Below, piece after piece: positions 1-64,000 of a stretch of DNA of 64,000 bases. The DNA comes from Crocinitomicaceae bacterium (GTDB lineage Bacteria; Bacteroidota; Bacteroidia; Flavobacteriales_G; Salibacteraceae), in contig PAVO01000023.1 in NCBI GenBank assembly GCA_002713215.1, positions 1 through 64,000 of the forward strand, in the 5' to 3' direction. The position numbers and the translations under genes were made by a program. Every line of letters starts with the position of its first letter. Within the stretch, counting starts at the first letter, position 1. Under the pieces are notes generated by a model. The model ran no database searches. It was not told where the DNA came from and was given only the letters and a program-made list of their open reading frames with translations.

Positions 1-55
1 ACCAAGGACCCTCTGATTAACAGTCAGATGCTCTAACCAACTGAGCTAAGGAGGA
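1..55 (-). tRNA. tRNA-Asn (GTT), 5' part; runs off the window
   Basis: Read on the minus strand, this begins with a 7-nt acceptor strand (TCCTCCT), then TA, a D-arm GCTC/GAGC, and an anticodon arm with stem TCTGA/TCAGA around the loop CTGTTAA. The anticodon is GTT, so it decodes asparagine. The T-arm is cut by the window edge. A decayed copy of the same 5' end lies just upstream at 123-165, and a promoter-like element lies at 174-185. Confidence 0.93.
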
Positions 56-122
56 ATATGTCTTTGATTTTTAAGTCTTCTCTGACTTAGTAATTCCTCA
101 TTTAATTGTCTGCCGTGAAGAA

Positions 123-165
123 GCTCAGTTCTGAGCCCTGCCTACCGGCAGGCAGGTAAGGAGGA
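123..165 (-). pseudogene. Decayed tRNA-like 5' half interrupted by a palindromic repeat
   Basis: On the minus strand the ten bases TTCCTCCTTA (166-157) match the start of the neighbouring tRNA-Asn. They are followed by a 20-bp palindromic element (156-137) and then by GCTCAG, which resumes the tRNA match at its D-arm. GCTC/GAGC (136-133 and 126-123) still pairs as a D-stem with a short loop. After that the similarity is lost and no anticodon or T-arm is visible. Removing the 20 bp restores a 16-base match to tRNA-Asn. I infer a degenerate tandem tRNA copy; a chance or leader-sequence match is possible. Confidence 0.5.
137..156. repeat. 20-bp palindromic repeat (CCTGCCT...AGGCAGG)
   Basis: The arms CCTGCCT and AGGCAGG pair perfectly around a centre with one mismatch. 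A related palindrome lies at 53045-53064 beside tRNA-Val. Short GC-rich palindromes of this form are, from memory, scattered through intergenic DNA of many Bacteroidota. Here it lies exactly between the acceptor and D-arm parts of a tRNA-like sequence. Confidence 0.6.
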
Positions 166-173
166 AAATTTGA

Positions 174-185
174 GCGGCAAAAGTA
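174..185 (-). promoter_or_regulatory. Promoter -7 element for the tRNA-Asn unit
   Basis: The minus strand reads TACTTTTGCCGC, a perfect match to the Bacteroidota -7 consensus TAnnTTTG with a following CCGC. It ends about 9 nt before the decayed tRNA-like 5' end at 165. The same arrangement precedes tRNA-Phe at 48895-48903. No clear -33 TTTG box was found, so this is a motif call only. Confidence 0.5.
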
Positions 186-257
186 GCATAATTTCAAACT
201 GAGCAAATATTTTTTTCTAAAAAATCATAGGGCACTATTTTGCCGCCTTTTCAGGGG

Positions 258-266
258 TATATTTGC
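258..266 (+). promoter_or_regulatory. Promoter -7 element for the PfkB kinase gene
   Basis: TATATTTGC matches TAnnTTTGC and continues into CGCC. The ATG at 288 would have a leader of roughly 15 nt. A second TTTGCCGCC lies 23 nt upstream at 239-247. Confidence 0.45.
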
Positions 267-287
267 CGCCGTTTTAAACGGAAAAGA

Positions 288-1289
288 ATGAGTAAAAAGT
301 ATAACGTTTTCGGAATTGGAAATGCCTTAGTGGATATTGTAACCGAGGTGGATGATCAGTTTTTAATTGATCATAATATAGAAAAAGGGTTGATGACCCT
401 GGTAGATGAAGAGCATCAGACCCGAGTTACAAAAGAGATTGACATGAACAATGGTAATATGAAGTGTGGAGGTTCGGCCGCTAATTCAATCATTGCCGCA
501 GCACAATTCGGGGGTTCATCGTATTATTCTTGTAAAGTTGCCAACGATGAGCTGGGAGACTTTTACAGAAAAGACCTCAAAGCAAATGGCGTCCATTCGA
601 ACCTCGATCATCAGGAGCTGGAATCTGGCATAACCGGAAAATGCCTGGTTATGACCACCGAAGATGCTTCAAGAACCATGAATACATTCCTGGGTATTAC
701 ATCCAATTACTCAAGGTCGGAAATTTCGGAGGAGGCTCTTAAGGATAGTCAGTATTTGTACATAGAAGGTTACCTGGTAACATCAGATAACGGTCAGGAT
801 GCTATGAAACACGCGAAGAAATTAGCTGAGGAAAATGGCGTGAAAACCGCTTTAACTTTCTCCGACCCATCCATGGTTAAGTATTTTAAAGAGCCCATGC
901 AATCCGTTGTTGGTGCTAGCGTAGATCTATTATTCTGTAATGAAGAAGAAGCCATGCTTTATACTGGCAAGGACACGCTTCAGGAAGCTCGGGAAGCATT
1001 AAAAAGAGATGCCAAACGATTTGTTATCACACTTGGAAAAAATGGCGCAATGATCTACGATGGTGACACCTTTATCGATATTGAGCCTTATAAAGTCAAT
1101 GCCATTGATACCAATGGTGCCGGCGATATGTTTGCGGGAGCATTTCTTTATGGTATTACCAATGGCAGAAGCTTTGCCGATGCTGGTAAACTTGCTTCAT
1201 TAGCATCTTCTAAAGTGGTAACCCAATTTGGGCCCCGTTTAGAATGGCATCAGGCTCAGGATATTTTGCATCACCTACAGCGGAATTAG
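288..1289 (+). CDS. PfkB-family sugar/nucleoside kinase (adenosine kinase-like)
   Basis: A 333-residue ribokinase-fold enzyme that should phosphorylate a sugar or nucleoside with ATP in the cytoplasm. Near residue 60 it has the substrate-side motif GGSAANS, and near residues 273-279 the PfkB signature DTNGAGD, whose last Asp is the catalytic base. Length and both motifs fit the family; Bacteroidota members like this are usually annotated as adenosine kinase, but the substrate cannot be read from sequence. I chose the ATG at 288 because the upstream extension starts at TTG, is Arg/Lys-rich, and overlaps the promoter-like motif. The stop overlaps the convergent gatA stop by 4 nt. Confidence 0.85.
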   Translation: MSKKYNVFGIGNALVDIVTEVDDQFLIDHNIEKGLMTLVDEEHQTRVTKEIDMNNGNMKCGGSAANSIIAAAQFGGSSYYSCKVANDELGDFYRKDLKANGVHSNLDHQELESGITGKCLVMTTEDASRTMNTFLGITSNYSRSEISEEALKDSQYLYIEGYLVTSDNGQDAMKHAKKLAEENGVKTALTFSDPSMVKYFKEPMQSVVGASVDLLFCNEEEAMLYTGKDTLQEAREALKRDAKRFVITLGKNGAMIYDGDTFIDIEPYKVNAIDTNGAGDMFAGAFLYGITNGRSFADAGKLASLASSKVVTQFGPRLEWHQAQDILHHLQRN

Positions 1290-2701
1290 CCCACTATCTG
1301 CTTAGAAAAGGAAAGCAACTTTTTTTCTTCAAACTTATTGGCCATAAGCTGTAACCCAAACGGCATTCCATTGCTATGGGTATATAGTGGAAGCGATACT
1401 CCAGGAATTCCAGCCAGGTTCGCCTGAACGGTATAAATATCTTCCAGGTACATAGCCACTGGATCGTGAGAGTTTTCTCCAAACTTAAAAGCCGTATGAG
1501 GTGATGTAGGGGTTAAGATAAAATCAAAGTCCTGAAGAATCTCATCAGTCTTTTCCTGAATCAATCGACGAACTTTTTGGGCCTTTGAATAGTAGGCATC
1601 ATAATAACCGGTACTTAAAACAAATGTGCCCAACATAATTCGACGTTTGACTTCTTTTCCAAAACCTTCGGTTCTGCTTTTCGAATAGGTGGTAGGAACA
1701 TCAACCGCATTTTCACTCCGATATCCGTAGCGCATTCCATCAAATCGAGATAGGTTACTTGATGCCTCAGCATTGGACAGCACATTATAGCACGGAACCA
1801 ATTCATCCAGGTACGGAAAGGAAACCATCTCAACCGTGTGGCCATCCGCCCTCAGCTTTTCAATTTGGGTATTAATCGCTGTCTTTACCTCTGAATCCAG
1901 CCCATCTGAATTAAGACTCTCTTCAATTACCGCAATTCGAGCATTCGAAATTGGAGTGAAGCTAGCATAATCATCTATCACTTTTGTAGAAGCTGTATTA
2001 TCAAAATTGTCTTTACCGGCGATCACTTCAAGTACCAAAGCAGCATCTTCTACCGAATGGGTGAAGGGCCCTATTTGGTCCATACTTGAAGCGTATGCAA
2101 TTAAACCATGTCGCGAAACTCTTCCATACGTAGGCTTTAGGCCTACAACACCACAAAAGCTTGCCGGTTGCCTAATAGAACCTCCTGTATCAGAACCGAA
2201 AGAAACCAAACACATATCGGCTGCTACTGCTGTTGCCGAACCTCCTGAAGAACCTCCCGACACACACGCTGGGTTATGCGGATTTTTAACCGGCCCAAAA
2301 GCGGAATTTTCATTGGATGAACCCATGGCAAACTCATCACAGTTTAGTCTTCCTATAAAAAGGGCATCTTCTGCTTCTAAACGTTCCGTAACAGTAGAAG
2401 AATACAAAGATTCAAACCCTTCCAAAATTTTAGAAGATGCCGAAACCTTATGGCCTTTGTAAACAATGTTGTCCTTTAAACCCACAACCATTCCGGCTAA
2501 ACGCCCTGCCGTTCCTGCATCAATTTTTGATTGTACCTGCTCAGCCTGTTCCAGCACCTCGTCTTTCCAAACTTCCAAAAAGGCATTTAGATCCGACTTT
2601 TGTTCAATATTATCCAGGTAAAACCTAACCAAATCGATAAGGTTGTAATCTCCTGCCGTGAGGCTTGACCTAACTTCTTTGAGTGAACGTGGGGCTTTCA
2701 T
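1286..2701 (-). CDS. gatA: Asp-tRNA(Asn)/Glu-tRNA(Gln) amidotransferase subunit A
   Basis: Subunit A of GatCAB, which converts mischarged Glu-tRNA(Gln) or Asp-tRNA(Asn) to the correct amide form using ammonia from glutamine. The amidase signature with GGSSGGSA and the downstream GSDTGGSIR loop is seen around residues 148-175; together with the Lys in GLKDN near residue 74 these make the Ser-cisSer-Lys triad. The start at 2701 (MKAPRSL) gives 471 residues; a longer TTG-initiated reading is unlikely. It lies 61 nt downstream of tatA on the same strand and is probably co-transcribed with it. gatB and gatC are not in the window. Confidence 0.95.
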   Translation of the reverse strand: MKAPRSLKEVRSSLTAGDYNLIDLVRFYLDNIEQKSDLNAFLEVWKDEVLEQAEQVQSKIDAGTAGRLAGMVVGLKDNIVYKGHKVSASSKILEGFESLYSSTVTERLEAEDALFIGRLNCDEFAMGSSNENSAFGPVKNPHNPACVSGGSSGGSATAVAADMCLVSFGSDTGGSIRQPASFCGVVGLKPTYGRVSRHGLIAYASSMDQIGPFTHSVEDAALVLEVIAGKDNFDNTASTKVIDDYASFTPISNARIAVIEESLNSDGLDSEVKTAINTQIEKLRADGHTVEMVSFPYLDELVPCYNVLSNAEASSNLSRFDGMRYGYRSENAVDVPTTYSKSRTEGFGKEVKRRIMLGTFVLSTGYYDAYYSKAQKVRRLIQEKTDEILQDFDFILTPTSPHTAFKFGENSHDPVAMYLEDIYTVQANLAGIPGVSLPLYTHSNGMPFGLQLMANKFEEKKLLSFSKQIVG

Positions 2702-2762
2702 TTTTTGGAAAAACAAAAGGCAGGAACATCTGCCTTTCAATTATTGTAAACGTAGAGTTTAA

Positions 2763-2942
2763 CTACTTTTTTTCGTCAAGTTTATTATCGTCTTCTTCTG
2801 GTTTTGAAGTTTCCTTAGATGCGTCTTTAAACTCTTTTATTCCACTTCCAAGTCCTTTCATAAGTTCAGGAATTTTTTTACCTCCGAAAAGGAGAAGAAT
2901 AACGACTACAACTAATACGATTTGCCAAGGACCTATTGCCAT
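2763..2942 (-). CDS. tatA: Sec-independent (Tat) translocase subunit TatA
   Basis: A 59-residue protein. The start MAIGPWQIVLVVVVILLLFGG gives one N-terminal membrane helix ending in the FGG hinge, followed directly by KKIPELMKGLGSGIKEFK, the amphipathic helix typical of TatA/E, and an acidic/Lys-rich tail. TatA forms the pore that moves folded twin-arginine proteins across the inner membrane. The ATG at 2942 follows a TACCTTTGC promoter element at 2970-2978. It is short and easily missed. gatA follows on the same strand. Confidence 0.93.
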   Translation of the reverse strand: MAIGPWQIVLVVVVILLLFGGKKIPELMKGLGSGIKEFKDASKETSKPEEDDNKLDEKK

Positions 2943-2969
2943 AACTTTATATTTACCTATTACTAGTCC

Positions 2970-2978
2970 GCAAAGGTA
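2970..2978 (-). promoter_or_regulatory. Promoter -7 element for tatA-gatA
   Basis: The minus strand reads TACCTTTGC, a perfect TAnnTTTGC, about 28 nt upstream of the tatA ATG. It lies back to back with the plus-strand element at 2991-2998, so the 63-bp gap would hold divergent promoters. Confidence 0.5.
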
Positions 2979-2990
2979 GTTATTTCACTA

Positions 2991-2998
2991 TAGCTTTG
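2991..2998 (+). promoter_or_regulatory. Promoter -7 element for the ATP synthase leader genes
   Basis: TAGCTTTG matches TAnnTTTG and ends 7 nt before the ATG at 3006, implying a very short or absent leader. No convincing -33 box was seen. Confidence 0.4.
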
Positions 2999-3005
2999 TT
3001 CCGAA

Positions 3006-3245
3006 ATGGACGGCGAAAAAGACAGTAAAAAATCCGAGGGAAATTTTCGACAACGGACTAAGAACTACGCAAAGTTCTCATCACTTGCTTTTCAAATGGC
3101 CATTATAATTGGCGGGGGGACTTATCTGGGAAATTACCTGGACGAAAAAGCAGCCAACGAGTTTCCAATATGGACATTGGTTCTGTCACTTACTTCTGTA
3201 GCCGCATCATTGTATTATGTTATTAAGGAAATCATTAAGAAATGA
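3006..3245 (+). CDS. AtpZ/AtpI-family membrane protein
   Basis: A 79-residue protein with a charged N-terminus and two membrane helices (about residues 28-43 and 54-75) separated by a loop with GTYLGNYLDEK. AtpZ/AtpI proteins sit at the head of ATP synthase operons and are linked to Mg uptake or assembly of the c-ring. The position directly ahead of F0 genes supports the call. The stop overlaps the next start as ATGA at 3242-3245. Confidence 0.82.
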   Translation: MDGEKDSKKSEGNFRQRTKNYAKFSSLAFQMAIIIGGGTYLGNYLDEKAANEFPIWTLVLSLTSVAASLYYVIKEIIKK

Positions 3246-3643
3246 TTAAATCAATTTTTAAATATTCAACTGCTCTGGTTGTCAGCATGCTCATTGTTGG
3301 AGCGACCCAGGCAATGGCACTTAACCACTTTTTTACTGCCCAATTCGAAATGGATCTAATGCCCAGCATATATATCCCATGGTTGGTACTTTCCATCACC
3401 GGATTTGTACCGGTTTTTTGGGTGCAAAAAAAGAATGCAAAAAACATGGGATTTGCGTATTTGGTTACCAGCATTATAAAAATGCTTGCAGCACTTATCT
3501 ATTTGCTCCCCGATCTGCTTAACCAAACCGATCAAACTCGCTTTTATGCACTAAATTTTGTATTGGTGTTTTTCTTTATCCTCTTTTTTGAATTATTGTA
3601 TTTCATTAACCTAATAAAAAATCAGGACACAAACCCAGCTTAA
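3242..3643 (+). CDS. Small membrane protein of ATP synthase cluster (DUF6168-like)
   Basis: A 133-residue protein with four predicted membrane helices (about residues 7-27, 44-61, 67-90 and 101-125) and no catalytic motif. It begins within the stop of the atpZ-like gene and precedes atpB, a position where Bacteroidota commonly carry a small membrane protein of this type. I recognise it by context and hydrophobic pattern; a role in F0 assembly is inference. Confidence 0.7.
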   Translation: MIKSIFKYSTALVVSMLIVGATQAMALNHFFTAQFEMDLMPSIYIPWLVLSITGFVPVFWVQKKNAKNMGFAYLVTSIIKMLAALIYLLPDLLNQTDQTRFYALNFVLVFFFILFFELLYFINLIKNQDTNPA

Positions 3644-3718
3644 AGCGCTGTATTTCAGTGTGTTTAAACTTTTTTTGTCAATGCTGTTAAATCCTGCTTT
3701 TCGGGTGTGTATTTTCCA

Positions 3719-3727
3719 TACATTTGC
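3719..3727 (+). promoter_or_regulatory. Promoter -7 element before atpB
   Basis: TACATTTGC followed by GGC matches TAnnTTTGC and lies 47 nt before the atpB ATG. The 131-nt gap between the small membrane gene and atpB has no other clear feature. It may give the F0F1 structural genes their own promoter. Confidence 0.5.
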
Positions 3728-3774
3728 GGCAAATTTTGGACGGACCTTTTTAAAGGGATTTTTGCAAAGAAAAC

Positions 3775-4911
3775 ATGGAAATTAAAAGAGTATTCTCGAC
3801 TGTTCTAACCACATTTTTTATCACCGCTGCCAGCTCTTTCGCATTCGCAAGCCCTGAAGTTCACGAAGAGGAAAATAATCATTCTCACGAAGTATCAACT
3901 ACGGAAGAAAAAGAAGAGTTTAATCCCAATGAAATGATCATGCACCACGTTATGGATGCACACGAATGGCATTTATGGGATGTTACTGGTGACGATGGTG
4001 AAGTTCACCCAACTAGTATTCCTCTACCTATTATACTTTGGGACAATGGCCTTCATGTTTTCAGTTCTTCAAAATTTGAGCATGGAACTGCCGTAGTTGA
4101 AAGTAACGGTAATTATTACAAGATTCACCACGAAAAAATTTACAAAACTGATGCAGAAGGAACCTTAACTATGGATGCCGAGCATCACCCTACCAATGAA
4201 AAACCACTGGACTTTTCAATTACCAAGAACGTGTTTTCCATGTTTCTGTCTGCAGCTTTGTTGTTGTTCTTGTTTCTTTCGGTAGCCGCATCCTATAAAA
4301 AGAATCCAAAAGCACCAAAAGGACTTGCCGGGTTTTTAGAGCCACTTGTTGTTTTTGTTAGAGACGATATTGCAATTCCGAACATTGGAGAAAAGAAGTA
4401 CAGAAAGTTTATGGGCTTCCTGTTAACTGTATTCTTCTTTATCTGGATCAATAACTTATTAGGACTTATTCCTGTATTTCCCGGAGGTGCTAACCTTACC
4501 GGAAACATTGCTGTAACCGTGGTTCTTTCACTATTTACCATGTTTATCGTAAACCTATCAGGAAACAGAAACTACTGGGGACACATTTTTGATCCCATGG
4601 GAAATTCTATGCCTTGGGCTGGAAAAGGGGTTTTATATGTTATTTTATTACCGATTGAAGTAGCTGGTATCTTCATTAAGATTGCGGCACTTATTATTCG
4701 ACTTTTTGCCAACATAACTGCGGGACACATTATAGTGCTTTCGCTTATCTCAATCATATTCGTGAAAGAAAGTATTGGTTGGAGTGCCATTTCGGTACCT
4801 ATGACCTTATTTATATCAATGCTTGAATTGCTGGTAGCAGCACTTCAGGCTTATATTTTTACCATGCTGTCAGCAGTGTTCATTGGACAAGCAACAGCAG
4901 AACATCATTAA
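3775..4911 (+). CDS. atpB: ATP synthase F0 subunit a
   Basis: Subunit a forms the proton half-channels against the c-ring in the inner membrane. The C-terminal two thirds carry the subunit a core: GFLLTVFFFIWINNLLGLIP near residues 217-236, and the essential Arg in IIRLFANITAGH near residues 305-316. At 378 residues it is longer than the E. coli protein (271). The extra part is N-terminal: a cleavable-looking signal (residues 1-25) and about 130 residues rich in His, Glu and Asp before the first core helix. Such extensions occur in Bacteroidota. atpE follows after 36 nt. Confidence 0.96.
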   Translation: MEIKRVFSTVLTTFFITAASSFAFASPEVHEEENNHSHEVSTTEEKEEFNPNEMIMHHVMDAHEWHLWDVTGDDGEVHPTSIPLPIILWDNGLHVFSSSKFEHGTAVVESNGNYYKIHHEKIYKTDAEGTLTMDAEHHPTNEKPLDFSITKNVFSMFLSAALLLFLFLSVAASYKKNPKAPKGLAGFLEPLVVFVRDDIAIPNIGEKKYRKFMGFLLTVFFFIWINNLLGLIPVFPGGANLTGNIAVTVVLSLFTMFIVNLSGNRNYWGHIFDPMGNSMPWAGKGVLYVILLPIEVAGIFIKIAALIIRLFANITAGHIIVLSLISIIFVKESIGWSAISVPMTLFISMLELLVAALQAYIFTMLSAVFIGQATAEHH

Positions 4912-4935
4912 TGAGTAAATAATTTGTTTAATTAA

Positions 4936-5160
<225 letters not shown>

Positions 5161-5170
5161 TTAAATTATT

Positions 5171-5212
5171 TCAGTAAGCTGCAACGGTTGGTTGCAGCTT
5201 ACTGATTGTTTT
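5171..5212 (+). terminator. Strong hairpin between atpE and atpF (partial terminator or RNA stabiliser)
   Basis: Bases 5171-5185 pair perfectly with 5191-5205 (15 bp) around the 5-base loop GGTTG. A T-rich tract (ATTGTTTTTC) follows directly. It lies in the middle of an otherwise continuous operon, right after the gene for the subunit needed in the most copies. A leaky terminator or a 3' stabiliser giving extra atpE mRNA is the natural reading; this is inference. Confidence 0.75.
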
Positions 5213-5234
5213 TCAGATAACTTAAGACAAAAAA

Positions 5235-5729
5235 ATGGATATAGTAACTCCCGGTATTGGTTTAATGTTTTGGACGACTTTGGTCTTCCTGTTCCTTATG
5301 TTCATCCTTGCTAAATATGCTTGGAAACCAATCCTAAATGCGGTAAAAGATCGCGAAGCATCAATAAATGATGCATTGGAATCTGCTGAAAAAGCGAAAG
5401 CAGAAATGGCTGCCATGTCTGCGGATAATGAAGCACTTCTTCGAGAAGCTAAAGCTGAACGTGATGCGCTTATGAAAGAAGCTCGTGACATTCGTGAAAA
5501 GATGATAGCTGACTCAAAAGGAGTGGCTAAAGAAGAAGCTGATAAAATTATTTCTGCTGCCCGTGAGACCATTGAAAATGAGAAAGCTGCAGCAATCGCT
5601 GACATGAAGAACACCGTATCTGAATTTGCAATTGATATTGCAGAAAAAATCATGCGGTCTGAGTTGTCTTCAGACAGCAAACAAAAGGAACTCGCTAATC
5701 AGTTAGTTGAAGATATTAAACTGAACTAG
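5235..5729 (+). CDS. atpF: ATP synthase F0 subunit b
   Basis: A 164-residue peripheral stalk subunit. One N-terminal membrane helix (about residues 9-28) is followed by YAWKPILNAVKDR and a long Ala/Glu/Lys coiled coil to the C-terminus, the standard b architecture. Its stop is separated from the atpH start by a single base, so the two are tightly coupled. Confidence 0.96.
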   Translation: MDIVTPGIGLMFWTTLVFLFLMFILAKYAWKPILNAVKDREASINDALESAEKAKAEMAAMSADNEALLREAKAERDALMKEARDIREKMIADSKGVAKEEADKIISAARETIENEKAAAIADMKNTVSEFAIDIAEKIMRSELSSDSKQKELANQLVEDIKLN

Positions 5730-5730
5730 A

Positions 5731-6288
5731 ATGGCATCGAACAAAGTTGCAAGACGGTACGCAAAGTCTCTTTTATTACTCGCTCAGGAAAGAAACGAGC
5801 TTGAACAGGTAAAAGATGAAATGCAGGCATTGCATCGGGTAATTGGTGAAAACCAGGACTTGAAAATAATGCTTCGTAGTCCGGTTGTAAAAAAGGATAA
5901 AAAAATCAACGTATTGGGTCTGATTTTCAAGGAATCCATTGGCCCTCTTGTTAGTGGTTTTATTAAAATTATAACCAATAACAACAGAGAGTACTTGCTT
6001 TATGAAATCTCAATTGCATTTGTTGAACTTTACAATGAGGTAAACAAAGTAATTTCAGCTAAGGTTACTTCTGCGGTTGCACTGGATGACGATCTTCGAA
6101 AAAGAATCAAAAGTGTTATTGCTACCATCGAGCACAATGAAATTCAAATCGAAGAGTCAATAAATAAAAACTTAATCGGAGGCTTTGTACTTCGTGTCGA
6201 TGACAATCAAATCGATGCATCTATTGCAAGGCAATTAAGAATATTGAAAAACGAATTAATAACAGAAGAGTATTCTTCTAAATTATAA
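5731..6288 (+). CDS. atpH: ATP synthase F1 subunit delta
   Basis: A 185-residue OSCP/delta subunit linking the b stalk to the top of F1. It opens with VARRYAKSLL, the usual helical start, and ends with the IGGFVLRVDDNQIDASI segment seen in delta subunits (about residues 149-165), close to the family length of 175-185. It starts 1 nt after atpF and is followed by atpA after 26 nt. Confidence 0.95.
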   Translation: MASNKVARRYAKSLLLLAQERNELEQVKDEMQALHRVIGENQDLKIMLRSPVVKKDKKINVLGLIFKESIGPLVSGFIKIITNNNREYLLYEISIAFVELYNEVNKVISAKVTSAVALDDDLRKRIKSVIATIEHNEIQIEESINKNLIGGFVLRVDDNQIDASIARQLRILKNELITEEYSSKL

Positions 6289-6314
6289 GGTATTACCATT
6301 AAATAATTACAAAA

Positions 6315-7898
6315 ATGGCGGATTTAAAACCTGCTGAAGTTTCAGCAATATTAAGAGAGCAACTAGCAGGAATCAAAACGGAGGTTGAGCTAGAAGAAGT
6401 TGGATCAGTACTTCAAGTTGGTGATGGTATTGCTCGTTTGTATGGTTTGTCTAATGTACAAGCTGGAGAGCTTATCGAATTTGAAACCGGATTAAGAGGG
6501 ATTGTTCTTAACCTGGAAGAAGACAACATTGGTGTTGTACTTCTTGGAGCATCAACAGGTATTAAAGAAGGTTCTACTGCAAGAAGAACAGGTCAAATTG
6601 CTTCTCTTAGTGTAGGAGAGGGAATTGTTGGACGTGTGGTTGATACCCTTGGTAATCCAATTGATGGTAAAGGTGTTATTGAAGGCGAGCTTTATGAAAT
6701 GCCATTGGAAAGAAAAGCACCTGGTGTAATCTTTCGTCAGCCGGTAAACGAACCGCTTCAAACAGGGATTAAAGCAATCGATGCTATGATACCAGTTGGT
6801 CGAGGTCAACGTGAGTTGGTAATTGGTGACCGTCAAACAGGAAAGTCTACCGTTTGTATTGATACCATTATCAATCAAAAAGAATTCTACGATGCTGGAG
6901 AGCCTGTTTACTGTATCTATGTTGCTATTGGACAAAAAGCATCTACAGTAGCTCTTACAGTGAAAAAACTGGAAGAAGCTGGCGCAATGGCTTATACTAC
7001 CATTGTTTCGGCAAGTGCTGCCGATCCTGCTCCAATGCAATTTTATGCTCCGTTTGCCGGTGCTGCAATTGGTGAGTATTTTAGAGATACAGGTCGTCCT
7101 GCATTAATCGTATACGATGATTTGTCTAAGCAAGCAGTTGCTTACCGTGAGGTTTCTCTTCTTTTAAGAAGGCCTCCGGGGCGTGAGGCTTACCCTGGTG
7201 ATGTATTTTACCTTCACTCAAGATTATTAGAGCGTGCGGCTAAGGTGATCGCTGATGACACAATTGCTGCTCAAATGAATGACCTTCCTGAATCATTAAG
7301 GCCTATGGTAAAAGGTGGTGGTTCTTTAACAGCACTTCCAATTATTGAAACTCAGGCAGGTGACGTTTCTGCATATATTCCTACGAACGTAATTTCGATT
7401 ACTGATGGACAGATCTTCCTGGAATCTGATTTATTCCTTTCAGGTGTTCGTCCTGCAATTAACGTAGGTATTTCTGTTTCTCGTGTGGGTGGTTCTGCAC
7501 AGGTTAAATCCATGAAAAAAGTATCCGGTACGTTGAAATTGGACCAAGCCCAATACCGTGAACTAGAAGCTTTCTCAAAATTTGGTTCTGACCTGGATGC
7601 TGCTACAACACGTGTATTGGCAAAAGGGGAAAGAAACGTTGAGATTCTTAAACAAGCAGAAAACAGTCCTATGCCGGTTGAAAAACAGGTAGCTATCATT
7701 TACCTGGGTACCAAAGGGTTGTTACAAAATGTTCCTGTAAACCGAGTTAAAGAATTTGAGCAGGAATTCCTTGATTTTATGGATACAAGTCACCGTGACA
7801 CATTGGATTTACTTAAAGCTGGTAAAATCAATGAAGAAATCACGGATACCTTAATGGATGTGGCTGACGATTTATCAGCAAAATATAAAGAAGACTAA
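6315..7898 (+). CDS. atpA: ATP synthase F1 subunit alpha
   Basis: A 527-residue non-catalytic nucleotide-binding subunit of F1. The P-loop GDRQTGKST is near residues 171-179, the Walker B region [11 protein letters not shown] near 263-273, and the alpha signature [14 protein letters not shown] near 378-391. The N-terminal segment LREQLAGIK is the part that contacts delta. It is intact and followed by atpG after 23 nt. Confidence 0.98.
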
Positions 7899-7921
7899 GT
7901 TTTACTTGAAGCAAAAAGCTC

Positions 7922-8803
7922 ATGGCTAACTTAAAAGAAATACGAACTCGGATATCATCGGTAAACTCCACGATGCAGATCACTTCTGCTATGAAAATGG
8001 TATCTGCAGCTAAACTTAAGCGTGCTCAGGATCGCATTATTCAAATGAGGCCTTACGCGAATAAGTTGAGCGAAGTTCTTCAGAATTTGTCGGGAACAAT
8101 GGCCGAAATGGAAAATAAGTTCGTCGACAAACGGGAGGTTAAGAAGGTTCTTTTGATCCCTGTTACAAGTAATCGTGGCTTGTGTGGTGGATTTAATGCC
8201 AATGTCATTAAACAAACAAACCGTTTAATGAATAACACTTTCATTGACGCTGAGGTAACCGTATTTCCAGTAGGTAAGAAGGTATTTGACTCTTTCAAGA
8301 AGTCGGAGAATTTGTATTCTGGTGATCTATTATCTGACCCTTCAATGAGTGGAGAGGTTTTTAATGATCTTTCGTTTGAAAACAGCTCTGACATTTGCGA
8401 AGGGGTTATGAAGGCTTTTTGGGACGGACATTACGACAAAGTTATTTTGGTCTATAACCAGTTTAAAAATGCAGCCACTCAATTGATTCAATCAGAGCAA
8501 TTATTGCCTGTTGAAGCACCTGAGGCTGAGGGTTCAGGTTCTATTGACTACATTTTTCAACCTGGAAAAGAAGAATTGCTAGAATCATTAATTCCTTCTG
8601 CACTTAAGACGCAGTTTTATAAAGCGCTGTTGGATTCAAATGCTTCTGAACACGGAGCTAGAATGACTGCAATGCATAAGGCAACTGATAATGCCGGTGA
8701 ATTGCTTGATGAACTTAAATTGACATACAACAAAGCAAGGCAAGCCGCAATTACCACTGAAATCCTGGAAATTGTCGGTGGAGCTGAAGCTCTGGCAGGA
8801 TAA
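7922..8803 (+). CDS. atpG: ATP synthase F1 subunit gamma
   Basis: A 293-residue central shaft subunit. The N-terminal helix has STMQITSAMKMVSAAKLKRA (residues 16-35), the middle has SNRGLCGGFN, and the C-terminal helix has the ATDNAGELLDELKLTYNKAR signature near residues 260-279. It is the last gene of the cluster; a terminator follows at 8827-8860. The beta and epsilon genes, which follow gamma in many bacteria, are absent here. Confidence 0.97.
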   Translation: MANLKEIRTRISSVNSTMQITSAMKMVSAAKLKRAQDRIIQMRPYANKLSEVLQNLSGTMAEMENKFVDKREVKKVLLIPVTSNRGLCGGFNANVIKQTNRLMNNTFIDAEVTVFPVGKKVFDSFKKSENLYSGDLLSDPSMSGEVFNDLSFENSSDICEGVMKAFWDGHYDKVILVYNQFKNAATQLIQSEQLLPVEAPEAEGSGSIDYIFQPGKEELLESLIPSALKTQFYKALLDSNASEHGARMTAMHKATDNAGELLDELKLTYNKARQAAITTEILEIVGGAEALAG

Positions 8804-8826
8804 CGTATTTATATTGATAGTTAAGG

Positions 8827-8860
8827 AACCCCTTTTTGAGAAATCGGAAAGGGGTTTTTT
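8827..8860 (+). terminator. Rho-independent terminator of the ATP synthase operon
   Basis: AACCCCTTT (8827-8835) pairs with AAAGGGGTT (8848-8856) and the plus strand continues as a T-run to 8860. It lies 24 nt after the atpG stop. Confidence 0.85.
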
Positions 8861-8880
8861 ATTTTAATGGCGCTGCCTTT

Positions 8881-9579
8881 TTAATATCGGCCAAATCGAT
8901 TGTGCCTAACAATTGGAACAATTACGCCAAAAATGATTTGAATCCCATTTGCCCTGACCAACTGTAAACCTGGATTTAAATCGCTAACCGTTTCAAAGGA
9001 AGTTGATTTCGCCGTATACGATTCTACCCGGTATCGAATGCCTGGATTAATCATAACCTTCTTCCCGAGTCGAATTTGAGCTTCAAATGAGGCCATAAAA
9101 CCTACACCACTTCCATAATTAATTTCCTGACTAAAATCTCCTTCTTGAAATTTCATTTTAGAGGCTGGTAACACCAATACTCCGATACCGGGGGTTAATG
9201 CGAATTTATCTTCCTTAAGTTCTATCGCATATTTAGCTGCAACGCAGGTGCTCATTCGAGAAAAACTGGCAGAGGTCACATAGCCGTTTACATTAGAATA
9301 TACAAATTGAAGCAAATAAGCAAAACCAACTTCCGCGTTAAGGTTATCGTAAACATTTACACCAACTGCTAACTCCGGGCTTAGGTGTGTTCCTGGGCTT
9401 ATGGTAAAAGTTGCCAGGCTGTTGTTCCAGTTATTCTGCCCTGCAGCATCAACCAATATGCTATTAAAGCCAAGACCCACTCCTATATTGGCTCTAATAA
9501 ATACTTTATCACCCTCCAGTTGCGAAAAAGAAAATAGGCTGTAAAATAAAATTGCCGTTGACAGTATGATTTTTTTCAT
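8881..9579 (-). CDS. Outer-membrane beta-barrel protein, small porin-like
   Basis: A 232-residue protein with a signal peptide (residues 1-19, ending SLFSFSQ). The remainder alternates polar and hydrophobic residues with frequent Gly and aromatic residues at strand ends (for example GIGVGLGFN, ELAVGVNVYDNLNAEVGFAY), as expected for an 8-10 strand barrel. Specific function is unknown. It lies 42 nt downstream of gldH on the same strand. Confidence 0.72.
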   Translation of the reverse strand: MKKIILSTAILFYSLFSFSQLEGDKVFIRANIGVGLGFNSILVDAAGQNNWNNSLATFTISPGTHLSPELAVGVNVYDNLNAEVGFAYLLQFVYSNVNGYVTSASFSRMSTCVAAKYAIELKEDKFALTPGIGVLVLPASKMKFQEGDFSQEINYGSGVGFMASFEAQIRLGKKVMINPGIRYRVESYTAKSTSFETVSDLNPGLQLVRANGIQIIFGVIVPIVRHNRFGRY

Positions 9580-9621
9580 GATTATCGATTTTGGTCAAAA
9601 ATAAAACTTTTGAAATATCAA

Positions 9622-10083
9622 CTAATCGACCCTCTCAATTCTTAAACCCACATCTGAGATTCCTTCCAATGCCCTGTTTCGCATTCCCTGCTCCATAACA
9701 AAGGTGTATTTACCTGCCATTGGAAAGCGAAAGTTCCTTTTAAACAGAATTTGATTATTAACCAGTTCTCCGGCACTTTCACCAATCCAGTGTCCGGAAA
9801 CTTTAGCCAAAATAAAATGAAGAGTATCTAAATCTTTGGTTCCATTTGGTAAAGTACTTCTATAGTAGACATATAAATTGGCAAAGTCATAGCTCTTTCG
9901 ATTTCTAAGGTTAAAGTACATGTTATGCAGATTCACCGTGTCCTGAATGTCTACTTCGAACTCAACCACAGAGTCAGTGTTCCATACAAAATCTTCCATG
10001 GCAACATTCTTTTCGAAAACAACATTGGTGTCGCAAGACGTAAATAGAATAATTGAGCTTATTGTCAAAAACAGGTACCTCAT
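9622..10083 (-). CDS. gldH: Gliding motility lipoprotein GldH
   Basis: A 153-residue lipoprotein with the lipobox LFTSC (Cys 17). It shows the GldH pattern: a short beta-rich body with NLRNRKSYDFANLYVYY, FILAKVSGHWIGESAGE and a C-terminal YTFVMEQGMR...GISDVGLRIE. GldH is required for gliding in flavobacteria and belongs to the set of lipoproteins tied to the motility/T9SS machinery. It starts 8 nt after ricT; gldH-ricT-holB is a familiar order in this group. Confidence 0.9.
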   Translation of the reverse strand: MRYLFLTISSIILFTSCDTNVVFEKNVAMEDFVWNTDSVVEFEVDIQDTVNLHNMYFNLRNRKSYDFANLYVYYRSTLPNGTKDLDTLHFILAKVSGHWIGESAGELVNNQILFKRNFRFPMAGKYTFVMEQGMRNRALEGISDVGLRIERVD

Positions 10084-10091
10084 TCTAAATC

Positions 10092-11408
10092 TTAATCCTT
10101 TTTGTTTCCACCGGATTGTTTTTGTTGATTCCGGTTATTTGAGCGTCGCTTATTACGATTAGTACCTCCCTTTTTTTGATTTGCACCCTGGTTGTTCTTT
10201 TTTGCCTGGGGCGAATTTTGTTTTTTATCTTGTTGATTTTGATTTCCTCTATTGTCTCCTTTGTTTGAAGCCCTGTTTTTTGTCCGTCTTTTCTTGTTCC
10301 TCTTTCTTTTAGCCTGATCAAACCGATTGAGGTCATCTTGTCCCACAACGTTTTCGTAATCGGGCTCTTTTTCGATAGTTACTGGCTCCAAATTAAAATC
10401 CTTAAGATCTTCCGGCTTTCTTTTGTCCAGGTTCATCTCAACGATTTCATTCACCCGGTCCAGTGATAATGGATGAAAAACTGCAGGCTCGTCAATGTAA
10501 CTAAACCAAAGTATTTTCTTAAAGATGTCGGTCTTTTGTAAAAATGCGCGGCCTTTTTTGGTGTCAAGCTTAATGTTTCCTTTTGGAAACTCCTTTAATG
10601 CATCTACATAGCAGTCCAATTCATAATTTAGGCAACACTTTAGCTTACCGCACTGTCCTGCCAATTTAATCGGGTTAATTGCCAATTGCTGGTACCGAGC
10701 CGCAGATGTTGAAACCGTCCTGAAATCACTTAACCAGGTAGAGCAACACAGTTCACGTCCACAACTTCCAATTCCTCCTAATCTTCCAGCTTCTTGTCGG
10801 GTTCCAATTTGCTTCATTTCGACCCTGATTTTAAACTTTCCGGCCAGGGTTTTTATTAAATCTCTAAAATCAACCCGTCCTTCAGAAGTATAGTAAAAGG
10901 TCGCTTTTGTACCGTCACCCTGGTATTCTACATCGGAAATTTTCATTTCTAACCCAAGCTCCTTTGCCGCCTTACGAGCCTGAATCATACAGTTTTCCTC
11001 CTTCTCCTGGAACTTTTGCCAACGATCTATGTCTTCCTGGTTTGCAAGGTTCTTGATGCGTAACGATTGGTTACCAGAACTTGTTTTTTTCTTCTTCATC
11101 TGTACGGAAACCAATTCTCCTGTAAGAGAAACCGTACCGACATCGTATCCATGAGAAGATTCAACGACAACAATATCCCCAACTACCGGAGACATGTCTT
11201 GATCGTATTTATAAAAGTCTTTCCTTGTGTTTTTAAAACGAATCTCAGCTACCGATGGATGTTGAACGGAAGATAATTCCATACCTGACAACCAATCAAA
11301 AACATCCAACTTGCCGCAACCACCTGTATTGCAGTTTCCATTGCTTTTGCAACCTGCCGGCGTTGTACTTGTTCCACATGCTCCAGAAGAGCAATTTCCA
11401 CAGCCCAT
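10092..11408 (-). CDS. ricT: PSP1-domain protein RicT (YaaT family)
   Basis: A 438-residue cytosolic protein with a PSP1 domain in which the Cys motifs CGRELCC (near residue 216) and CGKLKCCLNYE (near 257) are visible. In Bacillus, RicT with RicA and RicF forms an Fe-S complex that affects RNA processing; the role in Bacteroidota is not established. Two additions flank the core: an N-terminus with seven Cys in the first 31 residues, and a C-terminal tail of about 75 residues made almost only of Lys, Asn, Gln and Arg, probably disordered and able to bind nucleic acid. Confidence 0.85.
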   Translation of the reverse strand: MGCGNCSSGACGTSTTPAGCKSNGNCNTGGCGKLDVFDWLSGMELSSVQHPSVAEIRFKNTRKDFYKYDQDMSPVVGDIVVVESSHGYDVGTVSLTGELVSVQMKKKKTSSGNQSLRIKNLANQEDIDRWQKFQEKEENCMIQARKAAKELGLEMKISDVEYQGDGTKATFYYTSEGRVDFRDLIKTLAGKFKIRVEMKQIGTRQEAGRLGGIGSCGRELCCSTWLSDFRTVSTSAARYQQLAINPIKLAGQCGKLKCCLNYELDCYVDALKEFPKGNIKLDTKKGRAFLQKTDIFKKILWFSYIDEPAVFHPLSLDRVNEIVEMNLDKRKPEDLKDFNLEPVTIEKEPDYENVVGQDDLNRFDQAKRKRNKKRRTKNRASNKGDNRGNQNQQDKKQNSPQAKKNNQGANQKKGGTNRNKRRSNNRNQQKQSGGNKKD

Positions 11409-11550
11409 TTATCTAATACGGTATATGATGAGTTCAACCGAAATACATCGATCGAATCGAAAGTTCTACAATAACACAAAAATAAAAGAAACCGGCAGGT
11501 AATTGGACTCAATGAACCTAATTGAACAATCTCTGGTTTAACGCTGTTTT

Positions 11551-12702
11551 TCAGTTTATTTCAACTGGCTTAACCTTAATCAATTTCATCACCTGGATAC
11601 TGATGTCAAACAACAAAATTTTTGCATTTGCATTGCGTTGCACATGAATGATTCCAGTCTCAAACTCGCGAACCATTCTTATACAGTTAGCCTGATTAAT
11701 AAATGGTGCAAATTTTAAGGCGAATTCCTTTTCCGACCCTTCTAACCGAAGTAAACTTTCATCAGAATAATTCAATATCAGGCTTTCGCGGAAAACATGT
11801 AATCCGTATTCGAAAAACAACTTTAAATTTTCCCGGTTTTGTTTCCCCATTTTACCAGACCATTTCATTAGCCCATTTACATCCTTGGTAAAACACAACC
11901 TCATCCAGGTTATAAACTCACTTCGATTAAAATCGCCGACCTTATTTTGCTGCAACAGTTGAATGGCTTTTTGGTAATTACCCGATGCCAGATGGGTTAC
12001 TCCACGCGCTTCCTCTCTTGAAATCTGAAACTTGGAAACCAATGCATCGGTAATTTCCTCATCGGTCAAAGGGTCCAGTTTAATTATCTGAGTTCTGGAT
12101 ATGATCGTGGGTAGCAACTGATCCGTATCTTCAGTTACAAGTATAAATAAGGTGTTTTTGGGCGGCTCTTCCAAAATTTTTAAAATCTTATTTGCCGCAG
12201 AAATATTCATGCATTCAGGCATCCAAATGATGAGTACCTTGAATTTGCTCTCAAATGGTTTTAAACTGAGTTTATTGAGCAGATTTCCACTTTCAGCAAC
12301 ACTAATTAAGCCCTGACGATTACCCATTCCGATGTAATTGTACCAATCGTTTAAATCCAAATATGGGTTTTCAATTACAGCACTCCTAAACAGGTGTATA
12401 AAATCGTCACTAACCGGATGCTTTGGATTTATACTGTCTGTTTTATTAACCGGAAATACATAATGGATATCAGGGTGAACCATTTTTTGAGCCTTTAGCT
12501 TAGCGCTCTGGTCTCCTGCTTCATCCCATTCGCCGGTAGCATAATTTGAAACAATGGCCTGTGCATATGCCAGGGCCAGAGCCAGACCGCCAGTTCCCTT
12601 CTTTCCGGTAAAAAGTTGGGCATGGGCTATTCTGCCTTTTTTAACTGCATCCATCAGGTGATTTTTTACCTCACCCTGCCCAATAACCTGGTCCATTTCC
12701 AT
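11551..12702 (-). CDS. holB: DNA polymerase III delta' subunit (clamp loader)
   Basis: A 383-residue AAA+ clamp-loader subunit that loads the sliding clamp. MDQVIGQ opens the protein, LFTGKKGTGGLALALAYA lies where the P-loop would be, and ILKILEEPPKNTLFIL with SRTQII match delta'. The P-loop lacks the usual GK[T/S] and the SRC motif reads SRT, both consistent with a non-hydrolysing delta' subunit. I chose the ATG at 12702; a second in-frame ATG lies at 12696. pgk diverges upstream. Confidence 0.88.
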   Translation of the reverse strand: MEMDQVIGQGEVKNHLMDAVKKGRIAHAQLFTGKKGTGGLALALAYAQAIVSNYATGEWDEAGDQSAKLKAQKMVHPDIHYVFPVNKTDSINPKHPVSDDFIHLFRSAVIENPYLDLNDWYNYIGMGNRQGLISVAESGNLLNKLSLKPFESKFKVLIIWMPECMNISAANKILKILEEPPKNTLFILVTEDTDQLLPTIISRTQIIKLDPLTDEEITDALVSKFQISREEARGVTHLASGNYQKAIQLLQQNKVGDFNRSEFITWMRLCFTKDVNGLMKWSGKMGKQNRENLKLFFEYGLHVFRESLILNYSDESLLRLEGSEKEFALKFAPFINQANCIRMVREFETGIIHVQRNANAKILLFDISIQVMKLIKVKPVEIN

Positions 12703-12760
12703 AGAACTCAAAAGTAAAAAATATGCACCCGGTAAGTGCTTCAATTTTGCATCGAAGGTC

Positions 12761-12768
12761 TATTTTTG
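12761..12768 (+). promoter_or_regulatory. Promoter -7 element for pgk
   Basis: TATTTTTG matches TAnnTTTG and lies 18 nt before the pgk ATG in the short holB/pgk divergent gap. Confidence 0.5.
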
Positions 12769-12786
12769 GGACACTAAAACTTAGGC

Positions 12787-13980
12787 ATGAAAACGATTAA
12801 AGATTTTGATATTAACGGTAAGCGGGTATTGGTTCGCGTTGACTTTAATGTCCCATTAAATGACAACCTGGAAATTACCGACGATACTCGTATTCAGGCT
12901 GCGCTCCCAACCATAAATCACATTTTGGATCATGGTGGATCTGTTATTTTAATGTCTCATTTAGGCCGTCCCAAATCGGGACCGGAAAAGCGTTTTTCAC
13001 TGTCTCATTTAAAGCATCACCTTTCACTTTGTTTAGGAAGAGATGTTTTGTTTGCCGATGATTGTATCGGAGACTCTGTTTATCAAATGTCAAGTAAGTT
13101 GAGGCCCGGAGATGTACTTCTCATTGAAAACCTTCGTTTTCATTCTGCTGAAAAGAGTGGCGATAAATCCTTTGCCGAAATGCTTTCTCATCTGGGCGAT
13201 TTTTATGTTAACGATGCCTTTGGAACAGCCCATCGGGCTCATGCAAGTACGGCGGTAATTGCCGACTATTTCCCCGGTAAATGTGCCTATGGTTTATTAA
13301 TGGCTAAGGAGTTAGAAAACATAAAAACGGTGTTAGAAGACACAAAAAAACCATTTACCGCTGTAATTGGTGGGGCCAAAGTTTCTTCTAAAATCTCCAT
13401 AATTGAGAACTTACTTCCAAAAATTGATTCAATGATCATAGGGGGTGGAATGTCATATACATTCATTAAAGCAATGGGTGGTAAGGTAGGAAGCTCATTG
13501 GTTGAAGATGACTACTTACAAACTGCCAACAAGGTTCTTGAAAAAGCGGAAGAATTAGGCGTAAGAATCTTTTTGCCAGAAGACTCGGTAATTGCCAGTT
13601 CATTTGATAACAATGCTGATCGTAAGTCTGCCTTATCGGATGAAATCCCGGAGAGTTGGATGGGATTGGACATTGGCCCCGAAGCGATTGCTCGCTATTC
13701 GACCTGTTTACGTGAGAGTAGAACCATCTTGTGGAATGGTCCAATGGGCGTTTTTGAAATGGAGAATTTTGAAACCGGCACACATGAAATTGCAAATGCC
13801 ATTGTTGAGGCTACGGAACGGGGTGCTTATTCATTAATTGGGGGTGGCGATTCCGTTGCCGCTGTCAATAAATACAATTTAAAAGACCACGTTTCATACG
13901 TTAGCACCGGTGGTGGTGCTATGCTCGAATACATTGAGGGTAAAACATTGCCAGGCGTTGCGGCCGTTCAAAACAAATAA
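12787..13980 (+). CDS. pgk: Phosphoglycerate kinase
   Basis: A 397-residue glycolytic enzyme that transfers phosphate between 1,3-bisphosphoglycerate and ADP. RVDFNVPL near residue 17, the SHLGRPK substrate loop near 58, ENLRFHSAE near 115, the hinge-side GGAKVSSKI near 195 and the C-terminal GGGDSVAAV near 351 are all intact. Length is standard. It is monocistronic and ends 11 nt from the convergent cvpA gene, with no terminator seen between them. Confidence 0.98.
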   Translation: MKTIKDFDINGKRVLVRVDFNVPLNDNLEITDDTRIQAALPTINHILDHGGSVILMSHLGRPKSGPEKRFSLSHLKHHLSLCLGRDVLFADDCIGDSVYQMSSKLRPGDVLLIENLRFHSAEKSGDKSFAEMLSHLGDFYVNDAFGTAHRAHASTAVIADYFPGKCAYGLLMAKELENIKTVLEDTKKPFTAVIGGAKVSSKISIIENLLPKIDSMIIGGGMSYTFIKAMGGKVGSSLVEDDYLQTANKVLEKAEELGVRIFLPEDSVIASSFDNNADRKSALSDEIPESWMGLDIGPEAIARYSTCLRESRTILWNGPMGVFEMENFETGTHEIANAIVEATERGAYSLIGGGDSVAAVNKYNLKDHVSYVSTGGGAMLEYIEGKTLPGVAAVQNK

Positions 13981-13991
13981 GTATTGATTCG

Positions 13992-14522
13992 TTAAATCGC
14001 TTGATCAAGAATTTCTTCCTGCAACTGATCGATATACCATTCCGTATTTTTTATGGCAGGTACCAAAGTGGGTGTAATGGATGCCAATGGAGCATAAAGT
14101 TTTGATTCATTTTTTGATTCGGAGGGAATAAAGCCAAATCGCTGATCAATGGAATCAACCACTACAACCAATACGCTAACGATAATTGAAAACTTCAAAA
14201 TCCCAAACCCAGCCCCAAAGAGTTTATTAACCAGTTTTAATGCTACCAAATTGGCTGCCTTTTCCAACGCTTTACCAATGAGATGTATTCCCATAACTAT
14301 CACCACAAACGTTGTAATAAATGATGCGAACTGCAAAACGGAAGATCCCAGTTCAAAATACTGAGATATAAAATCAGCTGCGTAGTCGGAAAAATAGATT
14401 CCACAATAAATGCCTAAAACAAGCCCGGCAATGGAAGTTATTTCAATTATAAAGCCCCTTGTAAAACCTTTAAAACCCCCATACAACAGGGGAATAATAA
14501 TGATAATGTCTAAAACATTCAT
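13992..14522 (-). CDS. CvpA family inner-membrane protein
   Basis: A 176-residue protein with four membrane helices. It opens with NVLDIIIIIPLLYGGFKGFTRGFI, the strongly conserved CvpA start (residues 2-25), and has GKALEKAANLVALKLVNKLFGAGFG between helices 3 and 4. CvpA was named for colicin V production in E. coli, where it is linked to envelope homeostasis; its exact role here is unknown. Confidence 0.88.
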   Translation of the reverse strand: MNVLDIIIIIPLLYGGFKGFTRGFIIEITSIAGLVLGIYCGIYFSDYAADFISQYFELGSSVLQFASFITTFVVIVMGIHLIGKALEKAANLVALKLVNKLFGAGFGILKFSIIVSVLVVVVDSIDQRFGFIPSESKNESKLYAPLASITPTLVPAIKNTEWYIDQLQEEILDQAI

Positions 14523-14614
14523 TGCAACAAAAATAAGGGCCCATATTCCGGCATTATTTGCAGCAATTCATAATTATTAAAAGACCTTGGTTAAATACAT
14601 CCTAATATTGCAAC

Positions 14615-14950
14615 ATGGAAAACCTGGAATACCATTGGAACGAGACCATTAAAAAATTAGAGCCCGTGTTTGGTGAAGATATTGACCTTCAGAGCGCTTT
14701 ATTCATTATTGGTATTCAGGAGTTGGGAAAAGGGCCACAAAAATTCAATAAAAGACAAAAATTAGAAGTGATGCACATTGCCGTTTGTCGCCTTCTGAGT
14801 GACTATGGCTTCTACCAATTTAAGGGATATGACGAAGACAATTGGCCGCACTATGAAAGGGTTGAAAAATTACCAAACCTCAACAGTTCTGACCAGGAAA
14901 AATTAATGAAAGAAGCGGTTATTAATTACCTTGAAAAACAGGCTATTTAG
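14615..14950 (+). CDS. Conserved small cytosolic protein of unknown function
   Basis: A 111-residue acidic soluble protein with no signal or membrane segment. The centre has FIIGIQELGKGPQKFNKRQK followed by a helix (LEVMHIAVCRLLSDYGFY) and HYERVEKLPNL. The even codon use and clear start make it a real gene. I do not recognise a named family. Its last 8 nt overlap the end of the convergent lipoprotein gene. Confidence 0.75.
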   Translation: MENLEYHWNETIKKLEPVFGEDIDLQSALFIIGIQELGKGPQKFNKRQKLEVMHIAVCRLLSDYGFYQFKGYDEDNWPHYERVEKLPNLNSSDQEKLMKEAVINYLEKQAI

Positions 14951-15392
14951 AATCGGCGTTACACGTTGTAACCACCATTCGTTGCTCAATGATCTCGTTA
15001 GTTTCTAAGGTAATGAAACCTTCTGTACACAGGGTGTCTCCAACGTAGGTAATTACAATGTCGGGCCATACTCCGGTTTCTTTTTCAACTACATCAGCCT
15101 TCCACACATCGACCTTTAATACCGCTGGATTTTTGAATTCAAAATTAGCCTTGCCAACATCGTCGGTCAGTTGAGTATCCACAATTACACACTCCCGTGT
15201 TTCTTCCGGACGTTGCACGCAGTACAATACAACCCTTGCCTTGTCGATAGCTTTTCCAGTACTGTCAACAACAGTAATTTCTGCCCGAGGTGGTTTTTCT
15301 TTATCACAGCCGGTTGTTGCTAAAGACAATACGATAACAACAAACAATCCCAACACCACGTTTTCTACCAACTTCTTCATCCAACTTGCCAT
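14943..15392 (-). CDS. Lipoprotein with a beta-sandwich-like body
   Basis: A 149-residue protein with a long hydrophobic signal and a lipobox ending ATTGC, so it should be an anchored lipoprotein. The body starts AEITVVDSTGKAIDKARVVLYC, the pattern of Ig-like or carboxypeptidase-regulatory-like folds, and holds several Cys that may form disulfides. I chose the ATG at 15392, about 20 nt downstream of a TATATTTG promoter element; an ATG at 15380 is also possible. Function unknown. Confidence 0.7.
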   Translation of the reverse strand: MASWMKKLVENVVLGLFVVIVLSLATTGCDKEKPPRAEITVVDSTGKAIDKARVVLYCVQRPEETRECVIVDTQLTDDVGKANFEFKNPAVLKVDVWKADVVEKETGVWPDIVITYVGDTLCTEGFITLETNEIIEQRMVVTTCNADSK

Positions 15393-15412
15393 TGTATATA
15401 ACTTTGCAATCA

Positions 15413-15420
15413 CAAATATA
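15413..15420 (-). promoter_or_regulatory. Promoter -7 element for the lipoprotein gene
   Basis: The minus strand reads TATATTTG, a perfect TAnnTTTG, ending 20 nt before the ATG at 15392. Confidence 0.45.
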
Positions 15421-15479
15421 GTATTTCTACACAGTTTCAATAAAGTTCTGTTTTACAAACGGTTAATGTCAATTCTCTA

Positions 15480-16319
15480 ATGCGCGGTATTCATTTTTTA
15501 GCTTTACTTCTCTTTTTTTCGTCTTGTTCCCTGCTTTCTAAGAAGAATACTTCTGGTAAAGAGTTGGTTTTAGTAACAACCAATTACGGCAATTTCAAAC
15601 TAAAATTTAACGATGAAACTCCACTTCACAAAGCAAATTTTTTGGCCTTAGTTGATTCTGGTTTTTACGATAGCCTGCTCTTTCACAGGGTCATTAAAAA
15701 CTTTATGGTGCAAGGTGGAGATCCTGACTCAAAAAGTGCAGCTGCGGGAAAAGTTCTTGGAAATGGTGGCCCTGGATATCAGGTTGACGCAGAAATAGTA
15801 CCCAAGTATTTTCATAAAAAAGGGGTTCTATGTGCTGCTCGCCAGGGGGATGACGGAAACCCAAAAAGAAAGAGTTCAGGCTCACAATTTTACATTGTAA
15901 CCGGTCGTGTTTTTACAATAGATAACCTTCATAAAATGGAAGAAGGCATTGATTATTCCAAGAAAGTAAAGTGCCTTCAGGCCTTAATGCAAACCGAAGA
16001 ATATCGTGAAACCAATAAATGGCTTCAATATTATCAAGGCGCCAGAATGAGTTACCAATATGATAGTTTAATTCACACCTTTGACCCGATTCTTGACGCC
16101 TATTTGGATTCAGTAGGCCATCATAAATTTAACGAAGAGCAAATACAGGCCTACACAACGGTAGGTGGTGCACCACATTTGGATGGTGCCTACACCGTGT
16201 ATGGGGAAGTTATAGAAGGAATGGATGTTATTGACCTAATTTCAAACCTGGGTTGTGACCAATATGACAGGCCAAAAAGTGATGTTGTTATTTTAGGGAT
16301 GAAACGGGTAAAAAAGTAA
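15480..16319 (+). CDS. Cyclophilin-type peptidyl-prolyl isomerase, probable lipoprotein
   Basis: A 279-residue protein with a signal and the lipobox FFSSC near residue 16, so it should act in the periplasm or at a membrane. Cyclophilin motifs are present: FHRVIKNFMVQGGDP near residues 62-76 and GSQFYIVTG near 133-141. A helical insertion of about 60 residues (about 155-220, KMEEGIDYSKK to FNEEQIQAY) interrupts the domain before the final HLDGAYTVYGEVIEGMDV strand. It folds proline-containing envelope proteins by family inference. The stop is 1 nt from the convergent ChaN-like stop. Confidence 0.9.
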   Translation: MRGIHFLALLLFFSSCSLLSKKNTSGKELVLVTTNYGNFKLKFNDETPLHKANFLALVDSGFYDSLLFHRVIKNFMVQGGDPDSKSAAAGKVLGNGGPGYQVDAEIVPKYFHKKGVLCAARQGDDGNPKRKSSGSQFYIVTGRVFTIDNLHKMEEGIDYSKKVKCLQALMQTEEYRETNKWLQYYQGARMSYQYDSLIHTFDPILDAYLDSVGHHKFNEEQIQAYTTVGGAPHLDGAYTVYGEVIEGMDVIDLISNLGCDQYDRPKSDVVILGMKRVKK

Positions 16320-16320
16320 C

Positions 16321-17211
16321 CTAATAGGTTTTGGTCATGTTGGAAGGCACAACCAAAACATAGTTTGCCCGGTTTTTCCACTCCTTTTTAAATTGCAAGC
16401 CATCTCCATTAACGCTGGAAATCACTAATACCTTTTTCTTTTTGTCGAATTTTTTTAAATACCAATAGATCCCTCCATTATCCTTGGAATGAAAATCTCC
16501 ATTGTAATGAATAAAGCGCTGGCCATCTTCCAAGTTTTGCAGAATATAGTAAGCCATGGCTGCATCTTTTATGGCCTGCGCCTCCACCATATAAGCTGTA
16601 TTCAAACCATGATTAGCGCCAAAATTTGATTCGATTAACTCCTTATAACCAGGGGCTTTAAAATCTACCGTGATCGGCATAAAGGGGATAAATTGCCTCA
16701 AACTGTCATTAAGCTTTGTATTAAACGAGTCTAACCCAATTCGTGCAACTGAACGTGCCAATGTTCTGGGAATATTAGTAGCCACAAATTCCGTTTCGTT
16801 TTTAATAGCCAGATCAACTAGGGGCTTGTAATCCGTTTTAAAATTTGGCCATAGTTTTGTTTCTTCTTTAAAGGTTTTGTAATCTGTAACTCCCTGCATA
16901 TACTCCAGCAGTTGCAATTGTTGATGTCGTTCAAATATTTCACCTCCCAAAACCAATTTTACAGTCGTATCCTGAAAAAGATCCTGGGTCAATTCCAACT
17001 GCAACCAATGAACAATTGAATTATTATGTATTTCCCCAAAGAGAATGATGTCAGATTCAAGGCAGGAGGAATACAATTCCTCGTATGTGGTGACCTGCCC
17101 TTTATTATTATAAAACTTAAACGCTTCCTTGTTAAAATTAACCTGGGATAGAACCAATTGACCTTTAAATAAAATAAGCGTCATCAGCGTCAATATGTCT
17201 TTTGAATTCAT
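16321..17211 (-). CDS. ChaN-family (heme-binding-like) secreted protein
   Basis: A 296-residue protein with an N-terminal signal (MNSKDILTLMTLILFKGQ... ending LVLSQ). The ChaN/EreA-like core shows FGEIHNN near residue 58, the position of the conserved GExHxN/D motif, and HYNGDFHS near 250. ChaN binds heme in Campylobacter; the substrate here is not known. I chose the ATG at 17211 because it gives the cleanest signal peptide; 17232 is an alternative. The gene diverges from the giant T9SS gene. Confidence 0.78.
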   Translation of the reverse strand: MNSKDILTLMTLILFKGQLVLSQVNFNKEAFKFYNNKGQVTTYEELYSSCLESDIILFGEIHNNSIVHWLQLELTQDLFQDTTVKLVLGGEIFERHQQLQLLEYMQGVTDYKTFKEETKLWPNFKTDYKPLVDLAIKNETEFVATNIPRTLARSVARIGLDSFNTKLNDSLRQFIPFMPITVDFKAPGYKELIESNFGANHGLNTAYMVEAQAIKDAAMAYYILQNLEDGQRFIHYNGDFHSKDNGGIYWYLKKFDKKKKVLVISSVNGDGLQFKKEWKNRANYVLVVPSNMTKTY

Positions 17212-17318
17212 GGTATCAAAAGTAGTTTTCATGACACAATCTCTCGTTTCTTTTTTATTTAGTTTTGGATCAAACGGTCGCCTTATAAAAGACGTTATGT
17301 CAATTACATACACTAAAC

Positions 17319-20300
17319 ATGATTCGTAAAATATTTTGCGCCATTATAGCATTTGCTTTTATTGGCCAGGTTTCAGCCCAATTACCTTATCTAATTATCG
17401 AAGAAACGGATACGACTATCGATGCAGATAAGTACAATAAATACATTTTAAATCATCCATATACTACAAGAACTCCTTTGCTAAAGGAGGATTTGAAAAA
17501 AATGGATAAAAAGGATCGTCCTGATTTGGCCTATGAACATGACTGGCTTATGACGCATGATCCGACAGATGGGAAAATACATTGGGAGCGATTAATCCCG
17601 GTGTTGAAGCAAATGAACACCAAACAGGTTCAAACCGTTGCTCCCGGCGGTAGTGCGGCTAATGCCTGGACCGAAAGAGGCCCTAACAATGTTGGGGGAA
17701 GGGTTCGGGCTATGATGTTTGACCCCACGGACAATACCAATAAAAAAGTTTTTGCCGGTGGAGTTGGCGGAGGTCTATGGTACAACAATGACATTACCAG
17801 CAATTCTTCGTCATGGGTAGCGGTTAACGACTTCTGGGCCAATCTTGCAGTTTCTGCAATGGATTATGACCCAACAAGCACCAGTACTTTTTATGTTGGG
17901 ACCGGTGAAGGTTTTGGTAACGCCGATGCAATGCGTGGAGCAGGTGTCTGGAAGTCTACCAACAAAGGGGCATCATGGACTCAGCTTGCATCTACTAATA
18001 ACTCCAGCTTTAGGTATGTTTTAGACCTAAAAGTTACAAGCACCGGGCGAGTTGTAGTTGCCAGTAGTGGTGGACTTTATACCTCCGATAACGGCGGGAC
18101 CTCATTTACCAGAAGAATTTCAACTTCTTATGTTGGAGATATTGAAATCGCTTCAAACGGTGATCTTTATGCCTCTACCCGGGCATCCGGACGGGTTTAT
18201 AAATCAACCAATAATGGTACTAGCTGGTCTACTATAACTCCAAGTGGCACTTCCGCCCGTAGGGTTGAACTGGCCTGTGCGCCATCCGATTCGAATACAA
18301 TATATGGTATTGGTGGAGCAACTACTTCTTCCAATACCGATATCTCCTGGTTTAAAAAGAGTACAAATGGTGGAGTATCCTGGACCAACCTTACTATTCC
18401 TAAATATGCCAGCAACACCTCCTACCACTTTACAAGAAAACAAGCCTGGTACGATTTAATCCTTTGGGTTCACCCCACAAACAAAAACATGGTAGTTGCC
18501 GGTGGTATTGACTTACATAGAACTACCAATGGTGGAAGCACATGGTCTCCGGTTTCTTATTGGAATACATCTCAATGGCCACTTCCTGAAGTACATGCTG
18601 ATCAACACATGATATTGTCACGACCCGGAAACAACAATGAGGTAATAATTGGAAACGATGGCGGAGTCTACTATTCAACCAATTTGGGGAATTCGAGTAC
18701 TTCAGCTCCAACTTATTCCCATAGGGTTAGAAACTTTAATGTAACCCAGTTTTATAGTGCTGCAATACACCCTACAGCGGGATCGAATGTAATGGTTGCA
18801 GGAGCTCAGGATAATGGAACCATTAAACTAAGCAGTGCCGGTGCTGGTTCCGGTACAGAAATTACGGGTGGTGATGGTGCTTTTTGCTTTATTGATCAAA
18901 ACAACTCCAGTGTGTTTATAACGTCTTACGTTTATAACAACTGGCGAAGAAGCACCAATTCTGGAAGTTCTTTTAACTACCTCCCATCGGACAATACGGG
19001 ACGGTTTATAAATCCGGCAGACTATGATGACAATTTGAATATTCTGTATGCGGCAAAAACCTCAACCACTATAAAAAGAATAACGAACATGACCGGAAGC
19101 TATTCCGCAACCGATGTAACGGTTAGCTCACTGGGAGGAACTCCAACTCACATTCGGGTTTCACCTTATACCACTACATCAACCACCCTGTTTGTTGGTG
19201 CAAGCAGTGATGTGTATAAGATCACTAATGCCAACACCACACCTTCAGTTTCTAAAATCACTCCTTCTTCCTTTCCAAACGAATACATCAGCTGTGTTGA
19301 AGTAGGGGCCAGTGAAAATGAGTTACTTGTTACGTTTTCAAGTTACGGTGGACAAGAAGTTTACTATACTTCAAACGGAGGAACAAACTGGTCTAACAAA
19401 TCCGGAAACTTACCGGATATGCCCATTCGCTGGGCGCTATTTAACCCTAAGAACAGAAAGGAAGTTATTGTTGCCACCGAGTTAGGGGTGTGGGCAACTT
19501 CCGATATAACGGCATCTTCTCCAACCTGGACTGCTTCTAACAATGGATTGGCCAATACCCGTGTTGACATGCTTCAATACCGTGCATCGGATTCTACAAT
19601 AATGGCTTCTACACATGGTCGTGGAGTATTTACCGGACGGTTTAAAGCACAAACTTCAACCAAACCGGTAGCATCATTTACCGCAAGCAAGGATACCGTG
19701 TGTGTAAGTGAGCTAGTAACTTATACCAGCACGTCTACCAATAGTCCAACTACTACAACCTGGACCTTTTCAGGAGGAAGCCCCGGCTCAGGTAGCGGCA
19801 CAACAGCAACAACAACTTATTTTACATCTGGATTAAAATCGGTAACCCTATTTGTGTCAAATTCCAGCGGCTCTGATACCAAAGTCCAATCGTTGGTTTA
19901 TGTCATGAGTAATCCAACAGCTTCTATATCCTCAATTAGTTCCTTATGTGTAACCGATCCGGCTATTGTATTAACTCAGGGGTCTCCCAGTGGCGGTATT
20001 TACTCAGGAACCGGTGTAAGTGGTGGCATGTTTAATCCACTAACCGCTGGTGTTGGTACGCATACCATAAAATACAAGCTAACCAATGGTGCTGGCTGTT
20101 CAGATAGCGCTACAACAACGGTCACCGTAACCAATCGGCCTGCAGCAAGTGCCAGCTCAATTCCTCCCGTGTGTTCTAATGCACCTTCATTCGCTCTCTC
20201 CAATGGAAGCCCGACCGGGGGTACTTATTCAGGCACGGGAGTTTCTGGTGGAGTGTTTAACCCTTCTGCCGCTGGTCCAGGAATACATACTATTAATTAT

Positions 20301-23129
20301 ATCTATGGAAGCGCCACATGTCGGGACACGGCAACGTTTTCGATCGTGGTAAATGCTGCTCCAAACGTTACATTAGGCTCCATCGGCCCATTCTGTACAA
20401 CACAAGGAAATCAAACACTAACTCAAGGTTCTCCTTCAGGCGGTGTATATTCTGGCACAGGAGTCAGTGGAGGTAATTTTAATCCATCCACCGCCGGGGC
20501 CGGTAATCATACCATAAAATATGTGGTAACCAATAGCAACGGCTGTAAAGACAGTGCAACAACTACGGTTACTGTTTCAAACGGAATCACTGCATCGGCA
20601 AGTAGCGTACCTAATCAATGCTCTAATGCAGCTTCTTTCACCTTGACCAATGGAAGCCCAACCGGAGGAACCTATTCGGGAACTGGAGTAAGTTCCGGTT
20701 CATTTAATCCTGCTACAGCTGGACCAGGGACACATAGTATTAAATATGTAGTTGGTGCCGGTTCATGTAAAGATTCCACCACGTTTAATATTGTTGTAAA
20801 TGCCGCTCCAACTGTAACACTTTCATCAATAGGGCCTTTTTGTACAACGGACCCTGTACAGTCATTAACCCAGGGATCACCATTGGGTGGAACCTATTCC
20901 GGAACAGGTGTTACCGGATCCAACTTTTCACCCAGTACAGCTGGAGTTGGAAATCATACGATAAAATATGTGGTAACTAATAGCAACGGTTGCAAAGACT
21001 CTGCAACTACAACGGTTAACGTGACAAGCGGAGCAACTGCATCTGCGAGTATTGTACCTAATCAATGCTCCAATTCTGCTTCTTTCACTTTAACCAATGG
21101 AAGCCCAACCGGGGGAACCTATTCCGGAACTGGAGTCTTAGCAGGCGCATTTAACCCGTCTGCTGCAGGAGTCGGTACACATACCATTAAGTATGTAATC
21201 GGGTCTGGCTCATGTAAAGACTCTACTACTTTCACCATTGTGGTAGATTCAGCTCCTAATGTGACATTTGCTTCGATTGGTCCGTTTTGTTCTTCTGATC
21301 CAACCCAAACACTAACCCAGGGTTCTCCCTCCGGTGGTGTATATTCTGGTACAGGAGTTAGCGGAAATACATTTTCACCAAGTACGGCTGGTGTCGGGTC
21401 ACATACGCTAAAATATGTGGTTACCAATAGTAAAGGATGTAAAGATTCTGCAACAACTACAGCTCAGGTTAGTAATGGCATTACCCCAACACTTGGTTCT
21501 TTTTCACCCGTATGTGAAAGTGATGCAGCATTTAATTTAACCGGAGGCTCCCCTTCCGGTGGTACTTATTCAGGTGTCGGGGTCAGTCGTGGTAAGTTTG
21601 ATCCAGCTGTTGCAGGTGCGGGAACGCATACCATTTCGTATACCCATCCTTTAGCGTGTAGCGGAGTTAAGGCGACCTCAACCATTCTTGTAGATTCGGG
21701 TCCCAATATCAGTATCACTGCTGATACTTCCGTTTGCTTAGGTAGCTCGGTTCAGCTGAGTGCTTCTGGTGGGTCTTCTTACGTATGGACGCCTGGATCT
21801 TCATTAAATGACTCTACCATAGCCATGCCTTTTGCTTCACCATTAAAAACAACAACATACAGTGTATCCGCATCCAGTTCAAATGGTTGTAAGGCAAGCA
21901 AATCGGTCAAAGTTACCGTTGAGCCTCTTCCAAAGGTTGATGCCGGTAAAGACAACACAACCTGCCAGGGTACTCCATATCAGTTAGGTGCCAGTGGTGC
22001 TAATTCATACATTTGGTCTCCTTCCACGGGACTCTCAAGTACTATAATAAGTAACCCGGTGGCAACCCTAAGCAACTCTCAATTATATGTTGTTTTAGGA
22101 ACAGGAGTAAATGGTTGTTCAAATGCCGACTCTGTGCTGATAACGGTTTTGTCAAAACCTAATGCTTCAATGGACTCGTTGGCAGATGTCTGTGTAAAAG
22201 CAAGCTCATTTGCACTTACTGGTGGTAAACCGGCTGGTGGAACTTATTCCGGTACAGGGGTAACAGGTGGTTCCTTTAGCCCTGGTACCGCTGGAACAGG
22301 AAGCCATACCATTATCTATACTGTATCCAATGGCAAGTGTTCTAGCTCTGTTAGCACGGTGCAAAAAGTAGTTTCAAGTCCTGCAATTGCCTGGACAACC
22401 AAGCTCACATACTGCGATAACGAGTCGGCCGTAACCCCAAGTGCCAATCCTGCCGGTGGTGTATTTTCAGGAAGTGCAATAAACAATGGAATGATTGACC
22501 CCGTAAAACTAGGTGCGGGTCGCTTCGAAATTCTGTATGACTACAGTGACCCTAATGGCTGTGAGGCAAAAGAGACGAAGGAAGTTGTTGTGCACCCAAC
22601 CACACCCGTTGATTCCATTCGAGGAATATTCCGTGCAGTTATTAATAAAACCTATAGTTATAACGTGACTGCGGTTAATGGCTCAAGTTATTTGTGGACT
22701 GTTAAAGGAGGTAGTGTTCAGTTTAAAAGCGCTAATACAATTACCATTAAATGGGGCTTAGGTCCAAAAGGATTCCTTCATTTAATACAAACCAACCAGT
22801 TTGGTTGCGTGGACAGTACTGATGCTGAAGTACTTCTTGGGCCACTTGGTAATGAAGAGGTTTCATTTAACAGTGGTAAATTGACTTTATTCCCAAATCC
22901 GGTAAGCGATGTGTTGAACGTTAAATTAACTGATTTGGAAAACCTTGATGAATTGGATTACCAAATTGTAAACCTGGAGGGGAAAGCTGTTGTTTCAGGT
23001 AGTCTGGAGGTTACCCGTAAAATGGAGACCTTTAAAATTGACTTGTCGGCGCTATCACCCGGTGTTTATTTCTTCCAAACCGGAGAAGGTGAAAGTCAGG
23101 TAATGAAACCTGTTGTAATCAACAAGTAG
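17319..23129 (+). CDS. Giant T9SS-secreted protein: Asp-box propeller, PKD, tandem repeats, sorting domain
   Basis: A 1936-residue protein. A signal peptide (1-21) is followed by a propeller-like region (about 110-780) with at least six Asp-box/BNR motifs of the form STNGGxSW (near residues 212, 293, 345 and 684, for example). Next come a PKD-like domain (about 785-865), eight tandem modules of 74-75 residues (about 866-1460), two Ig-like modules, two divergent copies of the repeat (near 1640 and 1710), and a C-terminal type A T9SS sorting domain from about 1855 (LTLFPNPVSDVLNVKL). It should be exported across the outer membrane and anchored or released. The propeller could bind or cleave glycans or proteins, but no catalytic set is identifiable. 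No frameshift was seen. Confidence 0.92.
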   Translation: MIRKIFCAIIAFAFIGQVSAQLPYLIIEETDTTIDADKYNKYILNHPYTTRTPLLKEDLKKMDKKDRPDLAYEHDWLMTHDPTDGKIHWERLIPVLKQMNTKQVQTVAPGGSAANAWTERGPNNVGGRVRAMMFDPTDNTNKKVFAGGVGGGLWYNNDITSNSSSWVAVNDFWANLAVSAMDYDPTSTSTFYVGTGEGFGNADAMRGAGVWKSTNKGASWTQLASTNNSSFRYVLDLKVTSTGRVVVASSGGLYTSDNGGTSFTRRISTSYVGDIEIASNGDLYASTRASGRVYKSTNNGTSWSTITPSGTSARRVELACAPSDSNTIYGIGGATTSSNTDISWFKKSTNGGVSWTNLTIPKYASNTSYHFTRKQAWYDLILWVHPTNKNMVVAGGIDLHRTTNGGSTWSPVSYWNTSQWPLPEVHADQHMILSRPGNNNEVIIGNDGGVYYSTNLGNSSTSAPTYSHRVRNFNVTQFYSAAIHPTAGSNVMVAGAQDNGTIKLSSAGAGSGTEITGGDGAFCFIDQNNSSVFITSYVYNNWRRSTNSGSSFNYLPSDNTGRFINPADYDDNLNILYAAKTSTTIKRITNMTGSYSATDVTVSSLGGTPTHIRVSPYTTTSTTLFVGASSDVYKITNANTTPSVSKITPSSFPNEYISCVEVGASENELLVTFSSYGGQEVYYTSNGGTNWSNKSGNLPDMPIRWALFNPKNRKEVIVATELGVWATSDITASSPTWTASNNGLANTRVDMLQYRASDSTIMASTHGRGVFTGRFKAQTSTKPVASFTASKDTVCVSELVTYTSTSTNSPTTTTWTFSGGSPGSGSGTTATTTYFTSGLKSVTLFVSNSSGSDTKVQSLVYVMSNPTASISSISSLCVTDPAIVLTQGSPSGGIYSGTGVSGGMFNPLTAGVGTHTIKYKLTNGAGCSDSATTTVTVTNRPAASASSIPPVCSNAPSFALSNGSPTGGTYSGTGVSGGVFNPSAAGPGIHTINYIYGSATCRDTATFSIVVNAAPNVTLGSIGPFCTTQGNQTLTQGSPSGGVYSGTGVSGGNFNPSTAGAGNHTIKYVVTNSNGCKDSATTTVTVSNGITASASSVPNQCSNAASFTLTNGSPTGGTYSGTGVSSGSFNPATAGPGTHSIKYVVGAGSCKDSTTFNIVVNAAPTVTLSSIGPFCTTDPVQSLTQGSPLGGTYSGTGVTGSNFSPSTAGVGNHTIKYVVTNSNGCKDSATTTVNVTSGATASASIVPNQCSNSASFTLTNGSPTGGTYSGTGVLAGAFNPSAAGVGTHTIKYVIGSGSCKDSTTFTIVVDSAPNVTFASIGPFCSSDPTQTLTQGSPSGGVYSGTGVSGNTFSPSTAGVGSHTLKYVVTNSKGCKDSATTTAQVSNGITPTLGSFSPVCESDAAFNLTGGSPSGGTYSGVGVSRGKFDPAVAGAGTHTISYTHPLACSGVKATSTILVDSGPNISITADTSVCLGSSVQLSASGGSSYVWTPGSSLNDSTIAMPFASPLKTTTYSVSASSSNGCKASKSVKVTVEPLPKVDAGKDNTTCQGTPYQLGASGANSYIWSPSTGLSSTIISNPVATLSNSQLYVVLGTGVNGCSNADSVLITVLSKPNASMDSLADVCVKASSFALTGGKPAGGTYSGTGVTGGSFSPGTAGTGSHTIIYTVSNGKCSSSVSTVQKVVSSPAIAWTTKLTYCDNESAVTPSANPAGGVFSGSAINNGMIDPVKLGAGRFEILYDYSDPNGCEAKETKEVVVHPTTPVDSIRGIFRAVINKTYSYNVTAVNGSSYLWTVKGGSVQFKSANTITIKWGLGPKGFLHLIQTNQFGCVDSTDAEVLLGPLGNEEVSFNSGKLTLFPNPVSDVLNVKLTDLENLDELDYQIVNLEGKAVVSGSLEVTRKMETFKIDLSALSPGVYFFQTGEGESQVMKPVVINK
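19920..21700 (+). repeat. Tandem coding repeat with a 447-bp two-module period
   Basis: Eight modules centred on G-G-[TVI]-Y-S-G-[TV]-G-V start their SP[STL]GG codons at 19983, 20208, 20430, 20655, 20877, 21102, 21324 and 21549. The spacings alternate exactly 225, 222, 225, 222, 225, 222, 225. Odd modules end in NSNGCKDSATTT-like strands and even modules in GSCKDSTTF-like strands, so the unit of duplication is an A-B pair of 149 residues. Two more divergent copies lie near 22230 and 22445. Confidence 0.92.
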
Positions 23130-23143
23130 AACTCAAGGAAAGG

Positions 23144-23929
23144 TTAAAGGCTTCCGGTTCTACCTCCATCGACCGGAAGATTAACTCCATTGATGTAATT
23201 GGCAGCCGGGCTGGCTAAAAATGCAATAGCATTTGCGACCTCCTCAGGCTTACCAACCCTTTTCATGGGAACCTGATTGGCCATAGCCTGGAGTACATTT
23301 TCGGTAGAATCTCCTGTTTTTATTGCCTTGTTTTCAACGATGGAACTAAGCCTTGCGGTACTGGTAGCCCCAGGTAAAACATTGTTTACCGTAATATTGT
23401 ATTGACCCAGTTCATTCGCTAATGTCTTTGACCAGTTCGCAACGGCCCCCCTAATTGTATTGGAAACACCAAGCCCGCTTAATGGAATTTTAACAGAGGT
23501 TGAAATAACATTAATAATTCGGCCGTAACCTTCGGACTTCATTCCTGGTACAAGAGCGGTCGTCAGCAATTGGTTGCAAATAAGATGTTGATTAAATGCA
23601 CGTCGAAATTGATCGATATCTGCGTCAATCGCTAATCCTCCAGCCGGCCCTCCGGTATTATTAACTAAAATGCTATAGGCCATCCCAGTATCGGTCAGAT
23701 GGCTTTTTAGTACTTCTTCCAGTTTATCGGGATAATTAAAGTCAGCAACCAAATATTGATGATTTCCATGTTTAGGAAGCTTTGAAATTGCTTCTTTTAA
23801 TTTTTCCTCGTTTCGAGCAACCAAGGTAACATTAGCACCCAATTCCGACAACGCACATGCTGAAGCAAAACCAATGCCTTGTGTGCTTCCACACACCATG
23901 GCATTTTTTCCAGAAAGATCGAGGTTCAT
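23144..23929 (-). CDS. Short-chain dehydrogenase/reductase family protein, atypical active site
   Basis: A 261-residue Rossmann protein with the SDR cofactor motif GSTQGIG (residues 13-19), NNTGGPAGG where NNAG is usual, and the C-terminal G-x-x-L-P-V-DGG. The catalytic Tyr-x-x-x-Lys is missing: after the Ser of VISTSVKIPLSGLG the chain reads VSNTIRGA. SDRs with S-N-x-x-R at this place exist as a divergent FabG-like subgroup. Its ATG overlaps the metalloprotease stop by one base (TAATG), so the two are co-translated. Substrate unknown. Confidence 0.85.
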   Translation of the reverse strand: MNLDLSGKNAMVCGSTQGIGFASACALSELGANVTLVARNEEKLKEAISKLPKHGNHQYLVADFNYPDKLEEVLKSHLTDTGMAYSILVNNTGGPAGGLAIDADIDQFRRAFNQHLICNQLLTTALVPGMKSEGYGRIINVISTSVKIPLSGLGVSNTIRGAVANWSKTLANELGQYNITVNNVLPGATSTARLSSIVENKAIKTGDSTENVLQAMANQVPMKRVGKPEEVANAIAFLASPAANYINGVNLPVDGGRTGSL

Positions 23930-26361
23930 TATTCTACAACCAGTTTCTTAGAATATGACTTTCCATTAGCCACTAAGTTAACCACATAAATCCCAGCGGT
24001 TAATTCGCCTTGGGTAATTGTAACCAAAGAAGTTTCAGAAACCTCAGTGGCCCATACTTTTTGACCCTGAAGGGAATACACGTTTACTTGAATATTCGTA
24101 TTCAGCTCAGACTCCAACCTGATATTAACCTCACCTTGTGTCGGGTTTGGAAAGATGGCAAAAGTAAAATCCTCATTGGCCTGAATCGTATTATCAATAC
24201 CTACAGAAGAACCACCATCAATAAATTCTTTACCCTCTCCTGTGCCACTTACAGTAAACGTCCACACTTCACTCCAATTAGTAGATATACTACCTCTATG
24301 AGCTCTTACTCTCCAGTAATAAGAAGTGCTGGTATTCAGGTTTTTAGCATAAAATCGAGTGTCATCATTTAAAGGAGAGGCATTGATATAGTTCTTTTTG
24401 CCACTGTAAACAATGTTACTAAAATCACTTTTATCCGAAAGTTCATACTCATACTCATCGACAACCGGAACCGCCTTCCAATCAATGAATACACTACTTG
24501 CAACACTGTCCAGGTTATTAGTAGGGAATTCCAGTACAGGAACATCATCAAAGCTTCCACTCATATTAATGTTGTCTATAAAGAAATTATTATCCCCAAG
24601 GTTTTCCACTTCAAATTTGAACAGCCCATTTTGAACTTTATCCTTACCAATAAAGTTATTTACTGAGATCTTTATCCAATCCGAGTTTCCTTGTGGGAAA
24701 TACCCCAAATTGGTTTGTTTTCCATTGTTCAAACCAACGCTAACATTGCTGTATTTCAAATCCCAGGTTTCTCCACAATCGCTCGAATACAAAATTCGAA
24801 ATTTTGTCTGTCCCTTAAATGTTCCGGATGCACTTGAAGCATGGGCGATATACAGTGTCAACACAGGGCTTAGAATATTACTTAAATCAACCGGAGCACT
24901 TATTATTCCCTCTACTTGATTAAATATGTTCTTGCTGTTTTCAAGCATTAAATAGTTATTTCCTGTAAAGGCGTTTCCATCGGCAACCTTCCAAAAAATG
25001 GTGTCGTTGTCTTCATTTTCCACGGCCCAGTTAAAAGAAACAGATTCTGTGCTTCCTTCAAAACTCTCAATGAAAGGAAGAAAGTCTCCAACACTTTTGT
25101 TTACAACAATGTAATCGGAAACCGTTTTTATTTTTTTGTTACCCATTGCATCAGTAACCGTAAGTTTAACATTATAGGTTCCTGGCCTGACATAGCTAAC
25201 AGAAGGGTCTTTTACATTCGATGTTGATGGCGAACCACCTTCGAACTCCCACTTCCAGGTTACGGCACCATAAGGAGACATATCTTTATATTGAACCACT
25301 TCATTAATACAAACGGCTTTTTTATGGCTTGAGAATTCAGCAACATCAAGGTCTAATACACCTGCTTTTCTGTTATTAGTTGTAGAAACCAGTTGGTTTC
25401 TCTGTGCTGTTCCTGAATTTAGAGCAGCTCTCATTCTAGACACCTGACCTTGGGTAAACATATTAGTGCAATAAGAGTATTCCATGAAGTTTTGAACGTT
25501 ATCAAAAGTCCCACATGAAATTCCATTTGTATTACAAGTTCTCCATCCTATTGTAAGTGGTGTGTCACCAACACCATCATCAATGCTACAATTGGAACTT
25601 AGCCCAGGTGTATTAGAACCTCCCCATGGGTGTGGTAAGTTTAACCAATGACCTACTTCATGGGTTAGTGCTCGCGACCTTCTGTCGTTTCCGGTTCTTA
25701 CGGAAGCAAAATAGGTATAGAGCAAAATAATTCCATCCTTGGACGCTCTAAAGTGTGCAGTACTTGGCAAAAAGGTATAACCAGCGGCTCCACTACCAAT
25801 ACTTTTTGCAATCCATACGTTTAAGTATGTGCTTCTTGGCCAAGGATTAAGCTTCGAGTTTTCACCTGCATTATTTGTTCGGCTCGTATAAATTCTGTCA
25901 ATACCAGTTGTCGGGTTTCCCTGAGGGTCTCGTCTTGCCAGACGAAATTCAATTTTAGCGTCCCCGGTAATGTTCTTGAACCTGGAAACTACTTGATCCA
26001 AATCATCATTTATCATTTGAAAGTCCTCATTCAAAATGCGCACAGCATCATGAATCTCTGTGTCTGTAACATTCTCCGGACCACCTTCATGAAGAATATG
26101 AAATACCACGGGAATAATATAATCTACATCGGCCCTTGAGGAGTTAAGGTGTTCATTAGCAATATACTCTTTGGTAAAAGCCTCTAGTTTAGCCTCTTCG
26201 GCATCAATTTTTGGTGCTAGTTCCGGATACATCTTTTTAATTGTTTCCGTAAGCATTATGTCATCTTCGACAAATGGTTCGTGATGATCGTGCTGAGCAA
26301 ATCCTACTACAGCCATCAGGCTGAATAAAGCTAATAATTTAATTCTCATATTAATTCTCAT
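23929..26361 (-). CDS. T9SS-secreted M43 (cytophagalysin-like) zinc metalloprotease
   Basis: An 810-residue secreted protease. A signal peptide ends GFAQ; a propeptide-like region follows. The zinc site HEVGHWLNLPHPWG is near residue 232 and the Met-turn region FMEYSYC near 290, both typical of M43 metzincins. A PKD domain (about 365-425), a MAM/carbohydrate-binding-like beta region (about 430-620), an Fn3-like module (about 625-715) and a T9SS type A sorting domain (from about 737, FAIFPNPTQGEVNIRL) follow. Two in-frame ATGs (26361, 26349) lie in a short direct repeat; either may be used. It lies upstream of and overlaps the SDR gene. Confidence 0.92.
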   Translation of the reverse strand: MRINMRIKLLALFSLMAVVGFAQHDHHEPFVEDDIMLTETIKKMYPELAPKIDAEEAKLEAFTKEYIANEHLNSSRADVDYIIPVVFHILHEGGPENVTDTEIHDAVRILNEDFQMINDDLDQVVSRFKNITGDAKIEFRLARRDPQGNPTTGIDRIYTSRTNNAGENSKLNPWPRSTYLNVWIAKSIGSGAAGYTFLPSTAHFRASKDGIILLYTYFASVRTGNDRRSRALTHEVGHWLNLPHPWGGSNTPGLSSNCSIDDGVGDTPLTIGWRTCNTNGISCGTFDNVQNFMEYSYCTNMFTQGQVSRMRAALNSGTAQRNQLVSTTNNRKAGVLDLDVAEFSSHKKAVCINEVVQYKDMSPYGAVTWKWEFEGGSPSTSNVKDPSVSYVRPGTYNVKLTVTDAMGNKKIKTVSDYIVVNKSVGDFLPFIESFEGSTESVSFNWAVENEDNDTIFWKVADGNAFTGNNYLMLENSKNIFNQVEGIISAPVDLSNILSPVLTLYIAHASSASGTFKGQTKFRILYSSDCGETWDLKYSNVSVGLNNGKQTNLGYFPQGNSDWIKISVNNFIGKDKVQNGLFKFEVENLGDNNFFIDNINMSGSFDDVPVLEFPTNNLDSVASSVFIDWKAVPVVDEYEYELSDKSDFSNIVYSGKKNYINASPLNDDTRFYAKNLNTSTSYYWRVRAHRGSISTNWSEVWTFTVSGTGEGKEFIDGGSSVGIDNTIQANEDFTFAIFPNPTQGEVNIRLESELNTNIQVNVYSLQGQKVWATEVSETSLVTITQGELTAGIYVVNLVANGKSYSKKLVVE

Positions 26362-26491
26362 ATCTTCCCTCTAAAAAATTATGCAAATGTACCATTTTGA
26401 AATTAAGGACGTTTGCCATTCTAATGTGGTTGGATAATACCCGTACTTTGTCAAAAAGTTTACCTTCGGGGAGTTAAAAAAACATAATACG

Positions 26492-27022
26492 ATGAGCTTA
26501 AGAATGCCCTTTAATTTGCACAAATGGATCGAAGAAAATCGCGATTTATTGAAGCCCCCCGTGAGCAACAAGAATTTATATGTTGAGGCAGGAGACTTTA
26601 TTGTAATGATTGTTGGAGGGCCAAACGCAAGGAAAGATTACCATTACAATGAAACTGAAGAATGGTTTTTTCAAATTGAAGGAGATATAAATGTTAGGAT
26701 ACAATTGGACGGAAGACCACTTGATATTCCTATAAAGGAAGGTGAAATGTTTTTACTTCCTTCAAAAACACCACACTCTCCTATGAGGGGAGAAGGAACG
26801 GTTGGTTTGGTCATTGAACGGGTCCGCTTAGGTACAGATTGCCATGACGGGTTATTGTGGTTTTGTGACAATTGCAATAACAAATTACATGACACTTATT
26901 TTCCACTTAAGGATATTGAGGCTGATTTTCTTCCACGTTTTAGGGAGTTTTACGGCTCAGAAGAATTAAGAACCTGCGACCAATGTGGACATGTAATGGA
27001 GACCGATCCGCGATTCGTATAG
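26492..27022 (+). CDS. nbaC: 3-hydroxyanthranilate 3,4-dioxygenase
   Basis: A 176-residue cupin that opens the ring of 3-hydroxyanthranilate to the precursor of quinolinate, the last oxidative step of NAD synthesis from tryptophan. The iron ligands sit in DYHYNETEEWFFQ (about residues 49-61) and TPHSP (about 93-97). The C-terminal rubredoxin-like iron site keeps both Cys pairs, CDNC and CDQC. No other kynurenine-pathway gene is in the window. It is a single gene whose stop is 5 nt from the convergent hemW stop. Confidence 0.95.
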   Translation: MSLRMPFNLHKWIEENRDLLKPPVSNKNLYVEAGDFIVMIVGGPNARKDYHYNETEEWFFQIEGDINVRIQLDGRPLDIPIKEGEMFLLPSKTPHSPMRGEGTVGLVIERVRLGTDCHDGLLWFCDNCNNKLHDTYFPLKDIEADFLPRFREFYGSEELRTCDQCGHVMETDPRFV

Positions 27023-27027
27023 GACGA

Positions 27028-28158
27028 TTACTCAGTTACTATAAATAGATCGGAGGCTATCTTATCGGCAAATAATTTTCCTGCTGATGTAATTAGTAAG
27101 TGGTCGTTATTTATCTTTAAATGGTCCTTTTGTATTGGCTCCTTAATTCCATTATAAAGTTCGTCAAGGTATTCCGTTGGAAACCCATTTTGCAGATAGG
27201 ATAAATCAACCCCCCATTTGGTTCTTAATCGGGTTAATAGATACTCATTGAATCTATCCTGTTTTGACAGGAATTCGGTTGTTAAAACATCACCTGTTTT
27301 CATGAGTTCGCAATATTGTTTGGTACTTGCAACATTGATATACCTGTTTTCTCCATCATAAGAATGAGCCGAAGGCCCTAGCCCCAGGTAATGAATCCCT
27401 TTCCAATAAGACGTATTGTGTTTGGACTCAAACCCGGGCAACGAAAAATTCGAGATCTCATAATGATCATATTGCCTGTTGGTCAAAGATCGAACAAGCG
27501 CTTGAAATTGGTCTATTACCAGCTCTTCTTCCGGGTATTTAACTCTTCCTTTTTTTACCTGATACTCCAATTGGGTACCTGGTTCAATGGTTAAGGAATA
27601 AGATGAAATGTGCGTCGGTTCCAGGTCAATAATAGTATTCAGGTTGGCTTCCCACGATTCTATGGTAGAGCCTGGAACTCCATAGATTAGGTCCAGGTTG
27701 AAATTCGAAAAGCCGGCTTTTCGAATGGCTTCTACAGCGTTCAATGCTTGCCTTCCATCATGCATTCTGCCCAACAACTTTAGTTCTTTATCGTGAAAAG
27801 ACTGAATGCCCACGCTCAGGCGATTAATTCCAATTGATTTGTATTCGGCTGCCCTTTCTTTGGTAATATCATCCGGGTTACACTCCAGGGTAATTTCAAC
27901 ATCCGGCTGAACCGGATAATTATCGTAAATGTTTTTTAAAATGCTTTCTAACTCCTTCACTTCTATTTGGGAGGGAGTACCTCCTCCAAAGTAAATGGTG
28001 GATATCAATTGACCTTTTAAAAACTCCTTACGCTGTTTAATTTCTGTGGTAAGAGTATCTAAAAAGGTTTCCTTGCGGTTTAAGGTCGTTGTAAAATAAA
28101 AATCGCAATAGGTGCAGGCATGACCACAAAAAGGAACGTGTATGTAAATACCAGCCAT
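27028..28158 (-). CDS. hemW: Radical SAM heme chaperone HemW-like protein
   Basis: A 376-residue radical SAM protein. AGIYIHVPFCGHACTYCDFY carries the CxxxCxxC cluster motif (residues 10-17), followed by YFGGGTPS and the HemN/HemW pattern with SVGIQSFHDKELKLLGR. It lacks the extra Cys after the motif that marks true HemN, so HemW (heme trafficking to respiratory enzymes) is the better name than oxygen-independent coproporphyrinogen oxidase. The C-terminal HemN domain is complete. It follows the histidine kinase gene after 21 nt. Confidence 0.9.
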   Translation of the reverse strand: MAGIYIHVPFCGHACTYCDFYFTTTLNRKETFLDTLTTEIKQRKEFLKGQLISTIYFGGGTPSQIEVKELESILKNIYDNYPVQPDVEITLECNPDDITKERAAEYKSIGINRLSVGIQSFHDKELKLLGRMHDGRQALNAVEAIRKAGFSNFNLDLIYGVPGSTIESWEANLNTIIDLEPTHISSYSLTIEPGTQLEYQVKKGRVKYPEEELVIDQFQALVRSLTNRQYDHYEISNFSLPGFESKHNTSYWKGIHYLGLGPSAHSYDGENRYINVASTKQYCELMKTGDVLTTEFLSKQDRFNEYLLTRLRTKWGVDLSYLQNGFPTEYLDELYNGIKEPIQKDHLKINNDHLLITSAGKLFADKIASDLFIVTE

Positions 28159-28179
28159 AACCCCTTTTTAGTCTTATTC

Positions 28180-29694
28180 TTATTGTGATTTTAAGAGGGT
28201 TATTCTAAATGTAGTCCCCTCATTTAGTTTGGTCTGTTTCACTATGATTTTCCCTTTGTGGTAGTCTTCAACAATGCGTTTTGTCAGCGTCAACCCAAGG
28301 CCCCAACCACGTTGTTTTGTAGTAAAGCCAGGTTCAAATACATCTTTTTTCTTTTGCTGCGGCATCCCCTTTCCAGTGTCTGAAACATCAAGAAAAACAA
28401 ACTGTTCATTCTCAGAAACATTGAACTCAATATTACCGTTTCCACCCATTGCATCTATCGCGTTTCTCACCAGGTTTTCAATAACCCAGTGAAAAAGAGG
28501 AATGTTTAGCATGGCCTGAATCTTATCACTTGATGACTTGATTCTAAACTCCGTCTTTTTAGGACTTCTGGTTTTCATGTAATCCACAATAGGTTGAAGA
28601 GCGGTCTGCACATTTTCCAACTTTAGCTCTGGCCTTGAACCTATTTTTGAAAACCGCTCGGTAATGGTGTTCAATCGGTCGACATCTTTTTCAAGCTCCG
28701 AAGCCATGGTGTCATCCAATCCTTTGCTTTTGATGTACTCTACCCAGCCCATTAAAGAAGAAAGCGGAGTGCCAAGTTGGTGCGCGGTTTCCTTCGCCAT
28801 TCCAACCCATACCTGATTTTGCTCTGCCCTTCTAGACGTACTAAACAAAACATACCCTATTAAAATGAAAATACCGATGACACCAAACTGAATGAACGGG
28901 TAGTATTTTAACTGCACCAGAATATCTGAATCCTTGTAATAGATAAAGTTGGTAACACCTGCCTGCAAGCTAATTTCTATGGGTGGGTTTTGATCTGCAA
29001 TTTTTTGAATCAGTTCTTTGTGTTTTGTCTTATCTAAAAGCAGGTTTGAGTCTAAATTTCCCCAGGCAATTATTTCCGTTTTACTGGAGTCCGTAATAAT
29101 TACCGGAACACTGGCGCTGTTTCTCACAACCTCTGAAATGAATGATTTTTCCAGGTCAGAGAAAGTATGTTTCAGCTCTGAAAAAATTCTTGAATCATCG
29201 TAAAACAAATAATCCGTTTGATCATCCAAATACTGAATTTCAATGGGTTCATATTTCGCACCCATTCTAGCTATTTCTTTTTTTAGTTCCTCTGGGGTAT
29301 AATCAATTTCAGGATTTAAGTTTCTATTAGATTTATGATGTTTATTTTCATCGGTCCATATTACAGGAACCGTAGTATTGTCTTGTAAGATCTGGGTTAA
29401 GAAGGTGATATCGATGTTTTGAGCATTACTGGTCAGTCGCTTGTTGGCCTCAACCCAAAGCTTAACTTTTTTTCTTTCTTCGGTTCTAAGGTCCTCAAAT
29501 AATTGATCGGTATAACTAACCAGCCTGGCTTTTTTCTTTAATGCTTCTGCCCAAATTTTTACCGAATTCCTCTCTTCTGCTGCAATGTTGTCGACCAGGT
29601 TACTGGTATACCAAAACGATGCTAATATGATGGCAACGCCAGCCGCAAGAAGCACTTTTTTCCATAGTTGTTTACGTCTGTATATGTTTGACAT
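28180..29694 (-). CDS. Sensor histidine kinase with a duplicated periplasmic domain
   Basis: A 504-residue membrane kinase with helices at about 13-33 and 268-288 bounding a periplasmic region of about 230 residues. The H-box ETAHQLGTPLSSLMGW (about 308-323), N-box NLVRNAIDAMGG, G1 DTGKGMP and G2 GWGLGLTLTKRIVE are all present. The periplasmic part appears to be two related modules (see the finding). No response regulator is adjacent, so its partner is encoded elsewhere. The signal is unknown. Confidence 0.9.
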   Translation of the reverse strand: MSNIYRRKQLWKKVLLAAGVAIILASFWYTSNLVDNIAAEERNSVKIWAEALKKKARLVSYTDQLFEDLRTEERKKVKLWVEANKRLTSNAQNIDITFLTQILQDNTTVPVIWTDENKHHKSNRNLNPEIDYTPEELKKEIARMGAKYEPIEIQYLDDQTDYLFYDDSRIFSELKHTFSDLEKSFISEVVRNSASVPVIITDSSKTEIIAWGNLDSNLLLDKTKHKELIQKIADQNPPIEISLQAGVTNFIYYKDSDILVQLKYYPFIQFGVIGIFILIGYVLFSTSRRAEQNQVWVGMAKETAHQLGTPLSSLMGWVEYIKSKGLDDTMASELEKDVDRLNTITERFSKIGSRPELKLENVQTALQPIVDYMKTRSPKKTEFRIKSSSDKIQAMLNIPLFHWVIENLVRNAIDAMGGNGNIEFNVSENEQFVFLDVSDTGKGMPQQKKKDVFEPGFTTKQRGWGLGLTLTKRIVEDYHKGKIIVKQTKLNEGTTFRITLLKSQ

Positions 29695-29739
29695 AAGAAA
29701 ACTGAGGCGCTAAAGGTAATACTTGAAACCTTTAGAGCA

Positions 29740-30465
29740 TTATTCCACTGGCTTGGGCAATGAAGCAAGCATTTCCAAAAACTGTTCAACCGTTAACGCC
29801 TCGTTTATCGAGAAATTACCGATGTCCGTTCTTCGCAATTCACTTAAAAAGCCACCGCACTCCAATTTTTCTCCCAAATCAAAGGCCACTGAGCGTATGT
29901 AAGTGCCTTTTGAACAGCTAATCTTAAATTGACAATCCTGGCCATTTTTTAGTCGTTTGCTCGGTCCAACTTTTACCACCTCAAATTCGTGGATTTTTAT
30001 TGAGCTTGGTTTTAATTCAACTTCCTTTCCCCTTCGGGCCAGCTCATAAGCTTTTTGACCTTTTACCCGTTTTGCCGAATATATTGGAGGCATCTGATCT
30101 ATACTTCCCTTAAATGTATTGGCCGCTTTTCTAATTGTTTCAATATCGAATTCTGGTACGGCGACTTCGGTAATTTTGGACTCCAGGTCATAAGTCGGTG
30201 TTGTTCCTCCCAAGGTAATGGTGCCAGTGTAAACCTTATCCAGCCCCATAAATTGTTCAATTTTTTTTGTGTTTTTTCCTGTACAAAGAATCACCAGTCC
30301 ACTAGCCAGTGGATCCAGAGTACCTGCGTGCCCTACCTTTAGTTTTTTGACATCCAGGTGTTTTTTTAAGGCACCTCTAATTTTATTTACTACATCAAAT
30401 GAAGTCCAGTTAAGAGGCTTGTCGATAAGGAGGGTTTCGCCTTCCTGAAAATTAAACGAATTCAA
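29740..30465 (-). CDS. truB: tRNA pseudouridine(55) synthase
   Basis: A 241-residue enzyme that makes pseudouridine at position 55 in the T-loop of tRNAs. It has the catalytic Asp in GHAGTLDPLASGLV (about residues 45-58), the entry motif LLIDKPLNWTSFDVV and SKGTYIRSVAFDLG. The start is TTG: an in-frame stop, which is the stop of uppP, lies just upstream with no ATG or GTG between. It is the last gene of the ftsX-DUF3098-uppP-truB run. Confidence 0.95.
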   Translation of the reverse strand: MNSFNFQEGETLLIDKPLNWTSFDVVNKIRGALKKHLDVKKLKVGHAGTLDPLASGLVILCTGKNTKKIEQFMGLDKVYTGTITLGGTTPTYDLESKITEVAVPEFDIETIRKAANTFKGSIDQMPPIYSAKRVKGQKAYELARRGKEVELKPSSIKIHEFEVVKVGPSKRLKNGQDCQFKISCSKGTYIRSVAFDLGEKLECGGFLSELRRTDIGNFSINEALTVEQFLEMLASLPKPVE

Positions 30466-30477
30466 AACGACTGGTTT

Positions 30478-31275
30478 TCAAAAGGCGAATACGATAGAGA
30501 TAACTCCTATTACAAAACAATAGTAGGCGAAGTAATCAAGCTTGCTTTTCTTAACCAGGTTTACCATCCACGTGCAAGCTAACAAACCAGTAATAAAGGC
30601 GCTTACAAAACCAACTGCAGCCGGCAGGATACTATCGGATGCGATAACCATTCCACCCTCAGCGTCCATAATCTTTTTGGCCATTGCACCTAAAATTAAA
30701 GGAACAACCATCAAAAACGAAAAACGTGCGGCGCGGGTTTTTTCAACCCCTAATAGAAGAGACGTTCCTATTGTAGCTCCGGATCTCGAAATTCCTGGCA
30801 TTATAGCAATGGCCTGCGACACTCCAATAATAAAAGCATTCAAAAACCCGATTTTTCCTCTTCTCCTTCTAACCCGGGTAGTCATGTACAATAACAGCCC
30901 GGTGATAATCAGCATCATTCCCACCAAAAGCAAGTTACCTTCAAAGAGCATTTCAATGTCCTTTTCATAAAACAACCCGACCAGAACCGCCGGAACCATT
31001 GATATAATGATGAACAAAATATATTGTCGGCCCGCATTCCACCATGCTTTTTCAAATAACAAACGCAAAAGCATCATTATGTCATCTCTAAAAACCACAA
31101 TGGTACTAAGTGCTGTTGCTGCATGAACAGATATGGTAAAGAAAAGTGAATCGTCAGAGTTAATTTTAACTCCTAATACTTCTTTCGCAATTTCCAGATG
31201 GCCTGAACTGCTTACAGGAAGGAACTCGGTAAGGCCTTGTACAATTCCAAGAATCAGGGCTTCAATTACCGACAC
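30478..31275 (-). CDS. uppP: Undecaprenyl-diphosphatase (bacitracin resistance protein)
   Basis: A 265-residue, multi-helix inner-membrane enzyme that dephosphorylates undecaprenyl diphosphate to recycle the lipid carrier for cell wall and surface glycans. The two hallmark motifs are GLTEFLPVSSSGHLEI (about residues 15-30) and PGISRSGATI (about 159-168). It begins with GTG, 6 nt after the DUF3098 stop. Confidence 0.96.
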   Translation of the reverse strand: MSVIEALILGIVQGLTEFLPVSSSGHLEIAKEVLGVKINSDDSLFFTISVHAATALSTIVVFRDDIMMLLRLLFEKAWWNAGRQYILFIIISMVPAVLVGLFYEKDIEMLFEGNLLLVGMMLIITGLLLYMTTRVRRRRGKIGFLNAFIIGVSQAIAIMPGISRSGATIGTSLLLGVEKTRAARFSFLMVVPLILGAMAKKIMDAEGGMVIASDSILPAAVGFVSAFITGLLACTWMVNLVKKSKLDYFAYYCFVIGVISIVFAF

Positions 31276-31281
31276 AAGCTG

Positions 31282-31524
31282 TTATTTTTCAGGGTTAGGT
31301 TTTTTAAATATTCCAACCATTACTATGGCAAAACCAACTAAAACAACAATTGGTGCAACTGAAATTCGGCGTACGCTAAATACTTCCGGATTAAATATAC
31401 TTGGATCTTCTGATCCACCACCAGACATTAGTATAAAACCTGCAATTACTGTTACCACTCCGGCAATCAGAAACATATAGTTCGTTTTACCAAAAACCAT
31501 TTCGTTATTATCTTCTGTACTCAT
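31282..31524 (-). CDS. DUF3098 small membrane protein
   Basis: An 80-residue protein with two membrane helices (about residues 15-33 and 54-72) and a short soluble loop with FNPEVFSVRRI between them. This matches DUF3098, found between ftsX and uppP in Bacteroidota. Its ATG overlaps the ftsX stop by one base, so it is translated with FtsX and may work with it; that is inference from context. Confidence 0.85.
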   Translation of the reverse strand: MSTEDNNEMVFGKTNYMFLIAGVVTVIAGFILMSGGGSEDPSIFNPEVFSVRRISVAPIVVLVGFAIVMVGIFKKPNPEK

Positions 31525-32402
31525 TAGGAATAAAGTTTATCCGTTTTCATTCGTAAAAATCGGCGCACTGCCAAACTTGTACTTATCCACGTAATAATAA
31601 TTCCGAGCAAAAGTACCATTCCAAACAATGTCGCAACCATTTGTACATCTTGAATTTCAAAAAGTTCAGGAATTTTTTGCCTGGCATAGTATAATACCCC
31701 CATTAACAGGGCAATTGCGATTAATGCTCCATATAATCCATTAGCAATTCCGCGCAAAACAAATGGCATTCGAATAAATGCCGGAGTAGCACCAACCAGC
31801 TGCATGGTTTTTATGACAAACCGCTTGGAATAAAGGCTTAGTCGAATGCTGTTGTTTATTAGAGCAATTGCAATAATCAAAAGCAGCACACTAAAAACCA
31901 ATATCACCAATGAAATACGTTTAATGTTTTCGTTGACCAAAACAACCAGGTCGCGTTGATAAAAAACTTCTTTTACCCTGGGGTTTTTTGTCATTTCGGC
32001 TTCTATCCAGCTTAAACTATCCGGGTTGGCGTAATCTGCATTCAAGCGAACCTCAATAGAAGAAAGAAGGGGATTGTAACCTAAAAAGTCAACAAAATCT
32101 TCACCCAAGTCTTCGGTGAGTTCCTTTGCTGCCCTGTCTTTATCTATGAATTCAGTGGTTTTTACATACCGTGCGGCATCCAATGATTTTTGAAATTTAA
32201 CCACGTCTACATCCTTAACATCGTCTTTTAGAATCACCGAAAAGCCAATGTTTTCCTTTACATAAGTCGAGAGCCTCTTGGCCTGAAGTATGGCCATACC
32301 TAACAGCCCCAACATAAAAAGCACCAACGAGATACTAATTATTACAGTAAAATAGGATGATCTTAGTCTTTTTTTAGTAAAACGTTCTTCGGAAGTCTGC
32401 AT
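31524..32402 (-). CDS. ftsX: Cell division ABC permease FtsX
   Basis: A 292-residue FtsX: one N-terminal helix (about 20-40), a periplasmic ECD (about 45-165) with the typical VILKDDVKDVDVVKFQKSL, and three C-terminal helices (about 172-195, 220-240, 258-280). With FtsE it forms the complex that controls cell-wall hydrolases at division. ftsE is not next to it, as is usual in Bacteroidota. leuS diverges upstream. Confidence 0.93.
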   Translation of the reverse strand: MQTSEERFTKKRLRSSYFTVIISISLVLFMLGLLGMAILQAKRLSTYVKENIGFSVILKDDVKDVDVVKFQKSLDAARYVKTTEFIDKDRAAKELTEDLGEDFVDFLGYNPLLSSIEVRLNADYANPDSLSWIEAEMTKNPRVKEVFYQRDLVVLVNENIKRISLVILVFSVLLLIIAIALINNSIRLSLYSKRFVIKTMQLVGATPAFIRMPFVLRGIANGLYGALIAIALLMGVLYYARQKIPELFEIQDVQMVATLFGMVLLLGIIITWISTSLAVRRFLRMKTDKLYS

Positions 32403-32471
32403 ACCTAAATAGCAACGGCTATGGCCGCTAAAATAAGAAAATAATCAAGGAAGCTTAAGCCTTTGGTTGCT

Positions 32472-32479
32472 TACTTTTG
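32472..32479 (+). promoter_or_regulatory. Promoter -7 element for leuS-bio operon
   Basis: TACTTTTG matches TAnnTTTG and lies 26 nt before the leuS ATG at 32506. No clear -33 box. Confidence 0.45.
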
Positions 32480-32505
32480 TACACTTTTTTGAGCAAATAA
32501 AACAG

Positions 32506-35085
32506 ATGAAGGATTACGATTTTGAGGCGATTGAAAGCAAGTGGCGAGAACGTTGGAAAGCGAACGGCACATACCGTACCGAAGAAGTTTCTGAAAAAGA
32601 AAAACTTTACGTCCTTGACATGTTTCCCTACCCAAGTGGTGCCGGTCTACATGTTGGCCATCCGCTAGGTTATATTGCATCCGATATTTACTCGAGGTAT
32701 AAAAAACTAAATGGCTACAATGTGCTTCATCCTATGGGTTACGATTCCTTTGGTCTTCCAGCGGAACAGTATGCCATTCAAACAGGACAACATCCTGCCA
32801 TTACTACAGAACAGAACATTAACCGATATCGTGAACAATTGGACCTCATTGGGTTTTCTTACGACTGGAGTCGGCAAGTAAAAACAAGCGATCCATCTTA
32901 TTATAAATGGACCCAATGGATCTTCCTTAAACTTTTCGATTCCTGGTATAACAACACAACCGATAAAGCTGAAAAAATTGAAACCCTCGTTGCGGAATTT
33001 GAAAAAAATGGCAATCAGGAAGTAGAAGCCGTAAATGCCTGTGAGGAGATTTTCGACGCAAGTACCTGGAAGGGTTTTAATGAGAAAAAACAGCAGGAAA
33101 TTTTATTGGACTACAGGTTAACTTACATTTCGAATAGTGTGGTAAACTGGTGCCCTGAGTTGGGAACTGTTTTGGCTAATGACGAAGTCAAAGATGGAGT
33201 TTCTGAGCGCGGCGGATATCCGGTTGAGCAACGTGAAATGCGCCAGTGGAGTATGCGAATTGGTGCCTATTCTGAACGGTTGCTTCAGGGGCTGGAAACA
33301 CTCGACTGGACCGATTCATTGAAAGAGATACAACGGAACTGGATTGGAAAAAGCGTTGGTGCATCGGTCCATTTTGATATTGATGGAAATGAAAACCAAC
33401 TTGAAATTTTTACCACCCGACCCGATACCATTTTTGGTGCCACGTTCATGGTGTTGGCACCAGAGCATGAATTGGTAAATGAGTTGACCTCGACAGATCA
33501 AAAAGAGGAGGTTGAGCAATACATTATTCGAACCAAGACCAGGACGGAACGAGATCGGCTATCTGATGTAAAAACAGTGTCCGGGGCATTTACAGGATCT
33601 TATGCAATACATCCCTTTACCGGGGAAAAAATCCCAATCTGGATCGCTGATTACGTTTTGGCCGGTTATGGTACAGGAGCTGTTATGGCAGTGCCTTCGG
33701 GTGATCAACGTGACTGGGATTTTGCGAATCATTTTGGGCTTGAAATTCCTGCCGTAATTGAAGGGACAGATGTTAGCCAGGGAGCTAATGATGATAAAAC
33801 CGGAGTATTGATTAACTCTTCTTTTTTGGATGGCTTAAAGGTTAAAGATGCCATAAAACGCATCCTGTTTGAAATTGAGAAAAAAGGAATTGGGGAACGC
33901 CAGACCAACTACAAAATGAGGGATGCCGTATTCAGTCGCCAGCGCTATTGGGGGGAGCCTGTACCCATGTATTTTAAAGATGGTGTTCCTTATCCTGTGG
34001 CTGAAAAAGATTTACCGGTAATTCTTCCCGAAGTGGATAAATACCTCCCCACAGAAGATGGCGAGCCTCCTTTGGGAAGGGCCGAAAACTGGGCCTACCA
34101 GCCGGAAGGAGATTCCAACTCCTATCCACTGGAATTGAATACCATGCCCGGCTGGGCTGGTTCAAGCTGGTATTTTATGCGCTACATGGACCCTGATAAT
34201 ACTGATGAGTTTGTAAGCAAAGACAAACTCAACTATTGGAAGAATGTAGATGTGTACCTTGGTGGAGCAGAGCATGCAACCGGGCATTTGCTTTACTTCC
34301 GTTTTTGGACCAAAGTGCTTCACGACCTTGGATATGTTTCTTTTGATGAGCCAGCCAAAAAACTGATCAATCAAGGAATGATCCTGGCAGAAGATGGACA
34401 AAAAATGAGTAAGCGTTACGGTAATGTGGTCAACCCGGATGACATCATTAAATCATTTGGTGCGGACTCGTTAAGGCTTCATGAAATGTTCCTGGGACCC
34501 ATTGAACAACATAAACCCTGGAATACCAAGGGAATTGAAGGGGTTCACCGCTTTCTCAAAAAATACTGGAGAATGGTTCATAATTCCAACAACGAATTCT
34601 CGGTTACTGAAGAAACGCCAACTAAAGAGGAATATAAGGCGCTACACAAGGCTATTAAGAAAGTAGGAGAAGACAACAATCGTTTCTCATTCAATACCTC
34701 CGTTTCTACCTTTATGGTTGCAGTAAATGAATTAATCGATTTGAAGTGTAACAAGCGCGAAATCATTGAGGGTCTTACCATACTTTTAAACCCTCACTGC
34801 CCATATATTACCGAAGAAATTTGGGAAAAGCTAGGACATTCGGACAGTATTGTGAACACACAATGGCCAGAATTCAACGAAGAGTACCTGATAGAATCAA
34901 ACTTTTCTTATCCGGTTTCTTTTAACGGTAAAATGAGGTTTAAGCTTGAACTTCCTTTGGCCCTATCTAAAGAGGAGGTTGAGAACAAAGTGCTGGGTAA
35001 TGAACAATCTGCAAAATACCTCGAAGGAAAATCTCCTAAAAAAGTAATCGTGGTACCCGGCAGAATTGTAAATGTGGTTGTTTAA
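32506..35085 (+). CDS. leuS: Leucyl-tRNA synthetase
   Basis: An 859-residue class I synthetase. The HIGH motif appears as HVGHPLG near residue 47 and KMSKS as KMSKRYG near residue 633. The CP1 editing domain with [20 protein letters not shown] is present and the C-terminal anticodon/C-tail domains are complete. The ATG at 32506 ([10 protein letters not shown]) is the family start; the longer TTG reading covers the promoter. It is followed after 11 nt by bioF, so leucine charging and biotin genes may share a transcript. Confidence 0.98.
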
Positions 35086-35096
35086 TTCTGGCAAGG

Positions 35097-36230
35097 TTGA
35101 TACAACGTCTTAAGGATGAATTAAATCAGAGGTCAATAGATGGGTCTCTACGGTCATTGGTAAATTACAATGGACTGGTCGATTTTGCATCCAATGATTA
35201 TTTGGGCTTTTGCAAATCCAATGTTGTGGCCGAAGAGGCAAACTATATTCATGATAACTCTACGAATGGGCAGAGCCCTCAAAATGGTTCCGGTGGTTCC
35301 CGGCTTTTAACCGGAAATTCGGATTTTTATTTGGAAGCTGAAAAAGAAATGGCATTATTCTTTAAATCGGATGGTGCCCTTACCTATACTTCGGGATATG
35401 CCGCTAATCTTGGATTGCTCTCGGCCATCTTAAAACGCAATGACAATGTCTTCTATGACGAGTATTCTCATTCTTCAATTAAAGATGGGATACGATTAGG
35501 ATATGCAAAATCGATCAAGTTTCTTCACAACAACCTGGAAGACCTGGAGAACAAACTCCTTCGAGCTTCAGGAGAAAAATTTGTAGTTGTTGAATCACTT
35601 TATTCTATGGATGGTGATTTTGCTCCGCTGCAAGAACTTTGTGAATTGTGCACTAAACAACATGCTCACTTAATCGTGGATGAAGCCCATGCATCAGGGG
35701 TTTATGGCCCAAACGGTGAAGGACTCGTGGTTCAACATGGACTAGAAAAATCTGTATTTGCCCGAATTCACACTTTCGGAAAGGGCCTGGGTTCACATGG
35801 GGCGCTGGTGGCTGGATCAAATGACCTGGTCGATTACCTGATAAATTTTTCTCGTCCATTTATATATACAACTGCTCTACCCGCATACAACGTTGCTGCA
35901 ATGCTGGCAGGAATACGATTATCATCGAAGGCAAAAAATGAGCGAGTCAGTTTGTTTTCCAACATTAATCACTTCAGAGAAACCGCCCAAAACTTAGGGT
36001 TAAACATCATGAATAGTTCTTCTCAAATTCAGGGTTTGGTTGTTCCCGGAAACAAACAAATTGTGGATTTATCAGAGAGTTTGAGGGAGTTAAACATTGA
36101 TGTACGTGCAATTAAAAGCCCTACTGTTCCTGCTGGTAAGGAGCGACTTCGAATTTGTTTGCACACGTACAATACAAAAGAAGAAATTGAAATTTTATTA
36201 AACGGAATTCACGATCATTTAAATGAGTAA
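35097..36230 (+). CDS. bioF: 8-amino-7-oxononanoate synthase
   Basis: A 377-residue PLP enzyme that condenses pimeloyl thioester with alanine in biotin synthesis. FASNDYLGF near residue 30, IVDEAHASGVYG near 195 and the PLP lysine in HTFGKGLGSHGA near 225 are visible. The start is TTG at 35097: no in-frame ATG or GTG exists between the upstream stop at 35037 and this codon, and the N-terminus from it has the normal family length. The end overlaps bioD by 8 nt. Confidence 0.94.
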   Translation: MIQRLKDELNQRSIDGSLRSLVNYNGLVDFASNDYLGFCKSNVVAEEANYIHDNSTNGQSPQNGSGGSRLLTGNSDFYLEAEKEMALFFKSDGALTYTSGYAANLGLLSAILKRNDNVFYDEYSHSSIKDGIRLGYAKSIKFLHNNLEDLENKLLRASGEKFVVVESLYSMDGDFAPLQELCELCTKQHAHLIVDEAHASGVYGPNGEGLVVQHGLEKSVFARIHTFGKGLGSHGALVAGSNDLVDYLINFSRPFIYTTALPAYNVAAMLAGIRLSSKAKNERVSLFSNINHFRETAQNLGLNIMNSSSQIQGLVVPGNKQIVDLSESLRELNIDVRAIKSPTVPAGKERLRICLHTYNTKEEIEILLNGIHDHLNE

Positions 36231-36843
36231 AAAATATTTTGTTTCAGGAATAGGAACTGACGTAGGCAAAACCATTGCCTCTGCAGCACTGGTTGAGGCA
36301 TTAAAAGCAGACTATTGGAAACCGGTTCAAAGTGGTGAATTGGAGAACAGTGACAGTATGAAAATCGCCAACTTAATTTCCAATGCTCAAACTAAAATTC
36401 ATCAAGAAACTTATCGCTTTAAGCTCCCAGCCTCTCCTCATCTTTCGGCAAATGAAGAGCAGGTTGAAATTGAAATGGAGAAGTTCAAGATCCCGGAAAC
36501 TGATAGCAACCTAATTGTTGAGGGTGCGGGTGGATTACTTGTTCCCTTATCGGAAAACAAACTAATTATTGATCTCATTGAAATGCTAAAGCTCCCGGTA
36601 ATTCTTGTAGCAAGAAGCTACTTAGGGAGTATTAACCATACATTGCTTTCTATCGAAGCCGTTAAAAACAGGGGCATTAAACTCGCAGGAATCGTTTACA
36701 GCGGTTCACCAAACGCAGAAACAGAACGGATTATTTCTGTTTTTTCCGATGTAACGATTATTGGTCGGTTACCGGAAATAGAAACTATTGATAAAGAACA
36801 TATTTTAGAGGCATCCCGCGCCTTAGATTTGGCCGCTTTATGA
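36223..36843 (+). CDS. bioD: Dethiobiotin synthetase
   Basis: A 206-residue ATP-dependent carboxylase closing the ureido ring of dethiobiotin. The P-loop GIGTDVGKTIASAAL (residues 9-23) and the WKPVQSGE substrate segment are present, as is VEGAGGLLVPL near residue 99. It overlaps bioF by 8 nt and bioA by 4 nt (ATGA), so expression is tightly coupled. Confidence 0.95.
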   Translation: MSKKYFVSGIGTDVGKTIASAALVEALKADYWKPVQSGELENSDSMKIANLISNAQTKIHQETYRFKLPASPHLSANEEQVEIEMEKFKIPETDSNLIVEGAGGLLVPLSENKLIIDLIEMLKLPVILVARSYLGSINHTLLSIEAVKNRGIKLAGIVYSGSPNAETERIISVFSDVTIIGRLPEIETIDKEHILEASRALDLAAL

Positions 36844-38120
36844 GCATAGCAAACATCGATAAGAAAAACATCTGGCATCCTTTTTCTCATTACCATGAGA
36901 CCAGGAAGAATATTGTTATTAGTCAGGCAAAAGATGAGTTTCTATACGATGAAAATGGAAATCAGTATATCGATTCTGTGGCATCCTGGTGGGTGAATTT
37001 ACATGGGCATTCCAACCCCTATATTGCTGAAAAAATTGCGGAACAAGCTCAAAACCTGGAGCATGTGATTTTTGCCGGATTTACCCACGAACCCGCAGTG
37101 ACTTTCTCTGAAAAGTTACTGGAACTACTGCCCGATAACCAGGAAAAACTTTTCTTTTCAGACAATGGATCAACCTCCACTGAAATAGCTCTAAAACTAG
37201 CACTGCAATCGTTTGTTAACCGGGGTGAGAGAAAAATAAAAGTAATTGCATTAGAAGGGGCCTATCACGGCGATACACTTGGCGCAATGTCAGTAAGCTC
37301 CCGCGGATTGTTTACGGAACCCTTTCATCCCTTTTTATACGAAGTCTGCTTTCTTCCATTACCAACCGTGGAAAATGAGCGTGAGTGCATTGCACAACTG
37401 GAAAAGGTGTTAGATACTCAAGAAGCTGCGGCCTTCATCTTTGAGCCCCTGCTTCAAGCTGCTGGTGGCATGAGAATGTACGATGCAAACGTACTGTGCA
37501 AGCTTGTGGAATTATGTAAGAAACATGGGGTCATTACTATAGCAGACGAAGTAGTAACTGCTTTTTACCGAACAGGTAAGTTTTTGGCAAGCGACCAGTT
37601 ATCCAGCACGCCCGATATCATTTGTATGGCCAAAGGGGTGACCGGAGGAACCATGGCCATGGGCGTTACTTCCTGTAATCGCTGGATCGTGGAGTCATTC
37701 GAAACTAAAGATCGGTCCAAGACTTTTTATCATGGGCACTCCTTTACCGGAAACCCAATTGCGTGTTCAGCGGCTGTCGCTAGTTTAGACCTTTTGGAAA
37801 CTAGTGCAAGCGAGGCAAATAGAAAAAGAATTAGTTCGTTTTTTGAGTCATTTAAATTGGACTTGGAGCAAAATACAATGGTGCGAAACGCCCGATGCCT
37901 TGGCCATATTTTAGCTTTTGAAATTGAGGCTGAGGAATCGAATTATTTAAGTAACCTAAGGGATTGGATTTATGATCGATTTCTTGAGGAAGGCATTTTG
38001 ATGAGGCCACTTGGAAACACAATTTGTTTTATTCCGTCCTACTGTATCTCACAAGATTCTTTGGAACACATAAGAACAGCGACATTTAATATCATTAAAG
38101 ACCTGTCAGGGAATCAATAG
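36840..38120 (+). CDS. bioA: Adenosylmethionine-8-amino-7-oxononanoate aminotransferase
   Basis: A 426-residue fold-type I PLP aminotransferase that makes 7,8-diaminopelargonate. It has the class III pattern: WWVNLHGHSNP near residue 50, EGAYHGDTLGAMSVSSRG near 139, ADEVVTAFYRTG near 239 and the PLP lysine in CMAKGVTGG near 262-270. It overlaps bioD by 4 nt and its stop touches the ketosynthase ATG. Confidence 0.95.
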   Translation: MSIANIDKKNIWHPFSHYHETRKNIVISQAKDEFLYDENGNQYIDSVASWWVNLHGHSNPYIAEKIAEQAQNLEHVIFAGFTHEPAVTFSEKLLELLPDNQEKLFFSDNGSTSTEIALKLALQSFVNRGERKIKVIALEGAYHGDTLGAMSVSSRGLFTEPFHPFLYEVCFLPLPTVENERECIAQLEKVLDTQEAAAFIFEPLLQAAGGMRMYDANVLCKLVELCKKHGVITIADEVVTAFYRTGKFLASDQLSSTPDIICMAKGVTGGTMAMGVTSCNRWIVESFETKDRSKTFYHGHSFTGNPIACSAAVASLDLLETSASEANRKRISSFFESFKLDLEQNTMVRNARCLGHILAFEIEAEESNYLSNLRDWIYDRFLEEGILMRPLGNTICFIPSYCISQDSLEHIRTATFNIIKDLSGNQ

Positions 38121-39305
38121 ATGAGAAATAAGCTGGTTATAAGTTCAATGGGTTCAATTTCTCCATTGGGGTCGAGTGAGGAGGAAGTCAGGCAAAACTT
38201 GTTTTCTCCCCACACCTTTATTCAGAAAAATAATAGGGGTAATTGGGTTGGCGGGCTTAATAAAGATTCAAAAGAAAAAATCAAGCAGCTGATTAAACAG
38301 AATTCCAAATTCAAATTATTAGACCGAAGTGTACTGCTGGCCATCTATGCGTCGACGCAGGCCTGGAATACCAGGAAAGACCTTGGCCAAGTGAAAAATC
38401 TGAGCGCCGGAGTAAATATTGGATCTTCACGAGGTGCAACGGACATATTTGAAGACAAGCACAAAAGTTATCTGCAACATCCTGGAGAATTACCTGCTTC
38501 CCACACTTCACCAACAACTACATTAGGTGCTGTATCCAGCTGGGTTGGTAAGGAATTAAACATCAATGGCCCGGCTTTTAGCCATTCGGTTACTTGCAGT
38601 ACTTCACTTTATGCCATTGGCAATGCAATGGCTTGGGTAAAAGCCGGTTTTTCTGATTTGTTTATTGCAGGTGGCGCAGAGGCTCCGCTCACCCCATTTA
38701 CCATAGATCAAATGAAAGCCCTGAAAATATACTCCGATTTGGATCAGGAGTATCCCAGTTTACCCCTTGGAACAAAGAACAAAAACACCATGGTGTTGGG
38801 TGAGGGTGCTGCTTCTTTTGTGATTGAGTCCCAGGAAAGCGCTATTAAATCAGGACTTGAGAACTGGGTTAATATCGACGGTATTGGGTTCGCCAACGAA
38901 AAAATGGACTCCCCTACTTCCATAAGTAAAGATGGGGTTGCTTTAAGCAAGTCTATGAAAATTGCACTGGGTCAGGATAAAAGTGACGTTGAAGTAGACC
39001 TGATTATAACGCATGCACCGGGTACAAAAAAGGGTGATGACGCTGAATTAAAAGCCATTGAGTCGGTATTTGGGAATAGGAGGCCCAACATTATTTCTAC
39101 CAAGTGGAAAACAGGGCACCTATTGGGAGCTTCTTCGGCATTGGCCATTGAGCAGGCCATTCATATGCTTAAAGCCAGGGAATATCCTTCTCTTCCCTAC
39201 CCCAACGGTATTAAGAACGAAATAGAAACAGTAAATAAGATAATGATAAACAGTATTGGCTTTGGTGGGAATTCGGCCAGTATTATTTTATCATTGAACA
39301 ATTAA
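38121..39305 (+). CDS. Beta-ketoacyl synthase embedded in the biotin operon
   Basis: A 394-residue thiolase-fold ketosynthase. The catalytic triad is intact: Cys in SVTCSTSLYAIG (near residue 155), His in THAPGTKKGD (near 294), and His in KWKTGHLLGASSA (near 331) with its preceding Lys. It resembles FabF but is a little shorter. It begins directly after bioA and is followed by bioB, so a role in making or extending the pimeloyl precursor is the likely reading. A general fatty-acid FabF is the alternative, but then the position would be unexplained. Confidence 0.88.
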   Translation: MRNKLVISSMGSISPLGSSEEEVRQNLFSPHTFIQKNNRGNWVGGLNKDSKEKIKQLIKQNSKFKLLDRSVLLAIYASTQAWNTRKDLGQVKNLSAGVNIGSSRGATDIFEDKHKSYLQHPGELPASHTSPTTTLGAVSSWVGKELNINGPAFSHSVTCSTSLYAIGNAMAWVKAGFSDLFIAGGAEAPLTPFTIDQMKALKIYSDLDQEYPSLPLGTKNKNTMVLGEGAASFVIESQESAIKSGLENWVNIDGIGFANEKMDSPTSISKDGVALSKSMKIALGQDKSDVEVDLIITHAPGTKKGDDAELKAIESVFGNRRPNIISTKWKTGHLLGASSALAIEQAIHMLKAREYPSLPYPNGIKNEIETVNKIMINSIGFGGNSASIILSLNN

Positions 39306-39356
39306 ATTAAAGGTGGTTTAGGGCCTTAATGTGCTCTACTCCAGTAAAGATTAGAA

Positions 39357-40337
39357 ATGGAAAACTTAAGGTACGACTGGACAATTGAAGAACTAAAAGC
39401 CATTTACAATAAACCTTTGTTGGATCTTGTATATGAAGCGGCAACAGTTCATCGCGAAAATTTTAACGCTAGAGAAGTACAGCGAAGCACATTACTTTCT
39501 ATAAAAACAGGTGGTTGTGTTGAAGATTGCGCCTATTGCCCACAAGCGGCCAGGTATTCTACCGGCGTGAATACACATAAATTGCTTCCTGTGGAAACCG
39601 TATTGGAAGCGGCACAAAAAGCCAAGGACGATGGGTCTTCTCGTTTTTGCATGGGTGCTGCCTGGAGAGAGGTTCGGGATAACCGGGACTTTGATAAGGT
39701 TATCGACATGGTAAAGGGCGTTAGTGATATGGGACTAGAGGTCTGCAGTACACTAGGAATGATAACTGACGAACAAGCTAAAAAACTAAAAGATGCCGGA
39801 CTGGATGCATACAACCACAACCTGGATACTTCCGAAGAGTATTACAAAGAAATTATATCGACTCGCGAATACGATAACCGCCTGCAGTCAATTGAAAATA
39901 CACGCAAGGCAGGAATTACCGTCTGTTCTGGTGGAATAATCGGTATGGGAGAAAGCGTTGAGGACCGAATGGGGCTTATTCAAACACTTTCGTCACTTAA
40001 CCCTCACCCGGAATCAGTTCCGATTAACATACTGGTCCCGGTAGAAGGAACACCTCTGGAAAACTGTGAGAAAATATCGGTTTGGGAAATGGTAAGAATG
40101 GTTGCCACCGCACGAATTGTATTTCAAAAAAGTTTGGTGCGGTTGAGTGCCGGAAGAAAAGATTTAACGGACGTAGAACAAGGATTCTGCTTTTTGGCCG
40201 GTGCCAATTCTATTTTTGCGGGTGATGAGTTGCTAACCACACCTAACCCTGCGTTTAATGCTGATAAGGAACTTTTTGAAACCTTAGGACTGGTGAACAT
40301 GCCATCAAAAAAGATAAAGGAAGTAGCACCTGTTTAA
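39357..40337 (+). CDS. bioB: Biotin synthase
   Basis: A 326-residue radical SAM enzyme that inserts sulfur into dethiobiotin. The 4Fe-4S motif CVEDCAYC is near residue 50, with the biotin synthase segments [20 protein letters not shown] and the second-cluster ligands further on. It follows the ketosynthase after 51 nt. Its stop is 8 nt from the convergent PKD lipoprotein gene. Confidence 0.97.
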
Positions 40338-40345
40338 GGTTCTTT

Positions 40346-41008
40346 CTATTTAGCGGTACCGTTGTAGGTTATGGTCCACGCGAGAGAATCAATTTGCGGA
40401 TCCCTTCCCGATAGGGTAAAGTTAAACGACCTGGTTCTTTGGCTATAAGAGCCGCTTCCTGAAGTAATCAGCTCAAGCCTCGATGGTTGCAGGTTTGTTA
40501 CTTCACTAAAAACAAAACCGGTATCCTTATCTCCCACAACCAAGGCTCTAAAAGTACCCCTGGAAAACGCTACTTTAATCTGCTTTGTACTGGTTGGTGC
40601 AATAGTAACTGCTCCTGAATACTCTTTATTTAAAACGGTACTATCGGGATAATTTTCCAAATACTCACCGGAATAAATTCCTTCTGATGGTCCGGTCAAA
40701 TCATTCAAAAAAGTACCAATGGTTCGTTTTAATTCATCCTCTTTCTTTTTATTCTTCACGGTAAGCGAAACCATGTACGTTCCTTCATCTTTATAGGCAT
40801 GAACCGGGTTTGCCAGCGCAGATGTTTCTCCATCACCAAAATCCCATAGGTATTCCTGGGCATTCACAGAACAATCGTTAAACTTATATAACTCGTTGGT
40901 CTCCAAGCGTTCACCAATGGTGAAGCAAGCAACAGGCTCGTTGTTATTGCATGAGCTTAGGAAGAAAATGCACAGCGCAAATAAGAAGGTAGATTGAAGT
41001 TTATTCAC
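40346..41008 (-). CDS. PKD-domain lipoprotein
   Basis: A 220-residue protein with a signal and lipobox FLSSC (Cys 20), so it should be anchored in a membrane. A PKD domain (about residues 40-95) shows YLWDFGDGETS and YKDEGTYMVSLTVKN. The last 120 residues are beta-rich and unrecognised. The start codon is GTG at 41008. Its upstream neighbour ppiD ends in a terminator at 41025-41055, so it is likely transcribed separately or by read-through. Confidence 0.8.
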   Translation of the reverse strand: MNKLQSTFLFALCIFFLSSCNNNEPVACFTIGERLETNELYKFNDCSVNAQEYLWDFGDGETSALANPVHAYKDEGTYMVSLTVKNKKKEDELKRTIGTFLNDLTGPSEGIYSGEYLENYPDSTVLNKEYSGAVTIAPTSTKQIKVAFSRGTFRALVVGDKDTGFVFSEVTNLQPSRLELITSGSGSYSQRTRSFNFTLSGRDPQIDSLAWTITYNGTAK

Positions 41009-41024
41009 GGTTCGAATTTACCAA

Positions 41025-41055
41025 TAAAAAAGGGGCTGCCAAATGACGCCCCTTT
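41025..41055 (-). terminator. Rho-independent terminator after ppiD
   Basis: On the minus strand AAAGGGGC (41055-41048) pairs with GCCCCTTT (41036-41029) around an 11-base loop and runs into a T tract (41031-41025). It lies 22 nt past the ppiD stop. Confidence 0.85.
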
Positions 41056-41076
41056 CAAATCATTTATAGCGAGGTT

Positions 41077-43185
41077 CTAATAGAACTTGTGGCGGCTATC
41101 AACCACTCCACCTTTTTCTTTTAGAGCTTCAAATACTTCATAGTCTACCCGGCTGGCTAAGTTTCTACCTACCTGATCACGGGTAATCTCCAGGGTTGTG
41201 TTTTCGTCTGCGGGCATTATTTTGTCTACCCTAACAATGTAAACACCGTTTTCGCCATCCACGACTTCACTTTCCTGTCCTTCTTCCAAGCCGAAAATCA
41301 TTCCTAAAATTTTAGCCTCCGGACCAATTCCGGGAATTGAAAAGCTACTGAAGTTGATATCGGTAGAGGTTTTAACTCCAGTTCCAATTGCCTGCGCAAT
41401 TTCTTCAACTCCGGCATCAGCACCCATTTTGCTTCTGATCAATTCAGCTTTCTTTTCCTTTATTACCTTTTCGGTCACTTTGTCTTTCACCTCTTCGAAA
41501 GGAAGGGTGCCTTCTTCTTTTACCGAAGAAAGAGCAGCAATTATGAACTGGGTCCCCATTTCATATACATCAGATACTTCACCAATGTTTGCGTCATAAG
41601 ACCAACGGATCAACTGACGTGGGCTTTCCAAATTACCAAGCACCTTGTCCTGAACCCGAATGTAATCGAACTCCTGGATTTCAACCGCCGGATTTTCCTC
41701 AGCTGCTTTTACAAATGCATCGAGCGTACTATTTTGAATGGCAAACTCTGAAGCTAGGTTATATTGTTTTTCAAAGGTCTCTTCACTTGGCTCAATGATT
41801 CTCTCTATACTAACTGTTTCGATCTTTTCCTTCTCTTCCGTCTTATTGGTAATTTCAATGAGGTGATAGCCATATTGTGTTTTTACAATCGGTAGATCGC
41901 CTACGTTTCCATTAAAACAAGCCCTGTCAAATTCAGGTACCATTTGACCCTGAGTGAACCATTCCAAATCTCCACCATTTCGTGCAGAACCTAAATCCGC
42001 ACTTAAATCAGTGGCTAATTGTGCAAAATCAGCTCCGTTTTGAATGGCTTCTTTAAGGCTGTCCATTCGTACTCTAATTACAGTAGTATCTTCCGTTTCA
42101 CTCGGCTGAAGCAAAATATGCCTTGCTCTTACTGAGTCTGGAACCAATACGGTTCCCAATTTTTTGGTCAACTTAAACGTTCCATTAGCGCCATAAGGAC
42201 CAAAAACGGTTCCGTTTTCTGCCGCAAAAATTAATGAGTCAATATCATCGGGTAGTTCATATCGTTTGAAACGCTGAAAACTATTTCTTGAATCCGAGTT
42301 TTGAAGAGCAAACAAAGTATCGTTATCCGCAGCTTCAAACTCAGGCTTCATTTTGCCTACCATTTGTTTTATTCTTTCAAGATCGGCCTCCGTTGGGGTT
42401 ACATTCCACGAAATCAACTTGATTCCCCTTGTAGTTTCATTTTGAGAAAACTCTTTATCCGATTTATGGGCATTGTAGTAGCTTTGAAGATCGGCATCGT
42501 CATACGAAACTTCATCATTGGTTATTTCGTCATAGCTCATTCCAGCATAACTGATGCTTACCCTTTTATTTTCTTCCACTGAACTTTGCTCAGCGTCGAA
42601 GTTAGAAACGTAAAGTCCGCGCTTAATAGCGTTGTTGTATTTGTTACTTAAAATGGTTTGTCGAATTGCATCTTCAACCGGATACCAGTTTTCTGGGGTT
42701 TCACCACCAAGAATTTGTTTGATGTAGAAAAGAACTTTTTGTGAGTTAAGACCTCCTGTTGCCGGATCTCTCAATTGATCATATACCTGGTTGGTTTGGG
42801 GATTCGTGAAGTATTGATTCAGTACCGCATTGTTTGGGTTGTTCTTAATTTCTTCCCAAAGTTCTTCATCGGTTACAGAAATTCCGATTTTAGCATACTC
42901 AGTTTCAACCAACTTTTCCTGCAATAACTGGTTCCAAACCCGATTACGCATTTGATCCATCTGTTGCCCGCTTACATCCTGACCGTTGGAAGCTTCTGAT
43001 AATCGCCGCTCAAATTCCTGAATTGAAATTTTCACTCCGTTTATCTCTCCCACATCAGTATCCGGCTGGCTAAAAATATTGCTGTTTCCACTCAAAAGGT
43101 CACTACCAATAAAAGCTACCATAGCAAAGGCCACTACTCCAATCATAAGTCCCGACCTGTTGCGTATCTGTCCTATTACTCCCAT
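41077..43185 (-). CDS. PpiD/SurA-like periplasmic peptidyl-prolyl isomerase
   Basis: A 702-residue inner-membrane-anchored chaperone. One N-terminal helix (about residues 12-31) is followed by a SurA_N-type helical domain with VGEINGVKISIQEFERRL, and a parvulin domain near 347-450 (ARHILLQPS, ADFAQLATDLSAD, GGDLEWFTQGQMVPEF, TQYGYHLIEI). It should help outer-membrane proteins fold after Sec export. It ends the coaX-to-ppiD block and is followed by its own terminator. Confidence 0.92.
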   Translation of the reverse strand: MGVIGQIRNRSGLMIGVVAFAMVAFIGSDLLSGNSNIFSQPDTDVGEINGVKISIQEFERRLSEASNGQDVSGQQMDQMRNRVWNQLLQEKLVETEYAKIGISVTDEELWEEIKNNPNNAVLNQYFTNPQTNQVYDQLRDPATGGLNSQKVLFYIKQILGGETPENWYPVEDAIRQTILSNKYNNAIKRGLYVSNFDAEQSSVEENKRVSISYAGMSYDEITNDEVSYDDADLQSYYNAHKSDKEFSQNETTRGIKLISWNVTPTEADLERIKQMVGKMKPEFEAADNDTLFALQNSDSRNSFQRFKRYELPDDIDSLIFAAENGTVFGPYGANGTFKLTKKLGTVLVPDSVRARHILLQPSETEDTTVIRVRMDSLKEAIQNGADFAQLATDLSADLGSARNGGDLEWFTQGQMVPEFDRACFNGNVGDLPIVKTQYGYHLIEITNKTEEKEKIETVSIERIIEPSEETFEKQYNLASEFAIQNSTLDAFVKAAEENPAVEIQEFDYIRVQDKVLGNLESPRQLIRWSYDANIGEVSDVYEMGTQFIIAALSSVKEEGTLPFEEVKDKVTEKVIKEKKAELIRSKMGADAGVEEIAQAIGTGVKTSTDINFSSFSIPGIGPEAKILGMIFGLEEGQESEVVDGENGVYIVRVDKIMPADENTTLEITRDQVGRNLASRVDYEVFEALKEKGGVVDSRHKFY

Positions 43186-43315
43186 TTATCTTAGGTTCAA
43201 AATTTGGACCGCGAATATACAATCATTGCCGATTAAATTCAAAAATTGAACATTTCTTAACTTGTTGTTTGTTAGTGGTTTATAAAATTGTGGTTTTGTC
43301 CAGTGTAAGTTTTGG

Positions 43316-44581
43316 CTAATTCGGGGGGCTATTTGTAATTAAAACGCTTTCTATCTTATTATCAGATACTTGCTCAATGGTAAAAATAAAACCTTCAATT
43401 TCCAGTACTTCTCCTTGGTCGGGAATACTCTCCTGAAAATGGGTAATTAAACCCCCTAGGGTTTCATAATCAGGGTTTTCTGGTAGTTCAAGTTGATACT
43501 CCATATTTAGGTGGTCTACCTCCAGCCGAGCAGAAAAACGATACCTTCCCTCTCCGAGGTCTTCCTCTATCTCATAATCCTTATCGTGTTCGTCTTCTAT
43601 TTCACCAACAATTTCTTCAATGAGGTCTTCTGTTGTAACTATTCCTGCTGTACCTCCAAATTCATCGAGAACAACGGCTATACTTCTTTTGTTTTTATTC
43701 AAAATCTTAAGCGCATCACTGGCGGTCATTGCTTCGGGAATAAGCGAAATTGGTAAAAGAATTTCTTTAATCGACTTGGGTGATTTCAAGAGCTCGAAAG
43801 AATGTACGTAGCCAATTATATTATCCATTCCCTCTCTATAAATCAAGACCTTGGATAACCCTGTTTCTATGAACAACTCCCTCACTTTTTCAAGTTCTTC
43901 ATCTTCAGAAACAGCCTTCACTTCCGTTCTTGGAACCATACACTCCCGGACTTTTACTTCATTAAATTCCAGTGCATTTTGAAGAATCTGAACCTCGTGC
44001 TCCAGTTCATCTTTATTGTTTGTTTTCGATGTCGCCTCTCGTAAGTACTGATCCAAATCCACTTTCCCAAACACCACCTGCTTATTACTGAGGTCTTCCT
44101 TTATTATGTACTTCAAAATGAAATTAGTAATGCCCATCGTAATAAATACAATAGGAGATAAAACGCTATAAATAATGACCGTAGGAATGGCAAAAACGTT
44201 GAGTGTTCTATTGGGGTTAATCCTAAATATTGTTTTGGGTAAAAATTCAGCGGTAACCAAAACCAGGGTTGTAGAAATTACCGTTTGAAGTAAAAAAATG
44301 GCGAATTTATTGGGAATCGCCGCTGCTATTAATGGTTCTAAAGCAAGCGCCATAAAATAACCATAGATAACTAAGGCAATGTTGTTGCCTATGAGCATTG
44401 TAGAAATAAATTCCCTTTCGTGTTTAACGAAGTAGGAATAGATCGATGCTGCAATTTCACCTCCCTTTTTGTCTAATTCAATTTTTAGTTTGTTGGAACT
44501 GATAAAGGCTATTTCCATTCCAGAAAAAAAGGCGGAAAAAAGTAGGGAAAGAAGAATTATCAAAAACGAATTCTCGTCCAT
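43316..44581 (-). CDS. CNNM/CorC-family (HlyC/CorC) membrane protein
   Basis: A 421-residue protein with a DUF21/CNNM membrane domain (about residues 1-135, starting NSFLIILLSLLFSAFFSGMEIAF), a CBS pair (about 210-330, with REGMDNIIGYVHSFELLK and LDEFGGTAGIVTTEDLIEEI) and a C-terminal CorC_HlyC domain to the end. Relatives export Mg2+ or Co2+ or act as membrane regulators. It resembles GldE in architecture, but the gene neighbours of gldE (ssb, gldD) are not present. Confidence 0.9.
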   Translation of the reverse strand: MDENSFLIILLSLLFSAFFSGMEIAFISSNKLKIELDKKGGEIAASIYSYFVKHEREFISTMLIGNNIALVIYGYFMALALEPLIAAAIPNKFAIFLLQTVISTTLVLVTAEFLPKTIFRINPNRTLNVFAIPTVIIYSVLSPIVFITMGITNFILKYIIKEDLSNKQVVFGKVDLDQYLREATSKTNNKDELEHEVQILQNALEFNEVKVRECMVPRTEVKAVSEDEELEKVRELFIETGLSKVLIYREGMDNIIGYVHSFELLKSPKSIKEILLPISLIPEAMTASDALKILNKNKRSIAVVLDEFGGTAGIVTTEDLIEEIVGEIEDEHDKDYEIEEDLGEGRYRFSARLEVDHLNMEYQLELPENPDYETLGGLITHFQESIPDQGEVLEIEGFIFTIEQVSDNKIESVLITNSPPN

Positions 44582-44617
44582 AAATTGGATATCGCTATCA
44601 AATATAAAGGATGAGTC

Positions 44618-44824
44618 TTACTTCTCGCCGTTTTCTTGATCCTGTTTTTTCAACTTGCCATCATACCATTTTCTCATTCCAAACAACACAAATGCCAATA
44701 TGGGCATATAGTAAGTCATGGGTTCAACCTCATCAGAGGTCATTGTTTTGTAAATGGCATATATGGTCGTTAAGATTCCTATGGTTAGCCAGAAGTAGAC
44801 AATATATATGTTATACTTTTTCAT
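44618..44824 (-). CDS. Small two-helix membrane protein, unknown
   Basis: A 68-residue protein with two membrane helices (about residues 5-25 and 37-50) and a basic-acidic C-terminal tail. It lies between lptC and the CorC-like gene on the same strand, 36 nt from each. No family is recognised beyond its place in this conserved block. Confidence 0.65.
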   Translation of the reverse strand: MKKYNIYIVYFWLTIGILTTIYAIYKTMTSDEVEPMTYYMPILAFVLFGMRKWYDGKLKKQDQENGEK

Positions 44825-44861
44825 GATTTATCTTTTATTAAGCTAATCCGGAGGGTGAAAC

Positions 44862-45446
44862 CTACTCCTCCAGCTCTTCATTATCCTCTCCTTTTACAGA
44901 AATTACCCCCCTAATATTGGTAATCCTGTATTTGGTGAACGAGTCGTTCGACTCGAGTCCATCACCGTAAATAATTTCATCCGGAGTGGTTATTTTAACA
45001 TACTCTTCGGTAAATATTCTGCTCTCCTCCCGATACCAGGTTAGCATTTCGGTGTTAAGGGTTTCGTCTTTATTGTTCTTTACCTCAACGTTGTTCTTCA
45101 CCACAATTCTTTTTTCTTCCGGGTAGTTAATTCCGTAATCGGCTTTCAATGTCGATTCCGGTGCTCCGGTAGAGTCAAACATGGTTAAAACCAGGCCTTC
45201 AGGAAATTCAACAAATGGATTATCGGCATCGGTAAACCTCAACATTTTTGGGGTGGTTACCTTGATTTTTAGCAGGGCTGAATCACTAAAAAGGATGGTC
45301 GTATTTATTGATATTTCCGTTGGTTTTAAGGAGTCCGATTCTAAAACGGGTAATTCGGTGGTGTCATTTCCGCAAGAAAACAAGAGTGCCGCAACCAAGG
45401 TTGCGGCACTTACTACTGATAGTATTTTAACAGCGGAGTTTATCAA
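44862..45446 (-). CDS. lptC: LPS export periplasmic protein LptC
   Basis: A 194-residue lipoprotein-like LptC with a signal and lipobox ending LLFSC. The body has the LptC/OstA pattern of beta strands: VFLDSTG-like MFDSTGAPESTLKADYGINYPEEK, VVKNNVEVKN and a C-terminal IRGVISV. LptC bridges LPS between inner-membrane LptBFG and LptA. The start is TTG at 45446, because an in-frame stop lies 9 nt before it with no ATG between. A 12-bp perfect hairpin lies within the signal codons (45385-45410). It follows the TPR gene after 6 nt. Confidence 0.85.
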   Translation of the reverse strand: MINSAVKILSVVSAATLVAALLFSCGNDTTELPVLESDSLKPTEISINTTILFSDSALLKIKVTTPKMLRFTDADNPFVEFPEGLVLTMFDSTGAPESTLKADYGINYPEEKRIVVKNNVEVKNNKDETLNTEMLTWYREESRIFTEEYVKITTPDEIIYGDGLESNDSFTKYRITNIRGVISVKGEDNEELEE

Positions 45447-45452
45447 TATGTT

Positions 45453-46778
45453 TTAGTTAAATCTTGCTGTGGTAGTTTCGTTAATCCAACCTTTTACGGT
45501 ATAACTATCCCCCTCGTTAATTCCGTAGAAAAAGCAATCTTGCTTTCCCGGAAACCTGCTCTTGGCTTTAGCAATTTTATTTCCAATTTTTTCTTTCAAA
45601 CTTGGGTCTTTTGCCAAGGCTATTTGATATTTATCTACTGCAGCCCAGTTTCCGGCTCTTTTATCACAATCATTATCCCCACATGAACTGGCTCCTCCAA
45701 AATACGCATCACCAATCATCATGTAAGCCTCTCCGTTAGATTTATCTACCGATAAAGCTCGACTGGCCATCAACTTCGCTTTTGCATATTGGCCATTGCT
45801 CAAATAGCAATACCCTGCTCTTAATGCGGCTTTAATCTTAAACGGCGCTTTATCGACCTCTGGTAATGAATCAGCCAGTGCAAATGCTTCCAAATAGTAA
45901 TCTATCGCCTCCGGACATTTTTGTTTTTTCACATACCAATTGGCAATACTCCATGCGGCTAGTGGTGAAGGGGAAAGCTCCTGAAGTCGCTTAGCCACAG
46001 CAATATAAAAATCCGAATCCTCGCACTCTTTAGCATTTAACAATTCCAGAACTCCGCGAATCATTTCTGCATCATTCTGGTTTGCTTCAAACCTTGGTTT
46101 AAATGCGGTTACAAGATCCTCACAACTTGCCACTTCCTTGAAGAACTGAAGTAAGTTTTCGTTACTGGTTTTGTAATTGTTTATTTTCTTTTCACTCTTA
46201 CCGTTTTTAATGTTGTAATCGGCAATCGCTTTTAAGATGGCATACAATTCAATAACATCAGTTTTGGTACACTTGCCCTGCTTGTACATAGCATACCGTG
46301 CTTTGTACATATAAACAATGGCACCGGCACCCATTTTATTTCCACGAAGTTTTAGTGCTTCTTCAAACATTTCATAGGCTATTTCCGGTTGCTTTGGACG
46401 GTATTTAATGTGATCGCTTGCCTTCTTTTCAAGTACAAAACCTCGCTGACCAAAGTGCTCGATTCGCATGTCATAAACCGCCATTAAGGAGTCGACCAAC
46501 AACTCCTTAAGCTCTGGGTTTCCTTTAGCTGCCTTAATTTTTGCCTTATAGATTTTGGGTACTTTCTGGTACGCACCTTTTCTTGCCTTTGGGCATATTT
46601 CAAATAAAATCTTATAGTACTTCAGGGCTTCGTTGTATTGCTTGTTTTTATAGTTCTCATCCCCCAATGAAATACTCTGGATACAGTTTACACTATCCTC
46701 AGGCGTTGCGCCAAATTTTTGGGCACTCACACTCATTGCTCCAAACAGAAATAATCCTAACAATAATTTCACTCTCAT
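45453..46778 (-). CDS. Secreted TPR-repeat protein
   Basis: A 441-residue protein with a signal peptide (ending SVSAQ, residue 19) and several TPR-like helical pairs: DENYKNKQYNEALKYYKILFEICP (about 38-61), PEIAYEMFEEALKL (about 133-146), CPEAIDYYLEAFALAD (about 292-307) and GQYAKAKLMASRALSVD (about 331-347). It is typical of the block between coaX and lptC. It probably scaffolds a periplasmic complex; partner unknown. Confidence 0.85.
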   Translation of the reverse strand: MRVKLLLGLFLFGAMSVSAQKFGATPEDSVNCIQSISLGDENYKNKQYNEALKYYKILFEICPKARKGAYQKVPKIYKAKIKAAKGNPELKELLVDSLMAVYDMRIEHFGQRGFVLEKKASDHIKYRPKQPEIAYEMFEEALKLRGNKMGAGAIVYMYKARYAMYKQGKCTKTDVIELYAILKAIADYNIKNGKSEKKINNYKTSNENLLQFFKEVASCEDLVTAFKPRFEANQNDAEMIRGVLELLNAKECEDSDFYIAVAKRLQELSPSPLAAWSIANWYVKKQKCPEAIDYYLEAFALADSLPEVDKAPFKIKAALRAGYCYLSNGQYAKAKLMASRALSVDKSNGEAYMMIGDAYFGGASSCGDNDCDKRAGNWAAVDKYQIALAKDPSLKEKIGNKIAKAKSRFPGKQDCFFYGINEGDSYTVKGWINETTTARFN

Positions 46779-46789
46779 CTTTTCTTGTT

Positions 46790-48082
46790 CTAATTGTATT
46801 TACTCGGTTTAAACCACGTGTCAAATTTGTGTGGATTAAAGGAAATCCCGAGATAAAAATTTGTAAAATTTTCCTTTATTAATCCATTTTCCTTCGAACC
46901 TCTTTGACCAAACTCTATACCAATGTTAATGGAGCTTTTCGTCTTCGTTTTTAGAACGGGAATCCCCAACCCTGCTGATACAGCATATTCAGAAACGTTG
47001 TTGGAATTCACAACCAGGCGGGTGTTGGCAAATTTATAGCCTGCCCGGTATCTTATACTTTGTAAGAACTTAGCCAATGCATCGGGGTTTGGAGTGCTTT
47101 CTATCCCAATGGAAAACTCTCTTCTTGAGTTTAGGTCGGTGTTATTTCCGAGGATCGTCAACTCCGACCAGTCCTGATACTTATAATCGGCCAATAGGGT
47201 CCAGCTTTTTCCCAAATATATTCCAACACCAAAATTCATGGTAGTTGGCATTTTCACCTTACCTTTTATTTCCGTGAAAACCACGGTATCCTTAACATAT
47301 TCCTGTCCTCCGGAAAGCCGATAGCTGTATGATTCTGAGTTTACCTTGGCATTAATTTCAAGCGACGGAGCATAGGTTGCTCCAAATGACATTTTGAAAT
47401 CCTTGGTAAACTGATGATCGTAGTATAACCCAACATCAAAAGCAACGTCATTAACACTGGATCGGTTTACAATGTTACTGCTCAGGGCATCGGGTGAATC
47501 TAAGAAGTTGGTTGTTCTTCTGTTGGTTTTAACAAAGCCAAAATAGTAAATGAAATTCGCTCCAAAATTCAGAGTCCTTACTGAGTCTTTAAGAATACTA
47601 TAACCTGCTCCAAACAAAAACTCGTTGATTCCGCCTTGACCATCATATACAAATTGATAATCGCCGAGTATAGGGTCGGTTTGATTGGCCTGAATATTAT
47701 AACCAACTTTAGTATACTGCCTAAGGCTGGCACTCATTCCACCGCGCCTTCCTAAAGGAAACGCAACAGCAAGGTTATTGAAGTATCCGCGATTTGTTTT
47801 TTGTGTTACTGTTGCGGACTGAATGCTTCGGGTATCAAGATTATAATCTACACCAAAGGTAGTGTATTGAATACCGGCATGGGTTGCGGGGTTAAGAATG
47901 TTGACCCTTGCTTCTGAGGTAAATGCTGTACCGGTAGAAGCCATACTTCGCTGACTTGCAAATGCTCGAGTATTAATATCTCCCAAACCATAAAACGAGT
48001 AGGGCGAATCGGTGGTTGTCTGTGCGAAGGCAACACTGCCCATTAAACAGAAAAAGAAAACTAACGGTTTACTTACTTTCAT
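46790..48082 (-). CDS. Outer-membrane barrel protein (FadL/PorV-like)
   Basis: A 430-residue protein with a signal peptide ending VAFAQ. SPYSFYGLGDINTRAF and ILNPATHAG near the N-terminus, followed by alternating strands with aromatic girdles, match the Bacteroidota OMP next to coaX, a relative of FadL/PorV-like barrels. Cargo is unknown. Its first 14 nt overlap the end of coaX and the TPR gene follows after 11 nt. Confidence 0.82.
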   Translation of the reverse strand: MKVSKPLVFFFCLMGSVAFAQTTTDSPYSFYGLGDINTRAFASQRSMASTGTAFTSEARVNILNPATHAGIQYTTFGVDYNLDTRSIQSATVTQKTNRGYFNNLAVAFPLGRRGGMSASLRQYTKVGYNIQANQTDPILGDYQFVYDGQGGINEFLFGAGYSILKDSVRTLNFGANFIYYFGFVKTNRRTTNFLDSPDALSSNIVNRSSVNDVAFDVGLYYDHQFTKDFKMSFGATYAPSLEINAKVNSESYSYRLSGGQEYVKDTVVFTEIKGKVKMPTTMNFGVGIYLGKSWTLLADYKYQDWSELTILGNNTDLNSRREFSIGIESTPNPDALAKFLQSIRYRAGYKFANTRLVVNSNNVSEYAVSAGLGIPVLKTKTKSSINIGIEFGQRGSKENGLIKENFTNFYLGISFNPHKFDTWFKPSKYN

Positions 48083-48800
48083 TAATTTTCAATATGTAAT
48101 ACAATCCTTCAAGGGTTAGATTTGGGCGTGCAAAAATGGGATATTTAAACGCCTTTACAAAACGTTCGTGATCTCCGCCTGTTAAAACAATATATAAGTC
48201 GTTATATTGCCTCTTATATTCCTCAATTACTCCTTCCAATTCAAAGCGAATTCCATTCATAACACCACTCAGGATAGACTCCTTGGTATTACCACCAATT
48301 ACTGCCACATCACCTTCTGGCTCCAACAACGGCAAGCGGCCTGTATTGGTGCTTAAACTCTCCAGGCGCATTTGAAGCCCTGGTGAAATTGCACCTCCCA
48401 GGTATTCGCCTGTTGCATTAACGAAGTCGTATTTAATACAGGTTCCCATATCAATAGACAGCACATTCTGATTAGGGTGGTGTGTATGGCAGGCCACAGC
48501 ATTGGCCAACCGATCCTGGCCCAAGGTTTCGGGTGTTCGGTAATTATTTTTCAATGGGAGATTTGAACTATTGTTCAGGTAAATGGTTTTAAACCGGTTG
48601 GTTATTTCTTTCTCAATTTCATTTTCTTCTTCAATTACCGAACTAATAATACAAGGCGTTTCGGGAGAAATTGAGTCCAGATGTTCTTTAAAAAGGTCAA
48701 AATCGGTTTCTCGGTTGAGTTTTTTTAATTGCACCATTCCTTTCTGATCGAAAAGCGCGAGTTTTAGTTGAGTATTTCCAAGGTCGGCGACCAGATACAT
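48069..48800 (-). CDS. coaX: Type III pantothenate kinase
   Basis: A 243-residue ASKHA-fold kinase performing the first step of CoA synthesis. The phosphate loop DLGNTQLKLALFD (residues 5-17), GQDRLANAV (about 93-101), IDMGTCIKYD (about 114-123) and GGAISPGLQMRLESL (about 132-146) are all family motifs. It is the first gene of the long minus-strand block running to ppiD. Confidence 0.95.
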   Translation of the reverse strand: MYLVADLGNTQLKLALFDQKGMVQLKKLNRETDFDLFKEHLDSISPETPCIISSVIEEENEIEKEITNRFKTIYLNNSSNLPLKNNYRTPETLGQDRLANAVACHTHHPNQNVLSIDMGTCIKYDFVNATGEYLGGAISPGLQMRLESLSTNTGRLPLLEPEGDVAVIGGNTKESILSGVMNGIRFELEGVIEEYKRQYNDLYIVLTGGDHERFVKAFKYPIFARPNLTLEGLYYILKINESK

Positions 48801-48894
48801 TGCTTAAAAATGGGTGCAAATATATGAATATTAAGAGCTTGCGAATTGGTAAGGACAATTTCAAAGTAGCGTTTTTTCAGAATAAAAATTTATC

Positions 48895-48903
48895 TACATT
48901 TGC
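48895..48903 (+). promoter_or_regulatory. Promoter -7 element for tRNA-Phe
   Basis: TACATTTGC, a perfect TAnnTTTGC, continues into CGCC and ends 12 nt before the mature tRNA 5' end. The position and the identical CGCC extension match the motif before tRNA-Asn. Confidence 0.65.
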
Positions 48904-48915
48904 CGCCCTATTACT

Positions 48916-48991
48916 GGTGCCTTAGCTCAGTTGGTAGAGCACAGGACTGAAAATCCTGGTGTCCCTGGTTCGATTCCTGGAGGCACCACCA
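48916..48991 (+). tRNA. tRNA-Phe (GAA)
   Basis: A complete cloverleaf: acceptor GGTGCCT/AGGCACC, D-arm GCTC/GAGC, anticodon loop CTGAAAA with anticodon GAA, T-loop TTCGATT, discriminator A and an encoded CCA (48989-48991). It has its own promoter and terminator. Confidence 0.97.
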
Positions 48992-49000
48992 GAAATAGTT

Positions 49001-49035
49001 AAAGCCTTGATCTCGTTGAGATTGAGGCTTTTTTT
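49001..49035 (+). terminator. Terminator after tRNA-Phe
   Basis: AAAGCCT (49001-49007) pairs with AGGCTTT (49025-49031) and the inner ATCTC pairs with GAGAT, with one TG/TG internal mismatch. A T-run follows on the plus strand. Confidence 0.8.
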
Positions 49036-49224
49036 GTTGTGCTTATCCTATGACTAGACATACCCCAAGGGTTCGCCCCCTGCAAATTATAAACATCTCT
49101 AAATAGGCCAAACTCTATAATCAATTATAGTGCAGTGTGTGCCATTTGTGCATTTATAAACATCCCTTTTTTGTGAAATTCGGGTTCCAAACCTGACTTA
49201 TCAGGCTTTGATTTGCAGTTCAAA

Positions 49225-49989
49225 ATGAAATTATTCTTGAACAAGGTCATGAAAAGTAAAACTCAAATTCTTGGAATTCTAATATCTCTTTTGATGGTCT
49301 TGGGGTTTATTCTCACTGACCCAATTTCCCAACAACACCGCTACCACCAATTCACATATGATACAATGCTACTCGGAATTCCTAACTTCTGGAATGTAAT
49401 TACCAACATCCCTTTTATTGTTGTTGGCTTAATCGGGGCACGATGGGTGTGGAAACAACATCGGAATTACAGACTCAGAACCTTAGCGTCCTGGCTTTTT
49501 ATAGGGTTGATTGGAATTGGGATTGGCTCAACCTATTATCACATCAACCCCGCTATCGATACACTGTTTTGGGACCGCCTGCCAATGGCATTGGTCTTTT
49601 CAATTCTTCTGGTTGTGGTTGTACACAATTTTGTTTCAAAAAAGCTCAGCAGACAAATACAGTGGCCTGTCATTATTTGCTCTCTTTTAAGTGTTATTTA
49701 TTGGCGGGTAACTGAGTCTCTTGGCTACGGCGACCTGCGGCCCTATATTTTGGTTCAGTTTATTCCTATGCTTCTTATCCCCTACTTCCTTTGGTTAAAT
49801 CGATATGGTAAGGTAAGGGGCTGGATGCTAGCGTCACTGCTGACCTATATTCTTGCTAAAATCTCCGAACATTTTGATGCTGAGCTTTTTGAACTGACCG
49901 GTTTTATCGCAGGCCATCCGATCAAACATTTACTAGCCGCAATGGCAATGATTTTTATCTTTAAGCACTTTCAAAAAAACGCCTCATGA
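49225..49989 (+). CDS. Ceramidase-like (CREST superfamily) membrane hydrolase
   Basis: A 254-residue protein with about seven membrane helices. It carries the spaced motifs of alkaline ceramidases and other CREST hydrolases: IGSTYYHINP with a following Asp in IDTLFWDRLPMAL (about residues 96-118), and HPIKHLLAA near the C-terminus (about 232-240). The three His and the Ser/Asp would hold a zinc ion and attack an amide bond in the bilayer. Many Bacteroidota make sphingolipids, so a ceramide substrate is plausible but unproven. I chose the ATG at 49225; 49249 is an alternative. It overlaps the next gene by 4 nt (ATGA). Confidence 0.82.
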   Translation: MKLFLNKVMKSKTQILGILISLLMVLGFILTDPISQQHRYHQFTYDTMLLGIPNFWNVITNIPFIVVGLIGARWVWKQHRNYRLRTLASWLFIGLIGIGIGSTYYHINPAIDTLFWDRLPMALVFSILLVVVVHNFVSKKLSRQIQWPVIICSLLSVIYWRVTESLGYGDLRPYILVQFIPMLLIPYFLWLNRYGKVRGWMLASLLTYILAKISEHFDAELFELTGFIAGHPIKHLLAAMAMIFIFKHFQKNAS

Positions 49990-50630
49990 GTTTTTCACTT
50001 GCAATTTCCGATTTCCGAACTCCTTTTAAAAAGAACAGCCTTTTAATTGGAATGGTTTTAACCTTCGTTCTGTTATGGGCCTCTACCCTGTTTCAAACTA
50101 CCGACCTTAACAACTGGTTCCTGGAAAACCTTCTGGTTATCTTGTTTCTTTCGGTGCTGTCCTTAACCTATTCCAGATATAAGTTCAGTGACTTATCCTA
50201 TCTTATGATATTTGTTTACTTGTGCTTACACATTCATGGTGCCATGCACACCTATGCGGAAGCACCCATTGGTTATTGGCTGTCTGATGCGCTTAGTTGG
50301 TCCCGGAATAATTACGATCGAATCGTACATTTTTCGTTTGGCTTTTTATTGGCCTATCCCATGCGCGAAGTATTTCTCAATATTCTTAAGGTAAAACGAT
50401 GGGTGGCCTGGTTGCTTCCCATGGAAATCACACTTTCCTTTAGCGGAATGTATGAGATTATTGAATGGTCAGTGGCCGACTTATTTTTCCCCGAACAGGG
50501 AGTTGCCTATCTCGGCACGCAGGGAGACATTTGGGATGCCCAAAAAGACATGGCTCTTGCCTTTCTGGGCTCTATCCTTATTACTATAATCGTATTGGCC
50601 ATTCGCAAGGCGTGGCGAATAGAAACCTGA
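49986..50630 (+). CDS. DUF2238/YjdF-family inner-membrane protein
   Basis: A 214-residue protein with six membrane helices. Conserved polar stretches of the family are intact: YDRIVHFSFGF (about residues 109-119), YEIIEW (about 157-162) and GTQGDIWDAQKDM (about 177-189). The charged residues inside helices suggest an enzyme or transporter, but no activity is established. It overlaps the ceramidase-like gene by 4 nt, so the two proteins are probably made together. Confidence 0.85.
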   Translation: MSFSLAISDFRTPFKKNSLLIGMVLTFVLLWASTLFQTTDLNNWFLENLLVILFLSVLSLTYSRYKFSDLSYLMIFVYLCLHIHGAMHTYAEAPIGYWLSDALSWSRNNYDRIVHFSFGFLLAYPMREVFLNILKVKRWVAWLLPMEITLSFSGMYEIIEWSVADLFFPEQGVAYLGTQGDIWDAQKDMALAFLGSILITIIVLAIRKAWRIET

Positions 50631-50634
50631 AAAC

Positions 50635-52791
50635 TTATTCTGCTGCTACGGGAAACCCTCTATCCCGCATTAATGCGTCAATCTTTGCGTCTCTTCCTCT
50701 AAACAATCGATATGCCTCCGCAGGATCGATGGCGTTTCGTGGTGCGAATAAATACTTCACTGCTTTATCAGCTAATTCTTTGTCGTAAAAGCCGTTTGGA
50801 GCTTCAGCGAATGCCTCTGCAGCATCGGCGGTTAACACATCGGCCCACATGTATCCATAATAGGCGGTCGCATATCCCTCACCGGAGAACACATGGCCAA
50901 AGTGTGGGGTTCTATGCCGCATGGGTAATTCTTTTGGCATCTTCATTTCTGTCAAGGTCTCTCGCTCAAATTTATCGATGTCAATTTCAGCTGGGTCGGC
51001 CAGGTGAAGCTTCATGTCCATAATAGCCGAAGCTAGATATTCGGTCGTAGCAAACCCCTGGTTAAAGGTGCTTGCCTTTTTAATTTTTGCAGCTAATTCG
51101 GCCGGCATAGGCTCCCCGGTTTGGCTATGCACCAGGTAATTATTAATCACCTCATCGGTAGACAACCAGCGTTCGAGCAGTTGCGATTGAAATTCAGTAT
51201 AGTCCCTAACTCCACCATTCAAGGTTGGGTATTTTACATTGGCGGAAAAGAAGTGTAATGCATGGCCAAACTCGTGGAAGAAAGTTGTCGCGTCATCCCA
51301 GGAAACCAACAACGCTTCTCCGGGCGCAGGTTTTACAAAATTTGAATTGTTGGACGCCAATACGTTTTTATCTCCATCAAAACTAGATTGGCTTCGATAT
51401 GTCGTTGCCCAGGCACCCGATCGTTTTCCTTTTCTTGCATAGGGGTCAAGGTACCAAAGCCCTACATTTTCACCCGTATTGATGTCGGTTACCTCCCACA
51501 CTTTTACATCTTCATGAAATACAGGGACGGAACCCTCCGGTACAGGAGTGAATTTGAAATTGAAAAGCTTTCCCGCAACCATATGCATGGCCTCAGTAAG
51601 TTTGTTCAATTGCAGGTACTGTTTTACTTCCTCTGAATTTAAATCGTATTTCTCCTTTCGTACTTTTTCGGCATAGAAACGATAATCCCAGGGTTCAATG
51701 GTAATGTTATCGCCGTTCTTATTGGTTATGGCTTGCATATCGGCTACTTCTTCCGCAACGCGTGCGATAGCAGCAGGCCATACCGCCTCCATAAGGGCCA
51801 TGGCATTTTCAGGGGTTTTGGCCATTCGGTCTTGCAAGCGCCACTCAGCATAGTTTTTATACCCAAGAATTTCAACTTTTTTCCTTCGAAGCCTTAGTAT
51901 TTCAGCAATCAGTTCGTTGTTATCGTATTCATCGCCATTGTCTCCCCGAGAGTAATAGTTGGTCCACACTTGCTTCCGTAAATCCCTTTCGGTGGAGTAT
52001 GTCAAAAACGGATCCATGGAAGAACGGCTATTGGTAATAGCGTACTTACCTTCCTGGCCTTTATCTGCGGCAATTCTTGCTGCGGATTTAATAAACCCTT
52101 CCGACAAACCACCCAACTGGTCTTCGTTGAGGTAGGTTACGTAATTTTCTTCATCGTGTAGTACGTTATTTGAAAACTGGGTGTAGAGGCTTGAAAGCTC
52201 TTTGCTCAATTTGGCATATTCTGCCTTTTTCTCTGCATCCAATTCAGCCCCTTTCATGGTAAACCCTAAGTAGGTTAACTCTACTACCCGCTGTTGTTCT
52301 GCTGGGAGCGGTGTTTTCTGTGAAGCTTCATAAACGGTTTTTATCCGTTTAAATAGTTTTTCGTTCTGGGTTATTTTGGATTGGAAGTCAGAAAATAATG
52401 GCGCAAGTTCCTTTTGAATTTCCCTAAATTCAGGAGAAGACATGTTGGCGCTTAATATTCCGTAATAAGCAAACAGTCGATTAAGTTCTGCACCTGACCG
52501 CTCCATCTCCGCTATTGTATTTTCGAAAGTAGGAGCTTCAGAGTTGTTTGCAATGGCATCTATTTCTTTTAGTTTGATTTCCATGCCTAGCATTACGGCC
52601 GGCTTTACATCTTCTATTTTAACCTGATCAAAAGCAGGAACACCACCATAAGGCCCTGACCATTCTTTTAGGAGTATATTATCAATCATGTGTTCTTCTT
52701 TAGTCTCTTCTTGTTGAGCGCATCCATAGAATAACAGGGTTACACCTGTTAGTGCCAATAGGCTAATTGCTTTAAACGATTTAGTCATCAT
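50635..52791 (-). CDS. M3-family metallopeptidase (Dcp-like), lipoprotein
   Basis: A 718-residue zinc peptidase with a signal and lipobox ending FYGC, so it should be periplasmic or outer-membrane bound. The active site HEFGHALH is near residue 505 and the M3 C-terminal pattern with HRTPHFGHVFSGEGYATAYYGYMW follows. It resembles peptidyl-dipeptidase Dcp, which removes dipeptides from peptide C-termini. I chose the ATG at 52791; ATGs at 52812 and 52788 are alternatives. The stop is 4 nt from the convergent YjdF-like gene. Confidence 0.93.
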   Translation of the reverse strand: MMTKSFKAISLLALTGVTLLFYGCAQQEETKEEHMIDNILLKEWSGPYGGVPAFDQVKIEDVKPAVMLGMEIKLKEIDAIANNSEAPTFENTIAEMERSGAELNRLFAYYGILSANMSSPEFREIQKELAPLFSDFQSKITQNEKLFKRIKTVYEASQKTPLPAEQQRVVELTYLGFTMKGAELDAEKKAEYAKLSKELSSLYTQFSNNVLHDEENYVTYLNEDQLGGLSEGFIKSAARIAADKGQEGKYAITNSRSSMDPFLTYSTERDLRKQVWTNYYSRGDNGDEYDNNELIAEILRLRRKKVEILGYKNYAEWRLQDRMAKTPENAMALMEAVWPAAIARVAEEVADMQAITNKNGDNITIEPWDYRFYAEKVRKEKYDLNSEEVKQYLQLNKLTEAMHMVAGKLFNFKFTPVPEGSVPVFHEDVKVWEVTDINTGENVGLWYLDPYARKGKRSGAWATTYRSQSSFDGDKNVLASNNSNFVKPAPGEALLVSWDDATTFFHEFGHALHFFSANVKYPTLNGGVRDYTEFQSQLLERWLSTDEVINNYLVHSQTGEPMPAELAAKIKKASTFNQGFATTEYLASAIMDMKLHLADPAEIDIDKFERETLTEMKMPKELPMRHRTPHFGHVFSGEGYATAYYGYMWADVLTADAAEAFAEAPNGFYDKELADKAVKYLFAPRNAIDPAEAYRLFRGRDAKIDALMRDRGFPVAAE

Positions 52792-52866
52792 CTTGTTTTT
52801 TAGGGAGAACATAAATACAAAAAAAGGAGAGTACTCTCACTTACCGCTTATGTATTTATAGGCATT

Positions 52867-52897
52867 TGGCCCGGACGAGACTCGAACCCGCGACCCC
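52867..52897 (-). pseudogene. Isolated tRNA 3'-end remnant (T-arm and acceptor strand)
   Basis: The minus strand reads as a T-arm GCGGG-TTCGAGT-CTCGT followed by a 7-base acceptor strand CCGGGCC and A. The 31 bases closely match the 3' third of a bacterial tRNA (an Asp-like 3' end by eye), but no pairing 5' strand GGCCCGG, D-arm or anticodon arm is found upstream. It lies in the 334-nt gap between the M3 peptidase gene and tRNA-Val. The rest of that gap holds a short hairpin near 52944-52964, the palindromic repeat and a terminator. Confidence 0.6.
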
Positions 52898-53035
52898 ATT
52901 GGGCTTTGGCTTTTCACACCGGTCAATGTGAGTTTCACTTTGATCGAGATTAGCTGCGCTGATCTCTTGTGGGGGAGGTACAAATAAAAGCTCCTTGCAC
53001 TTCTCGCAAATACTTTTTTAGTTTGTCACGCCCAT

Positions 53036-53070
53036 CGAAGCCCGCCTGCCTGTCAGACAGGCAAACTTCG
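53036..53070. repeat. Palindromic repeat beside tRNA-Val
   Basis: GCCTGTC (53048-53054) pairs with GACAGGC (53056-53062) around one base, and outer arms CGAAG (53036-53040) and CTTCG (53066-53070) also pair. The CCTGCCT core is shared with the palindrome at 137-156. Confidence 0.6.
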
Positions 53071-53085
53071 TAAGCGTTCTAAACT

Positions 53086-53120
53086 AAAAAAGCCCCTTCC
53101 GTTTCACGAAAGAGGCTTTT
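53086..53120 (-). terminator. Terminator after tRNA-Val
   Basis: On the minus strand AAAAGCC (53120-53114) pairs with GGCTTTT (53094-53088), with inner pairs between 53096-53102 and 53106-53112 broken by two mismatches, and the transcript runs into a T tract at 53091-53086. Confidence 0.7.
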
Positions 53121-53125
53121 ACTTG

Positions 53126-53200
53126 TGGGCGATGAGAGATTCGAACTCCCGACCCCCTGGGTGTAAACCAGGTGCTCTGAACCAACTGAGCTAATCGCCC
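53126..53200 (-). tRNA. tRNA-Val (TAC)
   Basis: A complete cloverleaf: acceptor GGGCGAT/ATCGCCC, D-arm GCTC/GAGC, anticodon stem CCTGG/CCAGG with loop TTTACAC (anticodon TAC), and T-loop TTCGAAT. CCA is not encoded after the discriminator A. Confidence 0.96.
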
Positions 53201-53232
53201 GAAAAAAAGAACTGGTCCCGAATTTTCGGGCT

Positions 53233-53241
53233 GCAAATATA
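53233..53241 (-). promoter_or_regulatory. Promoter -7 element for tRNA-Val
   Basis: The minus strand reads TATATTTGC, a perfect TAnnTTTGC, 33 nt before the tRNA 5' end. A 6-bp hairpin CCCGAA/TTCGGG (53217-53230) lies at the expected transcript start. Confidence 0.55.
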
Positions 53242-53269
53242 GTGCGATTTCTAATTATTGCAAGGTTTT

Positions 53270-56200
53270 TTATTCTGGTTTTGTTTTGCCCATAAACCTC
53301 ATGTTCATCAGCTTATTAAGCAGGTCGAAATAGAGGACCAGCATTAAACCAAAGCTAATCAGCCAAAGAATAACCACATTGTACCAATAGGTGGGGTATA
53401 GTTTTCCAAATATGGGTTTCTTACTCGCATAAAAATGATTGACTCCTTCCTCGGGAAGTTGGTAAACCAGGTTTTCGTTTCTCAACAACTCGCCCTCGGT
53501 TTCAACCAGTTTTTTAATTCCGTTTTTGTTATTTAAAAACTCCCACAACTGCTCATTTTCATGGCTGGTTTTAAATTTAAAAAACGCCTCTTCTCCTCCC
53601 AGCTGCTTTTTTAAGGCAAAGGTAATCTCGTCTTTTTCTACCGAATATTTTTGAACCATCCGGTTGTAATAGTTCCTTAAAACCTGAATAAAGGCTCTCA
53701 TTTGCTCCACATCAACAAGTGATACCTTACTCAAATCATCGTGTTTTTCTCCATTCCAATGAACAATTTCTTTTTCAGGCAATTCACTAAATTCACTATA
53801 GATCAGCGATGTTTTATAGACAACTTCTTCCTGCGACTTTGGTTCCTTGAGTTCCTTTTTTAAGTTGTTTTCAATGGCGCTAATGGCCGCTTCAATTTCA
53901 GGAACCCAATAGTTTTTCATGAAATTATAATGGTACAACCTGGAGTTGACATCGTAAAAGTTAACCTCATAAGCATTGGTTGTAACCTGCTCCACGGCTA
54001 ATGCCTCGTACGCCCACCTCGATGCCATAATATTACCTATAAGCGGAACACCTCGTTGGGCTGAGAACCAGGGATTGAGTTCGTTATACTTTACCAACAA
54101 GCCACTAAATAGTATTTGGGGAATAATGATAAATGGAATAAGAATGTAAATGGTGACCACTTTCTTAAAACTCGCTGAAATATTTAAACCGGTAACATTG
54201 GCAAAACAAGCGGCAGAGAACAATACCATCCAATATTGAAAGGTCATGCCCTCAATTCCTAAAATGGCATTTCCTATGATTACGTAAAGAAAAACCTGAA
54301 CACTGGAAATGGTAAACTGAATTAGCACTTTGGATGCCAGGTAGCCTCCCACACTTAAATTTAAAAAACGCTCCCTTACCCGAATTTTTTTGTCCTTAAT
54401 AATCTCTTCGGCACTTACCGACATCCCCAAAAACAGCGCAACAACAACTGAAATAAACAAGTAGGCCAGTACATTACCGTTGTCCCTGAATACGTACTCC
54501 GATGTTCCACCAAACTCGTTTCTATACCTTAAAAAACCAGCAATAATGACGGCCAAAACGGGTGCCTCTAACAAGTTAACCACTAAGTATTGCGTGTTCG
54601 ATATCTTAGAGAGGACGTCGCGCATTACAAAAACCTTAAATTGTTTTAGAAGTTTCGGTATTGCAAACTCAATCTTAGGAATCTTACTCGGTGCTTTAGG
54701 AGTAGAAAGGCCCTTACTAATTTGTTCTTTGTATCTGTTTCTCCAGTCTTTCGGACTCTTTTTTCGCTCGTTGGTTAAATCGCCGTATTCGTCAACTACT
54801 TTGGCTTCTATGATATCAAAAACCTGCTCGGGGTTAACGTTTCCACAACTTAAACAATCACCATTATCACTACTTAACTGACCACTTGCATCCCTAAAAT
54901 AGGAGATGCTATCCAGTGGGTCGCCCTGATAAATCAGGTATCCTCCTTTGTCCAATATCAGTAGTTTGTCAAACATTTTAAAAATATCAGAGCTTGGTTG
55001 GTGAATTACAACAAAAACAATTTTTCCCTTTAGGGTTAATTCTTTAAGCAGGTCCATAATGTTTTCAGAGTCTCTGGAACTTAGCCCTGAAGTTGGTTCA
55101 TCAACAAAAAGAATGGATGGTTCACGAATCAACTCCAAAGCAATGTTTAGTCTTTTTCGTTGACCCCCACTAATGGTCTTCTCCAAAACTGAACCTACCT
55201 TGAGGTCACTGGTTTCACTTAAGCCCAGTGAGCTTAAAATTTCCAACACCCTGTCCTTGACTTCTCTGTCATGAAGGTTTCCAAAACTGAGAAGGGCATT
55301 GAAATAAAGGTTTTGAAAAACGGTTAAATCTTCAATGAGTAAATCATCCTGAGGCACATATCCAATCAACCCTTCAACCAATGGGTTGTTGTCGTGAATG
55401 CTAATATCGTTAACACAAACCTTTCCCGCCGATGGTGTATAATTTCCATTGAGCACATTGATCAGTGTTGATTTTCCGGTGCCACTACCACCCATTATAC
55501 CAACCATTTGACCCGAAGAAGCACTAAACGACATGGGATATAGGCCCCTGTCTTTTTTGTTGAATTTGTATTCCAACTCGTCGGTAGTGAACAATACCGG
55601 TGTATCGATTTGTTCGTTCGTATATCGGGCGAGAATATCGCTGTGGTATATCGGCGAAATTCGGGAGCTTCGAATGGACGCGCCCTGCCTAAAAAGATAA
55701 ACCTTTCCCTTTCTTATCTGATTCCCACCAATGTATAGCTCTTGCTTTTCGAGCATTCTAAAAACAATAACCCGTGAGCTTTTTAGGTGGAGGAACAACA
55801 ACCGAGAGCTTAACCCTGTATGCGCTTTGATGCGATGTTTTGTGTCATCTTCCGGGCCATAAATGAAAAACTCTTCATCACTTTCTTCCAGCTTATCGGT
55901 AATGCAAATAAATTTTTGAAGTAGTTTAAACTCATCGGGGTTTACATTAAATGCTTCTGCAATGGCAGCTAAAAACTCCAGATTTTGATCCGATAAAATG
56001 TTTTGCTCGTAGATGTATTCGACCAGTCGAATAAGAACCAGTAGTTTTTGTTGGCGTGTAAGGGTTTGGTTTAATTCGGTTGCAATTCTTAAAATTTTAA
56101 CTGCATTACGGGCGGTGTGTTTTACTACACCATCCTTCTTCCTTTTTCTAAAGTGGTGCTTTTGTACGTATTCATCGTACAGTTGAAGGTATTCGGCTAC

Positions 56201-56326
56201 TATGGAAGGGCTAAGCTCTTCTTCCAAAAACTGACGTACGGTATCTTTACTTTTATCGTTAAGCCCATCAACATCTGCTACAATTGCAAACAGTTGCATT
56301 AACGCTTTCAATACCGATTCACTCAT
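53270..56326 (-). CDS. Large ABCG-type ABC transporter with TerB-like N-terminal domain
   Basis: A 1018-residue single-chain half transporter. The first 140 residues are helical and acidic and resemble a TerB-type domain. The ATPase (about 240-480) has Walker A GGSGTGKST, signature ISGGQRKRLNIALEL, Walker B ILFVDEPTSGL and the switch His in VVIHQPSSD. A linker with CLSCG follows near residue 490. Five membrane helices lie at about 578-745 and the last at about 982-1004, with a 230-residue helical soluble segment between them. ATPase-then-permease order is that of ABCG proteins. Substrate unknown. Confidence 0.88.
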   Translation of the reverse strand: MSESVLKALMQLFAIVADVDGLNDKSKDTVRQFLEEELSPSIVAEYLQLYDEYVQKHHFRKRKKDGVVKHTARNAVKILRIATELNQTLTRQQKLLVLIRLVEYIYEQNILSDQNLEFLAAIAEAFNVNPDEFKLLQKFICITDKLEESDEEFFIYGPEDDTKHRIKAHTGLSSRLLFLHLKSSRVIVFRMLEKQELYIGGNQIRKGKVYLFRQGASIRSSRISPIYHSDILARYTNEQIDTPVLFTTDELEYKFNKKDRGLYPMSFSASSGQMVGIMGGSGTGKSTLINVLNGNYTPSAGKVCVNDISIHDNNPLVEGLIGYVPQDDLLIEDLTVFQNLYFNALLSFGNLHDREVKDRVLEILSSLGLSETSDLKVGSVLEKTISGGQRKRLNIALELIREPSILFVDEPTSGLSSRDSENIMDLLKELTLKGKIVFVVIHQPSSDIFKMFDKLLILDKGGYLIYQGDPLDSISYFRDASGQLSSDNGDCLSCGNVNPEQVFDIIEAKVVDEYGDLTNERKKSPKDWRNRYKEQISKGLSTPKAPSKIPKIEFAIPKLLKQFKVFVMRDVLSKISNTQYLVVNLLEAPVLAVIIAGFLRYRNEFGGTSEYVFRDNGNVLAYLFISVVVALFLGMSVSAEEIIKDKKIRVRERFLNLSVGGYLASKVLIQFTISSVQVFLYVIIGNAILGIEGMTFQYWMVLFSAACFANVTGLNISASFKKVVTIYILIPFIIIPQILFSGLLVKYNELNPWFSAQRGVPLIGNIMASRWAYEALAVEQVTTNAYEVNFYDVNSRLYHYNFMKNYWVPEIEAAISAIENNLKKELKEPKSQEEVVYKTSLIYSEFSELPEKEIVHWNGEKHDDLSKVSLVDVEQMRAFIQVLRNYYNRMVQKYSVEKDEITFALKKQLGGEEAFFKFKTSHENEQLWEFLNNKNGIKKLVETEGELLRNENLVYQLPEEGVNHFYASKKPIFGKLYPTYWYNVVILWLISFGLMLVLYFDLLNKLMNMRFMGKTKPE

Positions 56327-56412
56327 TTAGCAGGCAGGGTTTTAATAATTGTCGCAGCATACATTACGCGAGTGAAGATATAAAGTTCTGTTTATTCTAA
56401 TTGGAGTTAAAA

Positions 56413-56814
56413 TTACTCTTTACAATCAATTAATTGGTCACCTACTTCGGTAATAGTGACTTGTTTTAGATTCGGGTTAATGTTCTTTGAAATGTAGTTG
56501 ATTATGTTGTGAATGTCAACATCACTAAGCAAGTGTTGTCCCTCCATTTTACCTTCGAACTTTACTCCATTTACCACTAAGCCACCTTGTGTTCCAAAAC
56601 GGATCAGACACGCCAATTTATCCTGATTTTGTTCTAAATAATCTGCATTTTTTAGCGGAGGATAAAGTTGTTGAAGTCCATCTCCTTCAATCCCGTGACA
56701 GTTGGCACATTTTTCTTCATACATTTCCTTGCCATAATCCCGCCCGGAGGGTATGCACGAGCACACAATTACCGGCCCCAGGATTATATAAAGAAAGGTC
56801 CTTGCTAATTTCAT
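56413..56814 (-). CDS. Single-heme cytochrome c lipoprotein
   Basis: A 133-residue protein with a signal and lipobox VCSC, the heme motif CANCH (about residues 36-40) and a distal Met in GKMEGQH (about 88-94). It should carry electrons at the periplasmic face of a membrane. Its ATG overlaps the SCO stop by one base, so it is made with the SCO protein. Confidence 0.9.
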   Translation of the reverse strand: MKLARTFLYIILGPVIVCSCIPSGRDYGKEMYEEKCANCHGIEGDGLQQLYPPLKNADYLEQNQDKLACLIRFGTQGGLVVNGVKFEGKMEGQHLLSDVDIHNIINYISKNINPNLKQVTITEVGDQLIDCKE

Positions 56815-57443
56815 TATGAGCTCTCTTTAATAAGTGTTTTAATGTCGGCTCTGAGCTTGTTCATTTCCTTAGACTTGGTGCCATCATAATAAGCCCTGAT
56901 TCTTCTTTTACCATCGAGCAGTACAAAGGCACCACTGTGAATAACACCTCCTGGTGCATGTGGATCTTCACCCGCACTAACCATGTATTTTTCAGCCAGG
57001 CTAAAAATTTTATCCTTTTCACCCGTAACAAAATACCAGTTGTTAGGTGCGTTTAATTTCGTTGCATATTTTTTTAAAACCGGAACTGAATCGTGCCGTG
57101 TATCAATGGAGTGGGATAAAAACAAAACCCTTTCATTGTCTTTGAATTCTTCTGCCATTTGCAACATATTCTTGCTCATTTTTGGGCAAATTGTTGGGCA
57201 GGATGTGAAGAAAAAATCGGTTACGTAAATTTTATCTTTTACAAGTTGTTCGTCAAAAATATTTCCGTTGTGATCAGTAAAACGAAAATCCGGAAGGGTG
57301 TAATAAATGGTGTCCGTTACTAGTTCTCCGTTTTTATATTCGGTATCGAAATCGTGTCGTCCAAGAATAGGAAGTGATTGATCCTTTTCCTCACAGGACG
57401 AGAGTAAAACTGAAGCAACTAAAAAAAGCAGGAAAGCCCTCAT
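56814..57443 (-). CDS. SCO1/SenC copper-binding protein
   Basis: A 209-residue thioredoxin-fold protein with a lipoprotein-like signal (lipobox VLLSSC). The copper site is intact: FFTSCPTICPKM carries CxxxC (about residues 80-84) and the ligand His is in VIHSGAFVLLDGK (about 167-179). It should deliver copper to cytochrome oxidase CuA or act as a thiol reductase. It is co-transcribed with a cytochrome c and a small lipoprotein. Confidence 0.93.
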   Translation of the reverse strand: MRAFLLFLVASVLLSSCEEKDQSLPILGRHDFDTEYKNGELVTDTIYYTLPDFRFTDHNGNIFDEQLVKDKIYVTDFFFTSCPTICPKMSKNMLQMAEEFKDNERVLFLSHSIDTRHDSVPVLKKYATKLNAPNNWYFVTGEKDKIFSLAEKYMVSAGEDPHAPGGVIHSGAFVLLDGKRRIRAYYDGTKSKEMNKLRADIKTLIKESS

Positions 57444-57449
57444 TCCGTA

Positions 57450-57878
57450 TTATTTAGACAAAGGTGTGGCGCGGTCAATCGCAGCCTTCATTTGTGTACG
57501 AACTTCGTTAATATCTTTCTTTTGGCCCTCCAGGTATTCCATTACCTGCCCGAAATCAGCTGTGTCGCTCGGTTCTTTATAGTTTCTCATCCAGGCCATC
57601 ATGATTTCATCGGCCTGTTCTAAATCTGCTATTGCACCGGTATAAACAGATAACATGGTGTCCTTTTCTTCAGCGGGCATTTTATCTGTCAGTTTCGATT
57701 TTAATTGCTGAATTTGATCCATCCATGCCATTGCTTCATCATGAACTTCCATAACTTCTTCAATGGCTTGTTTCTTTTGCTTTAATTGATCCGAAGAATA
57801 GTTGCTTTCCTTCTGAGCGGGTTCCGAGGAACAAGAAAACACGATTAATAAAGCCAGAAAATAGAATACCCTTTGCAT
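57450..57878 (-). CDS. Small helical lipoprotein upstream of SCO
   Basis: A 142-residue protein with a signal and lipobox IVFSC (Cys 16). The mature part is nearly all charged helix with Met-rich spots (EVMEVHDEAMAWMDQI, EIMMAWMRNY), a coiled-coil pattern. Such proteins are often mislabelled as inclusion-body proteins in this group. The Met/His residues and its place 6 nt before the SCO gene suggest, but do not show, a link to copper or cytochrome oxidase. Confidence 0.7.
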   Translation of the reverse strand: MQRVFYFLALLIVFSCSSEPAQKESNYSSDQLKQKKQAIEEVMEVHDEAMAWMDQIQQLKSKLTDKMPAEEKDTMLSVYTGAIADLEQADEIMMAWMRNYKEPSDTADFGQVMEYLEGQKKDINEVRTQMKAAIDRATPLSK

Positions 57879-57948
57879 GGCACAAAGTTAATCTATGGCA
57901 GAGATGGGTAATGCATTGTTGCGCAATAATTCGCGCTCATCAGCAACG

Positions 57949-59328
57949 TTACTTTTTCTTCTTCTTCTTTTTATTTCTGCTCGCCTCTTCAAGTTGGCGA
58001 GCTTTTTCAGCCTCTTGTGCTTGTTTTTTGGCAATGTAGAGGTTGGCATCTTCTATGGAAATTTTATGTCCTTCGTTTAGTGCAATAACAAAGGCATCTG
58101 GCACTCCCGATTCCTTTACGTTTTGGCACCAGGCACTTGCTATTTCATAGTTTGAAAAAGAGCCCAGGGTGAAGATGGAAAGCTCACCTTGAATTTTTTT
58201 CTCAATGTTATCGAACTGCAGAAATATTTTCATGATATCATCCGGAATTTCTTCCTTAAATGCCCCAATTTGAACCTTAAATTCTATTGAACCGGTAATT
58301 TCCCTTTTAATTGATTCGTTATTCACCCGAATAACCTCTTCCTGATAGTTTTGTGTTGCATTAATGTCCACAATAAATGCATCCTTGTAGCCTTTTTCCA
58401 ATACATATTTAAGCAGTTTCTCGGCCTGGCTTCTATACACAAAACTTCCAATAACATATCGAAATACGCCGTTGTTGTCTATGTACACCTCAACGTTTTT
58501 CAACCCATTAAAGTCATTTGAAAACCGTGGCCTGATAAACGCTCCTACCTGCACCCCGTATAGCGAGGTTGGTGTTGTATATGTTTTTTCACGAGTCATT
58601 ACTTCGGGACCACCGGCCTCTCCTACTCTTCTTAACCGTTCGTGGTAGGGCCGTATATTTTTTACCGGCGTGGCAGCCACGGCAATTGCTTTTGGGGTTT
58701 CTACCTCTGTTTTTTCTGTTGCAATACCTTCCAAAACGGGCTCTGCAGTTTTTAACGTGTCGGCCGGTTTTTCAGGCATTACTATGTTGGTATCCAATAG
58801 TTCTTTTGGGGTTACAATAGAATCTTCATCCTCCTTCCACTTGTGTTTTCCACAATCGCGATACCACTTCTGGCCATCAACCAAATACCACTCATCTTCA
58901 TAGGAATATATCTTATAAAAACTATTCAGGGTCTCTATGGTTTTGGGGCAGTCGCCTTTTAAAGAGTATGCAATAATCAGGTAGTAGTATACGTATTCCG
59001 ATACATCACGCTCGGTAAGGGATGTTCTATCATAGCTCCTGGTATAGTTTTCTTTTGCGTCTTCAAGAAGCTTTATAGCCTTGTTTATGTTTTTAAATGA
59101 CTTTACATAACACAAGCCCAGCAAATAGGCCACGTTGGAGTTTTCATTGTCTCTTGAATACAGCTCTTCTAACACAGGAACCGCTTCTTCTTCCTTGTTG
59201 TTTGCTATGAGTAGTTTGGCCGCCTTAAAGTGTTCGGAGTAACTTTTATTTTTAAACTCCTGGGCTTGTGTGGTGCTCAGCCCATACACAATAATTGCAA
59301 TTAGAAATGTGTATTTCATAAATTTCAA
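57949..59328 (-). CDS. TPR and SPOR-like repeat envelope protein
   Basis: A 459-residue protein with a signal peptide ending STTQAQ (about residue 22). A TPR-like part (about 28-110) is followed by a Thr/Glu/Pro linker and two SPOR-like modules: SLYGVQVGAFIRPRF (about 257-271) and IEFKVQIGAFKEEI (about 340-353). SPOR domains bind peptidoglycan stripped of stem peptides. The chain ends in an uninterrupted run of Lys after ASRN. The function is probably envelope-associated. Confidence 0.78.
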   Translation of the reverse strand: MKFMKYTFLIAIIVYGLSTTQAQEFKNKSYSEHFKAAKLLIANNKEEEAVPVLEELYSRDNENSNVAYLLGLCYVKSFKNINKAIKLLEDAKENYTRSYDRTSLTERDVSEYVYYYLIIAYSLKGDCPKTIETLNSFYKIYSYEDEWYLVDGQKWYRDCGKHKWKEDEDSIVTPKELLDTNIVMPEKPADTLKTAEPVLEGIATEKTEVETPKAIAVAATPVKNIRPYHERLRRVGEAGGPEVMTREKTYTTPTSLYGVQVGAFIRPRFSNDFNGLKNVEVYIDNNGVFRYVIGSFVYRSQAEKLLKYVLEKGYKDAFIVDINATQNYQEEVIRVNNESIKREITGSIEFKVQIGAFKEEIPDDIMKIFLQFDNIEKKIQGELSIFTLGSFSNYEIASAWCQNVKESGVPDAFVIALNEGHKISIEDANLYIAKKQAQEAEKARQLEEASRNKKKKKKK

Positions 59329-59478
59329 TTGTGGATATTTACAAACCTACATGGCGAACATTGGGAATTTATTGTAGCGTTAAACAATTTCTAACAAGCG
59401 GGTTGTTAATTGTTCAGCAAATTTTTTGACCGCTAGAAATGATCATTTTAAGTGCGTGGAAATCCTTATGGTTTTGGA

Positions 59479-59850
59479 TTACTTGTCGAAGAATAGCATT
59501 TTGACGGCTATACCCAACATCAAAACGGCAAAGCTCTTCTTGAGCATGGCTTCGCCCATACCCAGAGAGAATTTGGACCCGAGGTAGCCCCCTATTACAA
59601 AGGCTGCGGCCACCACTAGTCCATAGCGAATATTTAGGTTTCCTTCCTGGTAGTAATTGTATGCGGCTAATATTCCAATGGGTAATAACATAAGCCCAAT
59701 GCTTGTACCCTGTGCACCATGTTGAGTCATCCCCATAAAGAAAACCAGGGCAGGCACCATTATTACACCTCCTCCAATACCAAATAAACCGCTAAGAATT
59801 CCTGCTGATAATCCAATTGCTACCAGAATTAATATGTCTTGTAATCCCAT
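59479..59850 (-). CDS. Half-size TSUP (TauE/SafE) permease
   Basis: A 123-residue membrane protein with four helices. The TSUP motif GLFGIGGGVIMVPALV (about residues 22-37) and GGYLGSKFSLGMGEAMLK (about 92-109) are present. Full-length TSUP proteins have about 250 residues with two such halves, so this must dimerise to work or is a short natural form. Family members export sulfite, sulfoacetate or similar anions. It follows the large outer-membrane gene after 13 nt. Confidence 0.85.
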   Translation of the reverse strand: MGLQDILILVAIGLSAGILSGLFGIGGGVIMVPALVFFMGMTQHGAQGTSIGLMLLPIGILAAYNYYQEGNLNIRYGLVVAAAFVIGGYLGSKFSLGMGEAMLKKSFAVLMLGIAVKMLFFDK

Positions 59851-59863
59851 GTTTTAGGTTTTC

Positions 59864-62800
59864 TTAAAAATCAAAACCCATTGAAATGTGGGTAATTGGG
59901 TCCTGTACTATACCATCGTCTACCCCCCAGGCCAGGTCTAATTTGAAAAAGTAGCCCAGTAACTTGGTACGAACGCCGGCTCCAGCACTTCCTATAATCG
60001 GATAACGTTTGTTGTCTAGCCTAACCGTAATTGGTCCATCAACAACTGTTATGGTATTAAACTCATTGTCATCGCTAAACGGTGAAGAACCATTCCATGC
60101 TGTGCCTATATCGCTGAAAGCTACGATCTGGAAGTTCTCTAAGATGTCTGATTTTTGAGGCAGCGTAGAAAAATATTTAAAGATTGGAAAACGAAACTCG
60201 TTGTTAATCACAATAAAAGAATTCCCGTTTCTGGCATTTTGAATAAAACCTCTCATTGGACTTGCCAGGGCCTGGAACTGATAATTTTGATTGGTCGCGA
60301 TGGGGGTTTGCTGGTTGAACCGTTGCTTGCTTGGGTCAAGAATTATCCAGTTGTCAACAGATCCCAGGTAATAGACCAACTTTCGATTTCCAAAAGATGA
60401 ACTTCCTGCAAGTCTACCTGCGTATATAAAGTCCCTGCTTATTTTTTGGTAATGTCTTAAATCAATCCCCACAACATTCAAGTCGCTCGACAGGTTATTG
60501 GTAAGTTGGTAGCGTTCACCAAATATTTTGAATCGGGTTCCGTAATACAGGTTCAACCCTCTTTTTCTGGTGTTGTCGAAAACCAATTCCAGTTTTAACC
60601 CTGCCTGACTCAAGAACTGGTCGGGTTCAACCAATGTCTGGTCACTAATGGATGCGGTTGTTGTTTTATCGTTCCTATAGCTTAATTCTCCTCTTAGTCC
60701 AATTGATTCGGTAAACGGATAGCTCAACCCATATTCTGCCTTATATATTTCCACCTTGGAAACTGATGTGTTTGTTGACCGCTCAAAGCTTTGGCGTCGT
60801 AAGGTGTATCGTTTATCCAATCGCCTGGATCGATCTTCGAGGCTAAGGAAAAATTCGATGTTTGAATTGCTAAACCCATACCGGAAGCCTCCCTGAAGTT
60901 TGTAATCCTGAAACAAATCAAGCATATCCACTTTCATCAAAAGCCCCATGCCCGGATTGGTATATGGTCCACCATTAAAGGGTTGGTAGAGCTGGTTGGC
61001 AAAATTGAAGTCGAGTGTTGATGTAATATCCGTATAGGTAAAGTTCAGCTCATAATCTCTTCTTTCGGGCATTTGAAAAGTGGCTTCATAAGCACTGTCC
61101 TTAGGTGACTTGCTTCCTTTTTTTACGAGGGCAAACTGACCGGTTGATCGCACAATTTCTTCACTCAACCTGTTTTCTCCCTGGAATGTGTAGTCGTTGA
61201 TGTTTACCTTGTTATGATCTTTAACTTCTTCTTCCTGAGGATTTTCTACTTCTCGTATTTCCAGCACCAGTTTATCTGACAACTCTTCGGTTTTTGCTTC
61301 TTTTTCATGTTTTTCATCCTCTTCTTCTTTAAATGAAGTTGATTTCATTTCCATATTACTTGCTTCTTCCAGTTCTTTTATTCCAAATTGATAAACCTGG
61401 TATTTGTTATCCTGAAAAATAAGGTCGGTAGACTTGTCCTTACTGTGATTGACCTGTTGCTCAATTATACTCCTGGAATAATTAGTAAGAGGAGAAGTAT
61501 TGGTAATGCTTCTGTAGTGAATAACGGTATCGATGTGGCTAATGGCACTATCCATCCTGGCAATCCACCGGTTGTTGATTCCGTTTCGGTCACTCAGGTA
61601 CAGGTATTCTCCCCTTTGATAGCGTGCGGGGCTGCTTTCGTTGGTGTAGGGCGTTTCGGTGATTCTTCTCAGTTTCTTTTGAGCAATGTTTAAGATAAAA
61701 ATATCCTTCTTCTCTGCTAAATCGTTAAGAAAACCCCTTTCTGTTTTTAAGGTGTCCGTGGGCCTGTTACTTACAAAAATGACCTCGGTTCCTCCTTCCA
61801 GGTATTCGGGGTCGAGGTCGTCATACATGTCATTGGTAAGTTGTTTTACGGTATTTCCCCTTAGGTTATATTCCCATAAATCGGTTTGCCCACGTAACAT
61901 GGCCGATAAAATCATTTTACTTCCATCGGGCGAAAACTTCGCACTCAATACCTTATCGACACGAAAGACTTCACGTTCGTATTTTTTCTTTTCCTCTATG
62001 TCATACAAAATCAATTTTGGCTCGGCCTTTTTTTCATAAAAAACAGCAACTACCTTGTTGTCTTCCCTAATATCGATAAGAGGATAACTGTGATCGGGAA
62101 GGCGGTCCATTTTTAATCCTCCTTTTATCAGTTTTTTCTTCTTCTTTTCATCCAAATCGTGCAGCATTACCTTGTATTTTCCCAGCTTATTGGACGCAAC
62201 GGCAAAGTGCTTCCCGTTTTCACTCAAGGCAATTTGATAGTACTCCCTCTTCTTTTTGGTTTTAGAATAGAGCAGCTTATCATCTGGAAATCGCATGTTT
62301 TCTCCATCGAGTTCGTACTTGATTCGGTAGTGCAGCCAGGCATCGGATGCCAGCTGCTTTAAACCAACCCCAAGCACAAACAAAAACCCACTTTCAATGC
62401 TCCGGCTTACCCGCGTCATATAAAGCACATTGGGAATCATTTCTGGTCCATATACCTCAGCTATGTAGTTCCACAAGGCATGGCTGGCATAGGTTCTGTC
62501 GGGTTGTTCCAAATGATTGAATTTTTTAAATCGATCGGTCATTACACCATCCTTAACCCGATCGTCCAGGGTAACACTCCAGGGTTCGGTTACGTAGGAC
62601 TGCAGGCCTTCGGTATACCATTCGGGAACATACAGCAGGGTCGCGTTTTTGATAACCTCCTTCCAGTTGTCTCCAAAAACCATTCGATGAATCAACATTT
62701 CGGAAACGCCTGCTCTTATCTGGGTTTTAAATTTATTGTAATCTCCTTCGAAGTACAAAAACACATTGGAACTGGCAATTTGAGTCACACCGCCTGTTCC

Positions 62801-63157
62801 GGTTGTAAGATCTTCGAGCCCAATGTTACTCTGTTCGTATTCGTTCTGTTTGTTATAGACAATGAAGTTAATGGGGTTGCGGGAAGAATAGCCTATTCTC
62901 TTTTCTACATCGTTTATTATTTTTTTGGCATTCCTGGCTGTAAACTCGGAGAGCTTTTCCCCTCCCGATGTCTGGTATATCGTGAAGTTATCGAATTTGT
63001 AAAAGGTCCAATAAAAGTCTTCGTGCTGTACCCGGTTTTTGCCAAATGGTTGATGCATTCCGGTATAAAACTGACCAAATCCATTGATGGAAAAAATCAA
63101 CAATCCAAGGAACACAAGTGTTCTATATCGGGGCTTTATGTTGATATTCAACCACAT
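59864..63157 (-). CDS. Large outer-membrane protein: peptidase-MA-like, TolB propeller and barrel domains
   Basis: A 1097-residue protein with a signal peptide (ending GFGQ, about residue 29). Residues 50-280 resemble a gluzincin (peptidase MA) fold with the YVPEWYTEGLQSYV signature near 190, but the preceding HExxH is replaced by SEMLIH, so catalysis is doubtful. A TolB-like propeller (about 300-590) shows LSAKFSPDGSKMILSA and DLDPEYLEGGTEVIFVSN. A Glu/Lys-rich linker (about 620-665) leads to a beta-barrel (about 730-1097) that ends in Phe like outer-membrane proteins. Function unknown. Confidence 0.85.
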   Translation of the reverse strand: MWLNINIKPRYRTLVFLGLLIFSINGFGQFYTGMHQPFGKNRVQHEDFYWTFYKFDNFTIYQTSGGEKLSEFTARNAKKIINDVEKRIGYSSRNPINFIVYNKQNEYEQSNIGLEDLTTGTGGVTQIASSNVFLYFEGDYNKFKTQIRAGVSEMLIHRMVFGDNWKEVIKNATLLYVPEWYTEGLQSYVTEPWSVTLDDRVKDGVMTDRFKKFNHLEQPDRTYASHALWNYIAEVYGPEMIPNVLYMTRVSRSIESGFLFVLGVGLKQLASDAWLHYRIKYELDGENMRFPDDKLLYSKTKKKREYYQIALSENGKHFAVASNKLGKYKVMLHDLDEKKKKKLIKGGLKMDRLPDHSYPLIDIREDNKVVAVFYEKKAEPKLILYDIEEKKKYEREVFRVDKVLSAKFSPDGSKMILSAMLRGQTDLWEYNLRGNTVKQLTNDMYDDLDPEYLEGGTEVIFVSNRPTDTLKTERGFLNDLAEKKDIFILNIAQKKLRRITETPYTNESSPARYQRGEYLYLSDRNGINNRWIARMDSAISHIDTVIHYRSITNTSPLTNYSRSIIEQQVNHSKDKSTDLIFQDNKYQVYQFGIKELEEASNMEMKSTSFKEEEDEKHEKEAKTEELSDKLVLEIREVENPQEEEVKDHNKVNINDYTFQGENRLSEEIVRSTGQFALVKKGSKSPKDSAYEATFQMPERRDYELNFTYTDITSTLDFNFANQLYQPFNGGPYTNPGMGLLMKVDMLDLFQDYKLQGGFRYGFSNSNIEFFLSLEDRSRRLDKRYTLRRQSFERSTNTSVSKVEIYKAEYGLSYPFTESIGLRGELSYRNDKTTTASISDQTLVEPDQFLSQAGLKLELVFDNTRKRGLNLYYGTRFKIFGERYQLTNNLSSDLNVVGIDLRHYQKISRDFIYAGRLAGSSSFGNRKLVYYLGSVDNWIILDPSKQRFNQQTPIATNQNYQFQALASPMRGFIQNARNGNSFIVINNEFRFPIFKYFSTLPQKSDILENFQIVAFSDIGTAWNGSSPFSDDNEFNTITVVDGPITVRLDNKRYPIIGSAGAGVRTKLLGYFFKLDLAWGVDDGIVQDPITHISMGFDF

Positions 63158-63189
63158 TCTAAAAGGGGCGTAAAAGTACGCATTAAATG

Positions 63190-63198
63190 TATTTTTGC
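63190..63198 (+). promoter_or_regulatory. Promoter -7 element for the MBL-fold gene
   Basis: TATTTTTGC, a perfect TAnnTTTGC continuing into CGCC, lies 50 nt before the ATG at 63249. Confidence 0.5.
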
Positions 63199-63248
63199 CG
63201 CCGTAGCGCTGAGCTCGTTTATTCTTTGGTAAAATCTTAACAGAAATT

Positions 63249-63893
63249 ATGGGAACTCGAATTAAAACTTTTGTTTTTGGACCCTTTATGGAAAATACGT
63301 CGGTGGTTTATGATGACACGAAAGAATGTGTGATTATTGACCCCGGATGTTTCGACGAGTATGAAAATGAAGAGCTTAAGAGCTTTATAGAAAATGAAGG
63401 ACTAACTCCGGTTATGCTTTTACAAACCCATACCCATCTCGATCATGTATTTGGGGTTCCTTTTGTAAGTAAAACCTGGGGCCTTATTCCACAGGTTCAT
63501 CCCCTGGATAAACGAGTATACGACAGCTTTGAAATGTCTTGTATGACTTTTGGAATTAAACCTAAATCTACCTTACCGGAACCACACTATGTATTGAAGG
63601 CTGGTGAGGACATAATTTTTGGAAACACCACGTTAAAGGTTCATCATATACCTGGCCACTGCCCGGGTCATGTAGTATTTGAATGCGAAGAAGAAAATTT
63701 TATTGTTTCGGGAGATGTTCTTTTCGAAAGAAGTATTGGTAGAACGGATTTACCGGGAGGAGACCACCAAACGCTTATTGATTCCATTAAAAACATCTTG
63801 TTTAAACTGGATTTAAATCGGGTGGTTTATTCGGGTCATGGACGTACTACGACACTTGGGGAGGAAAAATTGAATAATCCGTTTTTGGTGTAG
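63249..63893 (+). CDS. MBL-fold metallo-hydrolase (glyoxalase II-like)
   Basis: A 214-residue cytosolic hydrolase. The metal motif THTHLDH (about residues 61-67), the His in HIPGHCPGHV (about 137-146), the bridging Asp in VSGDVLF (about 156-162) and the final His in YSGHGRTT are all in place. It resembles the short glyoxalase II-type MBL proteins that cleave thioesters; the substrate is not determined. Confidence 0.93.
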   Translation: MGTRIKTFVFGPFMENTSVVYDDTKECVIIDPGCFDEYENEELKSFIENEGLTPVMLLQTHTHLDHVFGVPFVSKTWGLIPQVHPLDKRVYDSFEMSCMTFGIKPKSTLPEPHYVLKAGEDIIFGNTTLKVHHIPGHCPGHVVFECEEENFIVSGDVLFERSIGRTDLPGGDHQTLIDSIKNILFKLDLNRVVYSGHGRTTTLGEEKLNNPFLV

Positions 63894-63935
63894 GACCCTG
63901 TTGATATTGGGTTTTTGATATCGAATATTCAACTA

Positions 63936-64000
63936 CTACCGCTGTATCAAAAACCGTCCCTTGGATTCATCAGATAAATCCTTACTAAACAACCGATAGA
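63936..64000 (-). CDS. Possible C-terminus of a further minus-strand gene
   Basis: On the minus strand the last 65 bases read as 21 codons ending in a TAG at 63936-63938, with a charged, soluble-looking C-terminus (SKDLSDESKGRFLIQR). A second frame is also open for 17 codons, so the reading frame is uncertain and no function can be given. Confidence 0.3.
   Translation of the reverse strand, partial: YRLFSKDLSDESKGRFLIQR

Follow-up and report, generated by a model that had tools for sequence, protein, structure and literature searches.

The protein encoded at 17319..23129 of the window (the whole 64,000-nt stretch of contig PAVO01000023.1 that was analysed) carries, between an N-terminal propeller and a C-terminal sorting domain, an array of small modules in which two sequence types alternate. 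We consider it probable (about 0.8) that this array forms part of the Ig-like stalk of a T9SS cargo and that a two-domain unit, duplicated in tandem long ago, accounts for its expansion. The A and B types are older than the duplications that multiplied them, and their copies have since diverged.

Domain organisation of the 1936-aa protein

From N to C terminus, the ORF encodes a signal-like start, a propeller of ~677 aa, a PKD-like domain, twelve modules, a further stretch and a sorting domain. The features were located as follows:

17319..23129, + strand: ORF of 1936 aa, predicted T9SS cargo with a double propeller, a PKD, an Ig-like stalk and a sorting domain
17619..19649, + strand: residues 101-777, predicted double beta-propeller of GH74/sortilin type (AF2, Foldseek, VIA and profile matches)
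19662..19892, + strand: residues 782-858, PKD-like domain (PF18911 25.5 bits, slightly below the cut-off of 27)
19917..20141, + strand: M1, type A, 75 aa (module identities, ML tree)
20142..20363, + strand: M2, type B, 74 aa (module identities, ML tree)
20364..20588, + strand: M3, type A, 75 aa (identities, ML tree, AF2 Ig-like model of M3-M6)
20589..20810, + strand: M4, type B, 74 aa (identities, ML tree, AF2 model of M3-M6)
20811..21035, + strand: M5, type A, 75 aa (identities, ML tree, AF2 model of M3-M6)
21036..21257, + strand: M6, type B, 74 aa (identities, ML tree, AF2 model of M3-M6)
21258..21482, + strand: M7, type A, 75 aa (module identities, ML tree)
21483..21704, + strand: M8, type T (a third type, not B), 74 aa (47-52% identity to M1-M7; T clade 95/88)
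21705..22160, + strand: M9 and M10, Ig_7 (CHU_C associated)-like, also with paired Cys (PF19081 26 bits, cut-off 27.3)
22161..22382, + strand: M11, type C, of the A/B family (module comparison, ML tree)
22383..22598, + strand: M12, type D, distant family member (module comparison, ML tree)
22887..23120, + strand: residues 1857-1934, T9SS C-terminal sorting domain (PF18962, TIGR04183)

The sorting domain scored above both curated cut-offs (PF18962, 50 bits against 27; TIGR04183, 34.4 bits against 23) and the genome encodes T9SS machinery (SprA, TIGR04189, 2442 bits against a cut-off of 200). Judged by this domain and by SprA, the protein is a predicted T9SS type A cargo. PADLOC returned no match. 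The propeller was modelled with a pLDDT of 89.5; the best Foldseek matches of the model were GH74 enzymes (E 2e-25), VIA aligned 607 residues with 6p2m (Z 28.8), and sequence profiles matched GH74 (E 9e-26) and sortilins (E 6e-7). The model points to a double seven-bladed propeller, which has both its fold and detectable sequence similarity in common with GH74 xyloglucanases and sortilin (Vps10) propellers. An adjoining 810-aa ORF on the reverse strand (23929-26361) resembles a secreted zinc metalloprotease (HEVGHW motif); it also contains a PKD-like stretch, has a C-terminus that looks like a sorting domain and is probably a second T9SS cargo.

The twelve modules, each of ~75 aa with paired Cys, span residues 867-1760. 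The preliminary description had counted eight, which are the first eight of the twelve; the array does not end near 21700 but continues through M9-M12 (21705-22160 and 22161-22598).

Two module types alternate with a period of 447 nt

The eight modules start at 19917, 20142, 20364, 20589, 20811, 21036, 21258 and 21483, which reproduced the spacings of 225, 222, 225, 222, 225, 222 and 225 nt proposed for the eight-module array (19917-21704). Its strongest DNA period was 447 nt, with 66% ungapped identity as compared to 61% at 894 nt, 40% at 225 nt and 36% at 222 nt. When codons were shuffled (50 shuffles, all lags), identity at the best lag averaged 33% and reached 34% at most. In a sliding comparison at 149 residues, similarity was high from about residue 885 to 1225 and dropped sharply where module 6 meets module 8.

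The grouping into odd and even modules was recovered for modules 1-7 (A-B-A-B-A-B-A), in which pairings were not equally similar: like types shared 60-81% of their residues and unlike types 47-53%. Protein identity was 60-79% among the A modules (M1, M3, M5, M7) and 66-81% among the B modules (M2, M4, M6). Identity between modules was 69% at lag 2 versus 49% at lag 1, an excess reached in 0.2-0.4% of module-order shuffles (P 0.002-0.004). The residues found in A and B did not overlap at diagnostic positions 4, 10 and 67. The linker ends also differed (mostly NG-x in A, A[AK]P in B), and both these ends and the A/B order were conserved across seven species. The grouping failed for module 8. Its assignment to B was ruled out by its identity of 47-52% to each of M1-M7 and by its place in the T clade; its length of 74 aa arose from compensating indels, and the resemblance to the length of B is coincidental.

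The copies are old

Recent duplication had been put forward as one reason for the strict length. This was rejected on synonymous divergence, four-fold sites and the length of exact matches. NG86 dS was above 1 or undefined for every A-A and B-B pair (dN 0.11-0.38), identity of like modules at four-fold sites was 0.21-0.54 and mostly near the chance expectation of 0.31, and exact matches at lag 447 were no longer than 20 nt, with DNA identities of 59-77% between like modules. No dN/dS value is quoted because dS was saturated; amino-acid change has clearly been slower than silent change in the A and B modules. The A and B copies in the window are old.

The number of B-A pairs differs among related species

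Propeller homologs were found in 34 of 35 genomes of the family, and the module in 15 of 80 named propeller loci. Seven relatives carry stalk modules at the same place; the loci among relatives include L088 (Flavobacteriales bacterium UBA6770), L095, L099 and L135. Module order was X-B-A-T-[two Ig_7-like positions]-C-D in three of these relatives (G032, G034, G009), X-B-A-B-A-T-[2]-C-D in two (G031, G033) and B-A-B-A-T-[2]-C-D in one (G008), as compared to A-B-A-B-A-B-A-T-[2]-C-D in the window. The seventh relative (G027) has thirteen modules that could not be sorted into A and B. Counted over seven species including the window, there are 1, 1, 1, 2, 2, 2 and 3 B-A pairs. Types A, B and T are found again in six related species, and the modules that flank the pairs are conserved.

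Types in the relatives were first assigned by eye and then checked by an ML tree of the modules from seven species. The B (97/90), T (95/88) and D (98/90) clades were supported, and A was weak (60/74). Type labels changed five times on this tree, which is the minimum, whereas shuffled labels gave a mean of 32 changes. Since A and B are separate types across related species, the difference between them is older than the amplification. That the three pairs of the window array arose solely in its own lineage had a p-AU of 0.31. The growth route first suggested, in which a two-module unit was duplicated, is supported by types that stay separate in seven species and by a pair number of 1-3. The array shows both marks of expansion by multi-domain units: a lag-2 peak beyond chance and a unit number that varies among relatives.

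The genome that contains the window also encodes a stalkless paralog (G000:C17:13090-15117, L053) that shares the propeller and the PKD-like part with the window protein and has 268 aa without modules after the propeller. The propeller tree places it as the sister of the window gene (100/99). Loss of the stalk in this paralog is the simplest reading because G031 and G033 branch outside the pair yet carry a stalk. Elsewhere, a propeller homolog of 3571 aa (L064/L150, G007:C2) shows module pairs at a spacing of ~312 aa, four times over, which may represent a super-repeat of four domains.

The modules are predicted to be Ig-like domains with a conserved Cys pair

Mixed-register alignments, in which MAFFT had shifted the repeats by one module, were left out of structure prediction. 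One of five AF2 models of M3-M6 was confident (pLDDT 92, pTM 0.62) and contained four repeated beta domains. Foldseek and VIA-align placed the tandem domains of GhpA and other Ig chains on top. The grappling-hook protein GhpA of Aureispira, also from the Bacteroidota (PDB 9flp and others), has tandem Ig-like domains as in the stalk model and was the best Foldseek match (E 1e-9, TM 0.49-0.59, 18-22% identity); the likeness is structural alone, and no sequence match to the modules was found at E up to 5. By sequence, a profile of 25 modules matched All3314/Cis19 in the PDB (7b5h, E 6.7e-12). This protein of the Anabaena contractile injection system (PMC8894136) is the only solved chain clearly similar in sequence to the profile, and its best stretch has paired Cys at places matching those of the module. 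Unlike the window protein, a predicted T9SS cargo, Cis19 is a crown component of the injection system, with three such stretches.

Two Cys per module, one early and one late, had been described and were found at about residue 11 and residues 59-61. Of 430 full-length modules, 428 contained both and 427 had exactly two Cys, counts that may include some selection because the modules were found by profile. The proposed cystine-bearing beta domain is well supported by the near-universal Cys pair and the Ig-like model, the disulfide itself being predicted. Periplasmic export makes an intradomain disulfide the natural inference, and each module is very likely held by one internal bond of this kind. 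Together with the model, this predicts an Ig-like beta-sandwich for every module, carrying a near-invariant pair of Cys.

None of 25 diverse modules alone reached a Pfam or NCBIfam cut-off, and the whole protein passes PF16403 solely through summed partial matches. The A and B modules did not match PF19081 (Ig_7), against which the M9-M12 stretch came close to the gathering cut-off.

Higher-order repeats in the module family

The module was matched at least 145 times in the genome of the window and was present in 87 of 295 class-level genomes at E <= 1e-20. Neighbouring modules across the family are spaced by 68-85 residues, with a mode of 75 (180 of 363). The set used for periodicity comprised 111 arrays with 747 modules, a non-random sample drawn from the best matches, and 51 runs of six or more modules were tested. 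Higher-order periodicity was significant at 0.05 in 8 of the 51 (four at lag 2, four at lag 3, none at lag 1), where two to three are expected by chance; in five of the eight, the observed value was reached by 0 of 2000 shuffles.

Growth in this family spans a range of ages. Locus L168 (G009:C1:498500-506500), in a related complete genome, has five copies of a three-module unit of 675 nt with 90-97% DNA identity. Here the higher-order repeat, built from the same module family, is truly recent, and the stalk is a candidate for length variation. Older three-module units are found at L169 and L243. At L258 (G082:C53:500-8500), the Ig-like module type is related but longer, and a two-module unit of ~164 aa repeats in copies that are 94-100% identical in protein sequence; this is an independent and recent A-B array. 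Single-module growth also occurs, as at L227, with five tandem single modules at 76-96%. Three contigs of the window genome (C21, C27 and C36 of G000) end inside arrays of the module, so assembly breaks are likely and copies perhaps miscounted in other stalk genes. A literature search for this T9SS module returned nothing specific.

Discussion

The stalk would consist of about twelve small Ig-like domains between a GH74/sortilin-type propeller and the sorting domain. Its ancestral order was probably roughly X-B-A-T-[two Ig_7-like]-C-D. In the window lineage, the B-A pair would have been tandemly duplicated to give three pairs and one extra A; since the A/B difference predates this amplification, the alternation was inherited. 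A tandem two-domain block may undergo unequal recombination at its own period, a presumed route by which whole pairs are added or removed, and later divergence would freeze the alternating pattern. The lengths of 75 and 74 aa may simply be the loop length of each type, with no mechanical requirement. From the domain order, the stalk presumably acts as a spacer. The earlier proposal of a rod that holds the propeller away from the cell surface fits this order, given the sorting domain and the SprA encoded in the genome.

This mode of growth is ordinary for domain arrays. Across 24 proteomes, with repeats mostly eukaryotic, domain repeats were found to expand mostly by several domains at once, two being the commonest unit (Bjorklund, Ekman, Elofsson 2006, PMC1553488). 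In those repeats and in the window array alike, similarity is highest at a domain distance of two. Unlike that survey, the case described here is a bacterial T9SS stalk in which the unit could be traced across related species.

A structural need for the strict length had been offered as the other reason for the 225/222-nt spacing. As a constraint on length this was rejected in view of the relatives and of the distribution of spacings across the family: the B modules of G031 and G033 have 75 aa and one A has 74 aa, and the two types are thus not bound to particular lengths of 75 and 74 aa. A stronger form holds that A and B make non-equivalent alternating joints and that the stalk works only as a strict A-B rod of fixed length, comparable to the E and G5 domains of SasG. 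The conservation of types, linker ends and order in seven species argues for it, as does a pair period of 149 residues kept in G031, G033 and one comparison with G008. We regard it as quite unlikely, since only one B-A pair, and hence no alternation, is present in three relatives, G031 and G033 have some of the lengths exchanged, M8 interrupts the alternation within the window array and most arrays of the same module do not alternate. Nor was the E-G5 make-up of SasG/Aap found: the SasG domains are single-layer sheets, whereas the model of the window modules has four Ig-like sandwich domains, and Pfam gave no G5 match in the 1936-aa protein. The alternation needs no structural explanation, and the distinct linker ends of A and B leave room for one. 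SasG resembles the window protein in alternating two domain kinds and, like other periscope proteins (PMC8201768, PMC4458895), in carrying an N-terminal domain on a tandem-domain stalk toward a surface-sorting C-terminus. It is highly improbable that the window stalk is itself such a length-variable protein, with pairs recombining today and strains differing in stalk length. Pair number does differ among species, and the sister paralog on C17 has the propeller and its short tail without modules. In periscope proteins the repeats are almost identical to one another and show variation within a species; the window copies lack this high DNA identity, and such diverged modules, with dS above 1 and so short an exact match, are now a poor substrate for recombination.

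The long-past copying of the A-B pair in tandem would itself be one case of a wider tendency if tandem Ig-like stalks of Bacteroidota preferentially fixed two- or three-module duplications, keeping neighbours different and limiting misfolding. All eight significantly periodic arrays have a period of 2 or 3 and none of 1, neighbours in the window array show the lowest similarity (49%) even though modules of like type reach 81%, and the misfolding of tandem domains is a known mechanism from the Ig domains of titin (PMC4660218). Against this, the absence of period 1 is not significant because the events are so few, and in most arrays neighbours are not less alike than expected. A general avoidance of similar neighbours is unsupported, L227 being a clear counter-example, and we hold the wider tendency to be unlikely. 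If true, it would make the A-B array one instance of a general rule that is testable across many T9SS stalks.

Collectively, the data provide a worked case of how a bacterial surface stalk may grow by block duplication of Ig-like domains. Stages of this process are found within one broad group of modules, from old (the window array) through intermediate (L169) to young (L168, L258). They also highlight a module that is widespread in Bacteroidota and whose single copies fall below the cut-offs of both domain databases.
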